Made by a program: the position numbers and the translations under genes. Positions 1-64,000 of a DNA stretch of 64,000 bases are shown here, piece after piece. The notes under the pieces are model-generated. The model worked only from the letters and a program-made list of their open reading frames with translations, was not told the DNA's origin and did no database searches. Source of the stretch: Fimbriimonadaceae bacterium. Lineage in GTDB: Bacteria; Armatimonadota; Fimbriimonadia; Fimbriimonadales; Fimbriimonadaceae. The DNA lies in NCBI GenBank assembly GCA_019638775.1, contig JAHBTD010000001.1, positions 434,001 through 498,000 of the forward strand, written 5' to 3'. How positions within the stretch are numbered: position 1 is the stretch's first letter; each line of letters begins with the position of its first letter.

Positions 1-1652
1 ACCTTCTTGCCAACGTCCATTCCTGGGAAGTAGATGCGTGTCGCCGAGCCGGGTCCAACTCCTCCGGGAGGATTTGGGAGCGGCGTCTGCCCGACGTAGA
101 ATTGAGCAACGCTGGGCGTGCCATAGGCTCGATTAAACGTTGCTGGAGCCTTGAGGACCTGCACCGACCACTCACCGTTCGCTCGATACAGAGCGCGGAG
201 CAGTCTGCCGGAAGCATTAACGATTGTCGGTACCGTATCGCCAGGATAGATAATGCGAATTTGAAGGCCAGGTGTCGTTCGATCTGCATCGATGAAGCGA
301 ACCAAACCGATAGATTTGTCAACTACAAAAGAGGATCGAGTGGGATCGACCGACATGTAGTCGCTTGTCGTGCCTACCGGCGGGGTGGGATCAGGCGGAT
401 TATTCGGGTCATGAAGGACAATTGCGCCCGTCTCAACGTCAAGTAAAATCACGTCGGATTGACGTGTTCCACCAACACCGTCCGGGATTGGAATCGGCAT
501 ACCCAGATATGTGGTGTTGTCGGCTTCAAATCCGTTAATGACCTTGATGTTGCGCAGAGTGAGCTTGGCTTGGTAGGGGTCCTCATCAACAACTCGGAAG
601 TCGTCTCGGATGATTCGCCAGTCGTACACGTCGTAGTCAACGCGTGAGACAAGGGGCACTCGCCGGTTGCCTGGCCGACGCTCTTGATGGTCATACGCAT
701 TCGGCGGGAAAAGCAGGACTCCGAGGTTCGCGTCGAGCAACTGGTACTCATAAACTTCGGATCCGCCGGTAAATGTTGGAACCTCGTCAAAGACGTGCTG
801 AACGCGTACAGTATCCCAGTCTGCGCCTACGAACGTTTCACCGCCGCCTAGTCCGGCAAGGGTCGAAAGATCGAACGCCTGCCAGCCTCCGCCAACGACA
901 AAGGGGACATTGGCAGTCTGACCGATGACATCACGACGGAAGGTATTTGCACCATCGCTGACCCAACAGGTCATCTGAACGCGGTACACCCATCGTCCGT
1001 TGAAATTATTGATTGCAGGGCGAGGCAGATACAATCGACCGTTCGGCTCGTCGGCATCTTCCAAGAAGTACTGCCAAGGCCGTGCTGGTCGGAAGCCTGG
1101 ATCGCCATATCCGCGAACCATTTCGTTGCCGTATACGATGAATAGGTTGCTGTACTGGGCGTTGTAAACGATCGGAGCAAACTGCAGAACCATCAGGCCA
1201 CCGAAAGTGGCTGGGCCAACCTGTCGGGGGGCGGGGACTCGACCACCCTCACCGATGATACGGCGCATGATATTTGCCGCGCCAAGGTACTGCCACTGCC
1301 CAAGCTGATTGTTCATGGCGTCAATCACTTCGCCGTTCTGAGCAACGCCACCACCCGCAATACTGAAGTCGTTGTTGTTACGACTCGGGTCGGTCACAAT
1401 CGTCACGTTACTGCCATTCCAAAGGTAGATAACGGGGACGATCATCTCCGGAAGCTGCTCGGAATGGCTCTTGAGCGTGTCAATCATCGTGCCTGCAAGC
1501 TGGGTTGCCTCTGTGGCCTTTGCACGATCGCGAAGGACACCAAAGCCACCGGGGAAGACCTGGACAACGCCAAGAATCCCGATCAGCAAGATCACAATCA
1601 CGACAAGCAGCTCAATGAGCGACGTACCTCTTTCAAGCCTGCTTCGGTTCAT
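1..1652 (-). CDS. Large pseudopilin-like protein, 3' end beyond window
   Basis: The frame starts at an ATG at 1652 and stays open for 550 codons to the left edge, so the C-terminus is missing. The N-terminus is a class III (type IV pilin-like) signal: a short basic leader ending in Gly9, then TSLIELLVVIVILLIGILG, with Glu at mature position +5. After that hydrophobic helix the protein is a long, Gly/Asn/Pro-rich extracytoplasmic domain with no family I recognise. Most pseudopilins have 120-300 residues, so this is unusually large. It lies 37 bases after the smaller pseudopilin at 1690-2514 and reads as the distal gene of the pilus cluster. It is presumably processed by the prepilin peptidase at 2573-3670. 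A minor pilin or tip adhesin role is an inference. Confidence 0.8.
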   Translation of the reverse strand, partial: MNRSRLERGTSLIELLVVIVILLIGILGVVQVFPGGFGVLRDRAKATEATQLAGTMIDTLKSHSEQLPEMIVPVIYLWNGSNVTIVTDPSRNNNDFSIAGGGVAQNGEVIDAMNNQLGQWQYLGAANIMRRIIGEGGRVPAPRQVGPATFGGLMVLQFAPIVYNAQYSNLFIVYGNEMVRGYGDPGFRPARPWQYFLEDADEPNGRLYLPRPAINNFNGRWVYRVQMTCWVSDGANTFRRDVIGQTANVPFVVGGGWQAFDLSTLAGLGGGETFVGADWDTVRVQHVFDEVPTFTGGSEVYEYQLLDANLGVLLFPPNAYDHQERRPGNRRVPLVSRVDYDVYDWRIIRDDFRVVDEDPYQAKLTLRNIKVINGFEADNTTYLGMPIPIPDGVGGTRQSDVILLDVETGAIVLHDPNNPPDPTPPVGTTSDYMSVDPTRSSFVVDKSIGLVRFIDADRTTPGLQIRIIYPGDTVPTIVNASGRLLRALYRANGEWSVQVLKAPATFNRAYGTPSVAQFYVGQTPLPNPPGGVGPGSATRIYFPGMDVGKK

Positions 1653-1689
1653 TATTTTCTCCAAATCCTATCCATCCGCACGCCAAGCG

Positions 1690-2514
1690 TTACGGTCCGA
1701 CTCTCCAGTTCAGGTCATAAACAGCGCGCGAATCCATCGGGCGGGCGGCTCCACCAAGGAAAAGGACGATATCGCGTTTGATCCGCAGCGGAACGCGGAC
1801 ACCTGATTCGACTGTCCATTCTCGGAAGAAGCTATCCCAAGTCACGACAGTGTCCTCGGGAGGCTCTGCGTAGCCAAGCTGCCTTGGGCTATCCATAGCG
1901 CTTCCTCGCTCGTTGGGTTGAATGTTGCAAGGATCGGCAGGAGTAGCAAGCTCGGACCAGAAAAGCGCATATCTCAGTTCAGTACGATTCGGCTGCGTCG
2001 GGACCTCGGCAACGTCATAGCCGCTGATCTTATAGAAGCGTGATGGGATCGTCACACAGGAACCCGTCCAGAAGCTCGGGCGGACAACCGGGTCGGTGTT
2101 GGTGAACCGCTGGTTCACAATGCCCGGTCCGCCAGCAGGCTGCCTGGGCCAGACCGCAGTCGTGGCAACATCAACCGCCGTGCGATTGAATGCGGGGCGG
2201 AACGTCTCCAGCGCCGGAACCCGCTTTGAATACAAATAGTTGTTGTTTAGCAAGTTGGCGGGGATGATGTCATTCGTCATCGGATCGCCGGAATAAGTAG
2301 TGATGTATCCCAGCAATGCCGGGGGATACTCGCCTTGGTCAGCTTTGTATAGCTGAAGTGCCGAACGAATATCGTTCATCTTGCTGATGTCTGAACTGCG
2401 ATAAGCCGAATCCTTCGCCCGAACAATCACCGGAGTGATGATCGCTGCCAGGATGGCAACGATGGCAATAACAGTCAACAGTTCAATAAGTGTAAAGGCG
2501 CGGTTCCGCTTCAT
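1690..2514 (-). CDS. Type II secretion / type IV pilus pseudopilin
   Basis: This 274-residue protein begins MKRNRAFTLIELLTVIAIV. That is a typical prepilin leader with cleavage expected before Phe7 and Glu at mature +5, although the usual Gly before the cleavage site is Ala here. A single N-terminal hydrophobic helix is followed by a soluble domain with a helical segment (around residues 30-60) like the GspG/PilE fold. The rest of the domain is larger than in major pseudopilins. It is the first of two pseudopilin genes after pilD and would be exported and assembled by the PilB/PilC machinery encoded just upstream. Major versus minor subunit cannot be decided from sequence alone. Confidence 0.88.
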   Translation of the reverse strand: MKRNRAFTLIELLTVIAIVAILAAIITPVIVRAKDSAYRSSDISKMNDIRSALQLYKADQGEYPPALLGYITTYSGDPMTNDIIPANLLNNNYLYSKRVPALETFRPAFNRTAVDVATTAVWPRQPAGGPGIVNQRFTNTDPVVRPSFWTGSCVTIPSRFYKISGYDVAEVPTQPNRTELRYALFWSELATPADPCNIQPNERGSAMDSPRQLGYAEPPEDTVVTWDSFFREWTVESGVRVPLRIKRDIVLFLGGAARPMDSRAVYDLNWRVGP

Positions 2515-2572
2515 AATCCTCGCTCCACTGGCTAAATCCTTTCTATGACCCTCTGACCCGCCTATTTGTTCC

Positions 2573-3670
2573 CTACGTTGGCGGCGGGAATGCCCAACGC
2601 ATATATGCGTTCACGAGACCAAGCAGCTGTTGCTGAAATACAACGGCAGCTATAGCCCCTAACGCCAAATATGGACCGAAAGGAATCATTGTCCTTTCGA
2701 TCGGATAGTCTTCAGTTTCCTCAATCGGTTCAAAAGCCGGTTCACCGAACCAACTCTCATACAGTTTGGGGAAGAACTGCCCCACGATGTCAATACATAA
2801 GACGTATCCAAGCCCACACTTAAGCAAACTTGGTATCGACTCAGGTTCAAGCTCTTCCTCTTCTGATGCCTCCTGATCCTCTTCTTGGACGGCATCACCG
2901 TCTCCAGATGTTCCAGACTCTGCTGCATTCGCAGAGGATTCTTGTGCCTCTTGTCTTTTGAAAAGAATGACTTGGACTACACCAAGAACCGCTCCCGCGA
3001 CAATTGCAAGCGCGAAGCTCATTAGCGCGAGTGACGGAAAGAGTACCGCTCCGATACCCCGCGCCATCTTAATGTCGCCGTGTCCCATCGCATCGCGTCC
3101 CAGCATCACCCTTCCTAAGAAGGTGATGCCCCAAAGAGCGCCTGTGCCAACAAGCCAGCCAGCCAACGCACTCGGGGTGCCCCACGTCCAGGCGGCAGCG
3201 TCCTTGTCGATGAAAAGCCAGATGTTGTAAGAAATGCCAATGAACCACAGGAACGCGTTGATCTGATCCGGGATGATGTAATGATCCCAGTCGATAAAGA
3301 TGATCGCGACGAGTGTGCTTGATGCGGCGAGGTAGGCAATGCCGTGGGAGAGGTCGGATGTTGCGCTAAAGTACTGGTACCAAATCCCACCCCAAATGGC
3401 CGCGTTCAGGAGTTCGACCAAGAAGTACCGGACAGGAACAACTGACGCGCAAAATCGGCATCGACCTTTCTGAAAAAGCCAACTCAACAGAGGGACCATC
3501 TCGCTAAAGCCGAGTTGTGCTTTGCAAGAGGGGCAAAAGCTGTGGCTAGGGTTCCAAAGAGGGATGGCTCGGGGGACGCGGTAAATAACCACGTTCAAGA
3601 AACTGCCTATGAACGCGCCGATTACAAAGCCGACGATCCATGTCCATTCCGGAAAGAAACCTGATCCCAC
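2573..3670 (-). CDS. pilD: Prepilin leader peptidase / N-methyltransferase
   Basis: This is a polytopic inner-membrane aspartic peptidase that cleaves and methylates prepilins. The N-terminal A24-type domain carries two CxxC pairs (Cys46/Cys49 and Cys71/Cys74), the zinc-binding cytoplasmic loop of bacterial PilD. The first catalytic Asp lies in the IDWDHYIIPD segment (around 127-135). The second is Asp199 in GHGDIK, the GxGD signature. Several hydrophobic segments flank these motifs. An unusual acidic, Ser/Glu-rich insert (about residues 236-276) separates the last membrane helices and extends the protein to 365 residues, compared with about 250-290 for the family. It sits between the pilC terminator and two pseudopilin genes, which are its likely substrates. 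Confidence 0.93.
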   Translation of the reverse strand: MGSGFFPEWTWIVGFVIGAFIGSFLNVVIYRVPRAIPLWNPSHSFCPSCKAQLGFSEMVPLLSWLFQKGRCRFCASVVPVRYFLVELLNAAIWGGIWYQYFSATSDLSHGIAYLAASSTLVAIIFIDWDHYIIPDQINAFLWFIGISYNIWLFIDKDAAAWTWGTPSALAGWLVGTGALWGITFLGRVMLGRDAMGHGDIKMARGIGAVLFPSLALMSFALAIVAGAVLGVVQVILFKRQEAQESSANAAESGTSGDGDAVQEEDQEASEEEELEPESIPSLLKCGLGYVLCIDIVGQFFPKLYESWFGEPAFEPIEETEDYPIERTMIPFGPYLALGAIAAVVFQQQLLGLVNAYMRWAFPPPT

Positions 3671-3734
3671 GTTTGCTCGTTGTGCAGCGATCCTTGCCGC
3701 GTGGAGTCATTGTACTGATTTTGAGTTCATAAAG

Positions 3735-3772
3735 CAAAAAAGCGCCCCGCAGTTTGAACTGCAGAGCGCTTA
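3735..3772 (-). terminator. Intrinsic terminator after pilC
   Basis: Read on the minus strand, a GC-rich two-part stem (AAGCGCT paired with GGGCGCTT around a GCAGTT/AACTGC hairpin) is followed directly by a run of six T. It lies 17 bases past the pilC stop and before pilD, so it should separate pilBTC transcription from pilD and the pseudopilins, fully or partly. Confidence 0.85.
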
Positions 3773-3788
3773 ATCGATAGCTCTCTCT

Positions 3789-5021
3789 TTAGCCGGAGTC
3801 TGTAGAGCCCGCCGAGAGGCGTTCAATAACACGAGCGAACGGCAAGAACATCGAGATGACGATGAAACCGACGATGAAGCCGAGCAAGACAATCATGATC
3901 GGTTCAAGCGCAGCGGTTAGTGAAGCCAAAGTCGCTTCGATCTCTGCTTCGTAAAACTCTGCGATTTTTTGAAGCATGAAGTCAAGCGAACCCGATTCCT
4001 CACCGACACCGATCATGTGAACGACCATGGGTGGGAAAAGTCGTGAGGCTTCGAGAGGATCCCCAATACGGTCTCCTTCTCTGATGCGAGCGCGAGCTTC
4101 CATCACAGCGTCTGCCATGATCGTGTTGCCAACGACACCCGCCGTTGTTTCCATCGCTTGCAGAATCGGAACACCTGACGTGAGCAGCGTGCCAAGCGTT
4201 CGGCTAAACCGCGCCATACAGATCTTATGGTGGAGTTTGCCAAAGACAGGCACTTTGAGCTTGACTCGGTCGACGACTCGTCGTCCAAACCTCGTGCTTG
4301 CGAAAAGCTTGTAGGCCACGAAGATGCCGATGACTGTCAACAGCATGATCCACCAGTTCTTTTCGATGTTGTGCGCAAGATCGATAAGGAACTGTGTTGG
4401 TCCAGGAATGTCGTCCTTTTTCAATCCAAGATCTTCAAGGATTTTTGCGAACTGCGGAACGAACCAATAAACCAGGAAGAAGGTAATACCAAACGCCATG
4501 ACCATAACGAGGACCGGATAGGTCATCGCTGACTTGATCTTGCGTCGAAGTTCAACGTCCTTCTCCAAGAACTGCGAAAGTCGCTGGAGGGATTCTTCCA
4601 AGACACCACCGATTTCACCAGCTCGGACAAGTCCAACAAACAGGTTGCTGAAGGTTCGCGGGTGTCGTTGCATTGCACGGGAAAGGCTTTCGCCTCCCTC
4701 TACCCGCTCGCCAAGGTCGGCAATGATCTTCTTCAGCTTTGGATCCTGTGTTTGCTGCGCAAGAACGTCAAGACAGCGCACGAGAGATACGCCAGCATCG
4801 ACCATGGTCGAGAACTGACGACAGAAGATCGAAAGGTTCGTGAGACGGACTTTTCCGTACGTCTTGGCGCGTGGGCTTTTCGACTTGATCATCGTGATTT
4901 CGGTAATCACGAAGCCCTGCTCTTCAAAACGTTTGCGAAGAACCTCTTCACTTTCAACGTCGGCTGTTCCCTTTTGAAAACCGCCGCTAGCGTCTTTATA
5001 GGTGTAGCTGTAGACTGGCAT
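3789..5021 (-). CDS. pilC: Type IV pilus inner-membrane platform protein PilC
   Basis: This 410-residue protein has the GspF/PilC layout. A short N-terminal segment (YSYTYKDASGGFQKG) is followed by two tandem T2SSF domains (about residues 70-190 and 275-395), each rich in basic cytoplasmic helices and followed by a strongly hydrophobic helix. Recognisable family features include FCRQFSTMVDAGVSL in the first repeat and MARFSRTLGTLLTSGVPI in the second. In the pilus machine it is the cytoplasmic-membrane platform that PilB and PilT turn. It starts 12 bases after pilT stops, so pilB-pilT-pilC is one transcription unit ending at the hairpin at 3735-3772. Confidence 0.95.
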   Translation of the reverse strand: MPVYSYTYKDASGGFQKGTADVESEEVLRKRFEEQGFVITEITMIKSKSPRAKTYGKVRLTNLSIFCRQFSTMVDAGVSLVRCLDVLAQQTQDPKLKKIIADLGERVEGGESLSRAMQRHPRTFSNLFVGLVRAGEIGGVLEESLQRLSQFLEKDVELRRKIKSAMTYPVLVMVMAFGITFFLVYWFVPQFAKILEDLGLKKDDIPGPTQFLIDLAHNIEKNWWIMLLTVIGIFVAYKLFASTRFGRRVVDRVKLKVPVFGKLHHKICMARFSRTLGTLLTSGVPILQAMETTAGVVGNTIMADAVMEARARIREGDRIGDPLEASRLFPPMVVHMIGVGEESGSLDFMLQKIAEFYEAEIEATLASLTAALEPIMIVLLGFIVGFIVISMFLPFARVIERLSAGSTDSG

Positions 5022-5033
5022 GGGTTGCTCCTA

Positions 5034-6242
5034 CTATCGTCCTGCGGGAGGGGCCGCTCCGCCCTGGGAAGAACCGCCACCAGAAGAAGTCTGGGGCGTC
5101 GAAATCATCTTCTTCAATTCGTCGACGTTCACCGCGCGCGACATCGCTTCTTCCAAGGTGATGATTCCCTTGAGGTAGAGATCGCGCAGGCACTGGTCCA
5201 TCGAGATCATTCCGTACGAGTGTCCGGTCTGGATCGTTGAGTGGATTTGGTGAGACTTGTTTTCACGAATAAGGTTTCGCACAGCGGGCGTAGCGAGCAT
5301 GATCTCGTTCGCCGGAACACGACCCGATCCACTCGCCCTTGGCAACAGCTGCTGCGAAATGATCGCCTGCAGGTTGTTGGCGAGCTGGATACGAATCTGC
5401 TCTTGCTGCCCAGGGGGGAAAACGTCAATCATACGGTCGATGGATTCCGCTGCGTTGTTCGTGTGGAGCGTGGCAAAGACCAAGTGACCCGTTTCAGCCG
5501 CCGTGATCGCTAACTGAATCGTTTCCAGGTCACGCATTTCACCGACGAGAATGACGTCTGGGTCTTCACGAAGGGATGCGCGAAGCGCGTTCAAGAAGCT
5601 CTTTGTATCTTGCCCCAACTCACGTTGGTTAATAACGCACTCTCTGTTTGAGTGCAGATATTCAATCGGGTCTTCGATCGTGATGATATGGACCGCTTTT
5701 GTAGCGTTGATGTGTCCGATCATCGCGGCGAGTGAAGTCGATTTACCGGAACCCGTCGGTCCAGTAACGAGCACGAGTCCACGAGGCTTCTCGGTGAGCT
5801 TGAGAAGGATCCTCGGAAGGTTGAGCTCGTCAACCGTCGGAATCTTCTGAGCAATCAGACGAAAGGCTGCAGCAACAGAACCGCGATCGCGATAAACGTT
5901 CACGCGGAACCGGGCTCTACGCGGCAATGCGTAAGAAAGGTCGAGCTCTAAGGTCGTTTCGAACTTGTGAATCTGCTCATCGGTAAGGATATCGTAGATC
6001 ATTCTCTGCGTGACGTACGCGGGGAATGCCTCGTAGTTAAGCCGCTTCAATTCGCCGTCCTCACGAATGACCGGGGGACAGTTCGCGCTGATGTGGAGGT
6101 CCGAGCAGTTGCGATCCACGACGATGTGGAGCAACTCATCGATATGTAAGTCCTCTACTGACAACGGCGCATCGGCCGACTTCTCTTCGGTTTGGGATAC
6201 GGTAGTTTCCGCACCCACCTGAAACGATGGAAACTCACTCAT
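5034..6242 (-). CDS. pilT: Pilus retraction ATPase PilT
   Basis: This is a hexameric cytoplasmic ATPase of the GspE/PilT superfamily that powers pilus disassembly. Its 402 residues include an N-terminal PAS-like domain (LHIDELL..DRNCSDLHIS), a Walker A box GPTGSGKST near residues 160-168, an Asp box with RASLREDPDVILVGEMRD, and the His box TLHTNNAAESIDRMID. The C-terminal tail is Gly/Ser/Pro-rich and poorly conserved. The length is slightly above the usual 340-380 because of short low-complexity extensions at both ends. It lies between pilB and pilC with small gaps (56 and 12 bases), which fits co-transcription. Confidence 0.95.
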   Translation of the reverse strand: MSEFPSFQVGAETTVSQTEEKSADAPLSVEDLHIDELLHIVVDRNCSDLHISANCPPVIREDGELKRLNYEAFPAYVTQRMIYDILTDEQIHKFETTLELDLSYALPRRARFRVNVYRDRGSVAAAFRLIAQKIPTVDELNLPRILLKLTEKPRGLVLVTGPTGSGKSTSLAAMIGHINATKAVHIITIEDPIEYLHSNRECVINQRELGQDTKSFLNALRASLREDPDVILVGEMRDLETIQLAITAAETGHLVFATLHTNNAAESIDRMIDVFPPGQQEQIRIQLANNLQAIISQQLLPRASGSGRVPANEIMLATPAVRNLIRENKSHQIHSTIQTGHSYGMISMDQCLRDLYLKGIITLEEAMSRAVNVDELKKMISTPQTSSGGGSSQGGAAPPAGR

Positions 6243-6297
6243 TCTATTTCTGTTACCTTCTGAACACTCTCTGTTCTAATTTGTTCCTACGTTTTGC

Positions 6298-8076
6298 TTA
6301 GAAGCCAGCGGTGAAGACAACACGCATAACTTCATCGGGCGTGGTAATACCGGCCAAAACCTTGACCAGACCGTCTTCGCGCAACTCCTTCATGCCGTTC
6401 GCCTTTGCTGCTTCCTTAATATCGGCAAGCGGGGCTCTGCGAACAACCATTTCCGCAATCTCTGCGTTCATCACCATCAGCTCATGGAAACCGGTTCGGC
6501 CTCTGAAGCCAGTCATACGGTTGTTCTCGTGGGGAACTCCACGATAGAGCATCACTTCTTCTTCTGGATTTTGCACCTGGAAGCCAAATCGTCGGAGGTC
6601 AAGCTGTGTGACCGAATACTGTTCCTTATGCTCGCCGTCAATACGTCGCCCAAGTCGTTGAGCCAAGACACCGATAACCGTTGCCGCAATCAAGTACGGC
6701 TCAACACCCATGTCGATCATACGTAGCGTAGCCGACGGGGCGTCGTTGGTGTGAAGCGTGGACAAGACCAAGTGACCCGTGAGTGACGATTCAATCGCGA
6801 TTTCAGCGGTTTCAAGGTCACGCATTTCACCGACCATGATGATGTCAGGGTCTTGACGAAGGAAGGATCGCAGAGCGGTTGCAAAGGTAAGACCGGCTTT
6901 GCGGTTTACCTGAACCTGGGCGATGCCATTAAGCTGATACTCAATCGGGTCTTCAACGGTCAGGATGTTAACACCCACTGTATTGAGTCGGTTGATGACC
7001 GAATACTGCGTCGTCGTTTTTCCAGAACCCGTAGGACCTGTGCTAAGGAACATACCGTTGGGCTGATTGGTCAGCTCCTCAATCTTGAGCATGTTCTCGT
7101 CGGTAAAGCCCAGCTTGCCCAAGCCGATCATAACGCTCGACTTGTCAAGAATACGCATAACGACCTTTTCGCCGAACGGTGTGGGGACCGTGCTGACACG
7201 AAGGTCGAAGTCTCTACCTGCGTGGCGAACCTCAATACGTCCGTCTTGAGGGACACGTCGCTCCGCGATGTTCATGTCCGCCATGATCTTCAAGCGGCTC
7301 ACGAGCGGAGCTTGAAGGTTCTTCGGAAGCATCATCGCTTCGGCCAAAACGCCGTCAACTCGGTATCGAACGCGAACCGCGCGATGCTGCGGCTCAACGT
7401 GGATGTCCGACGCTCTGTCTAAAATCGCTTGCTGGATGAGGGCATTCGCAAGGCGGATAATCGGCGCCTGCTCCGCCATCTTCTCGGCGTCGCCATCTGC
7501 TCCCTCGTCGCCTTCGCGGCTTCGCTCAACGTTTGCTGTCGCGATGGCAATCTTCAATTCATTCGCGACTTGAGCATTGCTAACGGTGACGGATCCTGCT
7601 TCATTGTCGCCATCCGAAGTACTGGCTGGGCCGCCAGCAAGTCCGCCTCCGTAATACTTGCGGATTGCGTCTTCGAGGGCGTTTGGAAGCGCCATGACCG
7701 GATACACGCGGCATCCAGAAGCCAGCTTTACATCGTCAAGAGCAACGATGTTGTTGACGTTCGCCATGGCGAGCCAGAGGTTTGTTCCCTCTTTTTTGAC
7801 AGGCAAAACACCATGATTCTTGGCGATTCTTTCCGGGACGATGTTAATCGCAGAGCTGTCAATTTTGACGCGATCAAGATCGGCAAACGGATAGCCAGCC
7901 TCTTGAGCTTTCGCCATGTAGATTTCTCGTTCGCCAACCATGTTGAGCTCAACGAGAACCCTTCCCAGGTCATCGCCTGTTTGGGCTTGTACTTTTTTAG
8001 CTTCTGCGAGCTGTTCGGGCTTCAGGAATTCCTTATTGACAAGGAACTCTTCCATGGGCACGCGCGGTAATGCCAT
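6298..8076 (-). CDS. pilB: Pilus extension ATPase PilB / GspE-type
   Basis: This 592-residue ATPase has the two N-terminal MshEN-like segments (about residues 1-140), a linker, and the motor core with Walker A GPTGSGKTTT (around 341-350), Asp box RSFLRQDPDIIMVGEMRD and His box TLHTNDAPSATLRM. The region that in most PilB/GspE proteins carries a four-cysteine zinc knuckle (about 470-530) keeps the flanking LAQRL and GFRGRTGFHEL motifs but has no cysteines. It is the first gene of the pilB-pilT-pilC unit and is transcribed away from argS. A GGAG lies about 12 bases before the ATG, a weak ribosome-binding site. Role: energising pilin polymerisation. Confidence 0.94.
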   Translation of the reverse strand: MALPRVPMEEFLVNKEFLKPEQLAEAKKVQAQTGDDLGRVLVELNMVGEREIYMAKAQEAGYPFADLDRVKIDSSAINIVPERIAKNHGVLPVKKEGTNLWLAMANVNNIVALDDVKLASGCRVYPVMALPNALEDAIRKYYGGGLAGGPASTSDGDNEAGSVTVSNAQVANELKIAIATANVERSREGDEGADGDAEKMAEQAPIIRLANALIQQAILDRASDIHVEPQHRAVRVRYRVDGVLAEAMMLPKNLQAPLVSRLKIMADMNIAERRVPQDGRIEVRHAGRDFDLRVSTVPTPFGEKVVMRILDKSSVMIGLGKLGFTDENMLKIEELTNQPNGMFLSTGPTGSGKTTTQYSVINRLNTVGVNILTVEDPIEYQLNGIAQVQVNRKAGLTFATALRSFLRQDPDIIMVGEMRDLETAEIAIESSLTGHLVLSTLHTNDAPSATLRMIDMGVEPYLIAATVIGVLAQRLGRRIDGEHKEQYSVTQLDLRRFGFQVQNPEEEVMLYRGVPHENNRMTGFRGRTGFHELMVMNAEIAEMVVRRAPLADIKEAAKANGMKELREDGLVKVLAGITTPDEVMRVVFTAGF

Positions 8077-8398
8077 ATATCTCTACACTCCCAACCGGAC
8101 ATTGCCGGTCGAACTCATTCGGGCATGGGCTCGTGGCCCGTGCCTTCCCCACCAGACACCTATTTTAGACCAATAGTCCCGAGAATAGCGCCCTCATCCT
8201 CGGAAATATTCATCTGCTGTGAGGACGGGACAGGTTGAAGGGAAGGTTCAAGACAAATTGCGGGGATTTTGTGAAATTGAGCGCAGAGTTTTCCCCATTT
8301 GAACGCTGACTATGCTTAGATAGCAGCGATCTTCTCCATTCGTTAGCACGATTTAAGGCCGTCATCCGTGCTTGACTAAGCCTTAAGGCAGCTTCAGA
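8077..8398. other. Divergent intergenic region between pilB and argS
   Basis: This 322-base gap has no gene that I can support. It contains a hairpin on the pilB leader side (8121-8145, GGCATGGGC / GCCCGTGCC with one mismatch). Near argS there is a 7-base inverted repeat TTAAGGC / GCCTTAA (8353-8359 and 8380-8386). The promoters for both genes must lie here. I could not pick convincing -35/-10 pairs. Confidence 0.5.
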
Positions 8399-10915
8399 GT
8401 GGCTTGGGCGGGCCTTGCTTCCCTCACCCGTCAACGGGTACCACGAACTACTTTGATCCGTTTTGAACTTGAATCCCGATTAGTCTCCGCTGTCCAAAAG
8501 CTCGTCAGTGATGGCTTTCTGCCCGCCGACGGGCTGCCCCGTATGGAGATTTCGGATGCGCGTCAACCGGATCATGGCGACCTTGCGTGCAACTTCGGTC
8601 TGACTGCTTCGAAGGCTGCAGGCAAACCCCCACGCGAAATCGCCCAAGCTTTGCTAGACTCGCTGGACGCAGACGATCTGATCGAATCATCCGAAATCGC
8701 AGGACCCGGGTTTATCAATTTTAGATTCAAGGCTGATGCTTTAGCGGCCTACGTCCCGCAGATCGTCAGGCTCGGAAACGACTTAGCAAAAACTGAATCC
8801 AAAATCCAAAATCCAAAATCCAAAATTAACGTTGAGTTTGTCTCCGTTAACCCTAACGGTCCGATCACGGTGGGCTCCGGGCGAGGCGCGGCTTTTGGTT
8901 CAACGCTTTGCAACGTCCTGGAAGCGGCAGGGAACGACGTTCATCGGGAGTACTACATCAACGATGGCGTCAACAGCGAGCAGATGCGACTGTTTGCAGA
9001 GAGTGTGATGTCTTTCGTCACCGGTAAGCCACTGCCTGAAAAAGGTTATAAGGGCGATTATGTTTCGGCTGCCGCAAAATTTGCCGAGTGCTACCTGCAA
9101 GTCTCGCTGTTTGGAGCTAAAGTTGCACTTGAGGCTGGTGCTTTTCCCACTCATTGGAAGTTCACCCCCGGACAACTTGTTAGTGAGTTAAGAACTCAGC
9201 TCAAACTGTCCCTAAATTTGCCGGTAGCTGGTCAACGAAATCACGAGTTTGATTCGATGATTCGCATCTGTGCTCTGTACATGAATTCTGTGCAGACAGT
9301 CAGTACCACGAATTGGTTGTCTTTTGTACAGCTGGAAAAAGCCATTGCTGTGGCATTTACTTATGTAGGAACGTTTCACTTTAATGGGGATAAGCGTGTA
9401 AAAAGCGAACCGCGATCAGTGGAACAAATTGCAACGGAGGTTGACCACCTACTCTACCAAGCGCTCAACGAGACTGTCCCATTTCATCCCTTGCCTGGTG
9501 ATGCGTTGCCAACTCTTGAGTGGTATCAGTCATTCGTGCAAAGCGTCATGCTCCAGAGACAGCATGAAGATTTGGATATATTTGGCGTTAAGTTCGACAC
9601 ATGGTTTTCCGAGCAGTCGCTCCACGAATCAGGCCAAGTGGAAAAAGACGTCGCCGACCTTATCGCCAAAGGTGCAGCCGACGAAGACGAGCATCGAACG
9701 GTGATCAAGATGGGCAAAGGCGGGAAGGTCGAAGATGTTCAATGGTTGAGCCAAGCGAGTGAAGTTGATGAGGATGATGTGGCTGGGGTCGAGACAAGGG
9801 CTGATGCCACCCCAACCCTCCTCCGTCAAGGGGGAGGGAGTCAGAGTCCTGAGGGGAACACCCTATGGCTCCGGTCAACCAAGTTCGGCGACGATATGGA
9901 CCGCGTCCTGCGCCGAAAAGACGGACGCCTGACCTATATCTCTAGCGACGTTTCCTATCACAAAGACAAGTTCAACCGGGGCAACAAGGCTGGAACAGAG
10001 CGCGCAACCAAGCTGATCACCGTGCTCGGCCCGGACCACCACGGATATATTGGTCGGCTGCACGCGGTTTTGGCAGCGTTGGAGCTGGAAATCAGCGATC
10101 AGCGATCGGCGATCAGCGATCCGCTCGACGACTTCGACTCCAAAATCTGGCACTCTCCCGAAGAGAAGGCCGCCTGCCAAGCCGCCCTTGCCAAGGCCCA
10201 AAAGGAGTTGGAAGTCGTCATCTTCCAGATCGTCCGATTTGTCAAAGAGGGCAAACCTGCCCCCATGCGCAAGCGCGATGGCAACATCTATTCCTTACGT
10301 GATCTCATGTCGGAGATCGGCAAGAACGCCGCCCCCAACGCCCCCGAAGAAGAACAGATGCGGATCGGCAAAGACGTTGCTCGATTCTTCTATCTGATGC
10401 GAAGCCATGACACCCATATGGACTTCGACCTCGACCTCGCCGAGAAGCAATCCGACGAGAACCCGGTCTATTACGTTCAGTACGCACACGCGCGCATTTG
10501 CTCGGTGCTTAGAAAGGCCGAGGAGTCGGGGATAGATGTTGATGGGTTGGAGGCAAAGTTAAAGGCAGAAGGGGCAGGGGGTGGAGACAATCGTCAATCG
10601 TCAATCGTCAATCGTCAATTGAATCACCCACGCGAGCTCGCCCTTATCAAAAAAATTCTCGACCTTCCCTACGAGGTCCAGCGTTGCGCCGAGGACTACG
10701 GCGTCCACCGCCTCACCACCTTTGCCACCGAACTTGCCCGCGCCTACCACGGCTTTTACGACGCCTGCCGCGTCATCCAACCGGAAGAGCCGGAGTTGAC
10801 GCAGGCCAGACTTGCCCTTTGCCTGGCGACGCGAAGCGGTCTGCGCGCAGTTTTCAACTTGCTTGGAATTTCGGCTCCAGAGAAGATGGAGAGGGATACG
10901 GGGACGGAAGGTTAG
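8399..10915 (+). CDS. argS: Arginyl-tRNA synthetase with repeat-derived insertions
   Basis: This is a class I aminoacyl-tRNA synthetase that charges tRNA-Arg. An N-terminal Arg-tRNA domain (EISDARQPDHGDLACNF) is followed by the Rossmann catalytic core (NPNGPITVGSGRGA, EYYIND, GVKFDTWFSEQSL, LGPDHHGYIGRL, MRKRDGN in the KMSKS position) and a C-terminal DALR anticodon-binding domain (NPVYYVQYAHARI). At 838 residues it is far longer than the usual 550-600. The excess is a stretch of about 165 residues between GDYV (216-221) and EDLDIFGV (about 388), where relatives have about 50, plus four short insertions encoded by repeats. The HIGH motif reads TVGS. The GTG at 8399 is the longest start; TTG at 8453 (LIRFELESRL) fits family N-termini better. 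Confidence 0.9.
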   Translation: MAWAGLASLTRQRVPRTTLIRFELESRLVSAVQKLVSDGFLPADGLPRMEISDARQPDHGDLACNFGLTASKAAGKPPREIAQALLDSLDADDLIESSEIAGPGFINFRFKADALAAYVPQIVRLGNDLAKTESKIQNPKSKINVEFVSVNPNGPITVGSGRGAAFGSTLCNVLEAAGNDVHREYYINDGVNSEQMRLFAESVMSFVTGKPLPEKGYKGDYVSAAAKFAECYLQVSLFGAKVALEAGAFPTHWKFTPGQLVSELRTQLKLSLNLPVAGQRNHEFDSMIRICALYMNSVQTVSTTNWLSFVQLEKAIAVAFTYVGTFHFNGDKRVKSEPRSVEQIATEVDHLLYQALNETVPFHPLPGDALPTLEWYQSFVQSVMLQRQHEDLDIFGVKFDTWFSEQSLHESGQVEKDVADLIAKGAADEDEHRTVIKMGKGGKVEDVQWLSQASEVDEDDVAGVETRADATPTLLRQGGGSQSPEGNTLWLRSTKFGDDMDRVLRRKDGRLTYISSDVSYHKDKFNRGNKAGTERATKLITVLGPDHHGYIGRLHAVLAALELEISDQRSAISDPLDDFDSKIWHSPEEKAACQAALAKAQKELEVVIFQIVRFVKEGKPAPMRKRDGNIYSLRDLMSEIGKNAAPNAPEEEQMRIGKDVARFFYLMRSHDTHMDFDLDLAEKQSDENPVYYVQYAHARICSVLRKAEESGIDVDGLEAKLKAEGAGGGDNRQSSIVNRQLNHPRELALIKKILDLPYEVQRCAEDYGVHRLTTFATELARAYHGFYDACRVIQPEEPELTQARLALCLATRSGLRAVFNLLGISAPEKMERDTGTEG
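8796..8826 (+). repeat. Heptamer repeat (AATCCAA)4 inside argS
   Basis: Four tandem copies of AATCCAA plus a partial copy lie inside argS, just before the conserved VEFVSVNPN strand. They encode a short Asn/Pro/Lys/Ser-rich loop (SKIQNPKSKI). A similar heptamer array in the opposite orientation lies between genes at 31681-31708. Confidence 0.85.
9816..9838 (+). repeat. GC-rich palindromic mini-element inside argS
   Basis: A hairpin CCCTCCTCC-GTCAA-GGGGGAGGG (nine pairs, one a G-T wobble) lies in the middle of argS. Together with flanking bases (about 9800-9862) it encodes a Gln/Gly/Ser-rich insertion (LLRQGGGSQSPEG) between ArgS motifs. Its arms match those of the elements at 11989-12028, 58760-58809, 59027-59093 and 59138-59187. 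Confidence 0.7.
10091..10121 (+). repeat. Heptamer repeat (ATCAGCG)4 inside argS
   Basis: ATCAGCG occurs four times in tandem (the third copy as ATCGGCG) followed by ATCC. It encodes a short insertion ISDQRSAISD after the conserved LHAVLAALELE helix of ArgS and keeps the reading frame. Confidence 0.8.
10588..10619 (+). repeat. Heptamer repeat (CAATCGT)4 inside argS
   Basis: Four perfect copies of CAATCGT are followed by CAAT, encoding NRQSSIVNRQL in the linker before the anticodon-binding helices. The unit has the same CAATCNN form as the array in the GH20 gene at 11938-11972. Confidence 0.85.
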
Positions 10916-11035
10916 TCAACAGGTAGTTGGCAAGTGGTTGGCATGTTGCAATCAAGTGCAATGAACAGCCTGCTCACTCCTTGCCCACAACTTGATAACC
11001 ACCTTCCGACGTATCACCAAAGGTAACCTCGACCG

Positions 11036-12682
11036 ATGCAACTCCGCATGTGGAGCTACGATCTCGCCCGCGAGCAGGCCCCCACGCTTGACCACTTGCG
11101 CGACTTTATGCGCCTTACTGAGGACGCAGGCTACAACGCGTTCGGGCTGTACATGGAGCACCGTTTTGCTTACCCCTCAACCCCTTGGGCGCATGCCAAA
11201 GGTTGTGTCACACCAGAGATGGTCAAGACGCTCCAAGAGGAGTTTCCGAACACACCAATCATCCCGTTTATCAACCTGCTCGGGCACTTTGAAGGCATGA
11301 TCTACACCGAGCACGGGAAGCGATACCGGGAAGCCCTTCTCCAAGGAATGCAGGCATGCCCATGTAGCACCGACTTCATTCAGCTTTGCGAAACGCTCGT
11401 TGACGAAACCATCCAGATTTTTGACTCGGAGATCATCCACATTGGCGGAGACGAGACTTGGCAGCTTGGGCAGTGCGAGATTTGCAAAGCCAAAGTCGAG
11501 CGGGACAATGCTCTTGGCAAAGATGGGAAGGCGATGCTGTATGGCAGCCATTTTGGACCGCTTGCCCATCGAGTACTTCAGAAAGGTCGGCGGCCTGCTG
11601 TTTGGCACGATATGGTTCTGGAACATCCAGCCGCCCTAGAGTTTCTGCCAAAGGAGACGCTGATCTTCGACTGGCAGTACTTCAACAACTGTACAGAGAC
11701 GTCGCGCCAGTTCAAAGAGAGGGGCTTTGATGTGGTCTGCTGCCCGTCGATTCACACCTACAACTCGGTCTGGTGCCACTTGCCTCAAAGCGAGCAGAAC
11801 GTTGCCGATGCGGTTGCTTCGGCAGATGAAGTCGGGGCATACGGGGTTTGTGTGACGACGTGGGAGTGCGGGTTGATGGGGAGTTACGGGACGATTCTGC
11901 CTGCGATTAAGGCGGCGGGGGAGATGTTGGGGAATGACAATCATCAATCTACAATCGCCAATCTGCAATCAGATTCTCCCTCCCCTAACCCCTCCCTCAT
12001 CAAGTCTCCGACATTGACGAGGGAGGGGAACCCGGAAAACTATTTCACACTCACCGACGCGCCGCAAATGCTCGCTGCTTACGCTGAAGTCGGCGAAAGT
12101 GATGCTGAGTGGGCACGACTAATGAGTGTGGAGTTGCCGAAAGTAGGTGGAGTTTTCGGCTTTAGCAAGACACGCTCCTCACTCAAGGTCAGGCTCCTGC
12201 TCAACGCAAACCCATTCCTGTGCTGGATGCACCATCACGAGGAGCTTTGTGGCCTGAAAGGAGATGAGGCGCTGGCCATCCTGGATCGTGCAGCACACTT
12301 TGCCCCGAACCCTTCCATGCGCGGGATCACCGAGTTTGTGAAGCTCACGATCGACTTCGTACGCTTCGCCGAACAAGCCCGCCAAGCCTACGCACAAGGC
12401 ATCCCCGGAGTTGCGGTGGCGAGTCTCGCGCCATGCCGCCAAGTCTTCGAACACTTGGAGAAAGTTGCAATGGCTGCGAATATCAACTGGGGTGGCTCAC
12501 TGGCAGATATTGAGCGCTGTAGGATTGCCCACGAACATGTCGAGCGAGTGATCAAGCGCATCCGCGATTATGGCGACGGTTCGCTCGGTTACCTGCCAGC
12601 CTTTGAGATTCTTACCCATCCAAAATTCGTGCCGCACGATCAAGCCTCTTGGTGGCTTATCAATCGTTGGGCGAATGAGTAG
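11036..12682 (+). CDS. GH20-type beta-N-acetylhexosaminidase-like protein
   Basis: This 548-residue glycoside hydrolase has a TIM-barrel start (GYNAFGLYMEHRFAY) and the GH20 catalytic signature HIGGDE at residues 135-140, where Asp139 and Glu140 would orient the acetamido group and act as acid/base. A later CVTTWECG segment matches the Trp-containing substrate pocket seen in the family. No signal peptide is visible, so it probably works in the cytoplasm on small aminosugar oligosaccharides. An AAAGG lies 12 bases before the ATG. Around residues 300-335 the coding sequence is interrupted, in frame, by five CAATCNN heptamers and a 10-bp-arm palindrome. It follows argS by 120 bases on the same strand. 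Confidence 0.85.
   Translation: MQLRMWSYDLAREQAPTLDHLRDFMRLTEDAGYNAFGLYMEHRFAYPSTPWAHAKGCVTPEMVKTLQEEFPNTPIIPFINLLGHFEGMIYTEHGKRYREALLQGMQACPCSTDFIQLCETLVDETIQIFDSEIIHIGGDETWQLGQCEICKAKVERDNALGKDGKAMLYGSHFGPLAHRVLQKGRRPAVWHDMVLEHPAALEFLPKETLIFDWQYFNNCTETSRQFKERGFDVVCCPSIHTYNSVWCHLPQSEQNVADAVASADEVGAYGVCVTTWECGLMGSYGTILPAIKAAGEMLGNDNHQSTIANLQSDSPSPNPSLIKSPTLTREGNPENYFTLTDAPQMLAAYAEVGESDAEWARLMSVELPKVGGVFGFSKTRSSLKVRLLLNANPFLCWMHHHEELCGLKGDEALAILDRAAHFAPNPSMRGITEFVKLTIDFVRFAEQARQAYAQGIPGVAVASLAPCRQVFEHLEKVAMAANINWGGSLADIERCRIAHEHVERVIKRIRDYGDGSLGYLPAFEILTHPKFVPHDQASWWLINRWANE
11938..11972 (+). repeat. Heptamer repeat (CAATCNN)5 inside the GH20 gene
   Basis: Exactly five tandem heptamers (CAATCAT, CAATCTA, CAATCGC, CAATCTG, CAATCAG) lie within the GH20 coding sequence. 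The first five bases are constant and the last two vary. The array abuts the palindromic element at 11989-12028. Confidence 0.85.
11989..12028 (+). repeat. GC-rich palindromic mini-element inside the GH20 gene
   Basis: Perfect 10-base arms CCCCTCCCTC and GAGGGAGGGG are separated by 20 bases. Translated in frame, it gives a Pro/Ser-rich loop (SPSPNPSLIKSPTLTREG) that has no counterpart in ordinary GH20 barrels. Confidence 0.8.
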
Positions 12683-12688
12683 GGGAAA

Positions 12689-12733
12689 GTAGATTGTAGA
12701 TTGTAGATTGTAGATTGTAGATTGGTGATTGGT
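12689..12733 (+). repeat. Intergenic heptamer array (TAGATTG)n
   Basis: Five tandem TAGATTG units followed by GTGATTG variants start immediately after the GH20 stop. An inverted match (CAATCTACAATCACC, 12783-12797) lies 50 bases on, at the end of the convergent gene, so the two could form a long hairpin between the convergent genes. Confidence 0.85.
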
Positions 12734-12792
12734 GACCCGACATTCGATGCTGTCCAATCAACTATCGCTCGGCCCGAGCTCTCAATCTACAA

Positions 12793-13539
12793 TCACCGGA
12801 TGAGTTCTTTGTAGTAGGTGAGTGTGCCACGCGATTGTGAGCCGGGAATGACGACGTTATTCAGCGTGATCATGTAAAGATGCACGGCCCCGGTTCCAAC
12901 TTCAACCAGGCACTTTCCGCTGCCTTCGACGGTAACCGATCCATTTTGCTCAGACGTTGTGACCTTGACCACCCCACATCGGACACCGTTGGTCTCGGTA
13001 AAACCGGTCAACTCGTAATCAACCGACACCTTGGGCACTTTTGGATACTGAGCGCTTTGCCAATCGGTCCGCCAGCCCACGCCTTCAAAGATTGGACTAC
13101 CCGGCGATGTCACATAAAAATAGCGCTGTAGAGCGTAATCAGCAGCGTCTATTTTCGGCACCTGGTGACCAAGGTGGACTCCCAGACGGGAAAGAAGGAC
13201 CGTGCGCACAGTTCGATCTGGCTCAGTACTTCGGGTGGGTTTGCCCTTCTCAACCGTCGTTTCTTTGACGATTTGAGTTAACTTGGCACTGACGCCGTAG
13301 TTGCCGTTTTTCTCAATGTTATTGATCGTTTCTGAGAGGGTCGCCGTCGTCAGCACGCTTGATTTGCCCACAGTAACGCGCATTCGCAGTGCGTAGGCTG
13401 TTGTTTGATCCTGCCTCGGTGTGAAGTTGATGTCTACTGGCGCTGGATCGGGGTCCTGAATGAGAAAGCTGCCCATTGCAGCAAGGCAAAGCGTTGCCAA
13501 GAGATGCATGTCGTATAGACGAACAATAATCTTGTCCAT
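12793..13539 (-). CDS. Secreted protein of unknown function, paralogue A
   Basis: This 248-residue protein has an N-terminal hydrophobic segment (MHLLATLCLAAMGSFLI) that looks like a signal peptide. A second ATG at 13509 may be the real start, because no ribosome-binding site decides between them. The mature part is beta-rich and resembles the proteins at 13620-14321 and 16018-16722 in order of segments: a Lys/Thr-rich N-terminal strand set, a central GSPIFEGVGW region, and a C-terminal sheet ending in CLVEVGTGAVH. Similarity to the other two is weak but co-linear. I recognise no characterised family. It is transcribed separately from 13620-14321, as a terminator lies between them. Confidence 0.75.
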   Translation of the reverse strand: MDKIIVRLYDMHLLATLCLAAMGSFLIQDPDPAPVDINFTPRQDQTTAYALRMRVTVGKSSVLTTATLSETINNIEKNGNYGVSAKLTQIVKETTVEKGKPTRSTEPDRTVRTVLLSRLGVHLGHQVPKIDAADYALQRYFYVTSPGSPIFEGVGWRTDWQSAQYPKVPKVSVDYELTGFTETNGVRCGVVKVTTSEQNGSVTVEGSGKCLVEVGTGAVHLYMITLNNVVIPGSQSRGTLTYYKELIR

Positions 13540-13564
13540 TGCATGCAGGCCCGGGAAAGAGACA

Positions 13565-13602
13565 GAAAAACGTGCCTCTCAGTTACTGACAGGCACGTTT
13601 CA
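13565..13602 (-). terminator. Intrinsic terminator
   Basis: On the minus strand AACGTGCCT...AGGCACGTT forms a nine-pair stem with a 13-base loop followed by TTTTTCTGTC. It lies 18 bases after the stop of the secreted-protein gene at 13620-14321. Confidence 0.85.
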
Positions 13603-13619
13603 ATTCCTAAGAGTCGAAT

Positions 13620-14321
13620 TTACTTCACTCTTTCCATTTTCATCTTCATGTCCATCGGAGGAAGTTCCGGGCTCATGACGATCTGCTTGATGTCCATTTC
13701 GCCCTTCACGACAAACCCGTTTGACAGATCAACCCAATACTGACCGGAGGCGCTCATCGGAGCATCCCCTGAGGTTTCTTTGGCCGTGAACTTGACAACG
13801 GCGGCCTTGACTCCAAGGACTTCTTCGACACGCAAAACTTCGTAGCTGAGCTTGATTCCCGCTGCGCCGAGGCTCGACATTCCTTTTGTCTCGACAGTCC
13901 ACTTGCTCCCGACCTTAACATCTTCTTTCGGGAAGATCGGTGTCGAAACTGTGCCCATCGTGTAATCGGCTGCAGTGGGCTTTTCGCCTTTGAGATCAAT
14001 GATTTCGCCAGAAGCGTTATGCTTTGCGGTGGTCGGGGGCTCCTCTGGCTGCTCTTGGACTGAGCCGCCAACGTCAACCTTGACGTCCGACATGCTCAGC
14101 TCAACGCTAAAGTCGCCGTTCGCATCTACCTTTGTGACCTTCGCGGTTTCGAGTGCGCTGAAAGCGGCGGTTGTTCCCATGATCTCAACGTCTGCGTGAA
14201 CTTTGAGCTTCCATGTGGAGCCTGCTTTTGGCTTTGGCTTGATCGAAAGGGCGTCCTGGCCGAACACCAGCCCTACTGTCAGGGCGATGGCAACCATCAC
14301 CCCTGCAATTCTTTTTGTCAT
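13620..14321 (-). CDS. Secreted protein of unknown function, paralogue B
   Basis: I place the start at the ATG at 14321 (MTKRIAGVMVAIALTVGLVFG), because GGAG sits eight bases upstream. An ATG at 14339 would add six residues before the signal peptide. The signal peptide is followed by a roughly 210-residue beta-rich domain. Matching blocks with the protein at 16018-16722 are clear: SGEIIDLKG versus WGEILDIVG, LKVGEKWSIE versus VKVGSKWTVE, and KAAVVKFTAKETSG versus KTAVVKFTYAESSG. The two are therefore paralogues. The function is unknown and an extracytoplasmic location is likely. It has its own terminator at 13565-13602. Confidence 0.82.
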   Translation of the reverse strand: MTKRIAGVMVAIALTVGLVFGQDALSIKPKPKAGSTWKLKVHADVEIMGTTAAFSALETAKVTKVDANGDFSVELSMSDVKVDVGGSVQEQPEEPPTTAKHNASGEIIDLKGEKPTAADYTMGTVSTPIFPKEDVKVGSKWTVETKGMSSLGAAGIKLSYEVLRVEEVLGVKAAVVKFTAKETSGDAPMSASGQYWVDLSNGFVVKGEMDIKQIVMSPELPPMDMKMKMERVK

Positions 14322-14459
14322 CAATAATTCTCCAAGCATTCCGCACGCACGATGGGCGCGGCTGTTTGCTTAGGATAATCCCTTCCGTCCAAATGTAGGA
14401 CAAATAGGCTCTTCTGGCCCACGGAATAGGTGCAAAAGCCCCGTTGAAATGAACTTTCG

Positions 14460-15587
14460 TCAATCCACCCAATCGGCAACAAAGATATTGGTTTCGCCAG
14501 GGACCTTGCCGTTCCGGTTTGATGCCCAGACGATCTTCTTCCCATCACGAGAGAACATCGGAAAACCGTCGAAATCGCTTGTGTAAGTAACGCGCTCCAA
14601 GCCTGTTCCATCTACATTGACGATCCACATTTCAAATTCTCTGCCCTTCTTGTCTCCGAAGTTCGAGCTAAAGATGATACGTTTGCCGTCAGGGTGCAGG
14701 AACGGTGCAAACGATGCCACTGCGAGACTCGTAACCTGGCGCTTGTTCTTGCCGTCGGCATCCATAATCATGATCTCAAGCTTGCTTGGCCTGACGAGGT
14801 GCTGCTTCAGGAGGTCGGCGTATTCTTTGCGTTGGGATTCATTTTCGATAAAGGCTCTCCGATAGACGATCTTCTTGCCGTCCCAACTCACAAACGGGCC
14901 ACCGTCATAGCCGTATTCGTTCGTCAGTCTGCGGATACCAGTCCCATCGAGGTTTGCGCGATAGATTTCCAGGTCTCCTTCCCAATCGCCTGTGAAAGTC
15001 ATGTACTTGCCGTTTGGATCGATCGTTGTTTCTGCGATGTACGACCCCTTATCAATTAGTTTTTGTATGCCGGACCCATCGGGACGGGCTCGGTAAAGGG
15101 AGAATGCCGGATTCACCATCCACAGATAGCCCTTGCTCATGTCAAGCGGCGGCTGTGCTCCGGGCATTTTTTCGTGAGTCGAGCTGAAATAGATCCATCT
15201 TCCGTCTGCCGTGAAGTAGCTACATGTGCTGCGTCCTTTGCCTGTACTCACGAGTTGCTTGTTTGAACCATCGAGGTTCATCGTCACAATCTGCTCGTCG
15301 GGCCATTGTGGCTGTCGGGTCTGGTAGGTGATTTTGGAACCGTCGTAGCTCCAATAGGCTTCGGCATTCTGCCCACCGAAGGTGAGCTGTCGAATGTTCT
15401 TCAAGTGCTTCTCTTGGCGATGCGAGTCGATAGGGACCGAGTCTTGAGCAAAGGCTTGATGAGCGTCCATCACGACCGAACTAGTGAGTTCAGGCAGAAA
15501 CGAATGACAGGGGCAGCTCGGAGTGTAAGCGCTAATGCCGGAAAGAGGCGCGGCAAAGCCACATGCCGCCATGATTGCCGAAAGCAT
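14460..15587 (-). CDS. TolB-like beta-propeller protein
   Basis: This 375-residue protein has repeated WD40-like/PD40 blades of the TolB type. Each blade contains a motif such as IRQLTFGGQNAEAYWSYDG, IYRANLDGTGIRRLT, HPDGKRIIFSSN or FSRDGKKIVWASN. About six blades fit in the length. The N-terminus (MLSAIMAACGFAAPLSG) may be a signal sequence, and Cys9 lies in a weak lipobox-like context, so periplasmic export is plausible. Proteins of this type are often periplasmic scaffolds or peptidase-associated propellers. No catalytic domain is attached here. It ends 121 bases before the 14339 ATG of the next minus-strand gene. Confidence 0.85.
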   Translation of the reverse strand: MLSAIMAACGFAAPLSGISAYTPSCPCHSFLPELTSSVVMDAHQAFAQDSVPIDSHRQEKHLKNIRQLTFGGQNAEAYWSYDGSKITYQTRQPQWPDEQIVTMNLDGSNKQLVSTGKGRSTCSYFTADGRWIYFSSTHEKMPGAQPPLDMSKGYLWMVNPAFSLYRARPDGSGIQKLIDKGSYIAETTIDPNGKYMTFTGDWEGDLEIYRANLDGTGIRRLTNEYGYDGGPFVSWDGKKIVYRRAFIENESQRKEYADLLKQHLVRPSKLEIMIMDADGKNKRQVTSLAVASFAPFLHPDGKRIIFSSNFGDKKGREFEMWIVNVDGTGLERVTYTSDFDGFPMFSRDGKKIVWASNRNGKVPGETNIFVADWVD

Positions 15588-16017
15588 ATCGAAATGATGC
15601 CAGCGCGACCGAAATGGAGGCTTGCTCTATGTGACGATCCTGATAGAGTTTTGATGAAATCGAGAGAAAAAAGCGCCGTCTCCCTTTGGGGACGGCGCGC
15701 AAGCAATTGTTTGGGCTGCTGCATCCCTCTGGTGGGGATGATCCATCCTTATTGTACGGCAAACTATCGTAAACATTTACCCTTCAAATCAAAACTTGCT
15801 AACAATTGCCCGTAACAAGTTCAAAATGCATAAAATGAAATTGAATATTACTATTGTGTTTGGCATTATTTATCCGTTGCCGCCAATATTCAAAACGACT
15901 CGCTAATGATGTGAGGCTGATGTAATTCAAAGAGCGTTGATCCGTCCTATCCTCACGAAGGTGGCGTTTTAGACTGCAATCCATTCAAAATAGACAGTTC
16001 GGAGACACAACCAACCC
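15588..16017. other. Intergenic region with an orphan terminator
   Basis: This 430-base gap lies between divergent genes and holds a strong minus-strand terminator (15665-15698) that has no clear gene feeding into it. Upstream of that hairpin on the minus strand are a CATCCC/GGGATG hairpin (about 15722-15740) and a TACAAT box (about 15751-15756). A minus-strand frame of 61 codons (15799-15984) has no ribosome-binding site and unconvincing composition. A short untranslated RNA is possible. Confidence 0.45.
15665..15698 (-). terminator. Strong intrinsic terminator without an obvious gene
   Basis: GCGCCGTC / GACGGCGC form an eight-pair stem with an inner CCC/GGG extension, and on the minus strand it is followed by TTTTTT. 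It lies 77 bases upstream of the TolB-like start codon rather than after a gene. It would end a short transcript or attenuate that gene. Confidence 0.8.
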
Positions 16018-16722
16018 ATGATTAAGCGTTTCGGATTCCTTATCGCGGCGACATTTTTGGTCAGCCTGCTTTTTGCGCAGGACTCAGTGAGCCTCGCACG
16101 GCGTCCAAAATTAGAGCAGACGATCAAGTATCAAGTCAACGTGACGATCGACCTCGCAGGAACTGAAGCGATTTTCTCCGGTATCTCGACCGACCGAGTT
16201 ACAGAGATCAACGAAGATGGCTCGTATTCCATCGTCACGCTCCAGAGCGAGGTACGGGTCAAGTATGGCGAACGCGACTATGCGCCAGACCCAGCTCCAG
16301 CTCAACGCGTGAAGTACAGCGCTTGGGGTGAGATCCTCGATATCGTGGGGGACTCCGAACGTGGAACCGCCTTTCGCATCGCGAACATGACAAACATCCA
16401 GCTTGATCCTTCTAAGACGCTCAAAGTTGGCGAGAAGTGGTCCATCGAAATTAAACCCAGCGCGAACAATGACCAGATCGGCGCGAAGATGAACTATGAA
16501 CTCACCAAACTGGAAGAGGTCAGCGGGATGAAAACAGCAGTGGTCAAGTTCACCTATGCAGAATCTTCGGGAGCCCAGTCGGCCAAGAGCGAAGGAACCG
16601 TGTGGATCAATGTCGCGGACGGCAGCTTGGTCAAGTCCGACGTCAAGCTAAAGAATGCTCCCTACCCAGGGTCGCGGACGCCGGTCGACGCTCAGATGAC
16701 GGTAACACGACTGCCATCTTGA
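16018..16722 (+). CDS. Secreted protein of unknown function, paralogue C
   Basis: This 234-residue protein has a signal peptide (MIKRFGFLIAATFLVSLLFAQ) cleaved before DSVSL and a beta-rich mature domain. It is clearly homologous to the product of 13620-14321: the blocks around GEILDIVG, LKVGEKWSIE and AVVKFTYAESSG line up along the whole length. GGAG occurs 13 bases before the ATG, somewhat far for a ribosome-binding site. The gene is transcribed away from the TolB-like gene. No known domain was recognised. A structural or ligand-binding role in the envelope is a guess only. Confidence 0.82.
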   Translation: MIKRFGFLIAATFLVSLLFAQDSVSLARRPKLEQTIKYQVNVTIDLAGTEAIFSGISTDRVTEINEDGSYSIVTLQSEVRVKYGERDYAPDPAPAQRVKYSAWGEILDIVGDSERGTAFRIANMTNIQLDPSKTLKVGEKWSIEIKPSANNDQIGAKMNYELTKLEEVSGMKTAVVKFTYAESSGAQSAKSEGTVWINVADGSLVKSDVKLKNAPYPGSRTPVDAQMTVTRLPS

Positions 16723-16798
16723 TCCTACGGACGAATGTTTCGTTTTGGAGTGCCTAGTGGCTTAAACAGTTGAACCTGTTAAGCCGTATTCTAACTCT

Positions 16799-16972
16799 AT
16801 GACTCGCAAGCTTCTCCTCGCGTGCACAATTGGTGCTGCTCTTGGTGGCGGCTATTCGCTGTTGATGCGCTCGTGCGGGTCGGGATGAATCAACGCCAAA
16901 AATCCGGCGGTGCCGGTGATTGTTGGGGTACTGATAGGGGCGTTCGCCGTGCTGATGGAGCGCCGAGACTAA
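16799..16972 (+). CDS. DUF6132-like two-helix membrane protein with in-frame TGA (selenoprotein candidate)
   Basis: From ATG 16799 the frame encodes 29 residues (MTRKLLLACTIGAALGGGY... ending SCGSG), meets TGA at 16886-16888, and continues for 27 codons (INAKNPAVPVIVGVLIGAF...MERRD) to TAA at 16970-16972. Both halves are hydrophobic helices, and together they give the two-helix layout I recall for DUF6132, where a C-x-S-G-x-C motif lies between the helices. The TGA falls where the second Cys would be, allowing one gap. Twenty bases after the TGA begins the GGT loop of a hairpin (16901-16921), within the spacing known for bacterial SECIS elements. hemW starts five bases later. The alternatives are a pseudogene from a small deletion, or two separate peptides. 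Confidence 0.55.
16901..16921 (+). promoter_or_regulatory. Candidate bacterial SECIS-like hairpin
   Basis: AATC-CGGC pairs with GCCG-GATT around a GGT loop, with a two-base GT bulge in the 3' arm. Exactly 20 bases separate the in-frame TGA from the loop, and the loop starts with G, as bacterial SECIS rules require. The stem is only eight pairs and GC-rich sequence forms such hairpins by chance, so this is suggestive only. Confidence 0.4.
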
Positions 16973-16977
16973 CTCAA

Positions 16978-18090
16978 ATGAATCCGATCGCCGTTTATGT
17001 CCACACACCCTTTTGCCCATCGAAGTGTGGCTATTGCGACTTCAACAGTTATGCGATGCAAGGGGATATTGTCGAGAGGACGACCGAGGCAATGATCCGT
17101 GAGCTAAAGACGAGCCGATGGCGCGGACAGCCTGCCAAAACCATCTTTATCGGCGGGGGAACCCCTACATTCCTGTCTGAAGCCCTAATCGTGAAACTGA
17201 TCCACGCGATCTTGGACGCTCACCCGCCTGTTGAGGGCTGTGAGATCACCAGTGAAGCGAATCCGGGGACTGTAGACATCCCTAAGTTTGAGGCGATGCG
17301 TAAAGCAGGGGTCAACCGCATCAGCCTTGGTGCACAGAGCTTCCTCGACCGCGATCTCAAGCAGCTTGAACGGGTTCACCAGGCGAACGACATCGGGCGA
17401 GCAGTGGGGTCAGCAAGAGAGGCAGGGTTTGAGAATCTGAATCTGGATTTGATGTTCGCACTGCCTGGGCAAAAGAGTGAGGGGTGGCAGCGAAATCTTG
17501 AGACAGCGATTGGGCTTGGGCCGGACCATTTGAGTCTGTACTGCCTCACTATCGAGCCGAACACGCGCTTCTACAAGCTCTATCACAAGGGTCTGCTGAA
17601 GTTGCCGAGCGACGAGGATCAAGTTTCCATGTACGATTACACGCTGGACTTCATGGCTTCGGCTGGGTACTTCCAGTATGAGATCAGCAACTTCGCAAAG
17701 CCTGGGCGTCAGTGCCAACACAACCTGTGTTATTGGCATGGAGAGGACTACTTGGGCTACGGGCCAGGGGCTGTAGGCTGCGTGAGTGTAGACGAGAGCA
17801 GGGTGAGATATACGAACCTGAAACACCCGAAGGGGTATTCCGAAGCGGTGGAGCAAGGCGCACCGCTGTGGTGCGAGCAGGAATCTCTCACACCGGATGC
17901 AGAACGATTGGAGAAGATTATGCTGGGATTGCGACTGGACGAAGGACTGATCTCCGATGGACTCGAATTAGATAGCGCTCAGTTGTCCGCGCTTGAAGAA
18001 AGGGGTTGGATTGAGAAGGCTGGAGATCGAGTCAAACTCACTCGAACAGGCAAGCACTTCTGTTCCGAAGCTGTGCTATCGCTTGCATAG
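16978..18090 (+). CDS. hemW: Radical SAM heme chaperone HemW
   Basis: This 370-residue member of the HemN/HemW radical SAM family starts at MNPIAVYVHTPFC. The iron-sulfur motif CPSKCGYC gives Cys13, Cys17 and Cys20, followed by DFNSY. That is the HemW form, which lacks the fourth Cys of true coproporphyrinogen dehydrogenase HemN. Further family motifs are FIGGGTPTFL, NRISLGAQSF and NLDLMFALPGQ, and the C-terminal HemN domain includes FQYEISNFAKPG and YLGYGPGAVG. Longer in-frame starts at 16822 or 16885 would read through the neighbouring membrane-peptide gene out of frame, so I use ATG 16978. It is predicted to bind heme and deliver it to apoproteins in the cytoplasm, and is coupled to the small gene upstream. 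Confidence 0.93.
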   Translation: MNPIAVYVHTPFCPSKCGYCDFNSYAMQGDIVERTTEAMIRELKTSRWRGQPAKTIFIGGGTPTFLSEALIVKLIHAILDAHPPVEGCEITSEANPGTVDIPKFEAMRKAGVNRISLGAQSFLDRDLKQLERVHQANDIGRAVGSAREAGFENLNLDLMFALPGQKSEGWQRNLETAIGLGPDHLSLYCLTIEPNTRFYKLYHKGLLKLPSDEDQVSMYDYTLDFMASAGYFQYEISNFAKPGRQCQHNLCYWHGEDYLGYGPGAVGCVSVDESRVRYTNLKHPKGYSEAVEQGAPLWCEQESLTPDAERLEKIMLGLRLDEGLISDGLELDSAQLSALEERGWIEKAGDRVKLTRTGKHFCSEAVLSLA

Positions 18091-18126
18091 CCAACCCATT
18101 CGTCCTTCTCACAGCATCCAACTGAT

Positions 18127-18161
18127 GATTACTTCCCTTCCGAGCTGGACGGGAAGTAATC
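18127..18161. terminator. Bidirectional hairpin between convergent genes
   Basis: A perfect 11-base inverted repeat GATTACTTCCC / GGGAAGTAATC with a 13-base loop lies between the hemW stop and the stop of the convergent propeller gene. There is no T-run on either side, so it is a terminator-like structure rather than a textbook intrinsic terminator. Confidence 0.6.
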
Positions 18162-18179
18162 ATGACGTTTCAGGATTTG

Positions 18180-21100
18180 CTAACCTGTCTTCACTTCGTC
18201 CAGCCCTGCAGCTTTCACCTTTCGATTGAAGTCAGCGAGGTCTTTGCTAAGAACTGCCTTGAGAGCATCGAGCTGAACTTGGAGCTTCTTCGACAGGTCA
18301 TTAAAGACATCGTAGCTCTGCTTCGGTGGTCTCCTCTCCCCACTCTGGACAAACCCCGCCAAAGCGGCGAGTTTGTTGTTTAGGCGAATCGGATAGTTCA
18401 AGGGGTCTTGGCCACTCTTGGACTTGCCCTGATGCAGTTCGTCCTCGATCGCGGTGAGCTTTGCACTCAGTGAGTCGGCATCTGGCTTGAGCGAAGCGTT
18501 CTTGCCAACCCGATCCTCAATCTGTGCCTTTAGCGCCCGGATATCGAGCACGGCCTGGTTAGCTTCCGTCGTTCGGGCAATGACTTTCATCGAGAGATTA
18601 AACTGCTCGACTACATCGGCATCGCTGACATTGGATCGTGGATCGCACATCCATCGGAATTTGCGAACGAACTCTTCGCCGTCGATCTTCATCTTCAGCG
18701 TGTACTCGCCGGGAGGTGCCAACACCGGAGACGGGAAAGCACCCCAGAACACTCCGCCAGGGATCGATTTGTAGGAAGGATAGGTCATCCAAAGCGCAAC
18801 CTGATTGAAGCCTTCTTGGCCACGGACGGTGCGTACGCCCGCGTTTACTTCTTCGCCCTTTGAGTCTAAAACCTGCAAATCAATGTTCGCAACGGCTTTT
18901 TTCAAATAGAAGTTAACAACTGCACCGCTCAATGGGTTTGCACCAACAGTTGCCGTTGCCGACGGAGTTGACGAGCTTCCCCAACGAACGCGGTATGCGT
19001 TTCGAGGCTCGAAGACGTAGTTGCCAGCTTTCGCCATCGCTAGAGTTGCTTGACGCAGAGGGCTTATGTCGTCGAGGACATAGAACGAACGACCGTGGGT
19101 TGCGAGGACGAGATCGCCCTCTTTGATGACGAGGTCGTGAACGGGGACAAACGGCAGATTCAGGCGCAGGTCTTGCCAGGCTTTCCCACCGTCGAAGCTC
19201 ACATACACGCCGTTCTCCGTTCCAGCAAAGAGCAGATCGGGATTGACGGGGTCTTGGCGGACGGCGCGGACAAACGTGCCGCCGATGCCGTTGACTATCT
19301 TTGTCCATGTTTTGCCGTAATCATCTGTGCGGTAAATGTACGGCTTGTGGTCGTTGTTCTTGTAGTTGTTGATCGCCGCGAATGCGGTTGCTGGGTTATG
19401 GGGTGAGGCTTCAATAAGACTCACAAGACCCCAATCCGGGGCATCTTTGGGTGTGACGTTCATCCAAGTGCGTCCACCATTTTGGGTGATATGCACGAGG
19501 CCGTCATCCGAGCCCGCCCAAATCACTCCCCCTCGCTTCGGCGATTCGGCGATTGTGAAGACGGTGCAGTAATACTCAACGCTGGTGTTATCCTTCGTGA
19601 GCGGCCCGCCAGAGGGCCCCTGACGCGACTTGTCGTTCCGCGAGAGGTCGGGGCTGATCTTCGTCCAGCTCTCCCCCATATCGGTCGATCGAAGAACGTA
19701 CTGCGATCCGGTGTAGAGCACATTCGGGTTGTGCGGAGAAAACACGATCGGGAACGTCCACTGGAACCGATGTTCGAGGTCGCCTGCACCGTGGCCCATT
19801 GGGTTATCGGGCCAAGGATCGACGCTCCGGCTGACGCCCGTTCTGTGGTTTCTCCACGACAGGTCACCGCCGTAAGAACCGCCGAACACAATATCGGGAT
19901 CGTCAGGCTTTGCTGCAACGTAGCCACTTTCACCACCTGCCGTTGAGGTCCAGCTGTCCTTATCAAGCGCCCCCCGAGCTCGGCTGGGGATGCGGATTGT
20001 GCTGTTGTCCTGCTGTGCGCCGAGGATGTTGTATGGGAATGCGTTGTCGGTAGATACGTGATAGATCTGGGCGGTGGCGAAGTCCTGCTCGGACCAGTTT
20101 TGACCGCCATCAACGGTGACATTCGCACCGCCATCGTTGCCGTTGATCATCCGTTTGGGGTCGTTCGGATCGATCCAAAGATCGTGGTTGTCGGAATGTT
20201 GCGTCCTCACTCCACGCCAGTTTGTCCCGCCATCGGTGGACTTGTGGAACCCGACGTTGCTAACGTATACGGCGTTTTCATCCTTGGGGTCAGCGTGGAT
20301 GCGCATGTAGTACCAAGGACGTTGGAGCAAGTTGGGATTTGACGACATCAGCTTCCACGTTTGGCCAGCGTCGTCGGAGCGGTAAACGCCGCGGGCTTCG
20401 GCTTCAATGATCGCGTAATAACGGTTGGGGTTAGCGGGGCTGATGCAAAGGCCGATCTTGCCGAGCATCCCTGTGGGAAGGCCAGGGCGGGAAGTGATAT
20501 CCGTCCAAGTCTCCCCGCCGTTTTTGGTTTGGAAGATACGGCTGCCCGGGCCGCCGCTATTCATTCCGTAAGGCGTACGCCAGGCCTCCCAAGTTGCGGC
20601 GATCATGACGTCGGGATTGTTCGGATCGAAATCAAGATCGATCGCCCCTGCCTTGTTGCTCACGAAGAGCGTCTTCTTCCAGGATTTGCCGCCGTCGGTG
20701 GATTTGAAAATGCCCCGCTCAGGACTCGGACCAAACACAGGCCCAAGTGCGGCAACCCAAACCGTATTTGGATCCTTTGGGTGGACGAGGACTCGGGAGA
20801 TGTACTGCGTTTCTTTCAGACCCATGTGAGTCCAAGTCTTGCCGCCGTCCTCGGTCTTGTACACGCCATCGCCATGAGAGATGTTGCCTCGGATGGGAGT
20901 CTCTCCCATGCCGACGTAGACGATATTCCCGTTGGTTCTGGCGACGCCGATCGCGCCGACGATACCAGTCTTGAAGAAACCGTCGGAAACGGGCACCCAA
21001 TTCTCACCAGTGTCGGTGCTCTTGTAGAGACCGCCTCCTGTAGTGCCCATATAGAAGTGCTCAGGCTGGTCGTAGACACCAGAGACGGCGACGGAGCGTC

Positions 21101-21239
21101 CGCCTCGAAACGGCCCGATCTGCCGGTACTTCATCCCTGAGAAGATCGATAGATCAACTTTTGTGGCCTGGCAGAGTCCGAATACAGGAGCCAGAACCAG
21201 CAAGATTGCAAATAGAGAGATTGCCCTTGAACGCATCAT
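18180..21239 (-). CDS. Secreted BNR/sortilin-type beta-propeller protein
   Basis: This 1019-residue protein has a signal peptide (MMRSRAISLFAILLVLAPVFG) and then about 700 residues of BNR/Asp-box repeats: GGLYKSTDTGENWVPVS, GVYKTEDGGKTWTH, GIFKSTDGGKSWKK, IFQTKNGGETWTDI, GVYRSDDAGQTWKL and others. They resemble the VPS10/YCF48 'WD40/YVTN/BNR-like' propellers often annotated as glycosyl hydrolase. The C-terminal third contains a fibronectin-like strand region and a helical tail (about 900-1010). Sialidase-type catalytic residues were not identified, so an enzymatic role is not supported. It is probably extracellular or periplasmic. The gene converges with hemW. Confidence 0.85.
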   Translation of the reverse strand: MMRSRAISLFAILLVLAPVFGLCQATKVDLSIFSGMKYRQIGPFRGGRSVAVSGVYDQPEHFYMGTTGGGLYKSTDTGENWVPVSDGFFKTGIVGAIGVARTNGNIVYVGMGETPIRGNISHGDGVYKTEDGGKTWTHMGLKETQYISRVLVHPKDPNTVWVAALGPVFGPSPERGIFKSTDGGKSWKKTLFVSNKAGAIDLDFDPNNPDVMIAATWEAWRTPYGMNSGGPGSRIFQTKNGGETWTDITSRPGLPTGMLGKIGLCISPANPNRYYAIIEAEARGVYRSDDAGQTWKLMSSNPNLLQRPWYYMRIHADPKDENAVYVSNVGFHKSTDGGTNWRGVRTQHSDNHDLWIDPNDPKRMINGNDGGANVTVDGGQNWSEQDFATAQIYHVSTDNAFPYNILGAQQDNSTIRIPSRARGALDKDSWTSTAGGESGYVAAKPDDPDIVFGGSYGGDLSWRNHRTGVSRSVDPWPDNPMGHGAGDLEHRFQWTFPIVFSPHNPNVLYTGSQYVLRSTDMGESWTKISPDLSRNDKSRQGPSGGPLTKDNTSVEYYCTVFTIAESPKRGGVIWAGSDDGLVHITQNGGRTWMNVTPKDAPDWGLVSLIEASPHNPATAFAAINNYKNNDHKPYIYRTDDYGKTWTKIVNGIGGTFVRAVRQDPVNPDLLFAGTENGVYVSFDGGKAWQDLRLNLPFVPVHDLVIKEGDLVLATHGRSFYVLDDISPLRQATLAMAKAGNYVFEPRNAYRVRWGSSSTPSATATVGANPLSGAVVNFYLKKAVANIDLQVLDSKGEEVNAGVRTVRGQEGFNQVALWMTYPSYKSIPGGVFWGAFPSPVLAPPGEYTLKMKIDGEEFVRKFRWMCDPRSNVSDADVVEQFNLSMKVIARTTEANQAVLDIRALKAQIEDRVGKNASLKPDADSLSAKLTAIEDELHQGKSKSGQDPLNYPIRLNNKLAALAGFVQSGERRPPKQSYDVFNDLSKKLQVQLDALKAVLSKDLADFNRKVKAAGLDEVKTG

Positions 21240-21331
21240 TTCACCGGATGCGTTTTACCTGTTCTTGCCGTGAGGATGGTCTTGGATTCCGAATCTCTCA
21301 ACGAGATGGACATGCTAGCAACAGCCTGATC

Positions 21332-22105
21332 TTATGGCTGAGGCGGCGGCACACCTGGAGTTTCGAGAGTCCTCCAAGTCGGAACGTAATAGTCAGGATA
21401 AATGCGCACACCGTTGGTGTAGTCGATCTGCATGAGCTCGCCGTCTTTCGAGACATACGCGACCATGGTGCCAGTAGGCGTTGTGATTTCAAAAGATCGG
21501 CCATCGTAAACTACATCACCAAACTTGCCTTGGAAGGTGTTTTTGACCTTGGCGGTGTTTTTGATTGGGACGCCCTTGAGAGGGTCAAGCGTGTACCACT
21601 CCCAGGTATCGCCAATCTTCTTTTCCTCTCTCATGAAGGGTGAAAAGGCTTGGTCAAAGAGCTCGACGCCACCCGCTGGAAAGAGGATAGCGATCTTTTT
21701 GCCGTCGCGGTTTTCGGTGGTTACTTCGAGCTCATCACCTTTTACAACGGCGGTTGCGATAGCCACAGTGGAGCCCCGCTCGTATCTCGAAACAATTTTG
21801 AGGACCTTGCCTTTGTCGTCAACCCAGGTCTGGGTGGACGTGTCGATTTGCATGTCTGGCCCGCCAGCGTGTGGCCAAAGCTCGGTCTTCGATGAGTAGA
21901 GCCTGCACTCCTTGTCGTCGAGCTTGACCGCTTCAACCTTCATCGTCACCTGCCCGATCCGTGCGTCTGTCACAACGTTGATGCGAAGCTTTTGGGGTCG
22001 ATACAGCATCCAAGCGTGGTTCTGGCTACGTGCGTAAATCCATGGCATTTGTGCCATTGCTGCACATGAGAGCGAAACCCCGAGCAGAACAAGCAAGACT
22101 CGCAT
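21332..22105 (-). CDS. Secreted protein of unknown function
   Basis: I start the gene at ATG 22105 (MRVLLVLLGVSLSCAAMA), which gives a good signal peptide and 257 residues. The open frame runs farther upstream to 22483, but that part is antisense-like composition inside the neighbouring gene. The mature protein is beta-rich (YRPQKLRINVVTDARIGQVTMKVE, TVAIATAVVKGDELEVTTENRDG) and ends with a Pro-rich tail. No family was recognised. It follows 22191-24758 by 85 bases on the same strand and may be co-transcribed with it. Confidence 0.7.
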   Translation of the reverse strand: MRVLLVLLGVSLSCAAMAQMPWIYARSQNHAWMLYRPQKLRINVVTDARIGQVTMKVEAVKLDDKECRLYSSKTELWPHAGGPDMQIDTSTQTWVDDKGKVLKIVSRYERGSTVAIATAVVKGDELEVTTENRDGKKIAILFPAGGVELFDQAFSPFMREEKKIGDTWEWYTLDPLKGVPIKNTAKVKNTFQGKFGDVVYDGRSFEITTPTGTMVAYVSKDGELMQIDYTNGVRIYPDYYVPTWRTLETPGVPPPQP

Positions 22106-22190
22106 ATTTTTGCGACGCTTGCTCCCTCTGAATTGGTTTGCTGGTTTGTCGATTGTCACGGAGTGGTGCGCTCCTGATCGTTCCTCGTCG

Positions 22191-24758
22191 TTAGCCGCCT
22201 TCGCGGACGATAGGATAGGCGCGAACCTCATGCAGGGTTGCCTTGTCGGAGGGCGTTCGATTGACGATCCGGATATAACGAAATCTCTGGGCGACACCTC
22301 GATAGGCGACCGCGCGTCCGCCCCCTGTGACACTTGCTCCCGCGTTTGCGAACGACCAACTCCACAGTTTTTCTCGGGACCAAGGCAGCGCTTGCTCGGC
22401 GGTCTGCCCAGTGGCATAGACGAAGATGTCGAAAGACTCCCAAAAGGCGTCAGACCCGCCGACCAGTTGCAGCTCGCCCACAACGCGGTCGCGGCCGAGA
22501 TCGATTTCGATCCAGTCGAGAATTTTTCCGCCGACGGTCACCGAGGTTGAAGGGTCGTCATCGACAAGTTTTGCCAAGTCTGCCGACGATTGGCCCGAGG
22601 AGTCCGTGACGATTCGGTTTCGCGCTACATTTGTGGTTGTGTCAATGGCGGTCGTGCTGAAATTCATCCTGAGGGACATGATGAGTGCGCCGGGAGTACG
22701 GCGTGCTGCATCGGCCATCTGCCAGCCCTTTATCCACGCCCAATCCACCTGGTTGTTGGCTTCGACTTTGATGGCGATGAGCCCATTCCGACCCTGAGGG
22801 TCGAGCCTGCCGAAAATGTTGGAAGCCATCGGTTGTTCGCCGGCGGTGATCAACGGTTCTTCTGCGCCGATGGTGCGTTTGGGGACGACGACGGTTCCAT
22901 CGGCATCGGTTCTCATTGTCGCAAGCACACGGTTTTCGTCGAGCTTTCCGCCCGCGGTTTGGTAGAAAGTGAGCGTTGCATCTTGCAGCTTCTTGCCGCC
23001 CTTGTCGATGAACTGAAGGAAAACTACTCCTGGAAGCGGCAGCATCGGGTGCGCTGGGAATCCGTTACGTTTGCCGAGCGTGTCATTGATTAGGTTTGCA
23101 TGAGTACAAGAAAGCAGGTCGGTGTTCTCGGAAAAGAGTGCGTCTAAGAAGGGGTCGTAAGCGGGTTTATTACTGAGCAGGACTTGGGGTGGCAGATAAG
23201 CGTTGTTTCGCGTATCTCCGCCAAGCAATCCTCCGTACACGTCTGGAGCGGCAGGACCAAATGTGCCGGTGTTTGTCACCGACCGTAGATCTGGCAGGCC
23301 AAGCGCGGTAAGCATGCGCCGGAGCAGTTCTGGAGATACCTGCTTGGGGTCGCTGGAAAATCCAATGAGCATTACGACGCCATCGACGGTCGGATCAATT
23401 GAAGCTTGATTGGCTTGTGCTTCGTCAGCAACAACCTGGATGCTTTGGATGCGAATGCGTTCCAACACGCCTTCGAGAGCCGTTGCGAACACACTGTTGG
23501 GGAATACCGAGTCATTGATGAACTCTGTGTGGGCCTGTAAGTAATCCTCGGCGGAAGTTGAACCGAGCATGTTCGGCTTGCTGAGGGCGTCATAGGTGGC
23601 TTGGTCCATGACAACTTTGAGACTGAGAGCGTTGAGCTGGACAGAAAGTGCGTTGTTCGCCTCGGTTTTTTCTTCATTCTTGGCTTTGATATGCAACCCA
23701 ATCGGATTGATGCGATGGTCTGTGTGGTAGGAGCGGAATGGCACTTGCGTTGTTACTTTGACCGTTTCTCCGGGCTTAATTTCTCGGGCGCTCTCCGACA
23801 CGATACCGGGCTGTTCTCGAGTCCACCAGTTGAAGGTGTAGCCTGATATCGGGGCTTCGCCGACGTTCTTGACATAGGCTGTCACCGTCATGGCTTCGCC
23901 ATCGTTGGGCCACGGGCGGGCTTGCTTTGCAGCCGTTTGAATTGCCACGGGATGCCCGTCCTGATCTGCCGTCTGTTCAGTCGTTCTGGTCTCGGTTTTT
24001 CCAGCTGGTTGAGGAGAAAATTCGATGTGTGTGATGCTCAGGTCACCCTTCGACGGAGAGGGTGCATCAATGATTTCAAGTTCGAGGCGCGGGCGGGAGT
24101 CCGACGATTGGCTTGATGAGACTTCATTGACCCCGTCGAAACGGAGAACGAAACCGAAGTTTGTGCCAGGTCTGTCGTACTGAGACTGAACCGCTTCTTC
24201 GAGGCCGGTGATGAGGATCTGGTCTTTGTCTGGTTGCGATTGTCGCGCGTCGGGAATTTGTCTGAAATCGCGGGGGCCTTGCGCACCAGGAGATTGCCAC
24301 GACGAAGAGTTTTCGCCTGTCCGTCGGAAGCGCCAATTTGATGCCCACTGAACAGGTTTAGGCTTCTCGCCTGGTTTGAGCGCGGGCTGAGCCCAAGGAG
24401 CTTGCACGTCCAATGGGCCTTCTCCCCAGGGAGCCAAGAGGACGCCTGCCTCGCGAAGGGCTGGGGCTTGGGTGCCCCAGTAGGCGAGCCGCAAGTTTGC
24501 TTTGACGATCTTCTTGTTTGGGCCAATTACTCGCCGGAGGTCGCCGTAGCGGATAAGGAAGGCCTTGCCAGAGCCTACGGGTACCGTTTGCATCCCTCCA
24601 AAGAGCTTCTCGGGTTCGAGAGTGTTGAGGGTGGTATCGGTCACGTCCCAGTAGCGCAGCGGCTGCCCGCTGATGTGCGCACCGCGATAGAGAACAAGTG
24701 TGGGGCCTTGGGTCGGCGGCGCGCTGAAGGCCAGCATCGCAATGGCAACGGTGAGCAT
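22191..24758 (-). CDS. Large secreted protein with CARDB-like and discoidin-like domains
   Basis: This 855-residue protein has a short signal peptide (MLTVAIAMLAFSAPPTQG). Residues about 20-230 form a DNRLRE-like jelly-roll (WRFRRTGE...SSSWQSPGAQGPRDF). Residues about 285-380 look like a CARDB/Ig domain (TVTAYVKNVGEAPISGYTFNWW). The C-terminal 150 residues match an F5/8 type C (discoidin) carbohydrate-binding domain (LVDDDPSTSVTVGGKILDW, IEIDLGRDRVVGELQLVGG, YIRIVNRTPSD). The central part (390-690) is unassigned and may hold a catalytic barrel that I do not recognise. It is probably an extracellular polysaccharide-binding or -degrading protein. Confidence 0.78.
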   Translation of the reverse strand: MLTVAIAMLAFSAPPTQGPTLVLYRGAHISGQPLRYWDVTDTTLNTLEPEKLFGGMQTVPVGSGKAFLIRYGDLRRVIGPNKKIVKANLRLAYWGTQAPALREAGVLLAPWGEGPLDVQAPWAQPALKPGEKPKPVQWASNWRFRRTGENSSSWQSPGAQGPRDFRQIPDARQSQPDKDQILITGLEEAVQSQYDRPGTNFGFVLRFDGVNEVSSSQSSDSRPRLELEIIDAPSPSKGDLSITHIEFSPQPAGKTETRTTEQTADQDGHPVAIQTAAKQARPWPNDGEAMTVTAYVKNVGEAPISGYTFNWWTREQPGIVSESAREIKPGETVKVTTQVPFRSYHTDHRINPIGLHIKAKNEEKTEANNALSVQLNALSLKVVMDQATYDALSKPNMLGSTSAEDYLQAHTEFINDSVFPNSVFATALEGVLERIRIQSIQVVADEAQANQASIDPTVDGVVMLIGFSSDPKQVSPELLRRMLTALGLPDLRSVTNTGTFGPAAPDVYGGLLGGDTRNNAYLPPQVLLSNKPAYDPFLDALFSENTDLLSCTHANLINDTLGKRNGFPAHPMLPLPGVVFLQFIDKGGKKLQDATLTFYQTAGGKLDENRVLATMRTDADGTVVVPKRTIGAEEPLITAGEQPMASNIFGRLDPQGRNGLIAIKVEANNQVDWAWIKGWQMADAARRTPGALIMSLRMNFSTTAIDTTTNVARNRIVTDSSGQSSADLAKLVDDDPSTSVTVGGKILDWIEIDLGRDRVVGELQLVGGSDAFWESFDIFVYATGQTAEQALPWSREKLWSWSFANAGASVTGGGRAVAYRGVAQRFRYIRIVNRTPSDKATLHEVRAYPIVREGG

Positions 24759-24806
24759 GGTTCGGAGTTTACCGACTGGTGAAGGGTAGGCCTGGTTACT
24801 ATGAAG

Positions 24807-24833
24807 TTGTGAATCGTGAGTGGTCTGCAGTTA
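24807..24833 (+). repeat. Degenerate AATCGTGAGT repeat, intergenic
   Basis: Two copies of AATCGTGAGT lie about 20 bases apart just upstream of the oxidoreductase gene. The same word, as AATCGTGAGTCGTGAATCG, occurs at 29562-29580. It is a decayed member of the heptamer repeat families in this window. Confidence 0.45.
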
Positions 24834-24899
24834 ATCGTGAGTTTGGGGGAGAAGCAAGATTGAAAGCCAAAGCAGGCACGACGAATTCATAATGGAGTC

Positions 24900-25928
24900 A
24901 TGCGTGTTGCGGTGATCGGGGCGGGAATTCATGGTGTGAGCACCGCACGTTTTCTTGCTCAGCGTGGGCATGACGTCACAATTTTCGAGCAGTTCCCCGT
25001 TGGGCATACGAAAGGGAGTTCGCACGGAAAGTCGCGTATTATCCGCAAGGCCTATCCTGACGCCTTCTATACGGAGATCATGCAAGACGGATATCCAATG
25101 TGGTTTGAGTTGCAGCAACTCCTGCCCGAGCCACTGATTTTCGAGTGTGGCCTCGCCTATTTTGGGCGCGAGGATTCGAAAGATGTCTGCGCGATGATCG
25201 ACGGCCTCACAGCGCTGAGCGTACCGTTTGTAACCTTGTCAGCTGGTGAGCAGGATCGGGTCTTCCGCAACCTTCGGCTGGATACGGGAGAGGTGTTGGT
25301 TTTTACAAAGGATGCGGGCTACGTGATCGCGGATGAGGCCGTCCAGTGGTCATTGAAGATCGCTCAGTCGCACGGCGCCCAGTTGCGACAGGAGAGGGCA
25401 CCGTCGCGTGAGGTCCTCGAAAAGGATTTTGATCGGGTTGTTGTTTGTGCCGGGTCTTGGATTCATGAGTGGGCTGATGTGGACGTTCGGCCAACCGTCC
25501 AAACGTTTGGATATGTGGAGATCAATCAACCAGGTCCGGTTTGGATTGAGGACGGTGGGGACTACATGTACGGTTTTCCGACCGAGCATAACGGCCGGGG
25601 GATCAAGATCGGCGTGCATGCGCAGGGTCGCGAACACACCGATCAGACTACGCAAGCTAGCCCAGACCCCGAAGTGTTACGCAAAGTCGCTGATTTGGCT
25701 GAGCGACGATTCGGAGTGAAAAATGCCACGGTTGACCGTGTGCAGACGTGTATCTATACCAACACGCCTAATGAAGATTTTCGTTTCGGAGCAATTTCTG
25801 AGAAGACGATTTATGCGTCTGTCTGCAGCGGGCACGGGTTCAAGTTCGGCCCCTGGGTGGGCAAGTTTTTGACCGACGTCATTGAGGACAAGCGCAGCAT
25901 CAACGAGTTTCCCCGGTTTTCTAAGTAG
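24900..25928 (+). CDS. FAD-dependent amine oxidase, monomeric sarcosine oxidase / MTOX type
   Basis: This 342-residue DAO-family flavoenzyme has a dinucleotide-binding motif MRVAVIGAGIHGVS (Gly7, Gly9, Gly12). It also has the GSSHGKSRIIRKAYP segment that is diagnostic of monomeric sarcosine oxidase / N-methyl-amino-acid oxidase relatives. Cys284 in QTCIYTNTPNEDF is at the position that binds FAD covalently in that family, and SGHGFKFGPWVGK matches the C-terminal FAD loop. The expected reaction is oxidation of an N-methyl or secondary amino acid, giving hydrogen peroxide; the substrate cannot be predicted. The length is slightly below the usual 370-390. It is followed after 59 bases by the GH57 gene, with no obvious functional link. 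Confidence 0.88.
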   Translation: MRVAVIGAGIHGVSTARFLAQRGHDVTIFEQFPVGHTKGSSHGKSRIIRKAYPDAFYTEIMQDGYPMWFELQQLLPEPLIFECGLAYFGREDSKDVCAMIDGLTALSVPFVTLSAGEQDRVFRNLRLDTGEVLVFTKDAGYVIADEAVQWSLKIAQSHGAQLRQERAPSREVLEKDFDRVVVCAGSWIHEWADVDVRPTVQTFGYVEINQPGPVWIEDGGDYMYGFPTEHNGRGIKIGVHAQGREHTDQTTQASPDPEVLRKVADLAERRFGVKNATVDRVQTCIYTNTPNEDFRFGAISEKTIYASVCSGHGFKFGPWVGKFLTDVIEDKRSINEFPRFSK

Positions 25929-25987
25929 CAGCATGTGGATTGGCTACACAGCCAGCAACACCCTTTGGCTGAACTGACAATGGCCCC

Positions 25988-27721
25988 ATGCCACAATGGT
26001 GCATGCCAGTTGGGAGGTTTCTACTCTGTCTGCACACACACATGCCGTATGTGCTTTCCCATGGCAAGTCACCCCACGGAACCGATTGGATCATGGAATC
26101 GTCGGCGGAATGCTATCTGCCGATTCTGAATGCTCTGGACCGCCTCCATTCCGAAGGCATTAAGCCGCGCTGGACGATCAATGTCACTCCGATCGTCGTG
26201 GAGCAACTGACCGATCCCGCGTTCAAGGATGAGTTCGAAGAGTACTGCCAGTCGAAGATCGACTACGCGATTGAGGACCAGAAGCGCTTTGCCATGGAGG
26301 AAGAGTTGTCCTTACAAGGCCTCGCGGCGATGTGGCAGCGAGCCTACACAAAGGCGCTCGTCGAGTTCAAGCACAAATGGGGACGCGATATTGTCGACGG
26401 TTTCAAGTTCTTTCAGGATGAGGGGCTCATCGAGATCATCACCTCCTGCGCCACCCACGGCTATCTGCCATTGCTCGGCACTGAAGAGTCGTGTCAGGCT
26501 CAAGTCAAGGTCGGAGTAGACACTTATCGACGGGCGTTTGGTCGGGAGCCTAGGGGCATCTGGATGCCCGAATGTGCGTACCGACCTGCGTACTCTTGGA
26601 AGTCTCCGGTGAACGAAGACGAGCAGGCTTGGCCGCGCAAGGGTGTTGAGGAGTTTCTCGTTGAGAACGGGATCGAATACACTTTTGTGGATTCGCACAT
26701 GATCCGCGGAGGGCAGCCGCTCGGCACCTATGCCGCAAACTTTCCTCAGCTTGCAGAACTCTTCGCGAGAAGCAGCAAATACTTCTCGCCTCCGGAAGAG
26801 ATGAGAAGCGAGTACGAGCATTATCTCTTGCCGAACGGGCTTACGGTCTTTGCGCGCGACCCTGAGACGACCGTAAAGGTTTGGTCGGGCGAGCAAGGCT
26901 ATCCTGGCGATCCTTATTATCTGGAGTTTCACAAGATGCTCTATCCGGGTAGGCATCGATATTGGCGGATCAGTGAGGACAAGCGTGACCTTGGGAAGAA
27001 ACAACCCTATGATCCTTGGAAAGCCTTTGAAAACATCAGCACGCATGCGGAAGACATGGTCCGAACTCTTAAGGGGACTCTGGCTCGCTACCGGGGAATG
27101 TCGGATCGGGCGGGGACAGTCGTCGCGATGTACGATACGGAGTTGTTTGGGCACTGGTGGTGGGAGGGCCCGGAATTTCTTTATGAGCTTGGTAGAAAAC
27201 TGGCCCATGAACCGGACATTGAGTGCGTCTCGGGTGGCGATGTTCTGGACACAGATCCGGCTAGGCACATGATCACGATGCCCGAAGGGTCGTGGGGAGA
27301 AGGTGGATATCACTACATTTGGCTTAACGAGCAAAACTCTTGGACTTGGAGCAAGCTCTATCCCTGCGAGAGGTCGATGCGCAAGATGACCAAGGAGTTT
27401 GCTGGCGGTCCTGCCGAGTCGATCGTCAGGCAGTGTGCCCGTGAGTTATTGCTTGCAGAGGCCTCCGACTGGCAGTTTTTGATCTCGACAGAGTCCGCCC
27501 GGGATTATGCAGAAATCCGATTCCAGGATCACATCGACCGTTTTGAGCGGTTGTCGGCGCTCGCGTCAACAGTGCACAAGGGCGGCAAGCTGTCGGTTGT
27601 GGACAAGCGATTCATCGAGGAGTGCGAGGCCAAAGATGCGGCATTTCGTGAGCTTGATCTGAATTGTTGGGCGACCTTGGACCGTCCACTCTTGGGAACG
27701 CTTGACTCTCCTCAAGTGTAA
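25988..27721 (+). CDS. GH57-family 1,4-alpha-glucan branching enzyme-like protein
   Basis: This 577-residue protein begins with the GH57 barrel (FLLCLHTHMPYVLSHG). It carries the catalytic nucleophile Glu195 in GIWMPECAYRP and the acid/base Asp383 in MYDTELFGHWWWEGPEFL, exactly the GH57 branching-enzyme context. A helical C-terminal DUF1957-type region (WTWSKLYPCERSMRKM, LLLAEASDWQFLIST) follows and shapes the acceptor site in characterised relatives. The role is formation of alpha-1,6 branches in glycogen-like glucan in the cytoplasm. The first ATG precedes MPVGRFLL, which may be the true start. The downstream lipoprotein gene starts ten bases after its stop. Confidence 0.9.
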   Translation: MPQWCMPVGRFLLCLHTHMPYVLSHGKSPHGTDWIMESSAECYLPILNALDRLHSEGIKPRWTINVTPIVVEQLTDPAFKDEFEEYCQSKIDYAIEDQKRFAMEEELSLQGLAAMWQRAYTKALVEFKHKWGRDIVDGFKFFQDEGLIEIITSCATHGYLPLLGTEESCQAQVKVGVDTYRRAFGREPRGIWMPECAYRPAYSWKSPVNEDEQAWPRKGVEEFLVENGIEYTFVDSHMIRGGQPLGTYAANFPQLAELFARSSKYFSPPEEMRSEYEHYLLPNGLTVFARDPETTVKVWSGEQGYPGDPYYLEFHKMLYPGRHRYWRISEDKRDLGKKQPYDPWKAFENISTHAEDMVRTLKGTLARYRGMSDRAGTVVAMYDTELFGHWWWEGPEFLYELGRKLAHEPDIECVSGGDVLDTDPARHMITMPEGSWGEGGYHYIWLNEQNSWTWSKLYPCERSMRKMTKEFAGGPAESIVRQCARELLLAEASDWQFLISTESARDYAEIRFQDHIDRFERLSALASTVHKGGKLSVVDKRFIEECEAKDAAFRELDLNCWATLDRPLLGTLDSPQV

Positions 27722-27731
27722 TAATCTAATC

Positions 27732-28703
27732 GTGAAGCGTGCCATTTTTCTCGCCTTCGTTGCCTCGGGCATTTTCTTAGCCGGGTGTCGACAAGATAAC
27801 AACGCACCGGCAGCCACCACCGGGACCGGAGGAAGTGTCGCCCAAACCAATCCCGACAAGGCTGACCCGACAGGTGCTACACCCCAAACGGGCACAGGAG
27901 GCACAACGGGTGCCGTTGGAACAACACCGGATGCGCCGCCTGACAGGCCTATAATTCCAAACATCCAGAAGCCTGACAAGGTGGATGCTGGCAATCCAGA
28001 CTGGGTTAAGACAAGCATGACGCCGACAAAGCTTGCTGAGAACGTTGCGTCATCTCTCAAGGGCATTCGCAATACCTACGGAAAAGCCACTATTCTCGTC
28101 CAAAACAAAGAGGGCAATGGGCACTGCGAAGCGATGTATGCGATTAAGAATTCGACAACCTACAGCATCGATCTTCCCGAGCTAACCGGTCTGATTTCGG
28201 TAGGCAACATTACCTCAAACGGCTCGCAGAAGCAGTCTTTTCATAAGGGCAGGATCGGGCGACCAGTGTCCCTTGAGCAGAAGACTTGGCTGGCGAGCAT
28301 CCCGGCGGACAAGCTGGCTGAACGATGGACCACCGACTACGCAAAGATGATGTTTCGTGGGGTTTTCGATGGTGCGGATGCGTGGGTTGAATTCGTCCGT
28401 GCTTTCAGCGACGCCAAGCAAGGATACGTCTTGAAAACCGAGCAACGCGACCTCCCTTTCAGAGGCACGATTGTTCGAAACTACCGGTTCCTCGTGTCAC
28501 GCACAGAGGCAGCTACGAAGAAACATGGCAGCTTTGAAATTGAGGTTGTCTTTGACGGGAAGATGTTTGTGCCGGTGACGTTCCGTGTCGACTCACGCGA
28601 TCCATCCAATGCGATTCTCTTTCAGTCTAGTTGGTCGTCTGGATGGGATTTCAACCAGCAATTTGAGCCACGTCAGTTTGATTTGCGTCCTAGCTCTTCC
28701 TAA
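27732..28703 (+). CDS. Lipoprotein of unknown function
   Basis: I use GTG 27732 (VKRAIFLAFVASGIFLAGC), because it gives a compact signal peptide with lipobox FLAGC. The frame continues upstream to 27702, which would overlap the GH57 gene. After the lipidated Cys comes a Thr/Gly/Pro-rich linker of about 60 residues and a 230-residue domain of LolA/LppX-like character (KLAENVASSLKGIRNTYGKATILVQNKEG...AMYAIKN, ending in a strand-rich half). The fold assignment is tentative. It is an outer- or inner-membrane-anchored protein and ends at a strong bidirectional terminator. Confidence 0.78.
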   Translation: MKRAIFLAFVASGIFLAGCRQDNNAPAATTGTGGSVAQTNPDKADPTGATPQTGTGGTTGAVGTTPDAPPDRPIIPNIQKPDKVDAGNPDWVKTSMTPTKLAENVASSLKGIRNTYGKATILVQNKEGNGHCEAMYAIKNSTTYSIDLPELTGLISVGNITSNGSQKQSFHKGRIGRPVSLEQKTWLASIPADKLAERWTTDYAKMMFRGVFDGADAWVEFVRAFSDAKQGYVLKTEQRDLPFRGTIVRNYRFLVSRTEAATKKHGSFEIEVVFDGKMFVPVTFRVDSRDPSNAILFQSSWSSGWDFNQQFEPRQFDLRPSSS

Positions 28704-28705
28704 AT

Positions 28706-28740
28706 AAAAAGAGCCGGACAAAGCCCGGCTCTCTTTAGAT
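28706..28740. terminator. Bidirectional intrinsic terminator
   Basis: GAGCCGG / CCGGCTC form a seven-base perfect stem with a seven-base loop (28711-28731). It has TCTTTAGATTT on the plus side and TTTTTATTT on the minus side. It lies between the convergent lipoprotein genes. Confidence 0.85.
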
Positions 28741-28753
28741 TTGGCTAAAGGAA

Positions 28754-29026
28754 TTAGTGACCTTCGCCGGCCGAGGGGGTTGTACCTGCACCAGCATCAC
28801 CTGCACCGGCATCGCCAGCTGCAGGAGTTGTTCCAGCGTCAGCCGGCTTGTCGCCGTCAGTCGTTCCCGGGTTAGCGGTGTCGGTCGCAGTCTTGGTGTC
28901 TGCGCTTGTGTCGCCTTTAGTCTCGGGTTGGGTTGCGGGAGTGGTGTCACCCTGGTCGCTATTACAGCCGATCAGGACCATTGATGCGAAAATGCCTGCA
29001 ATTAACAGGCTCATCCATTTTTTCAT
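28754..29026 (-). CDS. Small low-complexity lipoprotein
   Basis: This 90-residue lipoprotein starts at ATG 29026 (MKKWMSLLIAGIFASMVLIGC) with lipobox LIGC. The mature part is almost entirely Thr, Pro, Ala, Gly and Asp, including a GDAGAGDAGAG stretch, so it is disordered. The frame runs upstream to 29251, but that part lacks coding character. Small Asp/Thr-rich lipoproteins of this kind may be spacers or surface decorations. No function is assigned. It converges with 27732-28703 and shares the terminator at 28706-28740. Confidence 0.75.
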   Translation of the reverse strand: MKKWMSLLIAGIFASMVLIGCNSDQGDTTPATQPETKGDTSADTKTATDTANPGTTDGDKPADAGTTPAAGDAGAGDAGAGTTPSAGEGH

Positions 29027-29144
29027 TTCGTTTGTAACCTCCGATGTTGAGCGCACGGTGTTGAGTCCATGCCTCAATACAGACGAACACAGATGCTTGT
29101 TAAGGCGTTCCCAATCGACAAAAAACGTGGAAAACGTCCAATTA

Positions 29145-29561
29145 TCACGTTTCGATAGTCCATTCGGACGTAATTTCAGGCTGTCCACGAAGAGTTGCGA
29201 GCACTGTGCAGTACTTTTCGTCGCTAAGTTGGACCGCTCTTTCGACGGCAACAGGGTCGAGATTTTCTCCCTTGATAACGTGCTTGACCCTTAACTTTGT
29301 AAAGGGTCTGGGCCACTCACCTGGGGGGATGCGGTCACCGTCAACCTCAATTCGGTACTCGGTAACGTTCTGTCGTTTCTTCTGAAGAACGGATAGTACG
29401 TCCATCGCCGAACAAGCGGCAAGGGAGCCGAGCAACGCTTCAACCGGGCTTGGGCCAAGACCTTGCCCGCCATAATCCGGGTGGGAGTCCATCACAAAGT
29501 TGTTCCCGCTTGACGGGTTGGCCTCAAAGGCCATGTTTCCTTTCCAGTTGACAGTTAGCAT
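29145..29561 (-). CDS. OsmC/Ohr-family protein (YhfA-like)
   Basis: This 138-residue OsmC-fold protein has both redox-site cysteines, in LGSLAACSAMDVLSVLQKK and LSDEKYCTVLATL, at the spacing of the YhfA/OsmC-like subgroup. The middle region (YRIEVDGDRIPPGEWPRPF) matches the family's beta hairpin. Members with two Cys act as thiol-dependent peroxidases on organic hydroperoxides, but the YhfA subgroup is not well characterised. It is a cytoplasmic dimer by family. It lies 33 bases after the glycosyltransferase gene on the same strand. Confidence 0.9.
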   Translation of the reverse strand: MLTVNWKGNMAFEANPSSGNNFVMDSHPDYGGQGLGPSPVEALLGSLAACSAMDVLSVLQKKRQNVTEYRIEVDGDRIPPGEWPRPFTKLRVKHVIKGENLDPVAVERAVQLSDEKYCTVLATLRGQPEITSEWTIET

Positions 29562-29594
29562 AATCGTGAGTCGTGAATCGAAGTCTTGTCGACT

Positions 29595-30563
29595 TCAGCC
29601 AGCCTGCAATGTGAAGACAGGCATTTCCCCCGCTATCTTAACTAGACCTTCGCGGTGGTAGTTCCTCGGCTGGCCCAAAAGGTCCTTGAGCATCGTGTAT
29701 TCAGCGTGGTTTTGTATTGTTAAGAGGATCTCGTCGGGTATGGGCATCTCCTCGTCTGGAGCATCAGCGAAAGCTTTCTCGGCTACATCCCTTGTAAGGT
29801 CCAAGGCGCGGTTGCAGAGGGCTTCATCGTATTGACGGTACCGCCAGTGATAGTCGATATATGCATGACACTTCCCCTGGTTAGCGGCACGAGTGACGAG
29901 AGAACTAGCTTGGAGTCGCTCCGGTTTGAAATGGTGACGTACGATAGCCCCTGAGCAGTAAGCCATGCGGCAACCAGCTTTATGCAATTGGTAGGCGTGA
30001 AGTGTGTCCTCTGCAAATCCTAGCGCTCCAGGTCCAAGTTCAGGGTCGTAACCCTCAACCACATTCATCACCTTGCGATGCCACGCTTTATTCGCCCCAA
30101 CGAGGTCGGTCCGTTTCTCAAGTACATGCGTCGTATCAGCCATGAAGCTCCGAAGAAGAGTTGACATCCATGGACGCTTGAGATGGTCTGCCATCTCAAC
30201 ATGACCTTGGGCAGTATCGCTGTGTCCTCTCTTGAGTGGTTCGAGAATCGCCATTAGCCACCCGGGGCCGAATAGGACATCGTCGTCTGTGAAAACCATG
30301 TACTCCGTCTCTGAGGCATGGATTACGGAATTCATCGCCCGGGCTTTGCCCTGGCGTGCCTCTGCGTAGTAATGGAGTTGGATCAATGGATGAGTGACCG
30401 ACTCTACCAGGGCCTTGGTCTCTTCACGGCAGGCATTATCTACGATCCATACCTCGACGGGCTCATCGTTTCGCGCTATCTCGGAGACCATACTCTCCAG
30501 CGTTTTGGAAAGTGGCCCTTCATTGGCGTAGGTGGCGAGATAGATTGAGACGTTCGGTTCCAT
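29595..30563 (-). CDS. Family 2 glycosyltransferase
   Basis: This 322-residue GT-A enzyme starts SIYLATYANEGPLSKTLESM, the nucleotide-binding start of GT2. The metal-binding DxD motif is FTDDDVLFGPGW, and the acceptor-side GALGFAEDTLHAYQLHKAG carries the ED motif. There are no membrane helices, so it is a soluble or peripheral transferase using a nucleotide sugar. Its gene ends 33 bases before the OsmC start and begins four bases after the Gfo/Idh gene stop, suggesting co-expression with the oxidoreductase in sugar metabolism. Donor and acceptor are unknown. Confidence 0.88.
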   Translation of the reverse strand: MEPNVSIYLATYANEGPLSKTLESMVSEIARNDEPVEVWIVDNACREETKALVESVTHPLIQLHYYAEARQGKARAMNSVIHASETEYMVFTDDDVLFGPGWLMAILEPLKRGHSDTAQGHVEMADHLKRPWMSTLLRSFMADTTHVLEKRTDLVGANKAWHRKVMNVVEGYDPELGPGALGFAEDTLHAYQLHKAGCRMAYCSGAIVRHHFKPERLQASSLVTRAANQGKCHAYIDYHWRYRQYDEALCNRALDLTRDVAEKAFADAPDEEMPIPDEILLTIQNHAEYTMLKDLLGQPRNYHREGLVKIAGEMPVFTLQAG

Positions 30564-30567
30564 CAGT

Positions 30568-31653
30568 CTAATGAGCAGGCATGGGTACGGGCTGAGGCAC
30601 TGAGCTTTGCAGCTTGACCCGATGCCCGGACAAGGCCGATTCTAGGCAGGCGTGCATGATATCAAGGACGTGAAAGGCGACCTCGCCGCCTGCACGAGCC
30701 GGGCGATTTTCGCGGATTGCCTGGACAAGATCGCGAACGCCGAGACCACGTCCGTTCTCGGGATGCGGGTGGGTGTGCGGCTGGTCCTGCCAGTCGCTCT
30801 GGCCTTTGACGCGGATTTGGATGGGGCCGCCGAATCCGTTCGGGTCGGGAACGCTGATGCTTCCTTCGGTGCCGTAGAGTTCGATGTTCGGCAGTCGGGA
30901 GGCTTGAACGTCGAAGCTGGTCGTGAGTTGAACTGCCGCGCCGTTGGCGAATTCGAGAATGGAGACGATGTGGGTGGGAGTTTCGACCTCGACGACCTTG
31001 CCGCGCTTGGCCTCGCTCGTGATGGTGCGCGTGGGGTAGGTGGTTTTGGCAACGCTGGTGACGGCTTCGACGGGACCAAGGAGCGTGACGAAAGCACTGA
31101 GGTAATAGGGGCCCATATCGAACAGGGGGCCGCCGCCCTTCTCGTAGTAGAACTCGGGGCTGGGGTGCCAGCTTTCGTGCCCCGGGCACTGCATGAAGGA
31201 GTTGCCTCCGATTACTTTGCCGAGCAGGCCGTCGTCGATGAGCTTGCGGCAGGTTTGGATGCCCGCCCCCAGGACCGTATCCGGCGCACAGCCCACGCGA
31301 AGCCCCTTTTCCTGAGCCAGCTTCATCATCTCCTGCCCTTCCTCCCTTTCCACGGCAAGCGGCTTTTCGACATAGACATGCTTGCCCGCCTGCAGGCTTG
31401 CGATGTTCACGGAGTAGTGGGCTTTGGGAACGGTGAGGTTGAGTACAAGATCGACTTCAGAATTCGCGAGCAGGGCGTCGACGGACTGAACCTGCGCGAT
31501 GCCGTACTTCTCGGCGGCGGCTTTGGCTTTGTCGACATCGAGGTCGGCGCAGGAGACGACTTCGGTTTCGGCGTAGGTCGCGAGGTTTTGGAAGTAGATT
31601 CCGCTGATGGCTCCGCATCCGACGACGCCGATGCGCATGGGCTCTGAGGGCAT
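30568..31653 (-). CDS. Gfo/Idh/MocA-family oxidoreductase
   Basis: The protein has an N-terminal NAD(P)-binding Rossmann domain (MRIGVVGCGAISGIYF) and the EKP motif in HVYVEKPLAVE, whose Lys is catalytic in the family. The C-terminal alpha/beta domain starts around FDMGPYYLSAFVTLLGPVEAV. I start at ATG 31653; starts at 31674 (longer) and 31638 (MRIGVVG) are also possible. Family members oxidise or reduce sugars, often on nucleotide-linked or free hexoses. It is followed after four bases by a GT2 gene, so a role in glycan precursor synthesis is reasonable but unproven. Confidence 0.9.
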   Translation of the reverse strand: MPSEPMRIGVVGCGAISGIYFQNLATYAETEVVSCADLDVDKAKAAAEKYGIAQVQSVDALLANSEVDLVLNLTVPKAHYSVNIASLQAGKHVYVEKPLAVEREEGQEMMKLAQEKGLRVGCAPDTVLGAGIQTCRKLIDDGLLGKVIGGNSFMQCPGHESWHPSPEFYYEKGGGPLFDMGPYYLSAFVTLLGPVEAVTSVAKTTYPTRTITSEAKRGKVVEVETPTHIVSILEFANGAAVQLTTSFDVQASRLPNIELYGTEGSISVPDPNGFGGPIQIRVKGQSDWQDQPHTHPHPENGRGLGVRDLVQAIRENRPARAGGEVAFHVLDIMHACLESALSGHRVKLQSSVPQPVPMPAH

Positions 31654-31680
31654 GGCGCTAAGTAAACCCGGCAAATCTGG

Positions 31681-31708
31681 GTTTTGGATTTAGATTTTGG
31701 ATTTTGGA
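31681..31708 (-). repeat. Intergenic heptamer array (TCCAAAA)n
   Basis: TTTTGGA units occur three to four times in tandem (one unit a base short) upstream of the Gfo/Idh gene. In reverse orientation this is the same family as the AATCCAA array inside argS at 8796-8826. Confidence 0.75.
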
Positions 31709-31740
31709 AACGGAAGGTCGGGAAACGGCGCTTTCAAAGA

Positions 31741-32358
31741 TCATTCCACACGGTGGTAGACCCAATCGTTGTAGCTGATCTGGGAACCGTCGGCTGAAAT
31801 CTCATAGGGAAAGGGCTCTCCATCTGCCGCGAGAATGGTCCCCTCGTGCCAACCTGGCACGATTTGAAACGCGTTGTTTTCGATCGCGAAGAAGCCGCAT
31901 TCAAGGTTAGAGTTGGACTTGAGCTCATCCTTAGCGCCGATCATTTGCTTTTCAAGATAAGTTCCGTCTGTGAAGAAGTGCAGGACACGGTAGACCTCGT
32001 CTCCACTGAGCATTCCCATCGGCTTAACCCACACACTATGCGTCTCCTTTCCGCCCCAATCATCTTGGCTGAGGTCTCTGACTGTGGGCTTTTCAAGGGG
32101 GACAAACGCGGGGTCCAGACGAATCTCTGCCGCCCTCTTCATATATAGCGCCCAAGTGTCATCCAGCTCCGCATCGTCTCTGGATATGCCCCACTGACGA
32201 AGCATGTTCCTGATCGGAGTTCCCCAAACGTAGTGGGCCATGCCAGTGTCTTCTCCAGCTAAATACGCGGTGGCCACTTCAAGCGCATCTGTCGCCTGTT
32301 CTTGGTCAAACTCGTTGGCGAGGAGAGTTGCGCCTCTTTCGAAAGTCTCTTTGTCCAT
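31741..32358 (-). CDS. Protein of unknown function
   Basis: This 205-residue soluble protein is rich in acidic residues and Trp (MDKETFERGATLLANEFDQEQ..., WGISRDDAELDDTWALYMKRA, GFFAIENNAFQIVPGWHEGTI). There is no signal peptide, membrane helix or motif that I recognise. The alternation of a helical N-terminal half and a strand-rich C-terminal half (YRVLHFFTDGTYLEKQM) suggests two small domains. Codon use and composition match the neighbours, so I take it as a real gene. It lies alone between the heptamer array and the ABC exporter gene. Confidence 0.65.
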   Translation of the reverse strand: MDKETFERGATLLANEFDQEQATDALEVATAYLAGEDTGMAHYVWGTPIRNMLRQWGISRDDAELDDTWALYMKRAAEIRLDPAFVPLEKPTVRDLSQDDWGGKETHSVWVKPMGMLSGDEVYRVLHFFTDGTYLEKQMIGAKDELKSNSNLECGFFAIENNAFQIVPGWHEGTILAADGEPFPYEISADGSQISYNDWVYHRVE

Positions 32359-32485
32359 GGCTGCGAGTAGGGTTCCTCTTTGCTGGAATTCTGCGAGTAA
32401 CGAGCCCTTTCCTGCTTTGCTGTCAGCCTAAAAATATCGAAAATCGACACATTCAAATGACACGGCAGTGCGTTGCCCTCCCTGC

Positions 32486-34684
32486 CTACTCTTCCGCGAA
32501 GACGAAGTTTTCGTGGACCTTGGTCATCTCTCTCTGCATCGCGACGAGTTTTGCGTAAACGCCTTCATCCAGCGCCATAAGCTCGTCGTGAGTTCCCGAC
32601 TCGACAATCTTGCCGCCGTCGAGGACAAAGAGTCGGTCGGCATTGCGGAGAGTACTAAGGCGGTGAGCAATTGCAAAAACGGTTCTGCTCTCGATGAGAT
32701 GCTCAAGCGCTTCCTGAATCATGCGTTCCGTTTCAGTATCGACGCTGGCAGTGGCTTCGTCCAGAATGAGAATTCTTGGGTTGTGGAGAATGGCTCGGGC
32801 AATCGCAATTCGCTGGCGTTCGCCGCCGCTTAGACGCTGTCCTCGTTCGCCAACATAGCTGTCATAACCATCAGGGAACTTGACAATAAAGTCGTGAGCA
32901 TTCGCCGCTTTGGCCGCTTCCATAACCTCTTTGAGCGTGGCCTCCGGACGTCCATAGGCGATGTTGTCCTTGACGGAGCCGGGAAAGAGATAGGATTCTT
33001 GGAGGACAACACCGACTTGACGGCGATAATCGTCAACCTTGATTTTCTTAAGGTCAACACCGTCGATTTCTATGCTGCCTTGTGTCGGATCATAAAACCG
33101 TAGAAGGAGGTTGATGAGCGTGGACTTTCCTGCACCTGAGTGACCGACGAATCCGATCATTTCTCCAGCTTTAACTTCCAGGTCGATGCCGTGCAGTACT
33201 TCCCGGGCTTTGTCGTAGCCGAAGTGAACGTCGGTCAACTTCACATCGCCCTTGATATCAGGCATCGCAACCGCGTCCGCCGAATCTGCGACATCGGCGG
33301 GAGTATCCATTATCTCAAACACTCTCTCCGCGGCAGTCAGACACCGGCTCGTCCAGTCGATGATGCGCTGGATCATCATCAGCGGTTGGTTGAGCATTGC
33401 GATATAGCCGATAAATGCAGTGAGCTCGCCGAGCGTCATCGCATTTCTGAGCACTGCATTGCCGCCGACCCACCAGACGACGATCGTGCTCAGCCCCATC
33501 GTAAAGAGCACGAGTGGGAAGAAGGTCGCCCAACTGACCTCGGCTTGATAACCGGTGTTAGCGACATCACGAACGCGACGCTCAAATTTGTCCTCTTCTC
33601 GATTCTCACCGTGAAAAGCTTTCACCACGCGCGTGCCTTGCAAAGTTCCATTGAGCGAACTGCTCATCCGCGACCAGCTATGCCAGAACCGACTCCAAAC
33701 GCGCATCATTTTGCGTCTGAACAACCGCATTGCGATAGCAACAAAAGGTATGGGGAGCAACACCCAGATTGCAATCTTCCAGTTGATAAGCAGCATCGCC
33801 ACGGGGATGCCAATGAGAAGCGCGCCTTGGTTGACGATGATGGGCACGCCATCGACGAGGACATCGTACAGGGCACCCGTATCGTTCGTGACACGCGACA
33901 TGATGGACCCGACGTTTCGCTTGTCGAAGAACGAAAGCGACAGGCTCATGATCTTGTTGAAGAGTTGGGTACGAATATCGACGGCCACACCCATCGAGAG
34001 GAAGGCGACGTTGCGGCCCCTGGCAACTTGGATGCCCGCCAGGATCACCCTAGAGATGAGTAGACCAACGATCAGACTGATAAAAAGGCTGACCTCTTTG
34101 TTCGTGAGCACCCGATCAACCAACAGTTTGGTGAGATAAGGTGGGATCAGTTCGAGAAGAGTCGCGAATAGAATAAGGACCGTGCCAAAAAAGAGGCGCC
34201 CACGATACGGCTTTGTAAAGCCAAAGAGCCGTATTAATGTCTTGCCTCGGTTGATACAGGCGACACAGAGTTCGCTGTCTTCAGGCAGGGGCCGGCTGCA
34301 CTTTGGGCAAACTCGGGGGAGTTCGCTTGCTTCCAAGTTGTCTTTGCCATCACGCAGGGCTTCAAGTTGTTTGAGCGCAGAGTTGAGGAACTTATGCTGC
34401 GATCCGGTGCCCCGAATAAGCTCAACCTCTTTGCCCTCTACAACCGCCATTAACGCGCATGCATCAACGAGATCATCAACACGGAGGTTCTTGAGCTTGG
34501 AAACTTCCCAAGTTCCGAGCTCTTGAAGACCGGCAGGTGTTTGCTCATACCGGGTGGCGGCGAGGCGGGTTACGGCCAAGTAAGCGGATCCGAGCCGTCC
34601 AACCGAATTCAAGTCTGCTTCGACAACAAACAAGGCATCTTGAAATTCCGGCAATCGATCGGCTTTTGCCGGGGCAAGAGACAT
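32486..34684 (-). CDS. ABC-type exporter with N-terminal PH-like and zinc-ribbon extension
   Basis: This 732-residue half-transporter has a six-helix type 1 exporter domain (about 155-450) and an ATPase domain with Walker A GHSGAGKSTLI, signature LSGGERQRI and Walker B ILILDEATASVD. Unusually, residues 1-120 form a soluble beta-rich domain (YLAVTRLAATRYEQTPAGLQ) resembling bacterial PH-like domains. This is followed by a four-cysteine zinc ribbon (Cys126, Cys129, Cys140, Cys143) just before the first membrane helix. Transporters of this MsbA/multidrug class work as dimers moving lipids or drugs outward. The extension suggests a regulatory or membrane-sensing module. The gene stands alone. Confidence 0.9.
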   Translation of the reverse strand: MSLAPAKADRLPEFQDALFVVEADLNSVGRLGSAYLAVTRLAATRYEQTPAGLQELGTWEVSKLKNLRVDDLVDACALMAVVEGKEVELIRGTGSQHKFLNSALKQLEALRDGKDNLEASELPRVCPKCSRPLPEDSELCVACINRGKTLIRLFGFTKPYRGRLFFGTVLILFATLLELIPPYLTKLLVDRVLTNKEVSLFISLIVGLLISRVILAGIQVARGRNVAFLSMGVAVDIRTQLFNKIMSLSLSFFDKRNVGSIMSRVTNDTGALYDVLVDGVPIIVNQGALLIGIPVAMLLINWKIAIWVLLPIPFVAIAMRLFRRKMMRVWSRFWHSWSRMSSSLNGTLQGTRVVKAFHGENREEDKFERRVRDVANTGYQAEVSWATFFPLVLFTMGLSTIVVWWVGGNAVLRNAMTLGELTAFIGYIAMLNQPLMMIQRIIDWTSRCLTAAERVFEIMDTPADVADSADAVAMPDIKGDVKLTDVHFGYDKAREVLHGIDLEVKAGEMIGFVGHSGAGKSTLINLLLRFYDPTQGSIEIDGVDLKKIKVDDYRRQVGVVLQESYLFPGSVKDNIAYGRPEATLKEVMEAAKAANAHDFIVKFPDGYDSYVGERGQRLSGGERQRIAIARAILHNPRILILDEATASVDTETERMIQEALEHLIESRTVFAIAHRLSTLRNADRLFVLDGGKIVESGTHDELMALDEGVYAKLVAMQREMTKVHENFVFAEE

Positions 34685-34806
34685 GTGTCCTAAGCTTAAC
34701 CTGTCAGGCGTTTGCCGCGCCTCTCATTGCTCGTAGTTTGGGCCTGAAGAGACGTTGCAATCTTGAGATCAACGCCTCCACAGACCCTTTACAGTTGACC
34801 CTCGGC

Positions 34807-35700
34807 TTACTGATCTGGGTGCTTCTTGGTCATCGGTTTACCTTCGATCAAGGATTTAAGGACACAAAGGAAGCCCGACCAACCGTTAACGTAGTTGCTC
34901 ATGAGCTTTTGGTCCTCGACGAATCCGCTGTGTGTGATCTTGAGCGTGCATGAGCCGCCACTGCCTTGAATCTCCCAGCGCACGTGCGTCGGAGTTTCTT
35001 CCATGTAAAACCAATCGTGTTCCAGCAAGCGTCCTGGTTCGAAGCGGAGGATTTTGGTGGGACCGTTTGGTGTGTCTACGCCTTCAAAGATGTCACTCCA
35101 GCCGTAGGAGTAGACTCCGCCTTCCTTCAGCTCAACCTCTGCGGTCTTGGAAATCCAGGTGTCCATCACTTTGGGGTCGGTTAGGGCACGGAACACATCA
35201 TCGGCTGGGCCATCGATATGGATGGTAAGACGCATCGTTCCGCCGGCCTGACGGTGTGAGGGCATCAGTACGGGCTGACCGGAGTCGAGAAAAGTTCTAA
35301 GGTTGTGCAGCCAGCAGTACAGCATGTCGTTGGCAACATAGAAAGTCTCTTCTGATGCGTTGTCTCGGAGGTTAAAGCTCATCTTGATTTCTGCTCCGTG
35401 CTGCAGGTGTTGAACAGTGACTATCACCTCCGACGTGATGCCGCGAAAGTCGTACGAAAATGCCAGTGTATGGCTCGGCTCGAAGCGTGTGATCCTTTGA
35501 TTTACCTCTTCGCGAGTGGGGCACATGTAAACGGTATCACCCCAAAAATGAAACGCTCCGCCTTGACGCGGGTCAACCTCCATGTTTGGGCAAAACCAGG
35601 TGCGCAATTGCCCAGCATCGGTTAGGGCTGTAAAGACGCGTTCACCCGAAGCGTCAACGGTCAGGGATTGGGTGACTCTAGTGATATCTCGTGTTGTCAT
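34807..35700 (-). CDS. Tandem SRPBCC (AHSA1-type) domain protein
   Basis: Its 297 residues contain two START-like/AHSA1 domains. The first covers about 8-140 (VFTALTDAGQLRTWFCPNMEVDPRQGGAFHFWG). The second covers about 152-285 (VFRALTDPKVMDTWISKTAEVELKEGGVYSYGW). Both keep the helix-grip fold signature. Its start overlaps the stop of the ArsR-type regulator by four bases (ATGA), a very common pairing in which the ArsR regulator controls an SRPBCC protein of unknown ligand. It probably binds a hydrophobic small molecule in the cytoplasm. Confidence 0.9.
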   Translation of the reverse strand: MTTRDITRVTQSLTVDASGERVFTALTDAGQLRTWFCPNMEVDPRQGGAFHFWGDTVYMCPTREEVNQRITRFEPSHTLAFSYDFRGITSEVIVTVQHLQHGAEIKMSFNLRDNASEETFYVANDMLYCWLHNLRTFLDSGQPVLMPSHRQAGGTMRLTIHIDGPADDVFRALTDPKVMDTWISKTAEVELKEGGVYSYGWSDIFEGVDTPNGPTKILRFEPGRLLEHDWFYMEETPTHVRWEIQGSGGSCTLKITHSGFVEDQKLMSNYVNGWSGFLCVLKSLIEGKPMTKKHPDQ

Positions 35701-36272
35701 GATTTGGTCTCCATAGCGATTGGATGTGAAAAAGTGACTAATCGAAATGCTGTTTGGCCGTTCGTAGAGTGGTACTTTTCGGCGAGGCTGGCGAGGGCTA
35801 CGGCGAGTTCTCGGGCGAAAGCTCCGCGTGTCTCATCAGATTCAAAGGCAATATCGGCTTCGATGGTGAGGGTCGGGACTGCTCCGCTTTGTTGGCGGAG
35901 GTGAGATACGTCGTCGATGAGCCGAGCTCCGATAGACGCGAGGTAGTCGGAGCTTTGTTGGTCTTGGATCTTTTCTGGACTTGCACGAAGCTCACCCAAA
36001 GCAGATGGAGCGACAACAAATGCTTCGGCCGAGCACTTAAATAGGCGTTCCATGCAGTTGCCTTTACGTCTTTCCTCAACGAACTCAACCAATCCAACTC
36101 TTTCCAGCTCTCGCAAATGGTAGTTCACTTGTTGGCGAGGGAGGTCAAGCAAAACGGCGAGGCTAGTAGCAGACTGTGGAACAGATAGATGCTCTAGCAT
36201 TCTCAGCCGAAGCTGAGTGCCCAGCACGGCAATCTGCTCTGGCTCATTAAGGATTTGAAGCGCTTCGCCCAT
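35697..36272 (-). CDS. ArsR-family winged-helix transcriptional regulator
   Basis: The N-terminal winged helix (LGTQLRLRMLEHLSVPQSATSLAVLLDLPRQ with recognition helix QVNYHLRELERVGLVE) matches ArsR-type regulators of the SRPBCC-linked subgroup. No metal-binding Cys pair is visible. The C-terminal 110 residues are a helical ligand or dimerisation domain. I use ATG 36272; a TTG at 36278 adds two residues. A strong promoter (36281-36309) places the transcription start at or within a couple of bases of this ATG, so the message is probably leaderless. It overlaps and likely controls the downstream SRPBCC gene. Confidence 0.88.
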   Translation of the reverse strand: MGEALQILNEPEQIAVLGTQLRLRMLEHLSVPQSATSLAVLLDLPRQQVNYHLRELERVGLVEFVEERRKGNCMERLFKCSAEAFVVAPSALGELRASPEKIQDQQSSDYLASIGARLIDDVSHLRQQSGAVPTLTIEADIAFESDETRGAFARELAVALASLAEKYHSTNGQTAFRLVTFSHPIAMETKS

Positions 36273-36280
36273 TGACAATA

Positions 36281-36309
36281 ATAATATTATAGAAAAATTA
36301 TTTTGTCAA
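36281..36309 (-). promoter_or_regulatory. Sigma-70-type promoter for the ArsR operon
   Basis: On the minus strand TTGACA (36309-36304) is separated by exactly 17 bases from TATTAT (36286-36281). Eight bases then remain to the A of the start codon. A perfect palindrome ATAATATTAT (36281-36290) overlaps the -10 box and could serve as the regulator's own operator. Confidence 0.75.
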
Positions 36310-36357
36310 GAGTTGATACAAGATTCTATTTGCTTGGTCATCTGAGATGCTCCGTTA

Positions 36358-38415
36358 TCAGTTGCCTACGGCAATCTTTCGGATGGCTGCCGTGTATTCG
36401 GCAGGGAGCTTCTGCCAACTGTCGACTGGTGGACCTGATAATCCAGAATCGGCCTGCATCGGCGCGGTGCGCCATAGCCAGTCCCCGAACTTGATCTGCA
36501 AAGTGATGTTCTCGGAATAGAAGGGCATAAACGACTTGTAAGACTCAAGCTCGGCAATGATTTGCGGATTTGACCCGAACATGGCAAACGAGCCCTTGAC
36601 TCCTATCTCGTCAAGTACGGACCAGCCAAGAGTGGTGAGCGTTTTTCGACTGTTTATCAGAAGCACGGCTTCGGTGGGGACTCCGTTCTCAAAGACGTCT
36701 GTAACATCTCTTTGTACGTTCAAAGGAACATTTTGGATTTCCTGGGTACTCGCCCCGTAAACAATCTGATGAAGAGCAGACCTCTGTTCCGGCAGTAAGG
36801 AGGAAATTTGTAATCCTTGAGCCGATGAGGCCGCTCTGAGTTGAGTCTCGGACAAGCTCCTTGAAAGATCAATCATCGGGATATTCAAGTAAGTCTGGCT
36901 AATCTGGACAGGTGTTCCAGCCTGGAGCCAACCCATCCACAAGGGGGTTTGATACATGTTGGTCCAACCCAGCATCCGGCAATGATCTACGGAAAGAAAC
37001 GGGACTACAATGATCGCTGGCATGACTTTCGCAAGGGATTTGCGGTTAACAGCTTGAGCAGAAAAGACACCGTTCGTCATGTCCTGCCGGAGAATAAGCG
37101 TGTTTCCATCGAGATGCAGGAGGTCTGGAAGGACGTTGATCGTGTACGACACGAGGCTAGGGATAAGAGAACCGGCCTGAATCGGGGAGCGACCGAGGAC
37201 GTTTGCCATATCGTTGAGGCATCGGTCTGCTGGACTTGCAATCACATCCAAGTCTGCGTATTCGGCGAGCTTGGCGATTACTTCCCCAACGTACCAATTT
37301 GTGGGATCCACTCGATCTGGCGAGGCCCAATCTTGCAAGTCCTGCGCAGAGAACTTACGATAAGTGGCTAAGGAGCGTTCAAAGCGTGTGCTGTTTTGTC
37401 CGCTCGTCATCTTCATGACCGACGGATCCGGCCTCACTGCCCTTGCCATGAGGAGCGCCCGGTCGGAAAAGTCGAACTTTGCGGTTGACGGGATTCGACT
37501 TAGGATTTTTTGCCGGATTAGGGAGCGGTCACGTATCGTTTCGTTATCCGCGCGCATGTCGTGGTTAATGGATGTTTCGTGCCCCTGTCGGCCGCTGGAA
37601 TCTCGAAAATATGCTGTGACGGAGCCACCATACTCTGGATGGACGATGATGAGAGTTCCTCCGCTGATGGGCTCAACAGGCTTAAACCGCTCTTCAAAGT
37701 ATCGTCTCATCCCGGCGTCAAGGATGAGACTAGGTTTGAATCCAGCTGCATCCAGTCGCCGTTGGAAGCTTCGATTCAAGTCTTCCTGCTTCTGCAAAAG
37801 CCGGATCATGTCATGAGTAAAAGGGCGCTGAGCTCTCGTTGGTTTGGTTGAGTAAACCATGCGACTGCCAGGCATTAGATTGGCAATATCACGTGGGTCC
37901 ACTGCTCCAAGAATCCTGCGTGAAAAGTAGTTCACGGGCAGTTCCCAACCTCCTGATAGAAACTCATTCTGTTCATCACTGGAGGTCGCCTTAGCGGCCT
38001 TTGCAAGACGCTCAACCGTGCTGTCGATATTCCTCTGCAACGCGCCTTCGTTAAAAGACACACTTAGCTGCTGTGCCAGTGAAGCAATCATTCGACGATT
38101 TGCAACTTCGGTTCGGGTTCTAATTTTAAAAGAATCAGGCACGAGGGTCCAGCGGTTGTCATTCTCGTTCCATCTGGCAGAGAGGCAGTCCGCAATGGCG
38201 TCGAAGAGAGCCTGCAGCTTCATCTCCTTGACGCATACTATAAGAGGCAAGCCTTGGAGTTCTTTCGAGGCGTCGAGCTTGAGGGATGTAGCTTCACTGA
38301 GTTGTTTGAGAGCGTTTTCGACGGTCGCACCGGGGCATGAAAAGGTGATGGAGTCAGCCTGTTTTGGCTGAGTGTTCAGGAGCAAACTCCCACATACGAG
38401 CGCAAGCAACTGCAT
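36358..38415 (-). CDS. Secreted protein with STN/secretin-N-like domain
   Basis: This 685-residue protein has a short signal peptide (MQLLALVCGSLLLN). It then has a region (about 20-95, ITFSCPGATVENALKQLSEATSLKLDAS...) typical of the STN / secretin short domain found in secretins and TonB-dependent receptors. The remaining 580 residues, with several KAAKATSSDEQ-type helical linkers and strand-rich parts, match nothing I know. It is probably periplasmic or in the outer-membrane complex. A link to the pilus secretin is possible but not shown by the context. It starts nine bases downstream of the stop of 38424-38795, so the two are likely one operon. Confidence 0.75.
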   Translation of the reverse strand: MQLLALVCGSLLLNTQPKQADSITFSCPGATVENALKQLSEATSLKLDASKELQGLPLIVCVKEMKLQALFDAIADCLSARWNENDNRWTLVPDSFKIRTRTEVANRRMIASLAQQLSVSFNEGALQRNIDSTVERLAKAAKATSSDEQNEFLSGGWELPVNYFSRRILGAVDPRDIANLMPGSRMVYSTKPTRAQRPFTHDMIRLLQKQEDLNRSFQRRLDAAGFKPSLILDAGMRRYFEERFKPVEPISGGTLIIVHPEYGGSVTAYFRDSSGRQGHETSINHDMRADNETIRDRSLIRQKILSRIPSTAKFDFSDRALLMARAVRPDPSVMKMTSGQNSTRFERSLATYRKFSAQDLQDWASPDRVDPTNWYVGEVIAKLAEYADLDVIASPADRCLNDMANVLGRSPIQAGSLIPSLVSYTINVLPDLLHLDGNTLILRQDMTNGVFSAQAVNRKSLAKVMPAIIVVPFLSVDHCRMLGWTNMYQTPLWMGWLQAGTPVQISQTYLNIPMIDLSRSLSETQLRAASSAQGLQISSLLPEQRSALHQIVYGASTQEIQNVPLNVQRDVTDVFENGVPTEAVLLINSRKTLTTLGWSVLDEIGVKGSFAMFGSNPQIIAELESYKSFMPFYSENITLQIKFGDWLWRTAPMQADSGLSGPPVDSWQKLPAEYTAAIRKIAVGN

Positions 38416-38423
38416 AGGCCACC

Positions 38424-38795
38424 TCAGCGGATTCCGGTGTCTGCGTGGAGTTCGATCCGCGTCGTTTCTCCTGCCTTGATGACGACCTTGACCGGGTCAT
38501 TCATTCGATTGGGAGCATTGGCGAGTTCCGCATGGGCCAGGTACTCCCCTGGGGCGAGTTTGGACCGGAAAAAGCCTTTGTGTTTCAGGGCAATTTTGGC
38601 GACGACCGTCTTGCCATCAGAACTGGTGACGATGACCTTGCACGCCTTTAGGAGCTCGGGTGGAATGGGCGGTTCCGGCTCTCCTACTTTTTGCACTGGC
38701 GTCAGCGGCCCGATGCTCACTTGACCAGCGATATCACCCGGGTCGGCAAACCCGGCTGAAGCGGCAATGAGGATCCCTAACAGCATGCTTTTCAT
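38424..38795 (-). CDS. Small secreted protein with carboxypeptidase-regulatory-like domain
   Basis: Starting at ATG 38795 (MKSMLLGILIAASAGFADPGD) the product has 123 residues: a signal peptide, a Pro-rich linker (KVGEPEPPIPPELL), and a beta-sandwich like the carboxypeptidase regulatory domain (GKTVVAKIALKHKGFFRSKLAPGEYLAH, KVVIKAGETTRIELH). The open frame extends to 38858, but that part lacks a signal. It precedes the STN-domain protein by eight bases and is probably translated from the same message. The function is unknown and an extracytoplasmic location is likely. Confidence 0.75.
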   Translation of the reverse strand: MKSMLLGILIAASAGFADPGDIAGQVSIGPLTPVQKVGEPEPPIPPELLKACKVIVTSSDGKTVVAKIALKHKGFFRSKLAPGEYLAHAELANAPNRMNDPVKVVIKAGETTRIELHADTGIR

Positions 38796-38884
38796 TGTAC
38801 AGGTCGGACGAATAATTATCCGAAGAGATTCACGAAAGCGTTTTTTGCGATTTGCCAACTTACTATGCCTTAGAATAGGGGGTC

Positions 38885-39838
38885 ATGGGCTTCGTTGAGT
38901 CTTTAAAGCGTCGTGCAAAGCTGCTCCTGTATCGGCGACAGTTTGGTAATGATTGGGCGAAGGCTCTTGTCGAGAACAACATCTGGCCGCTAATGGGAGC
39001 CCGACTCGGCCCAAGCGGGCAGCTGATCGTTGACGGCTTAGGTGATCCCATTGCTAAGCCAAGCAACGGGGCGTTGATGCTGCTGCGCGTTCTGAGGGTC
39101 GCTCAGGCTTTGCACTTGCAGGTGGGTGCTCGATTTGAGATTAACGAGGAGTCTGTCCTGATTCGGATAGACGATCTCTCGATCTTGGCTTCGAGCAGCG
39201 ATGATATAGCCGTCGTCGCTGAGGTTTTTGCCGAACAGATGTATCGGTTTGACATGCCGGGATCGAGGCTGATCCTTGATATCGGGGCAAACATCGGTGC
39301 AACGGGGCTCTTCTTTGCTAAGAGTTACGCTTGTGAAGTCTGGGCTTATGAGTTGGTGCCTTCGACTGCTGAACGAGCCAAGCAGAACTTTGCTTTGAAT
39401 CCGGATCTCGCAAATCAGATCACACTACAGGCGTACGGACTATCCGATCGGGATCAGGAGTTGGAGATTTCCGTCGATCCAGATCACCGGCCGAGCAACT
39501 CCCTCTACCAACCCATAGTCGGTTCTGCAAAGGAGGTTGAGCGTGTGACCGTGCGTGATGCGACAGTGGTTTTGGGAGAGGCCCTGAAGGTCTTGGGGGA
39601 ACGCAAGCTAGTCGTGAAACTGGATGCTGAAGGTGCCGAGTACGAGATTCTGGAGCGATTGCAATATTCGGGCTTGCTATCGCGAATTGATCTGCTGCTT
39701 TTGGAGTGGCATGAACGGGATGGTCAGAATCCCGACTCTATCCGGAGCCTGCTAAGAGAGGCCGGTTTCTGCTGGATGGAGCGTCTTCACCCGGATGCAC
39801 CAGTAGGGTTCATCGGCGCTTACAAGTCACACCCGTAA
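38885..39838 (+). CDS. FkbM-family SAM-dependent methyltransferase
   Basis: This 317-residue protein has a central methyltransferase domain: motif I LILDIGANIGATGLFFAK, acidic loop WAYELVPSTAERAKQNF, and the FkbM-type VVKLDAEGAEYEIL and DLLLLEWHER motifs. The N-terminal 100 residues are helical and specific to this protein. FkbM enzymes O-methylate sugars or polyketides. Lying 84 bases before a sugar-nucleotidyltransferase fusion, it probably methylates a surface polysaccharide sugar. AGGGGG lies just before the ATG. Confidence 0.88.
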   Translation: MGFVESLKRRAKLLLYRRQFGNDWAKALVENNIWPLMGARLGPSGQLIVDGLGDPIAKPSNGALMLLRVLRVAQALHLQVGARFEINEESVLIRIDDLSILASSSDDIAVVAEVFAEQMYRFDMPGSRLILDIGANIGATGLFFAKSYACEVWAYELVPSTAERAKQNFALNPDLANQITLQAYGLSDRDQELEISVDPDHRPSNSLYQPIVGSAKEVERVTVRDATVVLGEALKVLGERKLVVKLDAEGAEYEILERLQYSGLLSRIDLLLLEWHERDGQNPDSIRSLLREAGFCWMERLHPDAPVGFIGAYKSHP

Positions 39839-39922
39839 GTTTGAACCTATAATGAATTTGGCGTTGACCTGACCGGGTTGTGCCGTGCAAGGACGAAGTG
39901 AGATGACTCTTGGGGCGAAACA

Positions 39923-42418
39923 ATGAAGGCTGTTGTGATGGCGGGCGGTGAGGGTTCACGCTTGCGCCCGATGACGATTAATCGCCCGAAGCCGCTTGTC
40001 CCGGTTTGCAACCGTCCGATCATGGAGCACATCTGCCACTTGCTTAAGCAACATGGCATTAACGAGATCGTCGCCACGCTGCACTACATGGCCGACGAAA
40101 TTCAGAACTACTTTGGTGACGGCTCGGAATTCGGTCTGAACATGACCTATTCCATCGAAGACACGCCTTTGGGCACCGCAGGATCGGTGAAGAAGGCTGA
40201 GAATCAACTTCGCGATGGAACGTTTGTGATTATCTCTGGCGATGCGCTGACGGATTGCAACCTTACCAAAGCGATTCAATATCACAAGGACAAGGGCAGC
40301 GCGGCGACCCTTGTGTTGAGCCGGGTGGCGAATCCGCTTGAGTTCGGTGTCGTGATCACGGATGAAGAAGGACGCGTCGAGCGATTTCTTGAGAAGCCGA
40401 GCTGGTCAGAGGTCTTCAGCGACACGGTAAACACAGGGATTTACATTCTGGAGCCCGAAGTTTTCGACAGGATGGAGCCTGGGATTCAGTACGACTGGAG
40501 CCAGGATATCTTCCCCGCGATGCTCCGGGAAGGAGCCCCCATTTATGGCTATGTCATGGAGCGTTACTGGACCGATGTAGGCTCGTTGACTCAATACAGA
40601 GAAGCTCAGGAGCACTTGCTGTCGGGCATGGTTGACCTTGAAATGCCGGGGACGCGGATCGCCGATGGTATTTGGGCAGGACCAAACTGCAACATTGACG
40701 AAGGGGCAGTGCTGGTGCCACCGGTTTGTTTAGGCCGTAATTGCAAGATCAAAGCCGGGGCTCGGATCGGGCCTTACACCGTGCTTGGCGATAACGCATT
40801 TGTGGATTCGGAGGCTGTCGTTGAGCGCAGTGTGCTTTGGGACAGCGCCTATATCGGGCCGAACGTTGGTGTGCATTCCGCGATTTGTGGGTCGCGCGTG
40901 ACGATCAAGCGCGACTCTGTCGTGAACGAAGATGCGGTAGTGGGCGACCGGTGTTTGCTGGATGTCGGCTGCGTTATTCGACCGCGGATCAAGCTTTGGC
41001 CAGACAAGATGATCGAGCGCGGATCGACTGTCACGATGTCTTTGGTTTGGGGGAATAAGTGGCGGGGCAACTTGTTCCGCGATCTTGGCGTTGCTGGCCT
41101 TTCGAATATCGAAATCACGCCCGACTTCGCCACGAGATTGGGTGCGGCATTTGGATCGTGTCTCCCGGAGGGCTCGCGTGTGATTACAAGTCGGGACAGC
41201 ACCCGGAGTTCGAGGATGATCAAACGGGCGATCATTGCATCGCTGCTTGGCGTAGGGAGCAACATTATCGACCTGCGCAGCATTGCGGCTCCGGTTGCGC
41301 GGCACTTTGTGAAGGCCAGTGGGGCGATGGGCGCTATCAACGTACGCAAACTCCCAGGAAACTCTCGAGTGACGCTTATCGAGTTTTTAGACAGTCGGGG
41401 CGCGTATTTGCCACGGAGTATGGAGCGCAAGGTCGAAACGACTTTTTCGCGTGAGGATTTCAAGCGCACCGATCCTGACGATCTGGGAGTGCTCGAATAT
41501 GGGAGTCGCGCCTTAGAGGGGTACCAAGACGACTTCTTCAGGCTACTGAACGCGCCATCGGCAGCCAAACGTCTCCGGGTCGTATGCGACTATGGAAACT
41601 CGGCGCTCGTCTCGATCTTTCCGGCGATGCTTGCCAGACTTGGCATTCAGCCGATTGGCTTGAACAGCTTTAATGATGCAAAGTTAGCTCCGAGAACCAC
41701 TGATGAGATTCGAGTACATGTCGAGAATTTGAAGAACATCGTCGATTCTCTGGGCTACGACATGGGCATTCTCTTTACCGACGAGGGTGAGCGCCTCACC
41801 GTTGTCGACGATCTCGGAAACGAGTTGCGGGGGAGCGAGCTTTTTGCTGTGATGTGCACACTCATCGCGCAGACGAATCCCGAGGCGACCATTGCTATGA
41901 GCGTTACTGGCCCGACCCGTATTGAAGAGTATTTGAAGAAGCGGGGGATCAAGGTCATGCGTACAAAAGCGGACGTTCGCTCGCTGCTGACCGGGGCTCT
42001 CGATGCGGGAGTTACGTTCGCGGGAGATGAACGTGGAGGTTTTCTGTTTCCGAATTTCCATCCGGGCTTTGACGCGATGTATAGCTTTGCGCAGATGGTG
42101 ACGATGCTGCAGGTCACGGGGCTCAAGTTAAGTGAAGTGAAAGCGGAGATCCCCAAATTTGAGATGGTGTATGAGTCGGTTCCTTGTCCTTGGGAGATGA
42201 AAGGAGCAGTGATGCGGCACATTACGGAGGAGTCACGTAATGGTGTTGTGGAAACTCTTGATGGCATCAAGATTTTTGATGGGGACCGATGGGTTTTAGT
42301 TTTGCCTGATGCCGTTGAGCCCGTTTTCCATATTTATGCGGAGAGTGGCGAAGAGTCTGAAAGCCGAGAATTGGTCACCACTTACGCCAAGAAAATTGAA
42401 GAGTTGGGGAAAGAATAG
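39923..42418 (+). CDS. Mannose-1-phosphate guanylyltransferase-like / phosphomannomutase fusion
   Basis: Its 831 residues hold three parts. Residues 1-235 are a nucleotidyltransferase ([28 protein letters not shown]). Residues about 250-370 are a left-handed beta-helix with hexapeptides ([20 protein letters not shown]). Residues about 385-830 are a phosphohexomutase-like half. In that half the phosphoserine loop reads [12 protein letters not shown] rather than TASHNP. The metal-binding DGDxDR segment is replaced by [11 protein letters not shown], so the mutase activity is doubtful while the fold is retained. Such fusions occur in several phyla and make or regulate GDP-mannose-type sugars for surface glycans. 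Confidence 0.88.
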
Positions 42419-42489
42419 CGGGCCAATTCGGACGACCCCTGGCAAAGCAGGGGACTTCCATTCGAAAAGGGATCGACCAATTGCTCCGA

Positions 42490-44100
42490 TTAGATGCCTA
42501 CGCGGTGCGTGGGGGCGATGACTTTCTCAAACGATTTGCGGAATGGGAATGCCTGCGCTTCGCTCAGTGTGTCTCCCATGAATCCCCAAGCAGCCGCTCC
42601 GTCGAGACTTTCGGGCTCCAGCATATTGAAGATGAGGACGCCGAGAGGCTGTGCTGTGCTGACGATGTAGTCACCTTTCTTGGCGGTGAACTTTGCAGAC
42701 TCGAATGTGCCTTCAAGAGTGGTCAGTCGGACATTCTGGAATGCGCTGGGTGCGACAGCCTTGGTTCGGATGGTGAACTCTTCAACGCTTCCGGACCATT
42801 CAGATTCAAGCTGCTCGACAACGATGCCATGCTTGGTGAGAAGTTCGACCGTTTGCAGCTGATCGGCAGGAATGATGTAGGCTGCCGGGAATTTCGCTGT
42901 TCGGGAAGGTTTGAAGCGATCGTAGATCGGCATCTTCACTTTTACAAGTTCGGTTGGAACTCCTGTTGGACGGGGAGCGCCTTGTTCTCGTGGCTTTTCC
43001 AGGGGAATCTCTTCTGAGCCTCGCTGGTCAAAATCAAACCTGACTCCAAGCTCGGGAGCCTTGCTCGGGTTTGTTCCCCAGTCCAGCATCCGTTTATCGG
43101 CGGCTCGGCTTATTCCGACCACCCGTTTGTCGTTTTTGGCGATGTACTGGAGGACCGCATCGACGAACCACTCCGCCCACTCGACCCGCTCCTTGAACGG
43201 CCAATAAACGGTGGTTTCCATGAGGACCGAGATTCGGTTTCGCAGACCCGCGTAGTTCGTGCAATAGCGGCCTTCGGGGCCAAAGGAGTACCAAGCTTGT
43301 TTGCCATCCCGATTTTCAACGTTGCCGTAATCGAAAAGATCGGCCCCATGTGCAGCACGAAGATCTTTCCGGATTCGCGGCAGCATCTCATCTCGCGTGA
43401 ATTTTAGGACGCCGGGGTCGGTGTTTGGGTTGAGGGGCGGCGAGTAGGTCATGGGGATGCCGTGACGCGTTCCGTCGGTGGTGTGGAGGTCCATCATCAC
43501 ATCGGGGTCGTAGGCGTTGTAAACATGCTGGAGAACGGCGCTCATCTCGGGTGAGACGGCCTTGATCGCGTCTCGGTTGAGGTCGAGGCCTTGCCCGTTT
43601 GGCCTGACGCCAACCATATCCGGACCATTCTGTCCGGGGCGATTGCGGGCGATGGGGCCAAATTTTTCGTTGCCGTCGAGATTGTAAATAGGGGTGACCA
43701 GAAGAATGACCTTGTCGAGGAGACCCTTCTCTTCTTGCGAGTACTTTCTCAGGAGCTGAAGAATGGCTTCCTTCCCCTCAACTTCACCGGCATGAATGTT
43801 CGCTTGGACGTAGATGATCGGCTTTCCTGATGCCTTGGCTTCGGCGGGACTGTGTACCATCGGGCGCGCGGCGATCACGAGCGGCATGTCTCGTCCTTCG
43901 GTGCTCTTTCCCATGTAGACCAGGCTGACGGGGGAGCCTTTAGCCTGGAGTCCTTTGATGAATGCGATGACGTCGGCATAGTGGGACGTCTCGACAAAGT
44001 TGGTTCTTTCAGCACGGGTTTGGGGCCAATCTTGGGATCGGGCTCCAGAAAGTAGAAACAAAAGCGAACAAAAGACAGCAGTCGCGCGCAAGCCGAACAT
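42490..44100 (-). CDS. Secreted M14-family zinc carboxypeptidase
   Basis: This 536-residue protein has a signal peptide (MFGLRATAVFCSLLFLLSGARS) and an M14 catalytic domain. Zinc ligands His103 and Glu106 lie in NIHAGEVEGKE. DLNRDAIK and the third ligand in DLHTTDGTRHG follow, with the catalytic Glu in the ISVLMETTVYW segment. A C-terminal region (390-536) is a beta-rich accessory domain. Members of this subgroup cleave C-terminal residues from peptides outside the cytoplasm. It converges with the sugar-nucleotide fusion gene and is read in the same direction as the flotillin genes. Confidence 0.9.
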   Translation of the reverse strand: MFGLRATAVFCSLLFLLSGARSQDWPQTRAERTNFVETSHYADVIAFIKGLQAKGSPVSLVYMGKSTEGRDMPLVIAARPMVHSPAEAKASGKPIIYVQANIHAGEVEGKEAILQLLRKYSQEEKGLLDKVILLVTPIYNLDGNEKFGPIARNRPGQNGPDMVGVRPNGQGLDLNRDAIKAVSPEMSAVLQHVYNAYDPDVMMDLHTTDGTRHGIPMTYSPPLNPNTDPGVLKFTRDEMLPRIRKDLRAAHGADLFDYGNVENRDGKQAWYSFGPEGRYCTNYAGLRNRISVLMETTVYWPFKERVEWAEWFVDAVLQYIAKNDKRVVGISRAADKRMLDWGTNPSKAPELGVRFDFDQRGSEEIPLEKPREQGAPRPTGVPTELVKVKMPIYDRFKPSRTAKFPAAYIIPADQLQTVELLTKHGIVVEQLESEWSGSVEEFTIRTKAVAPSAFQNVRLTTLEGTFESAKFTAKKGDYIVSTAQPLGVLIFNMLEPESLDGAAAWGFMGDTLSEAQAFPFRKSFEKVIAPTHRVGI

Positions 44101-44177
44101 GAAAAGATTATACGGCTTGGGAGCGCGTGGTTCCTGCGTGGAATGAAATCGGAAGGATCAGAGTGCGAGCCAATCGG

Positions 44178-44215
44178 AAAAGAAAGGCAGCACCCTCCCA
44201 ATGGAGAGCGCTGCC
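44178..44215 (-). terminator. Intrinsic terminator of the flotillin operon
   Basis: On the minus strand GGCAGC-G-CTCTCC-ATTG-GGAGGG-T-GCTGCC forms a nearly perfect stem of 12 pairs followed by TTTCTTTT. It lies 23 bases after the flotillin stop codon. Confidence 0.9.
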
Positions 44216-44237
44216 TTCTGCAGTTTTTTGTCGGAAG

Positions 44238-46082
44238 TTACTCCGACTTGGGTTGAGCCGGTGCTTTGGCGGGCGCTTGGGGCTTGGGTTCCGGCTTATG
44301 CTCTACCTTCGTTTCGGAATGTGGAGCAGGCTCTTGGTGGTTTGAGCCAACATTCGGGCTGATTAGAGCCTTGGTCAGGCCATTTACGTCGCCCGGCTGT
44401 AACCCAAGTTCTCTCATGAGCGAGTCAACGAGAGGGGCTTGGGATCGGTATCTCAGCGCTGAACTGACGACTTGGTCGGCTAAACTGCCGCCCACTCCAT
44501 CGCCCGAGGAGCCGTTGCCGCTGGAGTGTCCACCCGAAAGACCCTCGACCTGGATGATCTTGATGCCTTCGATCTGCTCCATCGGCTTAACGCTTTCGCG
44601 GATGATCGCCGGGAGGTTCTCAATCATGATCTGCTTGATGCGTGCTTCAAGGATCGCAGGGTTGATCACGTTATCGGCCTCGTTGATTGCGCGCTTACCA
44701 GAGGCTTCGACCTCATATGTCTTGGCCTGAGCCATCGCCTTGAGCATCTCAGCGTCGGCAGCAGCTTGCGCGGCGATTCGTGCCTTTTCACCTTCAGCTT
44801 CAGCAGCGGTGGTGAGTGCAGCAGCAAGGTCGAGAGCCGCTGTCTTTTCAGCTTGGGCTGCGACCTTTATCTTAATCGCCTCACGCTCAGCTTCTTCGGA
44901 TGCCTGCACAAGCTCGATTGCCTTCTTTCGTTCGGCGACCTCGATATCGCGCGCGGTTGCGACGCGCTCTTCAGAGCGAACAGCCTCGGCGCGAGCATCG
45001 GCAGCGATTGCTTCTGCTTCGCTCTTCTCTTTGCTTTTGTGTGCAATAGCCACGGCACGGTCTTGCTCTGCGAGTTCGAGTTGCTTGGACTTCTCGATGA
45101 CCGCAGCTTCGACTGATCTCTGCTTGAGAATTTCTTGCTCAGCAACAGTTCTGTCGATTTCGATTCTTTGTTGCTCGACCTTTTGCTTCGCAGCTTGATC
45201 GGTCAACGAAATCTTCTGCTGGGCTTCGATTTCAGCTTGCTTAGCCTCCTGGCTGCGAGCAGCTTGTTCGGTTGCAATCTCAGCCGATTGCTGGGCTCGG
45301 CGCATCGAAACTTCTCGCTCTTGTTCTAGGCGTGCGTACTCGGTTTCTCGTGAGAGTTCGAGTGACATTTTTTCCGCCTCAAGGTTCTTCTTCTCGATAG
45401 CGACGCGAGTCTCTTGTTCAATGTCATTACGCTGTTTGCGTTTGGCTTCGATAATCTCCGTCAGCTTGGCCAAACCTTGGGCGTCAAATGCGTTCTGTGG
45501 GTTGAGAAAGTCCTGCGACGTCTGGTCGAGCGCCGTTAGAGATACCGACTCCAACTCAAGACCGTTCTTGAGAATGTCTTCGGAGACCGTTGTTTGCACA
45601 CGCTGGACAAACTCGACACGCTTTTCGTGGAGTTCTTCCATAGTTAGCTCGGCAGCAACTGCTCGCAGAGCGTCGACAAACTTACCCTCAACGAGCTCTT
45701 TCAGCTGCTCAGGGTGCATCGTTCGATTACCCAGCGTTTGGGCGGCGTCGGCGATCGCGTCTTCGGTCGGTTTTACACGGACAAAGAACTCCGCTTGGAC
45801 ATCGACACGAGTGCGGTCCTTTGTAATCAGACCCTGCTCGTTACTGCGCGAGACGTTGAGGCGCATGGTATTCATGTTCACCTCAATCACCTCTTGCACG
45901 ACCGGCAAGATCGCCGCACCTCCGTTCATCACGACCCTTTGGCCGAGCATTCCAGTGCGCACAAACGCGCGTTCCTTACTGGCTCGTTTGTAGAGCCGTG
46001 AAAAGATGATTCCGACGACAAGGATCACCCCGAGGATGGTCCCAGTTATTACCAAGATAGGTTGTAGCGTTTCTATGTTCAT
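44238..46082 (-). CDS. Flotillin-like SPFH/band-7 protein (YqiK type)
   Basis: This 614-residue protein has one N-terminal membrane helix (ILVITGTILGVILVVGIIFS), an SPFH domain (about 40-210), and a long coiled coil rich in Ala, Glu, Gln and Lys (about 210-470) with the EA repeats typical of flotillins. The C-terminal tail carries a Gly/Ser run (HSSGNGSSGDG) and a Pro/Lys-rich end. Flotillins oligomerise and organise membrane microdomains. Its ATG overlaps the stop of the YqiJ/NfeD-like gene by four bases, the classical NfeD-flotillin pairing. Confidence 0.92.
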   Translation of the reverse strand: MNIETLQPILVITGTILGVILVVGIIFSRLYKRASKERAFVRTGMLGQRVVMNGGAAILPVVQEVIEVNMNTMRLNVSRSNEQGLITKDRTRVDVQAEFFVRVKPTEDAIADAAQTLGNRTMHPEQLKELVEGKFVDALRAVAAELTMEELHEKRVEFVQRVQTTVSEDILKNGLELESVSLTALDQTSQDFLNPQNAFDAQGLAKLTEIIEAKRKQRNDIEQETRVAIEKKNLEAEKMSLELSRETEYARLEQEREVSMRRAQQSAEIATEQAARSQEAKQAEIEAQQKISLTDQAAKQKVEQQRIEIDRTVAEQEILKQRSVEAAVIEKSKQLELAEQDRAVAIAHKSKEKSEAEAIAADARAEAVRSEERVATARDIEVAERKKAIELVQASEEAEREAIKIKVAAQAEKTAALDLAAALTTAAEAEGEKARIAAQAAADAEMLKAMAQAKTYEVEASGKRAINEADNVINPAILEARIKQIMIENLPAIIRESVKPMEQIEGIKIIQVEGLSGGHSSGNGSSGDGVGGSLADQVVSSALRYRSQAPLVDSLMRELGLQPGDVNGLTKALISPNVGSNHQEPAPHSETKVEHKPEPKPQAPAKAPAQPKSE

Positions 46083-46900
46083 TTATTTTCTATCGCTTCA
46101 TGCGACTCTGACTGGCTGTCCATAGCAAGAATGTCCTCAAGTTTTCCGCTTACTACGAAAAACTTCGGGCCTTGTCGCTCCATAAGCGCGACAGCCGCCC
46201 CTTCGGAAAATGTTTCTGTCGAATGCAGAGGCTCCACCAACACATAGTGGGTTTGTCCAAACTGATCGACGAATTTGGCCTGAGCTGGCAAACCACTTTT
46301 TGCGGTTCCTTGCGTAACGGTGGCGATGCGGCCTTGAAAAGTGTTGCTGTGGATCGCTGTCGTATCAAGCTTCAGCTTGGCGCGTGCGAACACCTTGCCA
46401 ATAGTTCGGCAGATAAAGACAGTCACCACGGTCGCGGGCATGATCGCTATCCAGCCTGGCAAGAATGCCCCGGTAGTGCTGATCGCGAGCCACTGGATGC
46501 TAAAGCCAGTTACGAAAAAACTGCCTGAACTGATGACTACGAAGATGCTCGCCGGAATAGCAGTGATCCCGAGGAATTCAAACAGGTTCGCGGCGAAACT
46601 CCCGTGACCCCAGTCCACGTGGAGGTCGCGGTCCAGACCGGGATCGTGGGCAACCTCGGCGCCATGATCGATGTGGACGTCGTGGCCGACTTCAACGCCG
46701 TGATCGACGTCAAGCCCGTGGTCTACATTTAGGCCATGGTCGAAGTCCACTCCGTGATCGAAGTCATGATCAAGATCGTGCCCGTGTCCGACAAAGCCTA
46801 AGAAGGTAGCCAGCACGGCAAGGATCGACAAGGCGGCGAGTACAGCTAGCGCGATCACGAACGCCGTGTTTTCCGGTGCTCTAAAAAATTCGCCAACCAT
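46079..46900 (-). CDS. YqiJ/NfeD-like membrane protein with His/Asp-rich segment
   Basis: This 273-residue partner of the flotillin has an N-terminal membrane helix (about 13-38). This is followed by a striking low-complexity segment (about 39-92) in which DHGVD/DHGLN-type pentads repeat, giving some 16 His and 20 Asp. Two or three further helices follow (about 100-175), then a C-terminal OB-fold domain (AKSGLPAQAKFVDQFGQTHYVLVEP). NfeD-type OB domains bind flotillin. The His/Asp segment should lie outside the cytoplasm and could bind divalent metals; that role is inferred from composition only. Confidence 0.88.
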   Translation of the reverse strand: MVGEFFRAPENTAFVIALAVLAALSILAVLATFLGFVGHGHDLDHDFDHGVDFDHGLNVDHGLDVDHGVEVGHDVHIDHGAEVAHDPGLDRDLHVDWGHGSFAANLFEFLGITAIPASIFVVISSGSFFVTGFSIQWLAISTTGAFLPGWIAIMPATVVTVFICRTIGKVFARAKLKLDTTAIHSNTFQGRIATVTQGTAKSGLPAQAKFVDQFGQTHYVLVEPLHSTETFSEGAAVALMERQGPKFFVVSGKLEDILAMDSQSESHEAIENK

Positions 46901-47029
46901 TGTGATTTACTCCTGCCTTGGAGTTCAGTATAGCTTTACGTGGGGTGATATCCAAGGGTTGCGAAGCGGCTGACTTCAACGCTGGCAAGGGTGCTGGCCC
47001 AAAAAAATTGCCATTCCAAATAGAAAACT

Positions 47030-47046
47030 CATAAACGACGTTTATG
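47030..47046. promoter_or_regulatory. Perfect 17-base palindrome, candidate operator
   Basis: CATAAACG-A-CGTTTATG is symmetrical over 17 bases. It lies 55 bases upstream of the YHYH gene start, in the intergenic region between it and the divergent flotillin operon. The regulator is unknown. Confidence 0.5.
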
Positions 47047-47101
47047 CTTGTGATTAAGAGCGCGGCCCAATTTGTCGGATGCGGTTCTTTAGGTGAAAGA
47101 A

Positions 47102-48088
47102 ATGGAAATCCATAAAGTCTCCTGGAAGTTGATCACGTGCTGCTTTGCTGCTACGTCGGGGTTGGTCTTTGCTGCTGCCTTAGCTTTGCACTCAAGTACG
47201 GCACACTCGCATGATTCGGCTGGCGGTCTTGGCTCCTTCACACACTCGCACGACGGTTCGACTCATGCTCATACGGAGGCCGAGGAGCAAGCGCTTGCGC
47301 AGAGTCGCGTCAAGATTGAAGTCAAGGATGGAGTACGTTACATCGACTCAAACGGCATTCCGAATCACTCGACCGGCGCTTTCCCTAACCGGGGAAATCC
47401 AAATAGAATCACCGAGCAAAACTATCGCTTTCAGGTAACTGCCGATCCTAAGCCTGCGGCTAGCCTGACACCTCTGCAGCATCAGCCGTTTGGTATTGCC
47501 ATCAATGGGGTTGTCTTTGACCCCGGGACGGCTGAGTTTTGGAATGGCGACCCTCAATGGAATTATGAAGCCCTTTCAGGAAAGATAAACCTTGGCGTCG
47601 ATCTGAATAAAGCCCACGTTCAACCCACGGGCGCTTACCACTATCATGGGGTGCCGACTGGTCTGATGAACAATCTCGACGGCTCGCACAAGATGGCGTT
47701 GCTTGGCTATGCAGCAGATGGCTATCCGATTTACGGACCGTACAGCTACAGCGACCCGATGGATGATAAGAGTCCGCTGATCGAGATGAAATCGAGTTAT
47801 CGGCTCAAGAAGGGCCAGAGGGCAGGCGGCCCTGGTGGGACTCACGACGGCACTTTCACGGCGGATTACGAGTTTGTGAAAGGCAGCGGGCAGCTTGACG
47901 AGTGTAACGGCAGATTCGGTATCACACCTGAGTATCCGAAGGGAACGTACTACTACGTGCTGACCTACGAGTTTCCCAACATTCCGCGACAATTCAAGGG
48001 CACGCCGGATAAGAGCTTCGAGCGGCGAGGACCAGGCGGCGAGCCACCGCCACGCCGAGGTGGCCCCCCGCCGCCCGAGAAGTCCTAA
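47102..48088 (+). CDS. YHYH-domain secreted protein
   Basis: Starting at ATG 47102 (AGGTG six bases upstream; a GTG at 47093 is in frame) the product has 328 residues. It begins with a signal peptide (LITCCFAATSGLVFAAALAL), followed by a His-rich stretch (HSHDSAGGLGSFTHSHDGSTHAHTE). The rest is the YHYH domain, with its name motif in PTGAYHYHGVPTGL and GYAADGYPIYGPY. Characterised members are few; the domain is extracellular and possibly copper-related. The C-terminus is Pro/Gly/Arg-rich. A 17-base palindrome lies upstream and a terminator-like hairpin follows. Confidence 0.88.
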   Translation: MEIHKVSWKLITCCFAATSGLVFAAALALHSSTAHSHDSAGGLGSFTHSHDGSTHAHTEAEEQALAQSRVKIEVKDGVRYIDSNGIPNHSTGAFPNRGNPNRITEQNYRFQVTADPKPAASLTPLQHQPFGIAINGVVFDPGTAEFWNGDPQWNYEALSGKINLGVDLNKAHVQPTGAYHYHGVPTGLMNNLDGSHKMALLGYAADGYPIYGPYSYSDPMDDKSPLIEMKSSYRLKKGQRAGGPGGTHDGTFTADYEFVKGSGQLDECNGRFGITPEYPKGTYYYVLTYEFPNIPRQFKGTPDKSFERRGPGGEPPPRRGGPPPPEKS

Positions 48089-48094
48089 GAAATA

Positions 48095-48126
48095 GAAGTG
48101 CCTCGCGTAGCTACACGAGGCACTTC
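48095..48126 (+). terminator. Terminator-like hairpin
   Basis: GAAGTGCCTCG / CGAGGCACTTC form 11 perfect pairs with a ten-base loop, starting six bases after the YHYH stop. The downstream side (GTCTCAATTG) lacks a T-run. Confidence 0.6.
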
Positions 48127-48248
48127 GTCTCAATTGTCGATCAGGCAAAACCCAGACACGCCAAGCAGTGCTTGGTCCGAGTTGCTCTAAGTTTAGTGTG
48201 GGCACTACTTCTCATTAAATGTTTGTTGCATGATCCGAGGTGCAAAAG

Positions 48249-49130
48249 ATGAATAGAGTTCTGGAATGGATCTTCTTGGTTGCCGTTGCTGTCGTCTTGA
48301 TCGGATGCAGCGCTGGCGAAGCAAGAGATAGCGCAAAAAATACATCCACGAGCATGGAGTCTGCTAGTTACGATGATGCAGAAGCTCCACAGGCGGCGAA
48401 ACTCGCCAGCCAACCAATCGCCAACAACGAACTTCGATCAGCCGTCCAACCCAAACGTGCGGTCATTCGCAATGGAAGCCTGAGCGTACGGGTCCCAGAC
48501 GTTGAAAAAGCCGAGAAAGAGGTTGAAAGCTATGTGATGAGGCTTGGAGGTTTTGTCAGCTCAAGTGAATCGACCGATCTCAGCTCGACAGCGCCGTTGA
48601 TGACGATGAAGCTCCGTGTTCCCGTCGACTCATTTGACAAAGCGATGGAGTTTTTCGAGGGCCAAGGGGCACGGCTTGAGAAGAAGATCAGTGGTGAGGA
48701 TGTGACCTCCAAACTGGTCGATTTTGATGCCAGGCTCAAAATCATGCTGGCACAGGAAGACTCATTCCGAAACATGCTCAGCGAGTCAAACAACTCACAG
48801 GAGGCGCTCGATTTGCAGAGTCGCCTCATGAACTTGCGAGCAGAAATCGAAAGCCTGACAGCTCAGCGACGAACGCTCGGGGAGTTGGCTTCCCTCTCGA
48901 CGATCGATCTCACACTTGTGAGTGAGACACGCACTATCGCGCAAACTACCGACCAAGGTTGGGTCCAAGAAAGCTGGAATCAAGCAACGACCGCACTTGG
49001 CGCAGCCCTCCGCGTGGTCGGCACCTTCCTACTCTTCGCGCTCGTCTTTGCACCGTTCTGGGCACCTGTGGCTTACCTCGTCTGGAAACGATCCGCAAAG
49101 GCAAAGACTAAACCCACGTTCGACATGTGA
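48249..49130 (+). CDS. DUF4349-type membrane lipoprotein
   Basis: I start at ATG 48249, preceded by GAGGTG at six bases. The 293-residue product has lipobox LIGC after MNRVLEWIFLVAVAVV. It then has the DUF4349 layout: the conserved RNGSLSVRVPDVEKAEKEVESYVMRLGGFVSSSE strand-helix start, a coiled coil (DLQSRLMNLRAEIESLTAQR), and a C-terminal membrane helix (FLLFALVFAPFWAPVAYLVW) with a short basic tail. The family is widespread and of unknown function, anchored in the envelope at both ends. It converges with 49217-50212 and shares a strong terminator. Confidence 0.88.
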   Translation: MNRVLEWIFLVAVAVVLIGCSAGEARDSAKNTSTSMESASYDDAEAPQAAKLASQPIANNELRSAVQPKRAVIRNGSLSVRVPDVEKAEKEVESYVMRLGGFVSSSESTDLSSTAPLMTMKLRVPVDSFDKAMEFFEGQGARLEKKISGEDVTSKLVDFDARLKIMLAQEDSFRNMLSESNNSQEALDLQSRLMNLRAEIESLTAQRRTLGELASLSTIDLTLVSETRTIAQTTDQGWVQESWNQATTALGAALRVVGTFLLFALVFAPFWAPVAYLVWKRSAKAKTKPTFDM

Positions 49131-49154
49131 TCTCAACAGCACATTCGTCGAGCA

Positions 49155-49192
49155 CAAAAAAACATCGCCCCCGGCAATAATGCCGGGGGCGA
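49155..49192. terminator. Strong terminator between convergent genes
   Basis: TCGCCCCCGGCA / TGCCGGGGGCGA form 12 perfect pairs with an ATAA loop. The seven A on the left give a T-run for minus-strand transcripts, so it best terminates the HExxH gene. Confidence 0.9.
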
Positions 49193-49216
49193 GTCAATCT
49201 ATATAGATTTGAAATG

Positions 49217-50212
49217 CTATCGATAAGCGGATAGCTTGGCTACGGCTTGACGCCGGTCGATTTTGCCATCGATCAGGTCGCTTAAGATAGGTGCGCCGAA
49301 CGCCCGAAAGGGCTCCAGCCCACGCTTGTAAGTACCGATCTTGTGGCCGACATCTTTATGATCTGAATCGATAAACCGCCGGGTGGCCTCGGCGGCGATT
49401 ATGAAAAACAAAGCGTGAGGAAGCTGCTCTTCGTCGAATGAATCCACCTGCTTAGCCCTTAGCTGAGTTCTCAGGTCAGCAAGCAGTTCAACCCGTTTTG
49501 AGCCCGCCTCTAACGCATGAATGCACTCGTGAAGCAGAGCCTCCGCAAAGTCTGCACCTCTGAATTTTTCACAGCTCACAAGAACAAGAGGACCCGTTAT
49601 CGTTCGTAAAGTAATCGCCCCTTGGGCTGGGTAACGAGGGACAGGGATCACCTTGATCTCGGCGGGCGCAGATTCAACGCCAAGCATGGAGTCTAGCCAT
49701 GAAAAGATTTCTTGAGTTCGATTCGCACCGTTGGCTTTCCACCAATCGGTGGCGGCGGCTATTGACCGTCCGTCTTTTACGGCCCAGCCAGACGAGTACG
49801 CCTTAGCCGACGCTTTCATCGCTTCAACGATCTTTTGCACCGACGATCTGGCATCCAAGTGCCCGCCAATCTTCTCAGGCAGTTGTTCAAGGCGACCCTC
49901 TAACGCCGTGATACTGGTGCAAGAGAAAACTAAGGAATCAAGAATCGTCCAATAGAGATCTCTCACAGAACGATCATCAGGAGACTTTGCAGTTCGCTCG
50001 CCCCGGGACGGCAGGTGGATTCGCTCTGGCAACGATCTATCAAGCTCTTGAAGAATCTTCAGCGCTACCCGAAAATCCCCAACTTCCAACTTTTCCTCTT
50101 CAATCGCCAGCGTCTTCAGAGTTGCGTAATGAGAACTGAAGGTGCTCGGTTCCAGCCTCAGTTGAGGCGCACTCATCAAGCACACAATAGCCGCGATAGT
50201 AACCATCGGCAT
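49217..50212 (-). CDS. Secreted HExxH-motif protein, putative metallopeptidase
   Basis: This 331-residue protein has a short hydrophobic N-terminus (MPMVTIAAIVCLMSAP). The motif LLHECIHALEAGSKR (HExxH) lies near residue 230, and a downstream Glu/Asp-rich helix (EEQLPHALFFIIAAEATRRF) could supply the third zinc ligand, as in gluzincins. The first half is helical and unassigned. No family is recognised beyond the motif. It is the last ordinary chromosomal gene before the accessory region and uses the terminator at 49155-49192. Confidence 0.65.
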   Translation of the reverse strand: MPMVTIAAIVCLMSAPQLRLEPSTFSSHYATLKTLAIEEEKLEVGDFRVALKILQELDRSLPERIHLPSRGERTAKSPDDRSVRDLYWTILDSLVFSCTSITALEGRLEQLPEKIGGHLDARSSVQKIVEAMKASAKAYSSGWAVKDGRSIAAATDWWKANGANRTQEIFSWLDSMLGVESAPAEIKVIPVPRYPAQGAITLRTITGPLVLVSCEKFRGADFAEALLHECIHALEAGSKRVELLADLRTQLRAKQVDSFDEEQLPHALFFIIAAEATRRFIDSDHKDVGHKIGTYKRGLEPFRAFGAPILSDLIDGKIDRRQAVAKLSAYR

Positions 50213-50291
50213 ATCATACGCGACGGATGAAACGCAGGTCTCCCCGTTATACGAAAACAGTCGTACTGACCAAAGGAAACTCTAATAGAGG

Positions 50292-51770
50292 CTAATAGAC
50301 ACCGGTCGAGGCCCCAGTATTTGAAAACCCTGCAGGCACGGTTGTGGCAGGCGTTCCCGATCTTTCCATCGCCTTTGCACCTTGCATCAGCAAGGCGGCA
50401 TATGCCTCCATGTCCGACTCTTGCGAAATCAGATCAAGAGAATTCACATGGTTCCCGAAGCCCTGACGATCCGGCCCCCACAAGATCACGTGACGAACGT
50501 CAAGGGTCGTCAAAATATTGGTTGCTGCCGCAAAGAGATACGCAAACTTTTGCGGTGTATACGCTCGATGGCCTGTTGTCCCAAATCTTGCCGTTGCCGG
50601 AGCGATGCCCCACTCACTGCACATAACCGGTTTGTTCGTAAATGAACGATAGGCCTTGAGACACTTAAAATGCAGGGCCAAAACCTCCCGTGCAAACGGG
50701 TCGTTGCCTAAATCGTCGGGAAGATTGACGCCGGAATGCCATTGCTCATCACCAGCGTAATAGCCCGAATTGATCGAATAAGCGTGGTAATTGAACCCAT
50801 CGCAAAGCCCAACGAACGAACGGCCCGACGTAAAGAGAGCTTCCATCGAGTCGGGATGTCCGCCCGCCAACCCCGGCCCCCACAAAAAGAGTTCGGGATA
50901 CGCTGCCTTCACATTCGCTGCTTCGTAATCCATCTCATCGTAAGTTGCCGAATCCAAAACTCCAAAGTAATCGGAGTCCGAAGCACGATGTTGACAGCGC
51001 GTCACAGTTACCCCTCCTTCTACAGCCACTGCAAGCGTGCTGGACTTCGTATTGCCATAGGTCGAAGAGCAAGTACCCGCCGCAATAGTCAACGTCGTTC
51101 CACCAAGCGCGCCAATCTTAAAGCTCTGCCATGCCCCAGATCCTTGAACCGTGACCCACTCTCCCACAGAGAGTCCTGTAGTCGAAGCGACATTGAGGAC
51201 AGTTGCCGCAGTCGTATGACTGCCCGTAACCGTTGTTGAGATAGGCGACAAGGTCGTAATCTTTGAGGGCTCATTGGTGAGTTCGAGCTCGATATAGTCC
51301 TCCCACCTCTTTTCACGCCTCAAAAAGTAATCCTTGTAGCGGTCAAGAATCGCCTTTTGATACGCCCAACGGGTCTCCCATGCCGCGGCCGGCATCCGAA
51401 CCATGTTGTGATCACCAAAGTTCACCTGCGCCCAAACACTGTCTCCCCCGGTTGCAGACCGATAGGCGGCATTGTTCGGGATCGCCTGATTGCCAAAGAC
51501 CAGCACGGCTTTGTGACCGTTCACTATCAAAAACTCGCACAGTGCGCGAATCGCAGTCTCCTCAAGATTGTCGACCGTGGTCGTCACACTGGGCGGAAAG
51601 CCATCTTGCAAGAAGTCCCCGATCCTCCAAACACGAACGCCCAATGCCGATGCAATCGCTCGTCGCGAAGCCGTACGCTCCGGCATCTTGTCCTCCGCGG
51701 GCAATGTGATCGGGCCATTTACGTTGAAGTAAGGTTCAATGGGCGTTTGATTAAAGCCAAGATTTGCCAT
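50292..51770 (-). CDS. Glycoside hydrolase clan A-like protein with embedded beta domain
   Basis: This 492-residue protein has a TIM-barrel outline and no signal peptide. ELTNEPS (around residue 165) matches the NEP acid/base motif and MCSEWGIA (around residue 385) matches the nucleophile of GH5/GH39-like clan A enzymes. Between strands is an unusual Thr/Ser-rich beta insertion (about 172-240, TTVTGSHTTAATVLNVASTTGLS...), of the kind seen in phage tail-fibre and surface proteins. The start at ATG 51770 lacks a ribosome-binding site; an upstream TTG at 51782 is possible. It lies at the end of a prophage-like region and may be a phage depolymerase or cargo enzyme. Confidence 0.65.
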   Translation of the reverse strand: MANLGFNQTPIEPYFNVNGPITLPAEDKMPERTASRRAIASALGVRVWRIGDFLQDGFPPSVTTTVDNLEETAIRALCEFLIVNGHKAVLVFGNQAIPNNAAYRSATGGDSVWAQVNFGDHNMVRMPAAAWETRWAYQKAILDRYKDYFLRREKRWEDYIELELTNEPSKITTLSPISTTVTGSHTTAATVLNVASTTGLSVGEWVTVQGSGAWQSFKIGALGGTTLTIAAGTCSSTYGNTKSSTLAVAVEGGVTVTRCQHRASDSDYFGVLDSATYDEMDYEAANVKAAYPELFLWGPGLAGGHPDSMEALFTSGRSFVGLCDGFNYHAYSINSGYYAGDEQWHSGVNLPDDLGNDPFAREVLALHFKCLKAYRSFTNKPVMCSEWGIAPATARFGTTGHRAYTPQKFAYLFAAATNILTTLDVRHVILWGPDRQGFGNHVNSLDLISQESDMEAYAALLMQGAKAMERSGTPATTVPAGFSNTGASTGVY

Positions 51771-51793
51771 AATGTTGCTCAATGTGAGGGCTC

Positions 51794-52765
51794 ATGTCAT
51801 TGAATGCCAAGCACGGATTTGCACTTGTCACTTACAAAGACGTTGGTCAAGTAATTGATTTGATTGAAGTATTGAACAAGATGTTCGACTACCCACCCAT
51901 ATCGATTCATCATGATGAAAGGCATTCGAATTTTGATGTTTCTTCCTTGGAACCCAATGTATCTCATATACCACAGCATTTTATAACTGGATGGGGAACG
52001 ATAGGCACTTGCAAAGCAATGAGTAGCACTATTGAGCATCTCATGAGCAGACAAGATTCACCTGAGTGGTTCCACTTAATCACAGGTCATTGTTATCCTA
52101 TTAAATCAGCTTCATCTTTTAATAATTTTTTTGATGCATCTGATTTTGATCTATATATTCATCAATCGACTATATACCCCACTATTAAACCTACAGCCTG
52201 GGAGCTGGAAATGCAAAAGCGATACGTCCGTGCATTTGTAAGACTTCCGTTTTTGACACGCAATTTCAAGTTAATGTACAAGTATCTTTCATTACCCTTT
52301 CTAAGCAAGGATGTTCCCTTTAGCCCATCTTACGCCTGCCGCTCGGGCGGAACCTATTACTCCGGCAACAGAGCTGCGGCTTTAGCGCTCAAGCAAGGCA
52401 TGGGCGATAATAAGTTAATTCGATGGTTTAGTAAACGGCAAATCATTGACGAAGCATTGCCTGCCACAATATTTGGCAACACAGATACTTTGCGTATCGC
52501 AACAAATGATTTGCGGTTTGTACGCTGGTTAGACCCGAAGCTGCATCCTAACGAGCCAAACCCAAAAACACTTAGCATAGATGACTTTTCTGAAATAGAA
52601 CAGTCTGACAAGTTTTGGGCAAGAAAATTCCTGCCTGGTCGGAGTGACTCGCTCAGGCAGAAAATTCGTGAAGTGATCCTTCTGCCACGTTTTTGCCCAG
52701 ACTGCCGCTTGCCTCGCGTAACAGCACGCCCTATAGCGAGCTCCAAAGCAAGGACCTTGAGATAG
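51794..52765 (+). CDS. Core-2/I-branching (GT14-like) glycosyltransferase, AT-rich
   Basis: This 323-residue protein resembles bacterial beta-1,6-N-acetylglucosaminyltransferase-like (Core-2/I-branching) enzymes: an N-terminal HGFALVTYKDVGQVIDLIE, WFHLITGHCYPIKS, and the C-terminal DKFWARKF motif. Its first 870 bases are markedly AT-rich compared with neighbours, a sign of horizontal acquisition. The last 25 codons run antisense through the end of the oppositely oriented acidic-protein gene and probably do not belong to the original enzyme. A 7-base direct repeat (AAAATTC) flanking a 30-base inverted repeat lies at 52624-52667. Removing one repeat plus the insert would end the protein after ARKFVK. 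Confidence 0.75.
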   Translation: MSLNAKHGFALVTYKDVGQVIDLIEVLNKMFDYPPISIHHDERHSNFDVSSLEPNVSHIPQHFITGWGTIGTCKAMSSTIEHLMSRQDSPEWFHLITGHCYPIKSASSFNNFFDASDFDLYIHQSTIYPTIKPTAWELEMQKRYVRAFVRLPFLTRNFKLMYKYLSLPFLSKDVPFSPSYACRSGGTYYSGNRAAALALKQGMGDNKLIRWFSKRQIIDEALPATIFGNTDTLRIATNDLRFVRWLDPKLHPNEPNPKTLSIDDFSEIEQSDKFWARKFLPGRSDSLRQKIREVILLPRFCPDCRLPRVTARPIASSKARTLR

Positions 52766-53373
52766 GGGTCTTCCATGACGCCGCTTCCGCATTCGTCTAC
52801 GATGTGAACAAGCTCGTCTGCGGCAGCTTCCGGAAATCCACACTGCCGGAACTTCTGCCTGTGATCGGCAACGTTTGCTCGAAACTGAGCACACCGAGAC
52901 TGTTCCGTCTTTACAAAATTCCAGGCTTGGTCCTCAGCCTGCTTCATCCAGCCAAATTTCACTTCGTCGCTGGGTTCATATCCAAACTGCTGCACAAAGT
53001 CTTGTGCCAATCGCTCCGCTTGTTGCGCAGCGTAGATTCCCACTTGTTGCCGCTGGCTCTCCGCCGCAAACTCCACCGGGTGCGGGTCCCGCACTGCGGT
53101 CCGTGGTGAGGTCTCGGAGTCTCGATCTCCCTCTCCTTCTGCGCCTTCAAAATCATCATCCTCGTCGTAAGAGTCGTCAGATGCATCCAAATCTTCCGAG
53201 TCCAGTTCATTTTCTAATTCAAAGTCATGCCCTTCGTAATCAGAATCTGCTTCGTCTATGTCTTCTTCAGAATCCCAATCATCAGCCACAAAATCTGTGT
53301 CGGAGTCAGTTTCAAAACTCTCACTTTCGCGAAACTCGCCATTCTGCCTTCCTAAATACTCATGGATACTCAT
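52357..53373 (-). CDS. Acidic protein, prophage-associated, unknown function; 3' part uncertain
   Basis: From ATG 53373 (AGGAG seven bases before) the protein begins with about 90 very acidic residues (Asp/Glu/Ser runs such as DSEDLDASDDSYDEDDDFEG). It continues with a helical domain (about 100-225, EFAAESQRQQVGIYAAQQAERL, FGWMKQAEDQAW, VHIVDECGSGV). Beyond about residue 228 (from 52690 down) the frame is the antisense of the GT14-like gene and has implausible composition. The real protein therefore probably ended near 52690, or the gene was cut there. The location between terminase and tail-like genes suggests a phage scaffold or structural protein, but no family is recognised. Confidence 0.55.
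   Translation of the reverse strand: MSIHEYLGRQNGEFRESESFETDSDTDFVADDWDSEEDIDEADSDYEGHDFELENELDSEDLDASDDSYDEDDDFEGAEGEGDRDSETSPRTAVRDPHPVEFAAESQRQQVGIYAAQQAERLAQDFVQQFGYEPSDEVKFGWMKQAEDQAWNFVKTEQSRCAQFRANVADHRQKFRQCGFPEAAADELVHIVDECGSGVMEDPYLKVLALELAIGRAVTRGKRQSGQKRGRRITSRIFCLSESLRPGRNFLAQNLSDCSISEKSSMLSVFGFGSLGCSFGSNQRTNRKSFVAIRKVSVLPNIVAGNASSMICRLLNHRINLLSPMPCLSAKAAALLPE
52624..52667 (+). repeat. Inverted repeat with flanking 7-base direct repeats
   Basis: CTGCCTG (52631-52637) and CAGGCAG (52654-52660) form arms around 16 bases. Immediately outside are AAAATTC (52624-52630) and AAAATTC (52661-52667). The arrangement looks like a tiny insertion with a target-site duplication, but could be chance. 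Confidence 0.4.
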
Positions 53374-53406
53374 AACAACTCCTCTCTAAGTCTCTCCCTA
53401 CTCTCT

Positions 53407-53476
53407 ACTCACTACTCACTACTCACTACTCACTACTCACTACTCACTACTCACTACTCACTACTCACTACTCACT
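53407..53476. repeat. Heptamer tandem repeat (ACTCACT)10
   Basis: Ten perfect tandem copies of ACTCACT lie between the acidic-protein gene and the terminase fragment. The unit length of seven is shared with the arrays in argS, in the GH20 gene and at 12689-12733, while the sequence differs. Confidence 0.95.
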
Positions 53477-53487
53477 CCCAGCTCCTA

Positions 53488-54336
53488 TCACTTCATAAGC
53501 TGCCAAGCAAGCACAGCCGCATACTGCAACGAATCATGCGGATGCGAAAACTCATCCTTAACCGGATCGCCATATAACTTGCTGTTCCCCATCCCCGCAA
53601 CTTTGCGCAATCGGTACCCGCCCAAAAACCCCTTGAACAGCGACGGACAATGCTTGCGAGAGAGAATAAACATCGGCCTTCCTCCCCCACATTCGCTCAT
53701 CAGCAACCGATCAACGGCGCTTCGCCGAGCCTGCCAAGCATTGCTCACCGGGTGGCAAGTAACGCCATGCTTGTGCATCACGTCAAATGCAGATTCCCCG
53801 TTCACCCCACTCCTGGCCCGCCCCGATTCATCTCCGCCATGCCTGATAACCCCCAACAAAATCTCGGGATACAATTCCCGTACTGCATTCAAAGCAGCCG
53901 GCACAAAAGCTTCCAAACTCGTCCCTGGCTCACTGGTCACCTCGAGCAAAGCATGCACCATACGCCCAACTGTATCGGTTTTAGGAGTGAGCTGTAATAA
54001 GATTGCAGCGGGCTGAATAGAAGCGGTTCCACAGTCCCAACCCATTACATACTTGCTATAGGCAACCGGAGGAATCCGCTCCTGCGCATAGTGGGCCGGA
54101 GCGTGATAGTCCTCTCGAAAGGGCAAATAGACAGGCTTGCCGTCGATCACAAGTTCACGCATCAGTATCTCAACCTCAAACTCCCTTGGGGTGTCCGCCA
54201 TCTCTCGCCTAACCTGCTCCAGCCAAGCCTCATCCTTCGATGGATCGGCATAGTAATGGATCTTCAGATACCGCGCCCCCGTTGCAAGGTCAAACCGTTC
54301 AAATCCAGGCACGGCTGACGTATCGGTTTCATCCAT
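53488..54336 (-). CDS. Large terminase, C-terminal nuclease half (split)
   Basis: These 282 residues correspond to the end of a phage large terminase. There is a linker (KIHYYADPSKDEAWLEQVRREM) followed by the RNase H-fold nuclease, with the first Asp in KYVMGWDCGTAS and the last acidic site in DEFSHPHDSLQYAAVLAW. The ATPase half is missing here and lies separately at 60115-60978. The in-frame sequence just upstream of ATG 54336 meets a TGA, so this is not simply a late start. Without the ATPase the product cannot package DNA unless the halves interact in trans. It is probably a remnant produced by rearrangement. Confidence 0.75.
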   Translation of the reverse strand: MDETDTSAVPGFERFDLATGARYLKIHYYADPSKDEAWLEQVRREMADTPREFEVEILMRELVIDGKPVYLPFREDYHAPAHYAQERIPPVAYSKYVMGWDCGTASIQPAAILLQLTPKTDTVGRMVHALLEVTSEPGTSLEAFVPAALNAVRELYPEILLGVIRHGGDESGRARSGVNGESAFDVMHKHGVTCHPVSNAWQARRSAVDRLLMSECGGGRPMFILSRKHCPSLFKGFLGGYRLRKVAGMGNSKLYGDPVKDEFSHPHDSLQYAAVLAWQLMK

Positions 54337-54534
54337 GACAATAAGGGATCACTGCGAACTCAGGCACCAGACTGACTGCAACACGGCTCGACAAGGCAAA
54401 GGTTAGCCCCACTGAGACCACGGTCTCAAAATTGATGACGCGGATACGCGAATGTTGTAAAATGCACCTACCAGGCGATGCCTTTGGGTCGTTCTACTGA
54501 GGGAAGCTTCGCGTTTCATTCCGTCACGCCGGTA

Positions 54535-54798
54535 CTAATACCCACTTACCGCCCCTATGCTGTCATTTGCGATCGGGCTTTGATGTACAGTGTCTTTGCA
54601 CCGGCGATCGTTTGGGACGTGCTGCCCAAGGGCCGCAAGGTCATGAAGCGTCGCCGGGCTAACTGCCTTTAACGTAGTCTTTCCACTAAGACACCTATGT
54701 TCAACGATCTGACTGTAGCTGCATACCATTTCAGGCATTGTGGCAAAGCCTTCCCGGGTCCGAAGCTCAGGTACATCATCAATCAACAGTTGACTCAT
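54535..54798 (-). CDS. Weakly supported small protein
   Basis: This 87-codon frame (MSQLLIDDVPELRTREGF...) starts ten bases after the stop of a likely coding remnant and has plausible composition. There is no ribosome-binding site, and the C-terminal part (NDSIGAVSGY) looks random. It may be a phage gene remnant. Confidence 0.25.
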   Translation of the reverse strand: MSQLLIDDVPELRTREGFATMPEMVCSYSQIVEHRCLSGKTTLKAVSPATLHDLAALGQHVPNDRRCKDTVHQSPIANDSIGAVSGY

Positions 54799-54893
54799 GT
54801 TGTCTGTTCAGCCATATTTGTGCAAATAATCTTTGACCTGTTGTCTGTGCTGAGGAGTCAGACTATTAAAATTGAGGTGATCTGACCCATCGC

Positions 54894-55040
54894 CTACTCA
54901 AGCGTTCCTTGCGCGTCAGGCGAGCTGGCTTCTATTCGCCTAAGCTTCTCGGATTTTCGAGAGATTTCGTGCGCGATGCGATAGAATAATGACGCCGGGT
55001 CGTTTCGGACGTCTGCCTGGGGGCTATGCAAGTCTTCCAT
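54894..55040 (-). CDS. Small helical protein, possible phage gene
   Basis: A 48-codon frame from ATG 55040 (MEDLHSPQADVRNDPASLFYR...) encodes an amphipathic helix (IAHEISRKSEKLRRIEASS) with good coding composition. An in-frame TTG at 55064 would give 56 residues. No ribosome-binding site is obvious. Shifting by -1 at its stop would fuse it to another 27 plausible codons, so it may be a frameshifted gene. Confidence 0.4.
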   Translation of the reverse strand: MEDLHSPQADVRNDPASLFYRIAHEISRKSEKLRRIEASSPDAQGTLE

Positions 55041-55216
55041 CAGGTGTCGGTGTTGAGTCCTCAATCCAAGGGCCTCGCTATCGTTCTCCTCATTTCATAG
55101 CTCCTTAGCTTCCTACCTCATGCATTGATAAGATATTCGTCCTTTTGGGATTGCGGTCTCACTTCATATTGATTGTTACGTAGCATATTTATTAATCGTC
55201 AATGATGCTCTTCTGA

Positions 55217-55330
55217 TCAAGAATCGCATGCTTCTCTGATGTAGGCAGAACCTGTAAGACCAAGATAGCCCCACGCCGCCAAGATTGAAATGATGCAAAG
55301 CATAGGGGGAATGGTTGATTCTTGCGGCAT
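55217..55330 (-). CDS. Small single-helix membrane peptide
   Basis: This 37-residue frame begins at ATG 55330 (MPQESTIPPMLCIIS) with AGGA about nine bases before it. It has one hydrophobic helix (MLCIISILAAWGYLGLTG) and a short polar tail. It lies about 100 bases downstream of the LPD3-like gene on the same strand. Size and layout would fit a phage holin-like or regulatory peptide, but this is a guess. Confidence 0.4.
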   Translation of the reverse strand: MPQESTIPPMLCIISILAAWGYLGLTGSAYIREACDS

Positions 55331-55372
55331 GACTTAAGTCCTGATCCGTATATACTTTCTGCTACGCTATAC

Positions 55373-55435
55373 ATGCCAGGCAGATGTGCATACCTGATTC
55401 GGGTTCACCCGAGAGGTGCGATACGCGCCTGGCAT
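55373..55435. repeat. Three-tier palindromic element overlapping a stop codon
   Basis: Outer arms ATGCCAGGC (55373-55381) and GCCTGGCAT (55427-55435) are perfect over nine bases. Inside are ACCT/AGGT and a central hairpin TCGGGT-TC-ACCCGA (55399-55412). The outer arm includes the first base of the LPD3-like gene's stop codon. There is no T-run, so it is not a standard terminator. Confidence 0.7.
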
Positions 55436-57210
55436 CATTGCTTAGATACACTGCACCATTTCAAGGTTGCTTGAATGGACTGAGTATCTGCTCCCCGCCC
55501 CAATCGTAAAAACCTGCGTCCATCTGTATATTCTTTTACTCTAAGAATTACGCTAAACAAGTTGCTCCCATCTGACGCCAGAGTTCCGTAGATGTGAAAT
55601 GCAACAACATTCGAAGCCTGACCGGGCTTTAGAGGCACCGAGTACAGGTAGCGTGCGTTTTCCATTAGACTTTTAATGTACGGTACTAACACCATTTTCT
55701 TTGGATTCTTATGCGCTGTTCCATGTTTGTAGCCGCTCTTTGATACTTCGATTTCTTCGCCAGTCGATTTAATGGTAACTTTAAGATTTTCCGGAATCTT
55801 ATGTCTAATATAGCTCCTAGCATTATAAAATACACTTTCAGGATCATTTAGGCTTCCAAATATTTTTGTATCTACTTTTACTATCTGAATTGCTCCATCT
55901 GATAAGGCTGCTTTACGGATGACCTGAGCTATGATGGGCTTGTTGACCGTGATGTCTTTGCTCTCTACTGGCAGGCCAGATCGCAGTCTATTGATGTTGA
56001 CTTCCGGCTCCTTGCCGAATGGTATGTGGGTTAACTTGTAAGTGCTTCTCGCCTTACTCCAAGCCCCAGTTAAAGCGAGTAGCCAGTTGTAGCCCGAGCC
56101 ATACTGTTCCTCTGGAGTCACTTTTCTTTTGTTGTCGAACGGCTCCCAGCCGGATACATCCGTAAAGGACCGTACAGCATTTCGCCCAAACTCCGCAGGA
56201 TCTTCAATGAGCGCATTGGCAGTTGGCCCCAGGCTGCCAGGAGATCGAGCAATGCCGTACATAGTATCGACCGCAGCGCTGGTGGCAGGATGATCAATTC
56301 CTTGCCGCTTGAGCAATTCTTTGATCCTTAAGGGCTCATTTTCGAGGTCGATGCCCAACTTGATGCTGGGCATGTCTTGTTCAAACGCATCAAGCAAGCT
56401 AATCTCGCCACGAGCGGCACGCTTGAGACCCATATGCGTGCCAAGTTCACCAGTCGAATAGCGTACAAGCTGATCTATAATCTGTTCGCGAGCCATCGGA
56501 GAAGAACCCGCGCCATAGACGCGATCCAGTTCGCCAATTGCATGAGCCAACGTGCCAACACGATTCCGAGCAACTGTCTCGGCGTCTGGATTTCCCGTAA
56601 GCTGAGCCCAGTCAACCAAACCGGTCCCAAGATTGCGGCTGACGTTCGCCGCAGCGGTGCTAAATGGCGAAGGCGTCTTTCTTGATGGTCCTCTGCCTGT
56701 CAGCTGCTCAAGAGTGACAATACTATTCCTACTGTTTGCTGAACCGATTCCACCGATAGATTGACCGATTCCTCCCTCAACGGACTTTGGGACATCTCTA
56801 CCTCGTTGTCCGGGTTCCTTTGTGACCGTAGACTTGTCAGCAGACTTGCCAGTTTGTTGAATCTCAAGTGGAATCTTAGCACGACGATAGTCTTTGTTAA
56901 AGTCATCCATGACATCAAACCGGCCGAGTTGCGCCATATGAACGGCTCTTTCAAGACGCTCAGGGGTCACTTTCTCACCACCCCAAACCAAGAACTCACG
57001 CACAATCTTCCGCCGCTCACCCTTCAGCCCAAGTTTCCGGTCCACAACCGCCATCGCACCCTCAAGCGTACGCGGATCGGCCTTCCGCCGCTCCGTCTCC
57101 GTCCGACCGGCGAACCGCATGAACACCGGGTCCAGTTCAACCTTCTTCGCAGGCGGACCATACACCAGCCCAATTACCCTCCGACCACTATAAACTCCCT
57201 GATTTGGCAT
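55435..57210 (-). CDS. Prophage large polyvalent-type protein with LPD3-like C-terminus
   Basis: The start is ATG 57210 (MPNQGVYSGRRVIGLVYG), because GGAG lies six bases before it; the frame begins at 57234. The 591-residue protein has a basic N-terminal region (about 20-120), a disordered Gly/Ser linker, and a helical middle (about 200-400, GLVDWAQLTGNPDAE, LAHAIGELDRVYG). The C-terminal domain (about 470-580: IKSTGEEIEVSKSGYKHG, SLMENARYLYSVPLK, LRVKEYTDGRRFLRLG) matches the LPD3 domain of phage large polyvalent proteins as I remember it. Such proteins are often ejected from virions or carry toxin domains. The stop codon overlaps the palindromic element at 55373-55435. Confidence 0.6.
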   Translation of the reverse strand: MPNQGVYSGRRVIGLVYGPPAKKVELDPVFMRFAGRTETERRKADPRTLEGAMAVVDRKLGLKGERRKIVREFLVWGGEKVTPERLERAVHMAQLGRFDVMDDFNKDYRRAKIPLEIQQTGKSADKSTVTKEPGQRGRDVPKSVEGGIGQSIGGIGSANSRNSIVTLEQLTGRGPSRKTPSPFSTAAANVSRNLGTGLVDWAQLTGNPDAETVARNRVGTLAHAIGELDRVYGAGSSPMAREQIIDQLVRYSTGELGTHMGLKRAARGEISLLDAFEQDMPSIKLGIDLENEPLRIKELLKRQGIDHPATSAAVDTMYGIARSPGSLGPTANALIEDPAEFGRNAVRSFTDVSGWEPFDNKRKVTPEEQYGSGYNWLLALTGAWSKARSTYKLTHIPFGKEPEVNINRLRSGLPVESKDITVNKPIIAQVIRKAALSDGAIQIVKVDTKIFGSLNDPESVFYNARSYIRHKIPENLKVTIKSTGEEIEVSKSGYKHGTAHKNPKKMVLVPYIKSLMENARYLYSVPLKPGQASNVVAFHIYGTLASDGSNLFSVILRVKEYTDGRRFLRLGRGADTQSIQATLKWCSVSKQ

Positions 57211-57320
57211 CATTCTCTCCTTTCTATCTCTCAAATCTCACTGCACGGTAGCCGAATCCGGATAACCCCTTCCCGGCGAGGACAGACCTCCGCTACACTC
57301 ATACGACCAGGTGTCCACCG

Positions 57321-59507
57321 ATGAAAAACGCACTCATCGCCCTAGCCTTTATCTGCGCGGTCTTCGCCATCGCACAAAGCGGCTCCCTCTCCGAACTGGC
57401 AAAGCCCCAAGAGGGCCAAAGCCGTCGTGCAACATCCTCCTTCCGAGAAGGCAAAGATGGCAAATACGATTCTCGAGCTTTCCCAAAGGGCGACCTTGAA
57501 GAAAAATCAAACTGGGACAACTTCCGTGTCCAGCCCGGCCAAACCCACGTCCTCATGGATGAGCAAGGCCCCGGAGTGATCACACACATGTGGTTCACAT
57601 TTCTCGGCCCCGAACCCCAAACTTGGGCGCCAAAGGGTTCTGCAAATCACTCGGAAATGCTCTTGAGAATTTACTGGGACGGCAACCTCAAACCCGCTGT
57701 CGAGGCCCCCGTCGGCGACTTCTTCGCAAACGCCTTCGGAAAGCGGAGCTCCGTTGTCAGCCTCCCCGTCATCGTCGAAGACGCCGACTCCTACAACTGC
57801 TTCTGGCACATGCCCTTCAAAAAGTCCGCCAAGGTCGAAGTCGTCAACCAAAGCGACAAGCCCATCAACCTGCTCTACTACAATATCGACTGGATCAAGA
57901 AGAAGTCCATCCCCGCCGACACGCCCTATTTCTATGCTCAATACCGACAGGAGTACCCCGTCGAAACCGGCAAGGACTACACCGTCCTCGAAACCAAAGG
58001 CAAAGGCCACTACGTCGGCACAGTCCTCTCCGTCCGAACGCGCTCGCCATCCTGGTTCGGCGAAGGCGACGAGAAGATCTACATCGACTGCGAATCCCGC
58101 GCTTCCATCTGGGGAACGGGCACCGAGGATTACTTCCTCTCCGCCTGGGGCCTCAAAACCACAAGCACCCCCTATTTCGGCGTCCCCTACTTCGACCAAT
58201 GGGGCATCGTCGGCGGTCACACCAGCGCCTACCGCTGGCACATCACCGACCCGATCGTCTTCGAGAAAGGAATCAAAGTCACTTTCGAACACTTCGGCTG
58301 GATCTCCCCAGACGAAAACCCCGACTACAAATCGACCAGCTGGAACGAGCGCGAAGACGACTACTCAAGCGTCGCTTTCTGGTACCAGGCTGGCCCGTCC
58401 ACTTTCACAGCCAGAGCACCCTCCGGCCCCGAACGCAAACTTCCATCGCTGGAAAGAGTGATCGCCTATGCCCGCGACTTCACCGACCCTAAATACCGAG
58501 GCGTCGGCCCCGCCGTCATCCAGCAGCTCAGCCTCTACGAAGGCCCCCAACTCCTTTACATGCCCCCAAAGGAGGAAGTTGAGTCAGACATCGCGTGGCA
58601 AGGGTCTCCCGCTCTTGACGAACCTTGGCACCGGCGTCTCGCTCTCGGTATGGCGTGGCACGGGCGTCCCGCCCGTGTGTCCCATGAGCGTCTCGCTCAT
58701 GGTCAAAACGCACGATCAGTCACTCTAAGCACATCACCCCAATCTTCTCGTGACCAATTCCTCCCCCTTGAGGGGGGAGGCAGTGAGCGCAGCGAACTGG
58801 GTGAGGGTGATCAGCAAGCCTACGCCTTTACATTCCCTTGGCACGTTAGTGCTTCTACGAAAAAATTCCGTTCCATATCTGACACTCTAAGCTCAACTCT
58901 CAATCCGGGCAACGCCTGGCTCGAAATCCCAATCACAGTGACCAAAAAGGAGCCCCTCCGCCTCGTTCTCAACCTCACCACCTCCTACGACTTCGGCCAA
59001 TACCAGGCATATCTGATCGGCCCAGTCCCATCTTCCCTCCCTCTTGCGACGAAGTCGGAGGAGGGAGGGGCAGGGGTGGGAGGTCTCATAACCCCAGTGC
59101 AAATATCTGATCGGGCGGTAGCGGGCTGGGAACTCTCCTCCCCCTTGATGGGGGAGGCTAAGAACGCAGTGAACAGGGAGAGGGTGTGGCTTACAGCAAT
59201 CTCATCCATTTTTGCAACAAGCTCTGGTGAAAAGAATCTCCAACTCCGCCCCACTCCCGTAAAGCTTGGCAACCCCATCGACCTCTACTCCAAAGACATC
59301 GCCAGCACGGAAGTCCACCTCCTCGACTTCTGGCCCGAACCCGGCATCTACATCCTCCGGCTCGAATGTGTCGGCAAGAACCCGCTCTCAACCGGCTACT
59401 ACCTCGGTATTGAATCCGTACGGCTCCGAGAGCGCCGCCCCCGCGTCATCAAGTTCGGTCACGACAAAGACAAAGACTGGCGCAGTAACCCAACACTGTA
59501 TGGATAA
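57321..59507 (+). CDS. GH172 (DUF2961) glycoside hydrolase with repeat insertions
   Basis: This 728-residue protein has a signal peptide (MKNALIALAFICAVFAIA). Its catalytic jelly-roll belongs to GH172, formerly DUF2961, the family of difructose-anhydride and alpha-fructofuranosidase/arabinofuranosidase enzymes. Conserved FGEGDEKIYID (Glu251) and GTGTEDYFLSAWG (Glu269) supply the two catalytic carboxylates. The first 420 residues are typical. The C-terminal beta-sandwich is interrupted by four repeat elements (58599-58701, 58760-58809, 59027-59093, 59138-59187) that add about 90 residues without breaking the frame. AGGTG lies seven bases before the ATG. It is inserted among prophage-like genes in the opposite orientation. 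Confidence 0.88.
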   Translation: MKNALIALAFICAVFAIAQSGSLSELAKPQEGQSRRATSSFREGKDGKYDSRAFPKGDLEEKSNWDNFRVQPGQTHVLMDEQGPGVITHMWFTFLGPEPQTWAPKGSANHSEMLLRIYWDGNLKPAVEAPVGDFFANAFGKRSSVVSLPVIVEDADSYNCFWHMPFKKSAKVEVVNQSDKPINLLYYNIDWIKKKSIPADTPYFYAQYRQEYPVETGKDYTVLETKGKGHYVGTVLSVRTRSPSWFGEGDEKIYIDCESRASIWGTGTEDYFLSAWGLKTTSTPYFGVPYFDQWGIVGGHTSAYRWHITDPIVFEKGIKVTFEHFGWISPDENPDYKSTSWNEREDDYSSVAFWYQAGPSTFTARAPSGPERKLPSLERVIAYARDFTDPKYRGVGPAVIQQLSLYEGPQLLYMPPKEEVESDIAWQGSPALDEPWHRRLALGMAWHGRPARVSHERLAHGQNARSVTLSTSPQSSRDQFLPLEGGGSERSELGEGDQQAYAFTFPWHVSASTKKFRSISDTLSSTLNPGNAWLEIPITVTKKEPLRLVLNLTTSYDFGQYQAYLIGPVPSSLPLATKSEEGGAGVGGLITPVQISDRAVAGWELSSPLMGEAKNAVNRERVWLTAISSIFATSSGEKNLQLRPTPVKLGNPIDLYSKDIASTEVHLLDFWPEPGIYILRLECVGKNPLSTGYYLGIESVRLRERRPRVIKFGHDKDKDWRSNPTLYG
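58599..58701 (+). repeat. Four tandem palindromes with covarying arms, inside the GH172 gene
   Basis: Four hairpins at a spacing of 30, 30 and 24 bases share a loop core like GCGTCTCGC, while their arms differ and remain self-complementary: CAAGGG/CTCTTG, ACCG/CGGT, CACGGGC/GCCCGTG and CATGAGC/GCTCATG. They translate to WHGRPARV-type peptides. The opposite strand gives GRDARAT-type peptides known from repeat-rich genomes. Confidence 0.85.
58760..58809 (+). repeat. GC-rich palindromic mini-element, copy 1, inside the GH172 gene
   Basis: CCTCCCCCTTGAGGGGGGAGG is followed by GCAG-GAAC-GGGTGAGGGTG-type sequence. The same 50-base element recurs at 59138-59187 at roughly 80% identity. In frame it encodes LPLEGGGSERSELGEG. 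Confidence 0.85.
59027..59093 (+). repeat. GC-rich palindromic mini-element, second type, inside the GH172 gene
   Basis: CCCTCCCTC and GAGGGAGGG arms flank a 17-base loop, followed by GGCAGGGGTGGGAGG. It encodes the Gly/Ser-rich insertion SSLPLATKSEEGGAGVGG. The arms resemble the element in the GH20 gene. Confidence 0.8.
59138..59187 (+). repeat. GC-rich palindromic mini-element, copy 2, inside the GH172 gene
   Basis: This is a second copy of the element at 58760-58809 (CCTCCCCCTTGATGGGGGAGG and downstream tail), here encoding SSPLMGEAKNAVNRERV in the same reading frame as copy 1. Confidence 0.85.
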
Positions 59508-59526
59508 TCGCATGCCCCCCAATAAA

Positions 59527-59650
59527 CTATCTGCCCTATCTGTCCTATCTGTCCTATCTGTCCTATCCGTCCTATCCGTCCTATCCGTCCTATCTGTCCT
59601 ATCTGTCCTATCTGTCCTATCTGTCCTATCTGTCTTATCTGTCCTATCTA
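59527..59650. repeat. Nine-base tandem repeat (CTATCTGTC)n
   Basis: Nearly 14 tandem copies of a nine-base unit CTATCTGTC, with a block of three CTATCCGTC variants in positions 5-7, lie just after the GH172 stop. The unit resembles the shorter arrays in being a non-coding tandem repeat, but has length nine. It forms open frames on both strands (LSVLSV) that are not genes. Confidence 0.95.
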
Positions 59651-59683
59651 AAGGACATTATCCCACACAGCAGCCCCACCCAA

Positions 59684-60073
59684 TCATTCCTGCGACAATA
59701 GCTTAATCGTAACGCCATCCCACACAAGCGTCTCACTCCCTCTAATGCGATCGTCGCGAACAAAAACATGAACCACTGAATCTGACACCCAGGCCACTCG
59801 CAGCTCCTGCAACTCTGGAACAACATACACTCGATTTGTTATATCGACTTGCTCACCCGGAGACAGCAAGTGAATGCTGGTGTCGTAGCCATCAGTCGCG
59901 GAACCTGCTTGCTCAGCAACGCCCAGAATGTGATCTCTGCGAGGAGACGTATATTTAGCCCTCAACTCCCAACTCATAAGCGATCGATCCAAAGCATTGC
60001 ACGTAAAGCCACATAGCCAAAAAAGTAGGGCAAAGCTTCCAACTATCCAACCTGCCGTAGTGAGAACTTTCAC
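59684..60073 (-). CDS. Membrane-anchored protein of unknown function
   Basis: This 129-residue protein has an N-terminal membrane helix (MKVLTTAGWIVGSFALLFWLCGF). The rest is an extracytoplasmic beta-rich domain (ITNRVYVVPELQELRVAWVSDSVVHVFVRDD). It starts 41 bases after the stop of the terminase ATPase fragment on the same strand. Composition and frame are convincing. The family is unknown, and its last codons lie 33 bases from the nine-base repeat array. Confidence 0.6.
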   Translation of the reverse strand: MKVLTTAGWIVGSFALLFWLCGFTCNALDRSLMSWELRAKYTSPRRDHILGVAEQAGSATDGYDTSIHLLSPGEQVDITNRVYVVPELQELRVAWVSDSVVHVFVRDDRIRGSETLVWDGVTIKLLSQE

Positions 60074-60114
60074 GTCAATCTTTAACGCGCCCGCCGCGCC
60101 AAGGGTTTCCGGCC

Positions 60115-60978
60115 TCAGCCTGCCCCCTTAACCGTCTGCCAATCCGGACTCAAGCTCGCATTCGCAATCAGGCAAACAAACCCGTTTCTCTGCCCCGCCG
60201 CATTCCGCGTGATGATCTTCGCCTGAGCCACCATGCTGCAAAGCTCGCGATACGAAGAAGCCTCCTCAAACGTCACCCCCGCCACCCCATCGCCCCGCAC
60301 ACCCTCAGGATCGCTGTTGATCGCCTTGCAGATCGAGCCGTTCGTCAGACCAAACTGCTTCAGATACCGCGACCCCTCATAGCGCAGCGAAAAGCAGTCC
60401 GGAAGCCCCCACTCCGGACGTCGGCGCTGAAGGTTCTCATAGTAGTGCCGAAGCCGCCAAACATGCGCCGCCGCCTTCTCAAAGTCCTCGCCCGCAAGCA
60501 GCCAGTCGGTCCGCCTCAGCCCAAGCCGATACAGGGTCAGCCCTCGATCCGCCCAGGTCACCACCATCCGCCGGCTCTTCTCTACAACCAGCATCCGCCC
60601 CGCCTCACAAGCGTCCCACCACTCTCGCGCAAACTCTCTCAGATAGTCAAACTGAGGGAAGTCCTGTTCCTCCCCCGCCGCCTCATTCCAAGTCTGCAGC
60701 TCGCAAAGAAATCCCCAAGCGCTCTCAAAGCAAGGCTCGCAATATGGCTCCGGCCACAGACAGATCGGCTTCTCCAACTCGCCAGCGGCTGCCTCTGTCT
60801 CCGCCTTGACCGCCCTCAGCTTCTCATCGTCAAACCCAACCCGCCTCAGCTGGTCGAATGCCCTCATCCGCTCCGCCGGCGTCTTCCCCTCCACCGCGAT
60901 CGCCCGCAAAGAAGGCAGCGCCTCCCGCAACGCCTCCTCTGCAAGCTTCTTAAGATGATGCCTTTGACCCCTTGCCAT
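60115..60978 (-). CDS. Large terminase, N-terminal ATPase half (split)
   Basis: I start at ATG 60978 (MARGQRHHLKKL), giving 287 residues. The frame extends to 61044. The helical N-terminal part is followed by the packaging ATPase: adenine/Walker A region VVEKSRRMVVTW (131-142) and Walker B with catalytic Glu in GVAGVTFEEASSY (231-243), then motif III IANASLSPDW. The protein stops at KGAG, exactly where the nuclease linker should follow. The nuclease half is at 53488-54336, same strand, 5.8 kb farther along. So this is either a split terminase or a broken one. An operator-like inverted repeat lies upstream. Confidence 0.75.
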   Translation of the reverse strand: MARGQRHHLKKLAEEALREALPSLRAIAVEGKTPAERMRAFDQLRRVGFDDEKLRAVKAETEAAAGELEKPICLWPEPYCEPCFESAWGFLCELQTWNEAAGEEQDFPQFDYLREFAREWWDACEAGRMLVVEKSRRMVVTWADRGLTLYRLGLRRTDWLLAGEDFEKAAAHVWRLRHYYENLQRRRPEWGLPDCFSLRYEGSRYLKQFGLTNGSICKAINSDPEGVRGDGVAGVTFEEASSYRELCSMVAQAKIITRNAAGQRNGFVCLIANASLSPDWQTVKGAG

Positions 60979-61026
60979 ACAACACTTCCAGTTGACCTGC
61001 CTCATTACTTGAGCAAGTATGCGAGT

Positions 61027-61057
61027 GTCAATCGTTGGCATCATGTCAACGATTGAC
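61027..61057. promoter_or_regulatory. Inverted repeat, candidate operator upstream of the terminase fragment
   Basis: GTCAATCGTTG (61027-61037) and CAACGATTGAC (61047-61057) are perfect 11-base arms with a nine-base centre. On the minus strand the repeat follows a TACAAT box by two bases, in a position suited to repression. The -35 is not convincing. Confidence 0.5.
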
Positions 61058-61358
61058 GCATTGTATGTCCTAACTCAAACCATCATGACGAAGACCAGCC
61101 AATCTTCAGGACTATAGACTTCTGCTCACCGGACTAAAAAGCATTGCTAAAATTGATGCCTATTGATGTGCCGCATAAGTGCCTACTCAGATTCTCGTCT
61201 TAGCCTGTAGTTATACTTCTATATTTAGGCAAAAACACAAAAGCACTTTTAAGTGCATGACACTTACTGTACTATGCCAGACTTACGAATCATAGATTCT
61301 ACATTTAGCGATTCTATCCTCCAATAAAAACAATAAAAGACAATATACGAATCTACCA
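61058..61358. other. AT-rich intergenic stretch
   Basis: These 300 bases between the candidate operator and the small AT-rich gene hold a TACAAT box at the left side and the terminator at 61231-61256. I see no reading frame or known RNA in it. Confidence 0.5.
61231..61256 (-). terminator. Intrinsic terminator of the JAB-protein/immunity-like pair
   Basis: On the minus strand GCACTT-AA-AAGTGC forms six pairs, then TTTTGTGTTTTT follows. It is about 100 bases past the stop of the small AT-rich gene. Confidence 0.65.
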
Positions 61359-61772
61359 CTACAATTTTGACAAAAATATATTATCATCACTCCACTCTTC
61401 TTCAAACACAAGAGAATACCCCCCTGAAGCTGTGCAAAGATAAAAATAATATGCTTGCTGTCTCAATCCTAGCTTCCAAAGAAACCGAAAAATTTTTTTG
61501 TCGCGATTGGGATACATCAAACGTCGAAACCGATATGGAATATACATCAACAAAAACCAACCTCGAATCTCGTAATTTGTAAAAATATCCTTTATAATCT
61601 CTGCCTTGCTACGCGGCGGAGGCAATTTGGGATATCTATTAATAGGATGTGGCTCATCATCTGCATAATAATTAACACACTTAGGCATTTTCTTGCTGCT
61701 TGTAGGAAGCTTATTTTTCCTGAAAGTCTTCCACTGCTTATACATTACCAAAACAAGAGGACGGTTCTTCAT
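61359..61772 (-). CDS. Small AT-rich gene, candidate immunity protein
   Basis: The start is ATG 61772, one base after the TGA of the giant JAB-domain protein (TGA-A-ATG), with GAGGTG about nine bases before it; a GTG at 61784 would overlap. Its 137 residues are basic and aromatic (FTNYEIRGWFLLMYIPYRFRRLMYP) with an acidic C-terminus (VFEEEWSDDN). No family is recognised. A tight one-base spacing, small size and AT-rich composition shared with the preceding gene's 3' end are the usual features of an immunity gene following a polymorphic toxin. Confidence 0.55.
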   Translation of the reverse strand: MKNRPLVLVMYKQWKTFRKNKLPTSSKKMPKCVNYYADDEPHPINRYPKLPPPRSKAEIIKDIFTNYEIRGWFLLMYIPYRFRRLMYPNRDKKIFRFLWKLGLRQQAYYFYLCTASGGYSLVFEEEWSDDNIFLSKL

Positions 61773-61773
61773 T

Positions 61774-64000
61774 TCAACGCCCACCTCTTCTTAATGCGCG
61801 GCTTTCTAGCTTTTTCTGAAGTCTACCGTAGAGATATTTTGGCTTCACTTCAACCTTTATATTAGTATTATACATTATATATTCGATAACGTCAATACCA
61901 TTCGCGCTATATACAGTATCGATAATATTATCATTATATAAACGAGCTAAACGTTCCATTTCAATCCTGCTTAAACGTGCTGGATTGTCAACAGGCAGAT
62001 ATATGAAAACTTTACTGCTGCCGCTGTGTCTCGCCCTGCCAGAAATAGCCCCCGCCATAAGTGCCTCCGCATCTGTCGACAAAACTCCTTCTTTCAATGT
62101 AAACATCGTTCCTATTTCATTCTCGCTTGTAGTTGCCACGACTACAATCTTATCCTTTATCTTTTTAACCGATGCTATCACTCTTGCAACCTCCGGCATA
62201 ACTTCGAAAGTAGCTTGATCTGGATTTATTGCTTTCAGCCACCCTGGCCAAAGGGCAAAGCCCTTCCTAAGATTCTCATTTTTAATTTTATACATATGCA
62301 CAGACCCATCACTCTTAATGTGCGCTACTTCATTATGATTCGTGATGATATCTCCTTTGTAATTCTCTATACCCTCCGCATTCATTATCGACGATAGAAT
62401 GTCTTTCTCTGATGCACGGGCTTTTCCGCCTGGATGATTGTGTCCAATCCACACTTCGTCCGCGCCTAACGCTTTGGACCTTTCGTTAACATATCCTGCC
62501 TCGATATGCACTGTTCTCCTGGGAATCCGCATAGAGTATACCTCAGTGTCAATGATTCTACCTTTTTTCATATAGACTATGAATGTTTTTTCCACGGCAC
62601 CGTCCCGTACAATTTGTACTGCTTCAAGGACATGGCGAGTAGTAGGCACATAGAGTCCTATTAGCTCTGCAAAGCCTTTTTTGACTAGCGGCTCTTTGAC
62701 GGAATCAAACAGGACTTCAACCTTGCCGCCCAAATAGGTCTTAATCACAGGCACTGCGTCGTCCCATGATCGAAAGGGACTTCCCGGAAAGATTGTCGAT
62801 TTTTTGCCTGCATCACTTGAATCGTAAGCTCCTGAAACCGACAAATCATTTGTGCTGCGCTTTGTTGGACCAAACGCTTCAAGTTGTCTTCCAGCTTCGA
62901 TTTGTTCGCGGTAAGTGCTCTTTACTTTTGGCGGTAAGTGAGATTTATAGCCCGCAATAAGCTCGTCAGTGATTTTCCTAACTGGCGAATTAGCTATTTC
63001 ATTTTTCTGATTTTTTGATTTAGTGAATGGAGCATGTACGGGTAGGTCTGGCAAAGATCGATGTGATTGTCGTTGCGCTCTCCAAAGATCATCGATAGCA
63101 TTCGCAACTTCTTTTCGGCCTAAACCCGTTGCACGTCTAGCTAACTCTATGTCCCCAGCGTTGATAACGTACCTAAGGGCCTTGCCTCCACCCTTCAGCA
63201 GCGGCCCACCAACGTCAATCGAAAGAACCTTGAGCGGTAAGTTGACTGCCGCTCCAGCACGATCCTGAATACTCGAGCTTGGGTCAGCGAATGCCAGAAT
63301 GTCCATGGCCACATCACCCGGACTTGTTATTAACTGTGCCCCTAGATGAGTTGCCAGATCGTTGGCCCATTTGCCTCCAGGGAGAGTCTCCTTGAGTCCT
63401 AGGAGCGGGTCTTGAATTTTTCCACTGAGTTGCAGCAAATCGACCATCCGGTCAGAAGCCATTTCTGCCATTTGTCCGACAGTCTTGCCTCTTAGATCTT
63501 CATCGCTAAAGCCAAGGGCTTGAGCGCTGTGGTAGACAGGCCTTGCGGCGAAATTGCCTTCTCGATACGCTTGTTCAATACTTTCTTGGACTGAGTCTTC
63601 GCCTGTCATATAGCGGCGCAAGTTTTCTCTGTCAATTTCAAGCTCCGTCGGACTTTTCCATTCAGGATCGAAGTCACGACTGTTTAAGTTTCTGACTCTA
63701 TATTCATACTCCGCCCTTTCTTGTTTGGCTAGTTTGGTCGCGAGTTCCTCGCCAACACGCCCGGAGCCAAACTTTCTTTCAAAACTGGTTTGAGGAGTCA
63801 GGTCCTGCCCACGAACTTTTGCGGTCGCCTCAGAAAGCCGTTGCGCGTTGCGTTTGACATCGGCTCTCTGTTCTGTACTCAGGCCGGCTCGCGCATAAAA
63901 GTCGTCTGCAAGTTTGCGTGCATTAGCAACCGCATTTTTCCGATTCAGCGCTTTCTGTTTTTCTGACGGGTATGGACCTGTATAGCCATTTGTCGCATTG
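61774..64000 (-). CDS. Giant prophage protein with RadC/JAB domain, 5' end beyond window
   Basis: The frame is open from the right edge (64000) to TGA 61774, giving about 740 residues without the true start. The visible N-terminal part is helical and Lys/Arg-rich (KQKALNRKNAVANARKLAD...). A central region (LPLKVLSIDVGGPLLKGGGKALR) resembles prophage structural or ejection proteins. A RadC/JAB-type metallopeptidase domain carries GADEVWIGHNHPGGKARASEKD (HxH-x-Asp signature) and its preceding TFIVYMKKGRIIDTEVY strands. The last 170 residues, AT-rich and after the JAB domain, end LQKKLESRALRRGGR and may be a toxin tip. A small gene starts one base after the stop. Confidence 0.65.
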   Translation of the reverse strand, partial: NATNGYTGPYPSEKQKALNRKNAVANARKLADDFYARAGLSTEQRADVKRNAQRLSEATAKVRGQDLTPQTSFERKFGSGRVGEELATKLAKQERAEYEYRVRNLNSRDFDPEWKSPTELEIDRENLRRYMTGEDSVQESIEQAYREGNFAARPVYHSAQALGFSDEDLRGKTVGQMAEMASDRMVDLLQLSGKIQDPLLGLKETLPGGKWANDLATHLGAQLITSPGDVAMDILAFADPSSSIQDRAGAAVNLPLKVLSIDVGGPLLKGGGKALRYVINAGDIELARRATGLGRKEVANAIDDLWRAQRQSHRSLPDLPVHAPFTKSKNQKNEIANSPVRKITDELIAGYKSHLPPKVKSTYREQIEAGRQLEAFGPTKRSTNDLSVSGAYDSSDAGKKSTIFPGSPFRSWDDAVPVIKTYLGGKVEVLFDSVKEPLVKKGFAELIGLYVPTTRHVLEAVQIVRDGAVEKTFIVYMKKGRIIDTEVYSMRIPRRTVHIEAGYVNERSKALGADEVWIGHNHPGGKARASEKDILSSIMNAEGIENYKGDIITNHNEVAHIKSDGSVHMYKIKNENLRKGFALWPGWLKAINPDQATFEVMPEVARVIASVKKIKDKIVVVATTSENEIGTMFTLKEGVLSTDAEALMAGAISGRARHSGSSKVFIYLPVDNPARLSRIEMERLARLYNDNIIDTVYSANGIDVIEYIMYNTNIKVEVKPKYLYGRLQKKLESRALRRGGR

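Follow-up and report, generated by a model that had tools for sequence, protein, structure and literature searches.

How three different heptamer arrays came to lie within one essential tRNA synthetase gene, without breaking its reading frame, is the question raised by this locus. The window (the whole 64,000-nucleotide stretch of Fimbriimonadaceae DNA analysed here) contains an ORF at 8399–10915 on the forward strand that is identified as ArgS by TIGR00456 (346.7 bits against a cut-off of 261.65); homology with other ArgRS starts near 8465, and residues are counted from that position. Tandem Repeats Finder, the source of the array coordinates, copy numbers and percentages, places AATCCAA ×4.4 (100%) at 8796–8826 (array 1, residues 111–121), ATCAGCG ×4.4 (91%, with one variant unit, ATCGGCG) at 10091–10121 (array 2, residues 543–553), and CAATCGT ×4.6 (100%) at 10588–10619 (array 3, residues 708–719), all on the forward strand. 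The arrays share a single open frame and are translated as ESKIQNPKSKI, ISDQRSAISDP and DNRQSSIVNRQL, respectively; an earlier note on this DNA had described three in-frame heptamer arrays of about four copies each, and both the program and the ORF bear this out. They are direct tandem heptamers, and the palindromic unit of a REP/RPE-type mobile element is not found in them.

The most conservative answer, which the earlier note had itself named as the case against its reading, is that the arrays are ordinary conserved coding sequence, repetitive only in appearance, so that relatives would carry the same residues without the DNA repeat. We aligned argS with 44 other loci (some representing one genome reached twice), its named relatives being Fimbriimonadaceae, Chthonomonas and further Armatimonadota and the nearest genomes compared belonging to other genera, and the residues at all three array sites differ across them. 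A period-7 scan of the 44 ORFs returned only two segments, neither of which falls at sites 1 or 3; the first, in locus L017, is a weak G-rich period-7 stretch in the site 2 loop. Further, the window as a whole contains five period-7 tracts of at least 17 nt, where 30 first-order Markov shuffles lead one to expect 0.03. With both the shared residues and any clear tandem repeat absent from relatives, this explanation is refuted, and we give it essentially no weight.

The second segment is of a different kind. In L054, from Fimbriimonadaceae isolate SJ693 (another genus), argS carries a strong, in-frame, 119-nt array of 17 units of the AACACCC/AACTCCC/AGCGCCC type (L054:132–250), in a loop that matches residues ~430–465 here. 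As the arrays of the two genes occupy different loops and are built of different units, heptamers have entered argS at least twice. The corresponding loop in the present gene holds a palindrome-type insert (9761–9850, forward strand, residues 433–462), with a C-rich/G-rich palindrome, which exceeds the length found in 38 of 41 relatives. There is also an insert of ~140 residues, the longest among 40 sequences compared, whose low-confidence part (residues 225–342) spans 9137–9490 on the forward strand; no Pfam match was found within that region.

Whether the arrays expand argS, as had been proposed, depends on the site. The site 3 loop, at 36 residues, is the longest of all and exceeds the relatives' median of 20 by 16 (n = 41), and here the proposal holds. 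The loops at sites 1 and 2 are hardly longer than those of relatives (35 residues against a median of 32, n = 37, or +3; and 41 against 40, n = 41, or +1), so that at these sites the array has taken the place of existing linker residues and is not a simple addition. The linkers that hold the arrays vary in relatives too. An AlphaFold2 model built from an alignment of 21 sequences (mean pLDDT 77.6, pTM 0.78) places array 1 in coil between a helix of the N-terminal domain and the first strand of the catalytic domain, array 2 in coil, and array 3 mostly in coil. Averaged over blocks of ten residues, pLDDT is 64–76 where the bulk of each array lies, compared with 84–97 for most of the core; in the same model the inserts at 225–342 and 433–462 fall mostly below 50, the longer insert being drawn as loose helices. 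The suggestion that the arrays are translated as short loops therefore agrees with the model, in which all three are predicted to lie in coil linkers.

The arrays are not a peculiarity of argS; they are part of a genome-wide family. A sample of 2.824 Mb of the same 4.3 Mb Armatimonadota genome (2,102 genes, predicted with a simple codon model made for this analysis; 82.4% coding) contains 223 period-7 segments, followed by periods 14 (118) and 21 (108), while periods that are not multiples of seven reach at most 37. Perfect period-7 tracts number 59 in 864 kb, against at most 11 for any other period. By placement, 148 of the 223 arrays are intergenic, 40 lie at gene edges and 35, distributed over 17 genes, are internal (at least 30 nt within the gene); arrays are thus strongly depleted inside genes. 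When genes were scanned apart, 37 period-7 segments were recovered in them, while no period outside the multiples of 3 and 7 yielded more than three segments there, so one to three of the internal arrays could be due to chance. The excess of period 7, together with the dispersed and mostly intergenic placement, assigns the arrays to the class of dispersed heptanucleotide repeats. Intergenic arrays show a mild convergent excess: 74 lie in tandem, 42 in convergent and 32 in divergent settings, compared with intergenic base shares of 57%, 19% and 24%. A bias by replication strand was considered and set aside as too weak: of 172 arrays with an orientation, 102 have ATC on the strand richer in C.

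Members of this family also surround argS within the window. The neighbouring GH20-family gene (11036–12682) holds a degenerate array of AATCNNC units at 11937–11971 on the forward strand; directly after it, five copies of GTAGATT followed by GATTGGT occupy intergenic DNA at 12689–12735, and CTCACTA ×11.9 lies between genes at 53394–53476 (neither with a strand assigned). A plasmid search with window positions 12640–12790 gave one weak match (E = 5); one with the repeat alone gave none, as its low-complexity filter would lead one to expect. Elsewhere in the window, at 59527–59649, is a tandem array of nine-base units, CTATCTGTC ×13.7.

The genes with internal arrays include argS, leuS, metG, miaB, trmFO, mutS, hisH and lpxK, as well as a UbiD-type decarboxylase, a GlcD-type oxidase and GH20/GH78-type hydrolases; gene 718560 matches no family, and the true start may lie downstream of its array. 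It was considered whether enzymes acting on tRNA are favoured hosts, given that they account for five of the 17 genes (argS, leuS, metG, miaB, trmFO), but two of 20 randomly drawn long genes were themselves synthetases, so that enrichment is not established and the idea was dropped. In mutS (C1:1004387–1007269; L210:6387–9269, reverse strand), three arrays lie at residues 630–682, just ahead of the ATPase domain (domain V, residues 715–901); if mismatch repair were impaired, repeats might thereby be favoured. In miaB (C2:51733–53622) and trmFO (C2:230612–232456), compound inserts of more than 100 residues alternate heptamer-encoded peptides with palindrome-encoded ones, and one palindrome-type peptide, PLEGEGCERSEQGRG, occurs twice in trmFO.

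If the argS arrays belong to a dispersed family, the question becomes how members of that family reach new places. Many arrays are mosaics, built of heptamers that change from one to the next while ATC (GAT on the opposite strand) stays in phase; among arrays of at least 21 nt, 151 of 217 carry ATC in at least 75% of their units. The commonest unit, AATCCAA (35 overlapping pattern matches in the genome), recurs at 20 sites whose flanking sequences are unrelated. Thirteen pairs of distant arrays have a mosaic 24-mer in common, where 200 unit shuffles gave 3.9 ± 1.8 and never more than 9, although the excess is modest and the null, which shuffles units within each array, loses block structure; the longest shared mosaic stretch is 48 nt, in places 77 kb apart. 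It is therefore probable, in our judgement, that the argS arrays are copies of a lineage-specific heptanucleotide repeat family dispersed across the genome. New places would be reached by copying of existing arrays, through recombination, gene conversion or template switching; that copying takes place between sites is suggested by the recurrence of one unit amid unrelated flanks and by the mosaic-sharing pairs. Arrays may then lengthen or shorten by slippage in seven-base steps, as their block structure and the literature suggest; PMC4679880 describes differences between Cyanothece strains that are mostly 7-nt increments. We found no enzyme or transposition signature for array spread in this analysis.

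The same observations bear on a simpler alternative, in which every array had a separate origin, a short duplication made by chance and enlarged by replication slippage, with no copying between places. Heptamers lead the long simple repeats of many bacteria in abundance, which Mrazek and colleagues put down to polymerase slippage (as reported in PMC4679880 and PMC4692102), and period 7 dominates IMG/VR contigs as well, with other units; both are what independent slippage would lead one to expect. However, it does not readily account for AATCCAA in 20 places with unrelated flanks, for an ATC phase kept across different units, for a mosaic order shared beyond shuffles, or for the lack of the ATC pattern in 83 of 101 genomes searched. 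We regard independent slippage as unlikely, though as the most serious of the competing explanations.

The distribution of the pattern among genomes is patchy. ATC(N4ATC)×4 is present in 18 of the 101 genomes searched, with 489 matches in this genome, 632 in G013, 60 in G078, 50 in G092, 23 in G012, and 21 each in G090 and G093; it is absent from most genomes of the same family. A control with the core reversed (CTA) gave 45 matches in this genome. The control outnumbers ATC in G006, G064, G068, G074, G081, G090, G094 and G099, and also, in a separate search, in G102, G103 and G111; ATC is therefore a habit of certain lineages and not a rule. A universal NATCNNN core across phyla, an idea prompted by the units GGGAATC, GGGGATT, TAACTGA and GATAGRA in PMC4692102, PMC4679880 and PMC6749651, failed: among 82 other arrays on IMG/VR contigs (12 loci on 11 contigs, fetched by AATCCAA), ATC is in phase in 19, near the chance figure of ~22% (a rough hand estimate), compared with 107 of 166 in this genome by the same measure. 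Array-rich IMG/VR contigs show period 7 too, but their units are different ones, and the arrays are often paired in inverted orientation about a short core. In L263 and L270 the paired arrays have complementary units with a short core between them, and one inverted pair recurs almost unchanged 8 kb away in L263; such pairs could form hairpins and look mobile. Inverted neighbouring pairs are rare in the present genome (4 of 48). That the unit sequence varies by lineage while the period stays constant suggests that the copying machinery, and not the sequence, sets the period; a proposal from Mrazek and colleagues based on polymerase geometry is relayed in PMC4679880.

A seven-base unit does not by itself preserve a reading frame, and the earlier note held that only certain copy numbers do so, which would imply selection on copy number or an insertion mechanism favouring frame-preserving lengths. 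A preferred length class inside genes is indeed seen: arrays of 29–35 nt make up 20 of the 35 inside genes against 30 of the 148 between them (Fisher p = 3e-5), a length class whose choice was prompted by the argS arrays themselves and a count in which arrays in one gene are not independent. Compared only with the neighbouring classes of 22–28 and 36–42 nt, the difference remains (p = 0.009; p = 0.025 with argS removed), and by family it is not significant for AATCCAA (p = 0.15) and stands at p = 0.055 for the others. This clustering fits a reading-frame filter, and the 29–35 nt class is what selection for net multiples of 21 should leave if one heptamer-length stretch pre-existed. Neither selection on copy number nor such a mechanism is needed, however, because AATCCAA arrays have one modal core length, shared by those in genes (5 of 8) and those in intergenic DNA (7 of 12). 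Orientation tells a similar story. ATC reads in the sense direction in 24 of the 35 internal arrays and in antisense in four (seven unassigned), while for intergenic arrays 291 of 351 frame readings lack a stop codon with ATC in sense, and 147 of 351 with it in antisense; the orientation of internal arrays thus fits a stop-codon filter. Arrays surviving within genes would be those with a net change that is a multiple of three, no stop codon, and a linker tolerating the extra residues. Purifying selection after the event suffices to explain the frame pattern.

Under copying followed by such filtering, the argS arrays are in all likelihood passengers with little or no effect on fitness. The opposite possibility, that the inserted peptides are adaptive (tuning ArgRS stability or interactions, for example) and are kept by selection, gains something from the fact that argS has been hit three times and that a different genus has an argS array of its own. 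But the same peptides (SKIQNPKSKI, SAISDQ) occur in unrelated enzymes, and arrays are strongly depleted in genes and sit, in ArgS, in predicted coil of lowered confidence; we consider an adaptive role improbable. Still less plausible is that the arrays act as phase-variation switches of argS through copy number. Heptanucleotide repeats can act as contingency loci, the Haemophilus adhesin HMW1A reportedly being one such case, but contingency loci are expected in dispensable genes, and argS is essential and is the sole copy, a search of this genome for a second ArgRS having found none. Three serial switches in an essential gene would presumably be lethal at the rates of contingency loci, and similar arrays occur in leuS, metG, mutS, miaB and trmFO; we hold this explanation to be highly implausible.

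A more speculative variant, which we think rather doubtful, is that in some Armatimonadota an active, sequence-specific process writes ready-made NATCNNN arrays, some four units long, into new sites, essential genes included. If so, the agent might be an enzyme or a templated repair pathway that recognises NATCNNN heptamers, an array would be gained by one-step insertion and would not build up gradually through slippage, and the uneven occurrence across genera would track the presence of the machinery.

Whichever route the copies take, repeats of this kind are already known. Small palindromic elements of Rickettsia are said to be mobile and to lie inside genes, and they resemble the present arrays in being small in-frame repeats accepted in housekeeping genes; those elements are palindromes, however, whereas the arrays here are tandem heptamers, although palindrome-like inserts do adjoin heptamers here in argS (9761–9850), miaB and trmFO. 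Heterocystous cyanobacteria are likewise said to carry heptanucleotide repeats, termed STRR. Compared with the dispersed heptanucleotide SSRs of Mrazek and colleagues, STRR among them, the present arrays share the seven-base unit, the mostly intergenic placement, the variable units, the patchiness among relatives and the under-representation in coding strands; they differ in being NATCNNN-centred, with most units not G-rich, and in that a minority lie mid-gene, in frame, in housekeeping enzymes. PMC4692102 describes arrays of GGGAATC in Xanthomonas and GGGGA(T/C)T in Nostoc, with lengths that vary between close Xanthomonas. The TAACTGA repeats of Beggiatoaceae, cyanobacteria and Bacteroidetes (PMC4679880) are also heptamers, in two to six or more copies, patchy and in some cases within ORFs, and TAACTGA read circularly contains GAT, like the arrays here. 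They lie, however, mostly just upstream of start codons, and within ORFs mainly at protein ends, unlike the internal linkers of ArgS and others. Coding tandem repeats of Borgs (PMC9879509) likewise occur in genes only where the frame is kept, and encode flexible regions, but their unit lengths are divisible by three, whereas here the unit is seven and the frame is set by total length. Chloroflexus has heptamer satellites such as GATAGRA (PMC6749651). Among the matches listed in searches of the Armatimonadetes literature for heptamer or tandem repeats there is no report of these arrays, and among those listed for the repeat unit or peptide letters the titles look unrelated.

The new angle is a modest one, lying in arrays placed in linkers in the middle of essential enzymes and in the evidence for a frame filter. 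The arrays offer a clean case of a repeat persisting inside essential genes although its unit length is not divisible by three; they show which filters count, namely frame, stop codons and linker position; and they bear on why seven bases is a favoured repeat length in many bacteria.

Apart from its arrays, this ArgRS departs from the class I motifs. Class I synthetases carry the canonical HxGH (HIGH) and KMSKS motifs. At the HIGH position (residues 133–140 here), all 39 rows with data from the same family, which include this sequence and count certain genomes twice, read P[IV]T[IV]GS[GA]R, and at the KMSKS loop (residues 601–606) all 42 same-family rows read MRKRDG. An ArgRS that is conserved, has no second copy beside it and lacks both histidines of the HIGH motif would be worth biochemical study. 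Three deeper relatives (L057, L058 and L062) retain H[LV]GH.

Follow-up and report, generated by a model that had tools for sequence, protein, structure and literature searches.

Does the in-frame TGA of a small gene directly upstream of hemW encode selenocysteine (Sec), or does it mark a recently damaged reading frame? The gene occupies positions 16799–16972 (+) of the window, i.e., the whole 64,000-nucleotide stretch of Fimbriimonadaceae DNA analyzed here. It begins with ATG at 16799, crosses TGA at 16886–16888, and continues for 27 codons to a TAA at 16970–16972, five bases before the ATG (16978) of a hemW-like radical SAM gene (16978–18090, +) that has Radical_SAM and HemN_C matches. Translation confirms this layout, which an earlier note had described. 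The 57-residue product is MTRKLLLACTIGAALGGGYSLLMRSCGSG-U-INAKNPAVPVIVGVLIGAFAVLMERRD, where U is TGA-encoded residue 30. An inverted repeat, GGCTTAAaCAG...CTGTTAAGCC, lies between the upstream gene and the start codon (16759–16785) and is perhaps a terminator or regulatory site. An antisense ORF of 88 codons (16754–17020, −) faces the gene, probably by chance.

The genome containing the window (4.3 Mb, 99.9% complete) carries all four genes expected for bacterial Sec insertion, selA, selB, selC, and selD, for which the earlier note had proposed a search. SelA is encoded by an ORF of 444 aa (E 2.7e-126), and selB is present. The tRNA-Sec scores 70.8 bits and is identified by ARAGORN as tRNA-SeC with anticodon tca. 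SelD is itself a Sec protein, with one in-frame TGA at the site NCAGUASK (L018:1417–2409, −). Elsewhere in this genome, TGA is an ordinary stop; it terminates 11 of the 41 window ORFs of at least 250 codons. It also ends the selenoprotein-family gene itself in many relatives.

Within the window’s own bacterial family, 51 of 85 genomes carry a homologue, 37 with TGA and 14 with Cys at the codon. A phylum-wide search with the family profile matched 74 of 291 Armatimonadota genomes. One match (G059, E 1e-4) lacks Cys or Sec and was dropped as false, leaving 73 usable homologues with TGA (53) or Cys (20), and no other residue, at the Sec codon, a regularity that is not due to chance. Thus, the in-frame UGA aligns with Cys of homologues, a hallmark of selenoproteins, and the comparison of orthologues proposed earlier reveals Sec/Cys alternation. 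Nearly all named records with the gene are Fimbriimonadaceae, Fimbriimonadales, or Armatimonadota entries. One record titled “Methanoregulaceae archaeon” (L104, JADZEW010000008.1) carries this Fimbriimonadaceae gene; the title looks wrong, because the record matches a genome placed in the window’s family. A protein-pattern scan of genome contigs with the window protein yielded no confirmed relative. The corresponding DNA pattern of TGA plus hairpin gave 50 matches, 17 of them from the selenoprotein family; the bare pattern is unspecific, because the rest lie in unrelated frames.

The residue at this codon follows the Sec machinery. Within the family set, selA is present in 36 of 37 TGA genomes versus 0 of 14 Cys genomes (Fisher p 1.2e-11), and phylum-wide in 51 of 53 versus 1 of 20; selB shows nearly the same pattern. 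The two TGA genomes with no selA match are 74% and 85% complete, and the 74% one has selB. One Cys-form genome retains selA (G051; in the comparison within genera, the exception is the Cys form of g18). Four genera (g6, g12, g14, and g16) each contain a TGA genome with selA as well as Cys genomes without it; such contrasts are not explained by shared ancestry alone.

A candidate bacterial SECIS (bSECIS) core hairpin, CCGGC-GGT-GCCGG, follows the TGA at 16904–16916 (+), with arms at 16904–16908 and 16912–16916 and a GGT loop at 16909–16911. The earlier note had placed the hairpin 20 bases after TGA; this holds for the start of the loop, but the stem already begins at 15 nt (16904). Published bSECIS constraints are a loop of 3–9 nt with G in one of the first two positions, a stem of 4–16 bp, a distance from UGA of 16–37 nt, and an MFE of at most −7.5 (PMC13188914). 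With a 3-nt loop starting with G, 5 bp, 20 nt, and −7.7 kcal/mol, the hairpin fits all four, which answers the earlier suggestion to check this segment for a bSECIS.

The folding energy of nucleotides +10 to +36 after TGA was also compared with that of 1000 synonymous recodings encoding the same peptide. The window hairpin reaches −7.7 against −2.5 ± 2.0 for the recodings (p 0.031). Codon usage for the recodings came from three window genes, a reservation where other genomes are concerned. At p<0.05, the hairpin surpasses its recodings in strength in 35 of 36 Fimbriimonadaceae Sec genes tested versus 2 of 20 Cys genes, and in 8 of 16 Sec genes of other Armatimonadota. Hairpin strength differs between Sec and Cys genes within the family set (Mann–Whitney p 1e-7). 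Alignment of 37 sequences in register shows four invariant stem pairs and three that change on both sides. In divergent members, the stem consists of different bases (CCAGTG-GGTC-CACTGG in G043 and GGGCAC-GGTC-GTGCCC in G152). In distant Armatimonadota lineages (f9, f12, f34, f35, f41, and part of f32), the test in the same 27-nt zone mostly failed. Most of the distant Sec forms L154 and L156–L165 show no clear hairpin at +10 to +36; they may use a SECIS of a different type or one located outside this zone. The case for a SECIS is comparative, because the z-score of the 65-nt window stretch folded alone is unremarkable. Rfam gave no match in the window at the gathering threshold.

Codons downstream of the TGA are under purifying selection in close pairs: dN/dS is 0–0.12 for all but one of the six closest pairs and 0.27 for that one, similar to the values before TGA. 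Synonymous divergence summed over pairs is 0.34 after TGA versus 0.50 before, as would be expected under an RNA constraint.

The small protein is best described as DUF6132-like. DUF6132 (PF19628) is filed as a family of unknown function, for which no mention of Sec was found, and its members share with the window protein a length of ~50–65 aa, two glycine-rich hydrophobic helices, and a central-loop Cys/Sec followed by a conserved Pro. The window family is linked by profile homology to accepted DUF6132 members: hhalign gives 97% and E 4e-11 against G253, and 94% and E 1.5e-7 against a Desulfobacterota member. The family profile A1 recovers G253 and G254, two Armatimonadota Sec forms that score above the Pfam cut-off. 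The window protein itself differs in having PAVPV after the loop, falls below the DUF6132 gathering score, and has no Pfam match at E<=10; among its 37 close relatives, only four match at E<=1. The family assignment of the earlier note therefore stands as homology but not as formal membership. The motif at the TGA is C-G-S-G-U, one residue short of the C-x-S-G-x-C given in that note.

Weaker resemblance is seen to XapX (TIGR03510; 8 of 37 relatives, best E 1e-4) and DUF1427 (PF07235; 3 of 37 relatives), all below cut-off (the NCBIfam cut-off for XapX), and the window protein itself has no XapX match. These matches suggest a shared small, glycine-rich, two-helix build.

Sec in DUF6132 proteins probably extends beyond Armatimonadota. 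PF19628 was found in 11 of 395 sampled genomes of Desulfobacterota, the phylum of the Desulfobacteraceae genome behind L114, with 13 matches. All 13 have exactly one in-frame TGA, mostly in KCxGSTU-type loops that are followed by CCCTGGTCAGGG-like hairpins with a GGTC loop. The Pfam cut-off was passed in 10 of the 11 matching genomes, and all eight of the proteins scanned lie above it. No PF19628 match was found in the genomes behind L114, L072, and L113. Most likely, Sec-containing DUF6132 proteins exist in two phyla, as judged from these sequences, so that the Sec member postulated in the earlier note would be joined by others elsewhere.

The possibility that an indel or substitution produced the TGA, making the gene a recent pseudogene or the codon a sequencing error, was the alternative raised in the earlier note as a 3-base deletion. 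The C-to-Sec spacing, one residue short of the motif in that note, speaks for it. However, TGA occupies the same codon in the 53 Armatimonadota genomes, spread over many genera, and recurs at the 13 Desulfobacterota places, and purifying selection past the TGA and the constraint on the hairpin also speak against it. The deletion is accordingly rejected, and this explanation retains a negligible share of the probability. Equally far-fetched is a reassigned code that gives TGA an ordinary amino acid, or leaky readthrough of the codon. The open frame is compatible with either, but nothing more; the use of TGA as a stop in long window ORFs and in relatives’ genes argues against both, as do Cys as the sole replacement and the tracking of selA/selB by TGA.

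An improbable third idea is that the UGA acts as a selenium-dependent switch: when selenium is lacking, ribosomes would stop at UGA, translation of a coupled hemW would fall, and heme insertion would be tuned. The hemW gene lies downstream in 34 of 74 loci, with Sec as with Cys forms, and the stop adjoins or overlaps its start (ATGA) in many relatives, suggesting translational coupling. However, the tight spacing occurs in Cys forms as well as Sec forms, and at many Sec-form loci hemW is not the next gene; coupling is therefore not the reason for the UGA.

Decoding of the UGA as Sec is strongly supported by comparative evidence: the sel genes, Sec/Cys alternation, bSECIS fit, and Sec-containing DUF6132 proteins elsewhere all agree, and codon 16886–16888 almost certainly encodes Sec. 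SelA would make Sec-tRNA-Sec using the selenophosphate supplied by SelD, and the hairpin behind the UGA would let SelB deliver it for insertion at residue 30.

The protein is predicted to be a membrane helical hairpin with Sec in the loop connecting two hydrophobic helices. A low-confidence AlphaFold2 model (17 sequences; mean pLDDT 68, pTM 0.33) places helices at residues 2–26 and 37–56, with Sec30 between them. Charges point to no single membrane topology, and a PDB profile search gave no match.

In 69 of 73 proteins, the Sec/Cys position has a single other Cys nearby, at −3 to −6 or at +3/+4; the Fisher value for this pattern overstates the evidence because the sequences are related. The partner is downstream in 48, upstream in 21, and on both sides in none; in G152, a Cys is found at −7. 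The window protein has Cys26 (codon 16874–16876, +) at −4, as the putative partner of Sec30, and Ala at +3. Each arrangement occurs with Sec, with Cys, and in several families. The pattern agrees with a two-residue site, for redox or for metal, whose partner may sit on either side.

We infer that Sec and the single nearby Cys (Cys26 here; +3/+4 in most relatives) form a selenenylsulfide/thiol redox pair. On a weaker footing, thiol partners at the membrane surface, OsmC-type peroxidases or thioredoxin for example, probably exchange electrons with the protein in one direction or the other. An OsmC gene lies downstream in seven genomes of three families including the sister family (G150, G152, G155, G156, G228, G223, and G224), and the six of these neighbors that were scanned are all PF02566. 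In G191, the gene behind the Cys form encodes a thioredoxin. These neighbors lend weak support to thiol redox, while hemW provides no redox hint. At L155, L157, L159, and L164, the gene just upstream encodes a CPxC tail that resembles an FmdB-type zinc ribbon by eye.

A selenoprotein whose Sec and Cys hold a soft metal or metalloid (Hg, Cu, or As), or a selenium or sulfur species that is to be transported or trafficked, instead of carrying out dithiol redox chemistry, is a less likely competitor. A hairpin of two predicted membrane helices with Sec and Cys in its loop would suit such a role, the published selenoproteins include transport proteins, one of MerT type and one for Cu/Zn efflux (PMC13188914), and the relative in G226 sits directly behind an RND efflux-like gene, judged by eye. 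However, the neighbors with a recognized domain are OsmC, thioredoxin, and hemW rather than metal-resistance genes, and the loci share no conserved metal operon. The best overall explanation is a DUF6132-like membrane selenoprotein with Sec inserted at residue 30 and a reasoned, sequence-based redox role for the Sec/Cys pair (probability of roughly 0.9). A more tentative proposal, at somewhat less than even odds, is a membrane redox module that depends on selenium, is made up of DUF6132-like proteins, and spans phyla. In it, a minimal protein of two helices would bear the Sec/Cys pair, the resolving Cys would have switched sides of Sec in evolution, and electrons might pass between the membrane and OsmC- or thioredoxin-type enzymes.

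The family shares UGA and bSECIS decoding with the 119 prokaryotic selenoprotein families in Table 1 of a 2026 review, and UxxC with many of them; neither DUF6132, XapX, nor a similar two-helix membrane protein is in that table (PMC13188914). Passages from the deep-Sep paper (PMC12013277) and from a 2022 review (PMC9312934) do not mention a DUF6132-like selenoprotein, and NCBIfam selenoprotein models give no match. A literature search for Armatimonadota or Fimbriimonas selenoproteins, DUF6132, and XapX returned nothing relevant, although other papers, preprints, or unpublished annotation may describe the family. These results agree with the earlier claim that a Sec-containing member was undescribed, and the widely conserved family, absent from the lists of selenoproteins consulted, would be an addition to them.

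Standard annotation probably misses such tiny genes or truncates them at the UGA. With a Sec/Cys site, DUF6132 gains a testable active site. Because Sec and Cys are swapped within genera, mostly tracking loss of the Sec machinery, and because the partner Cys changes sides, the benefit of Sec over Cys becomes testable, and the window family offers a minimal membrane protein for testing Sec versus Cys.
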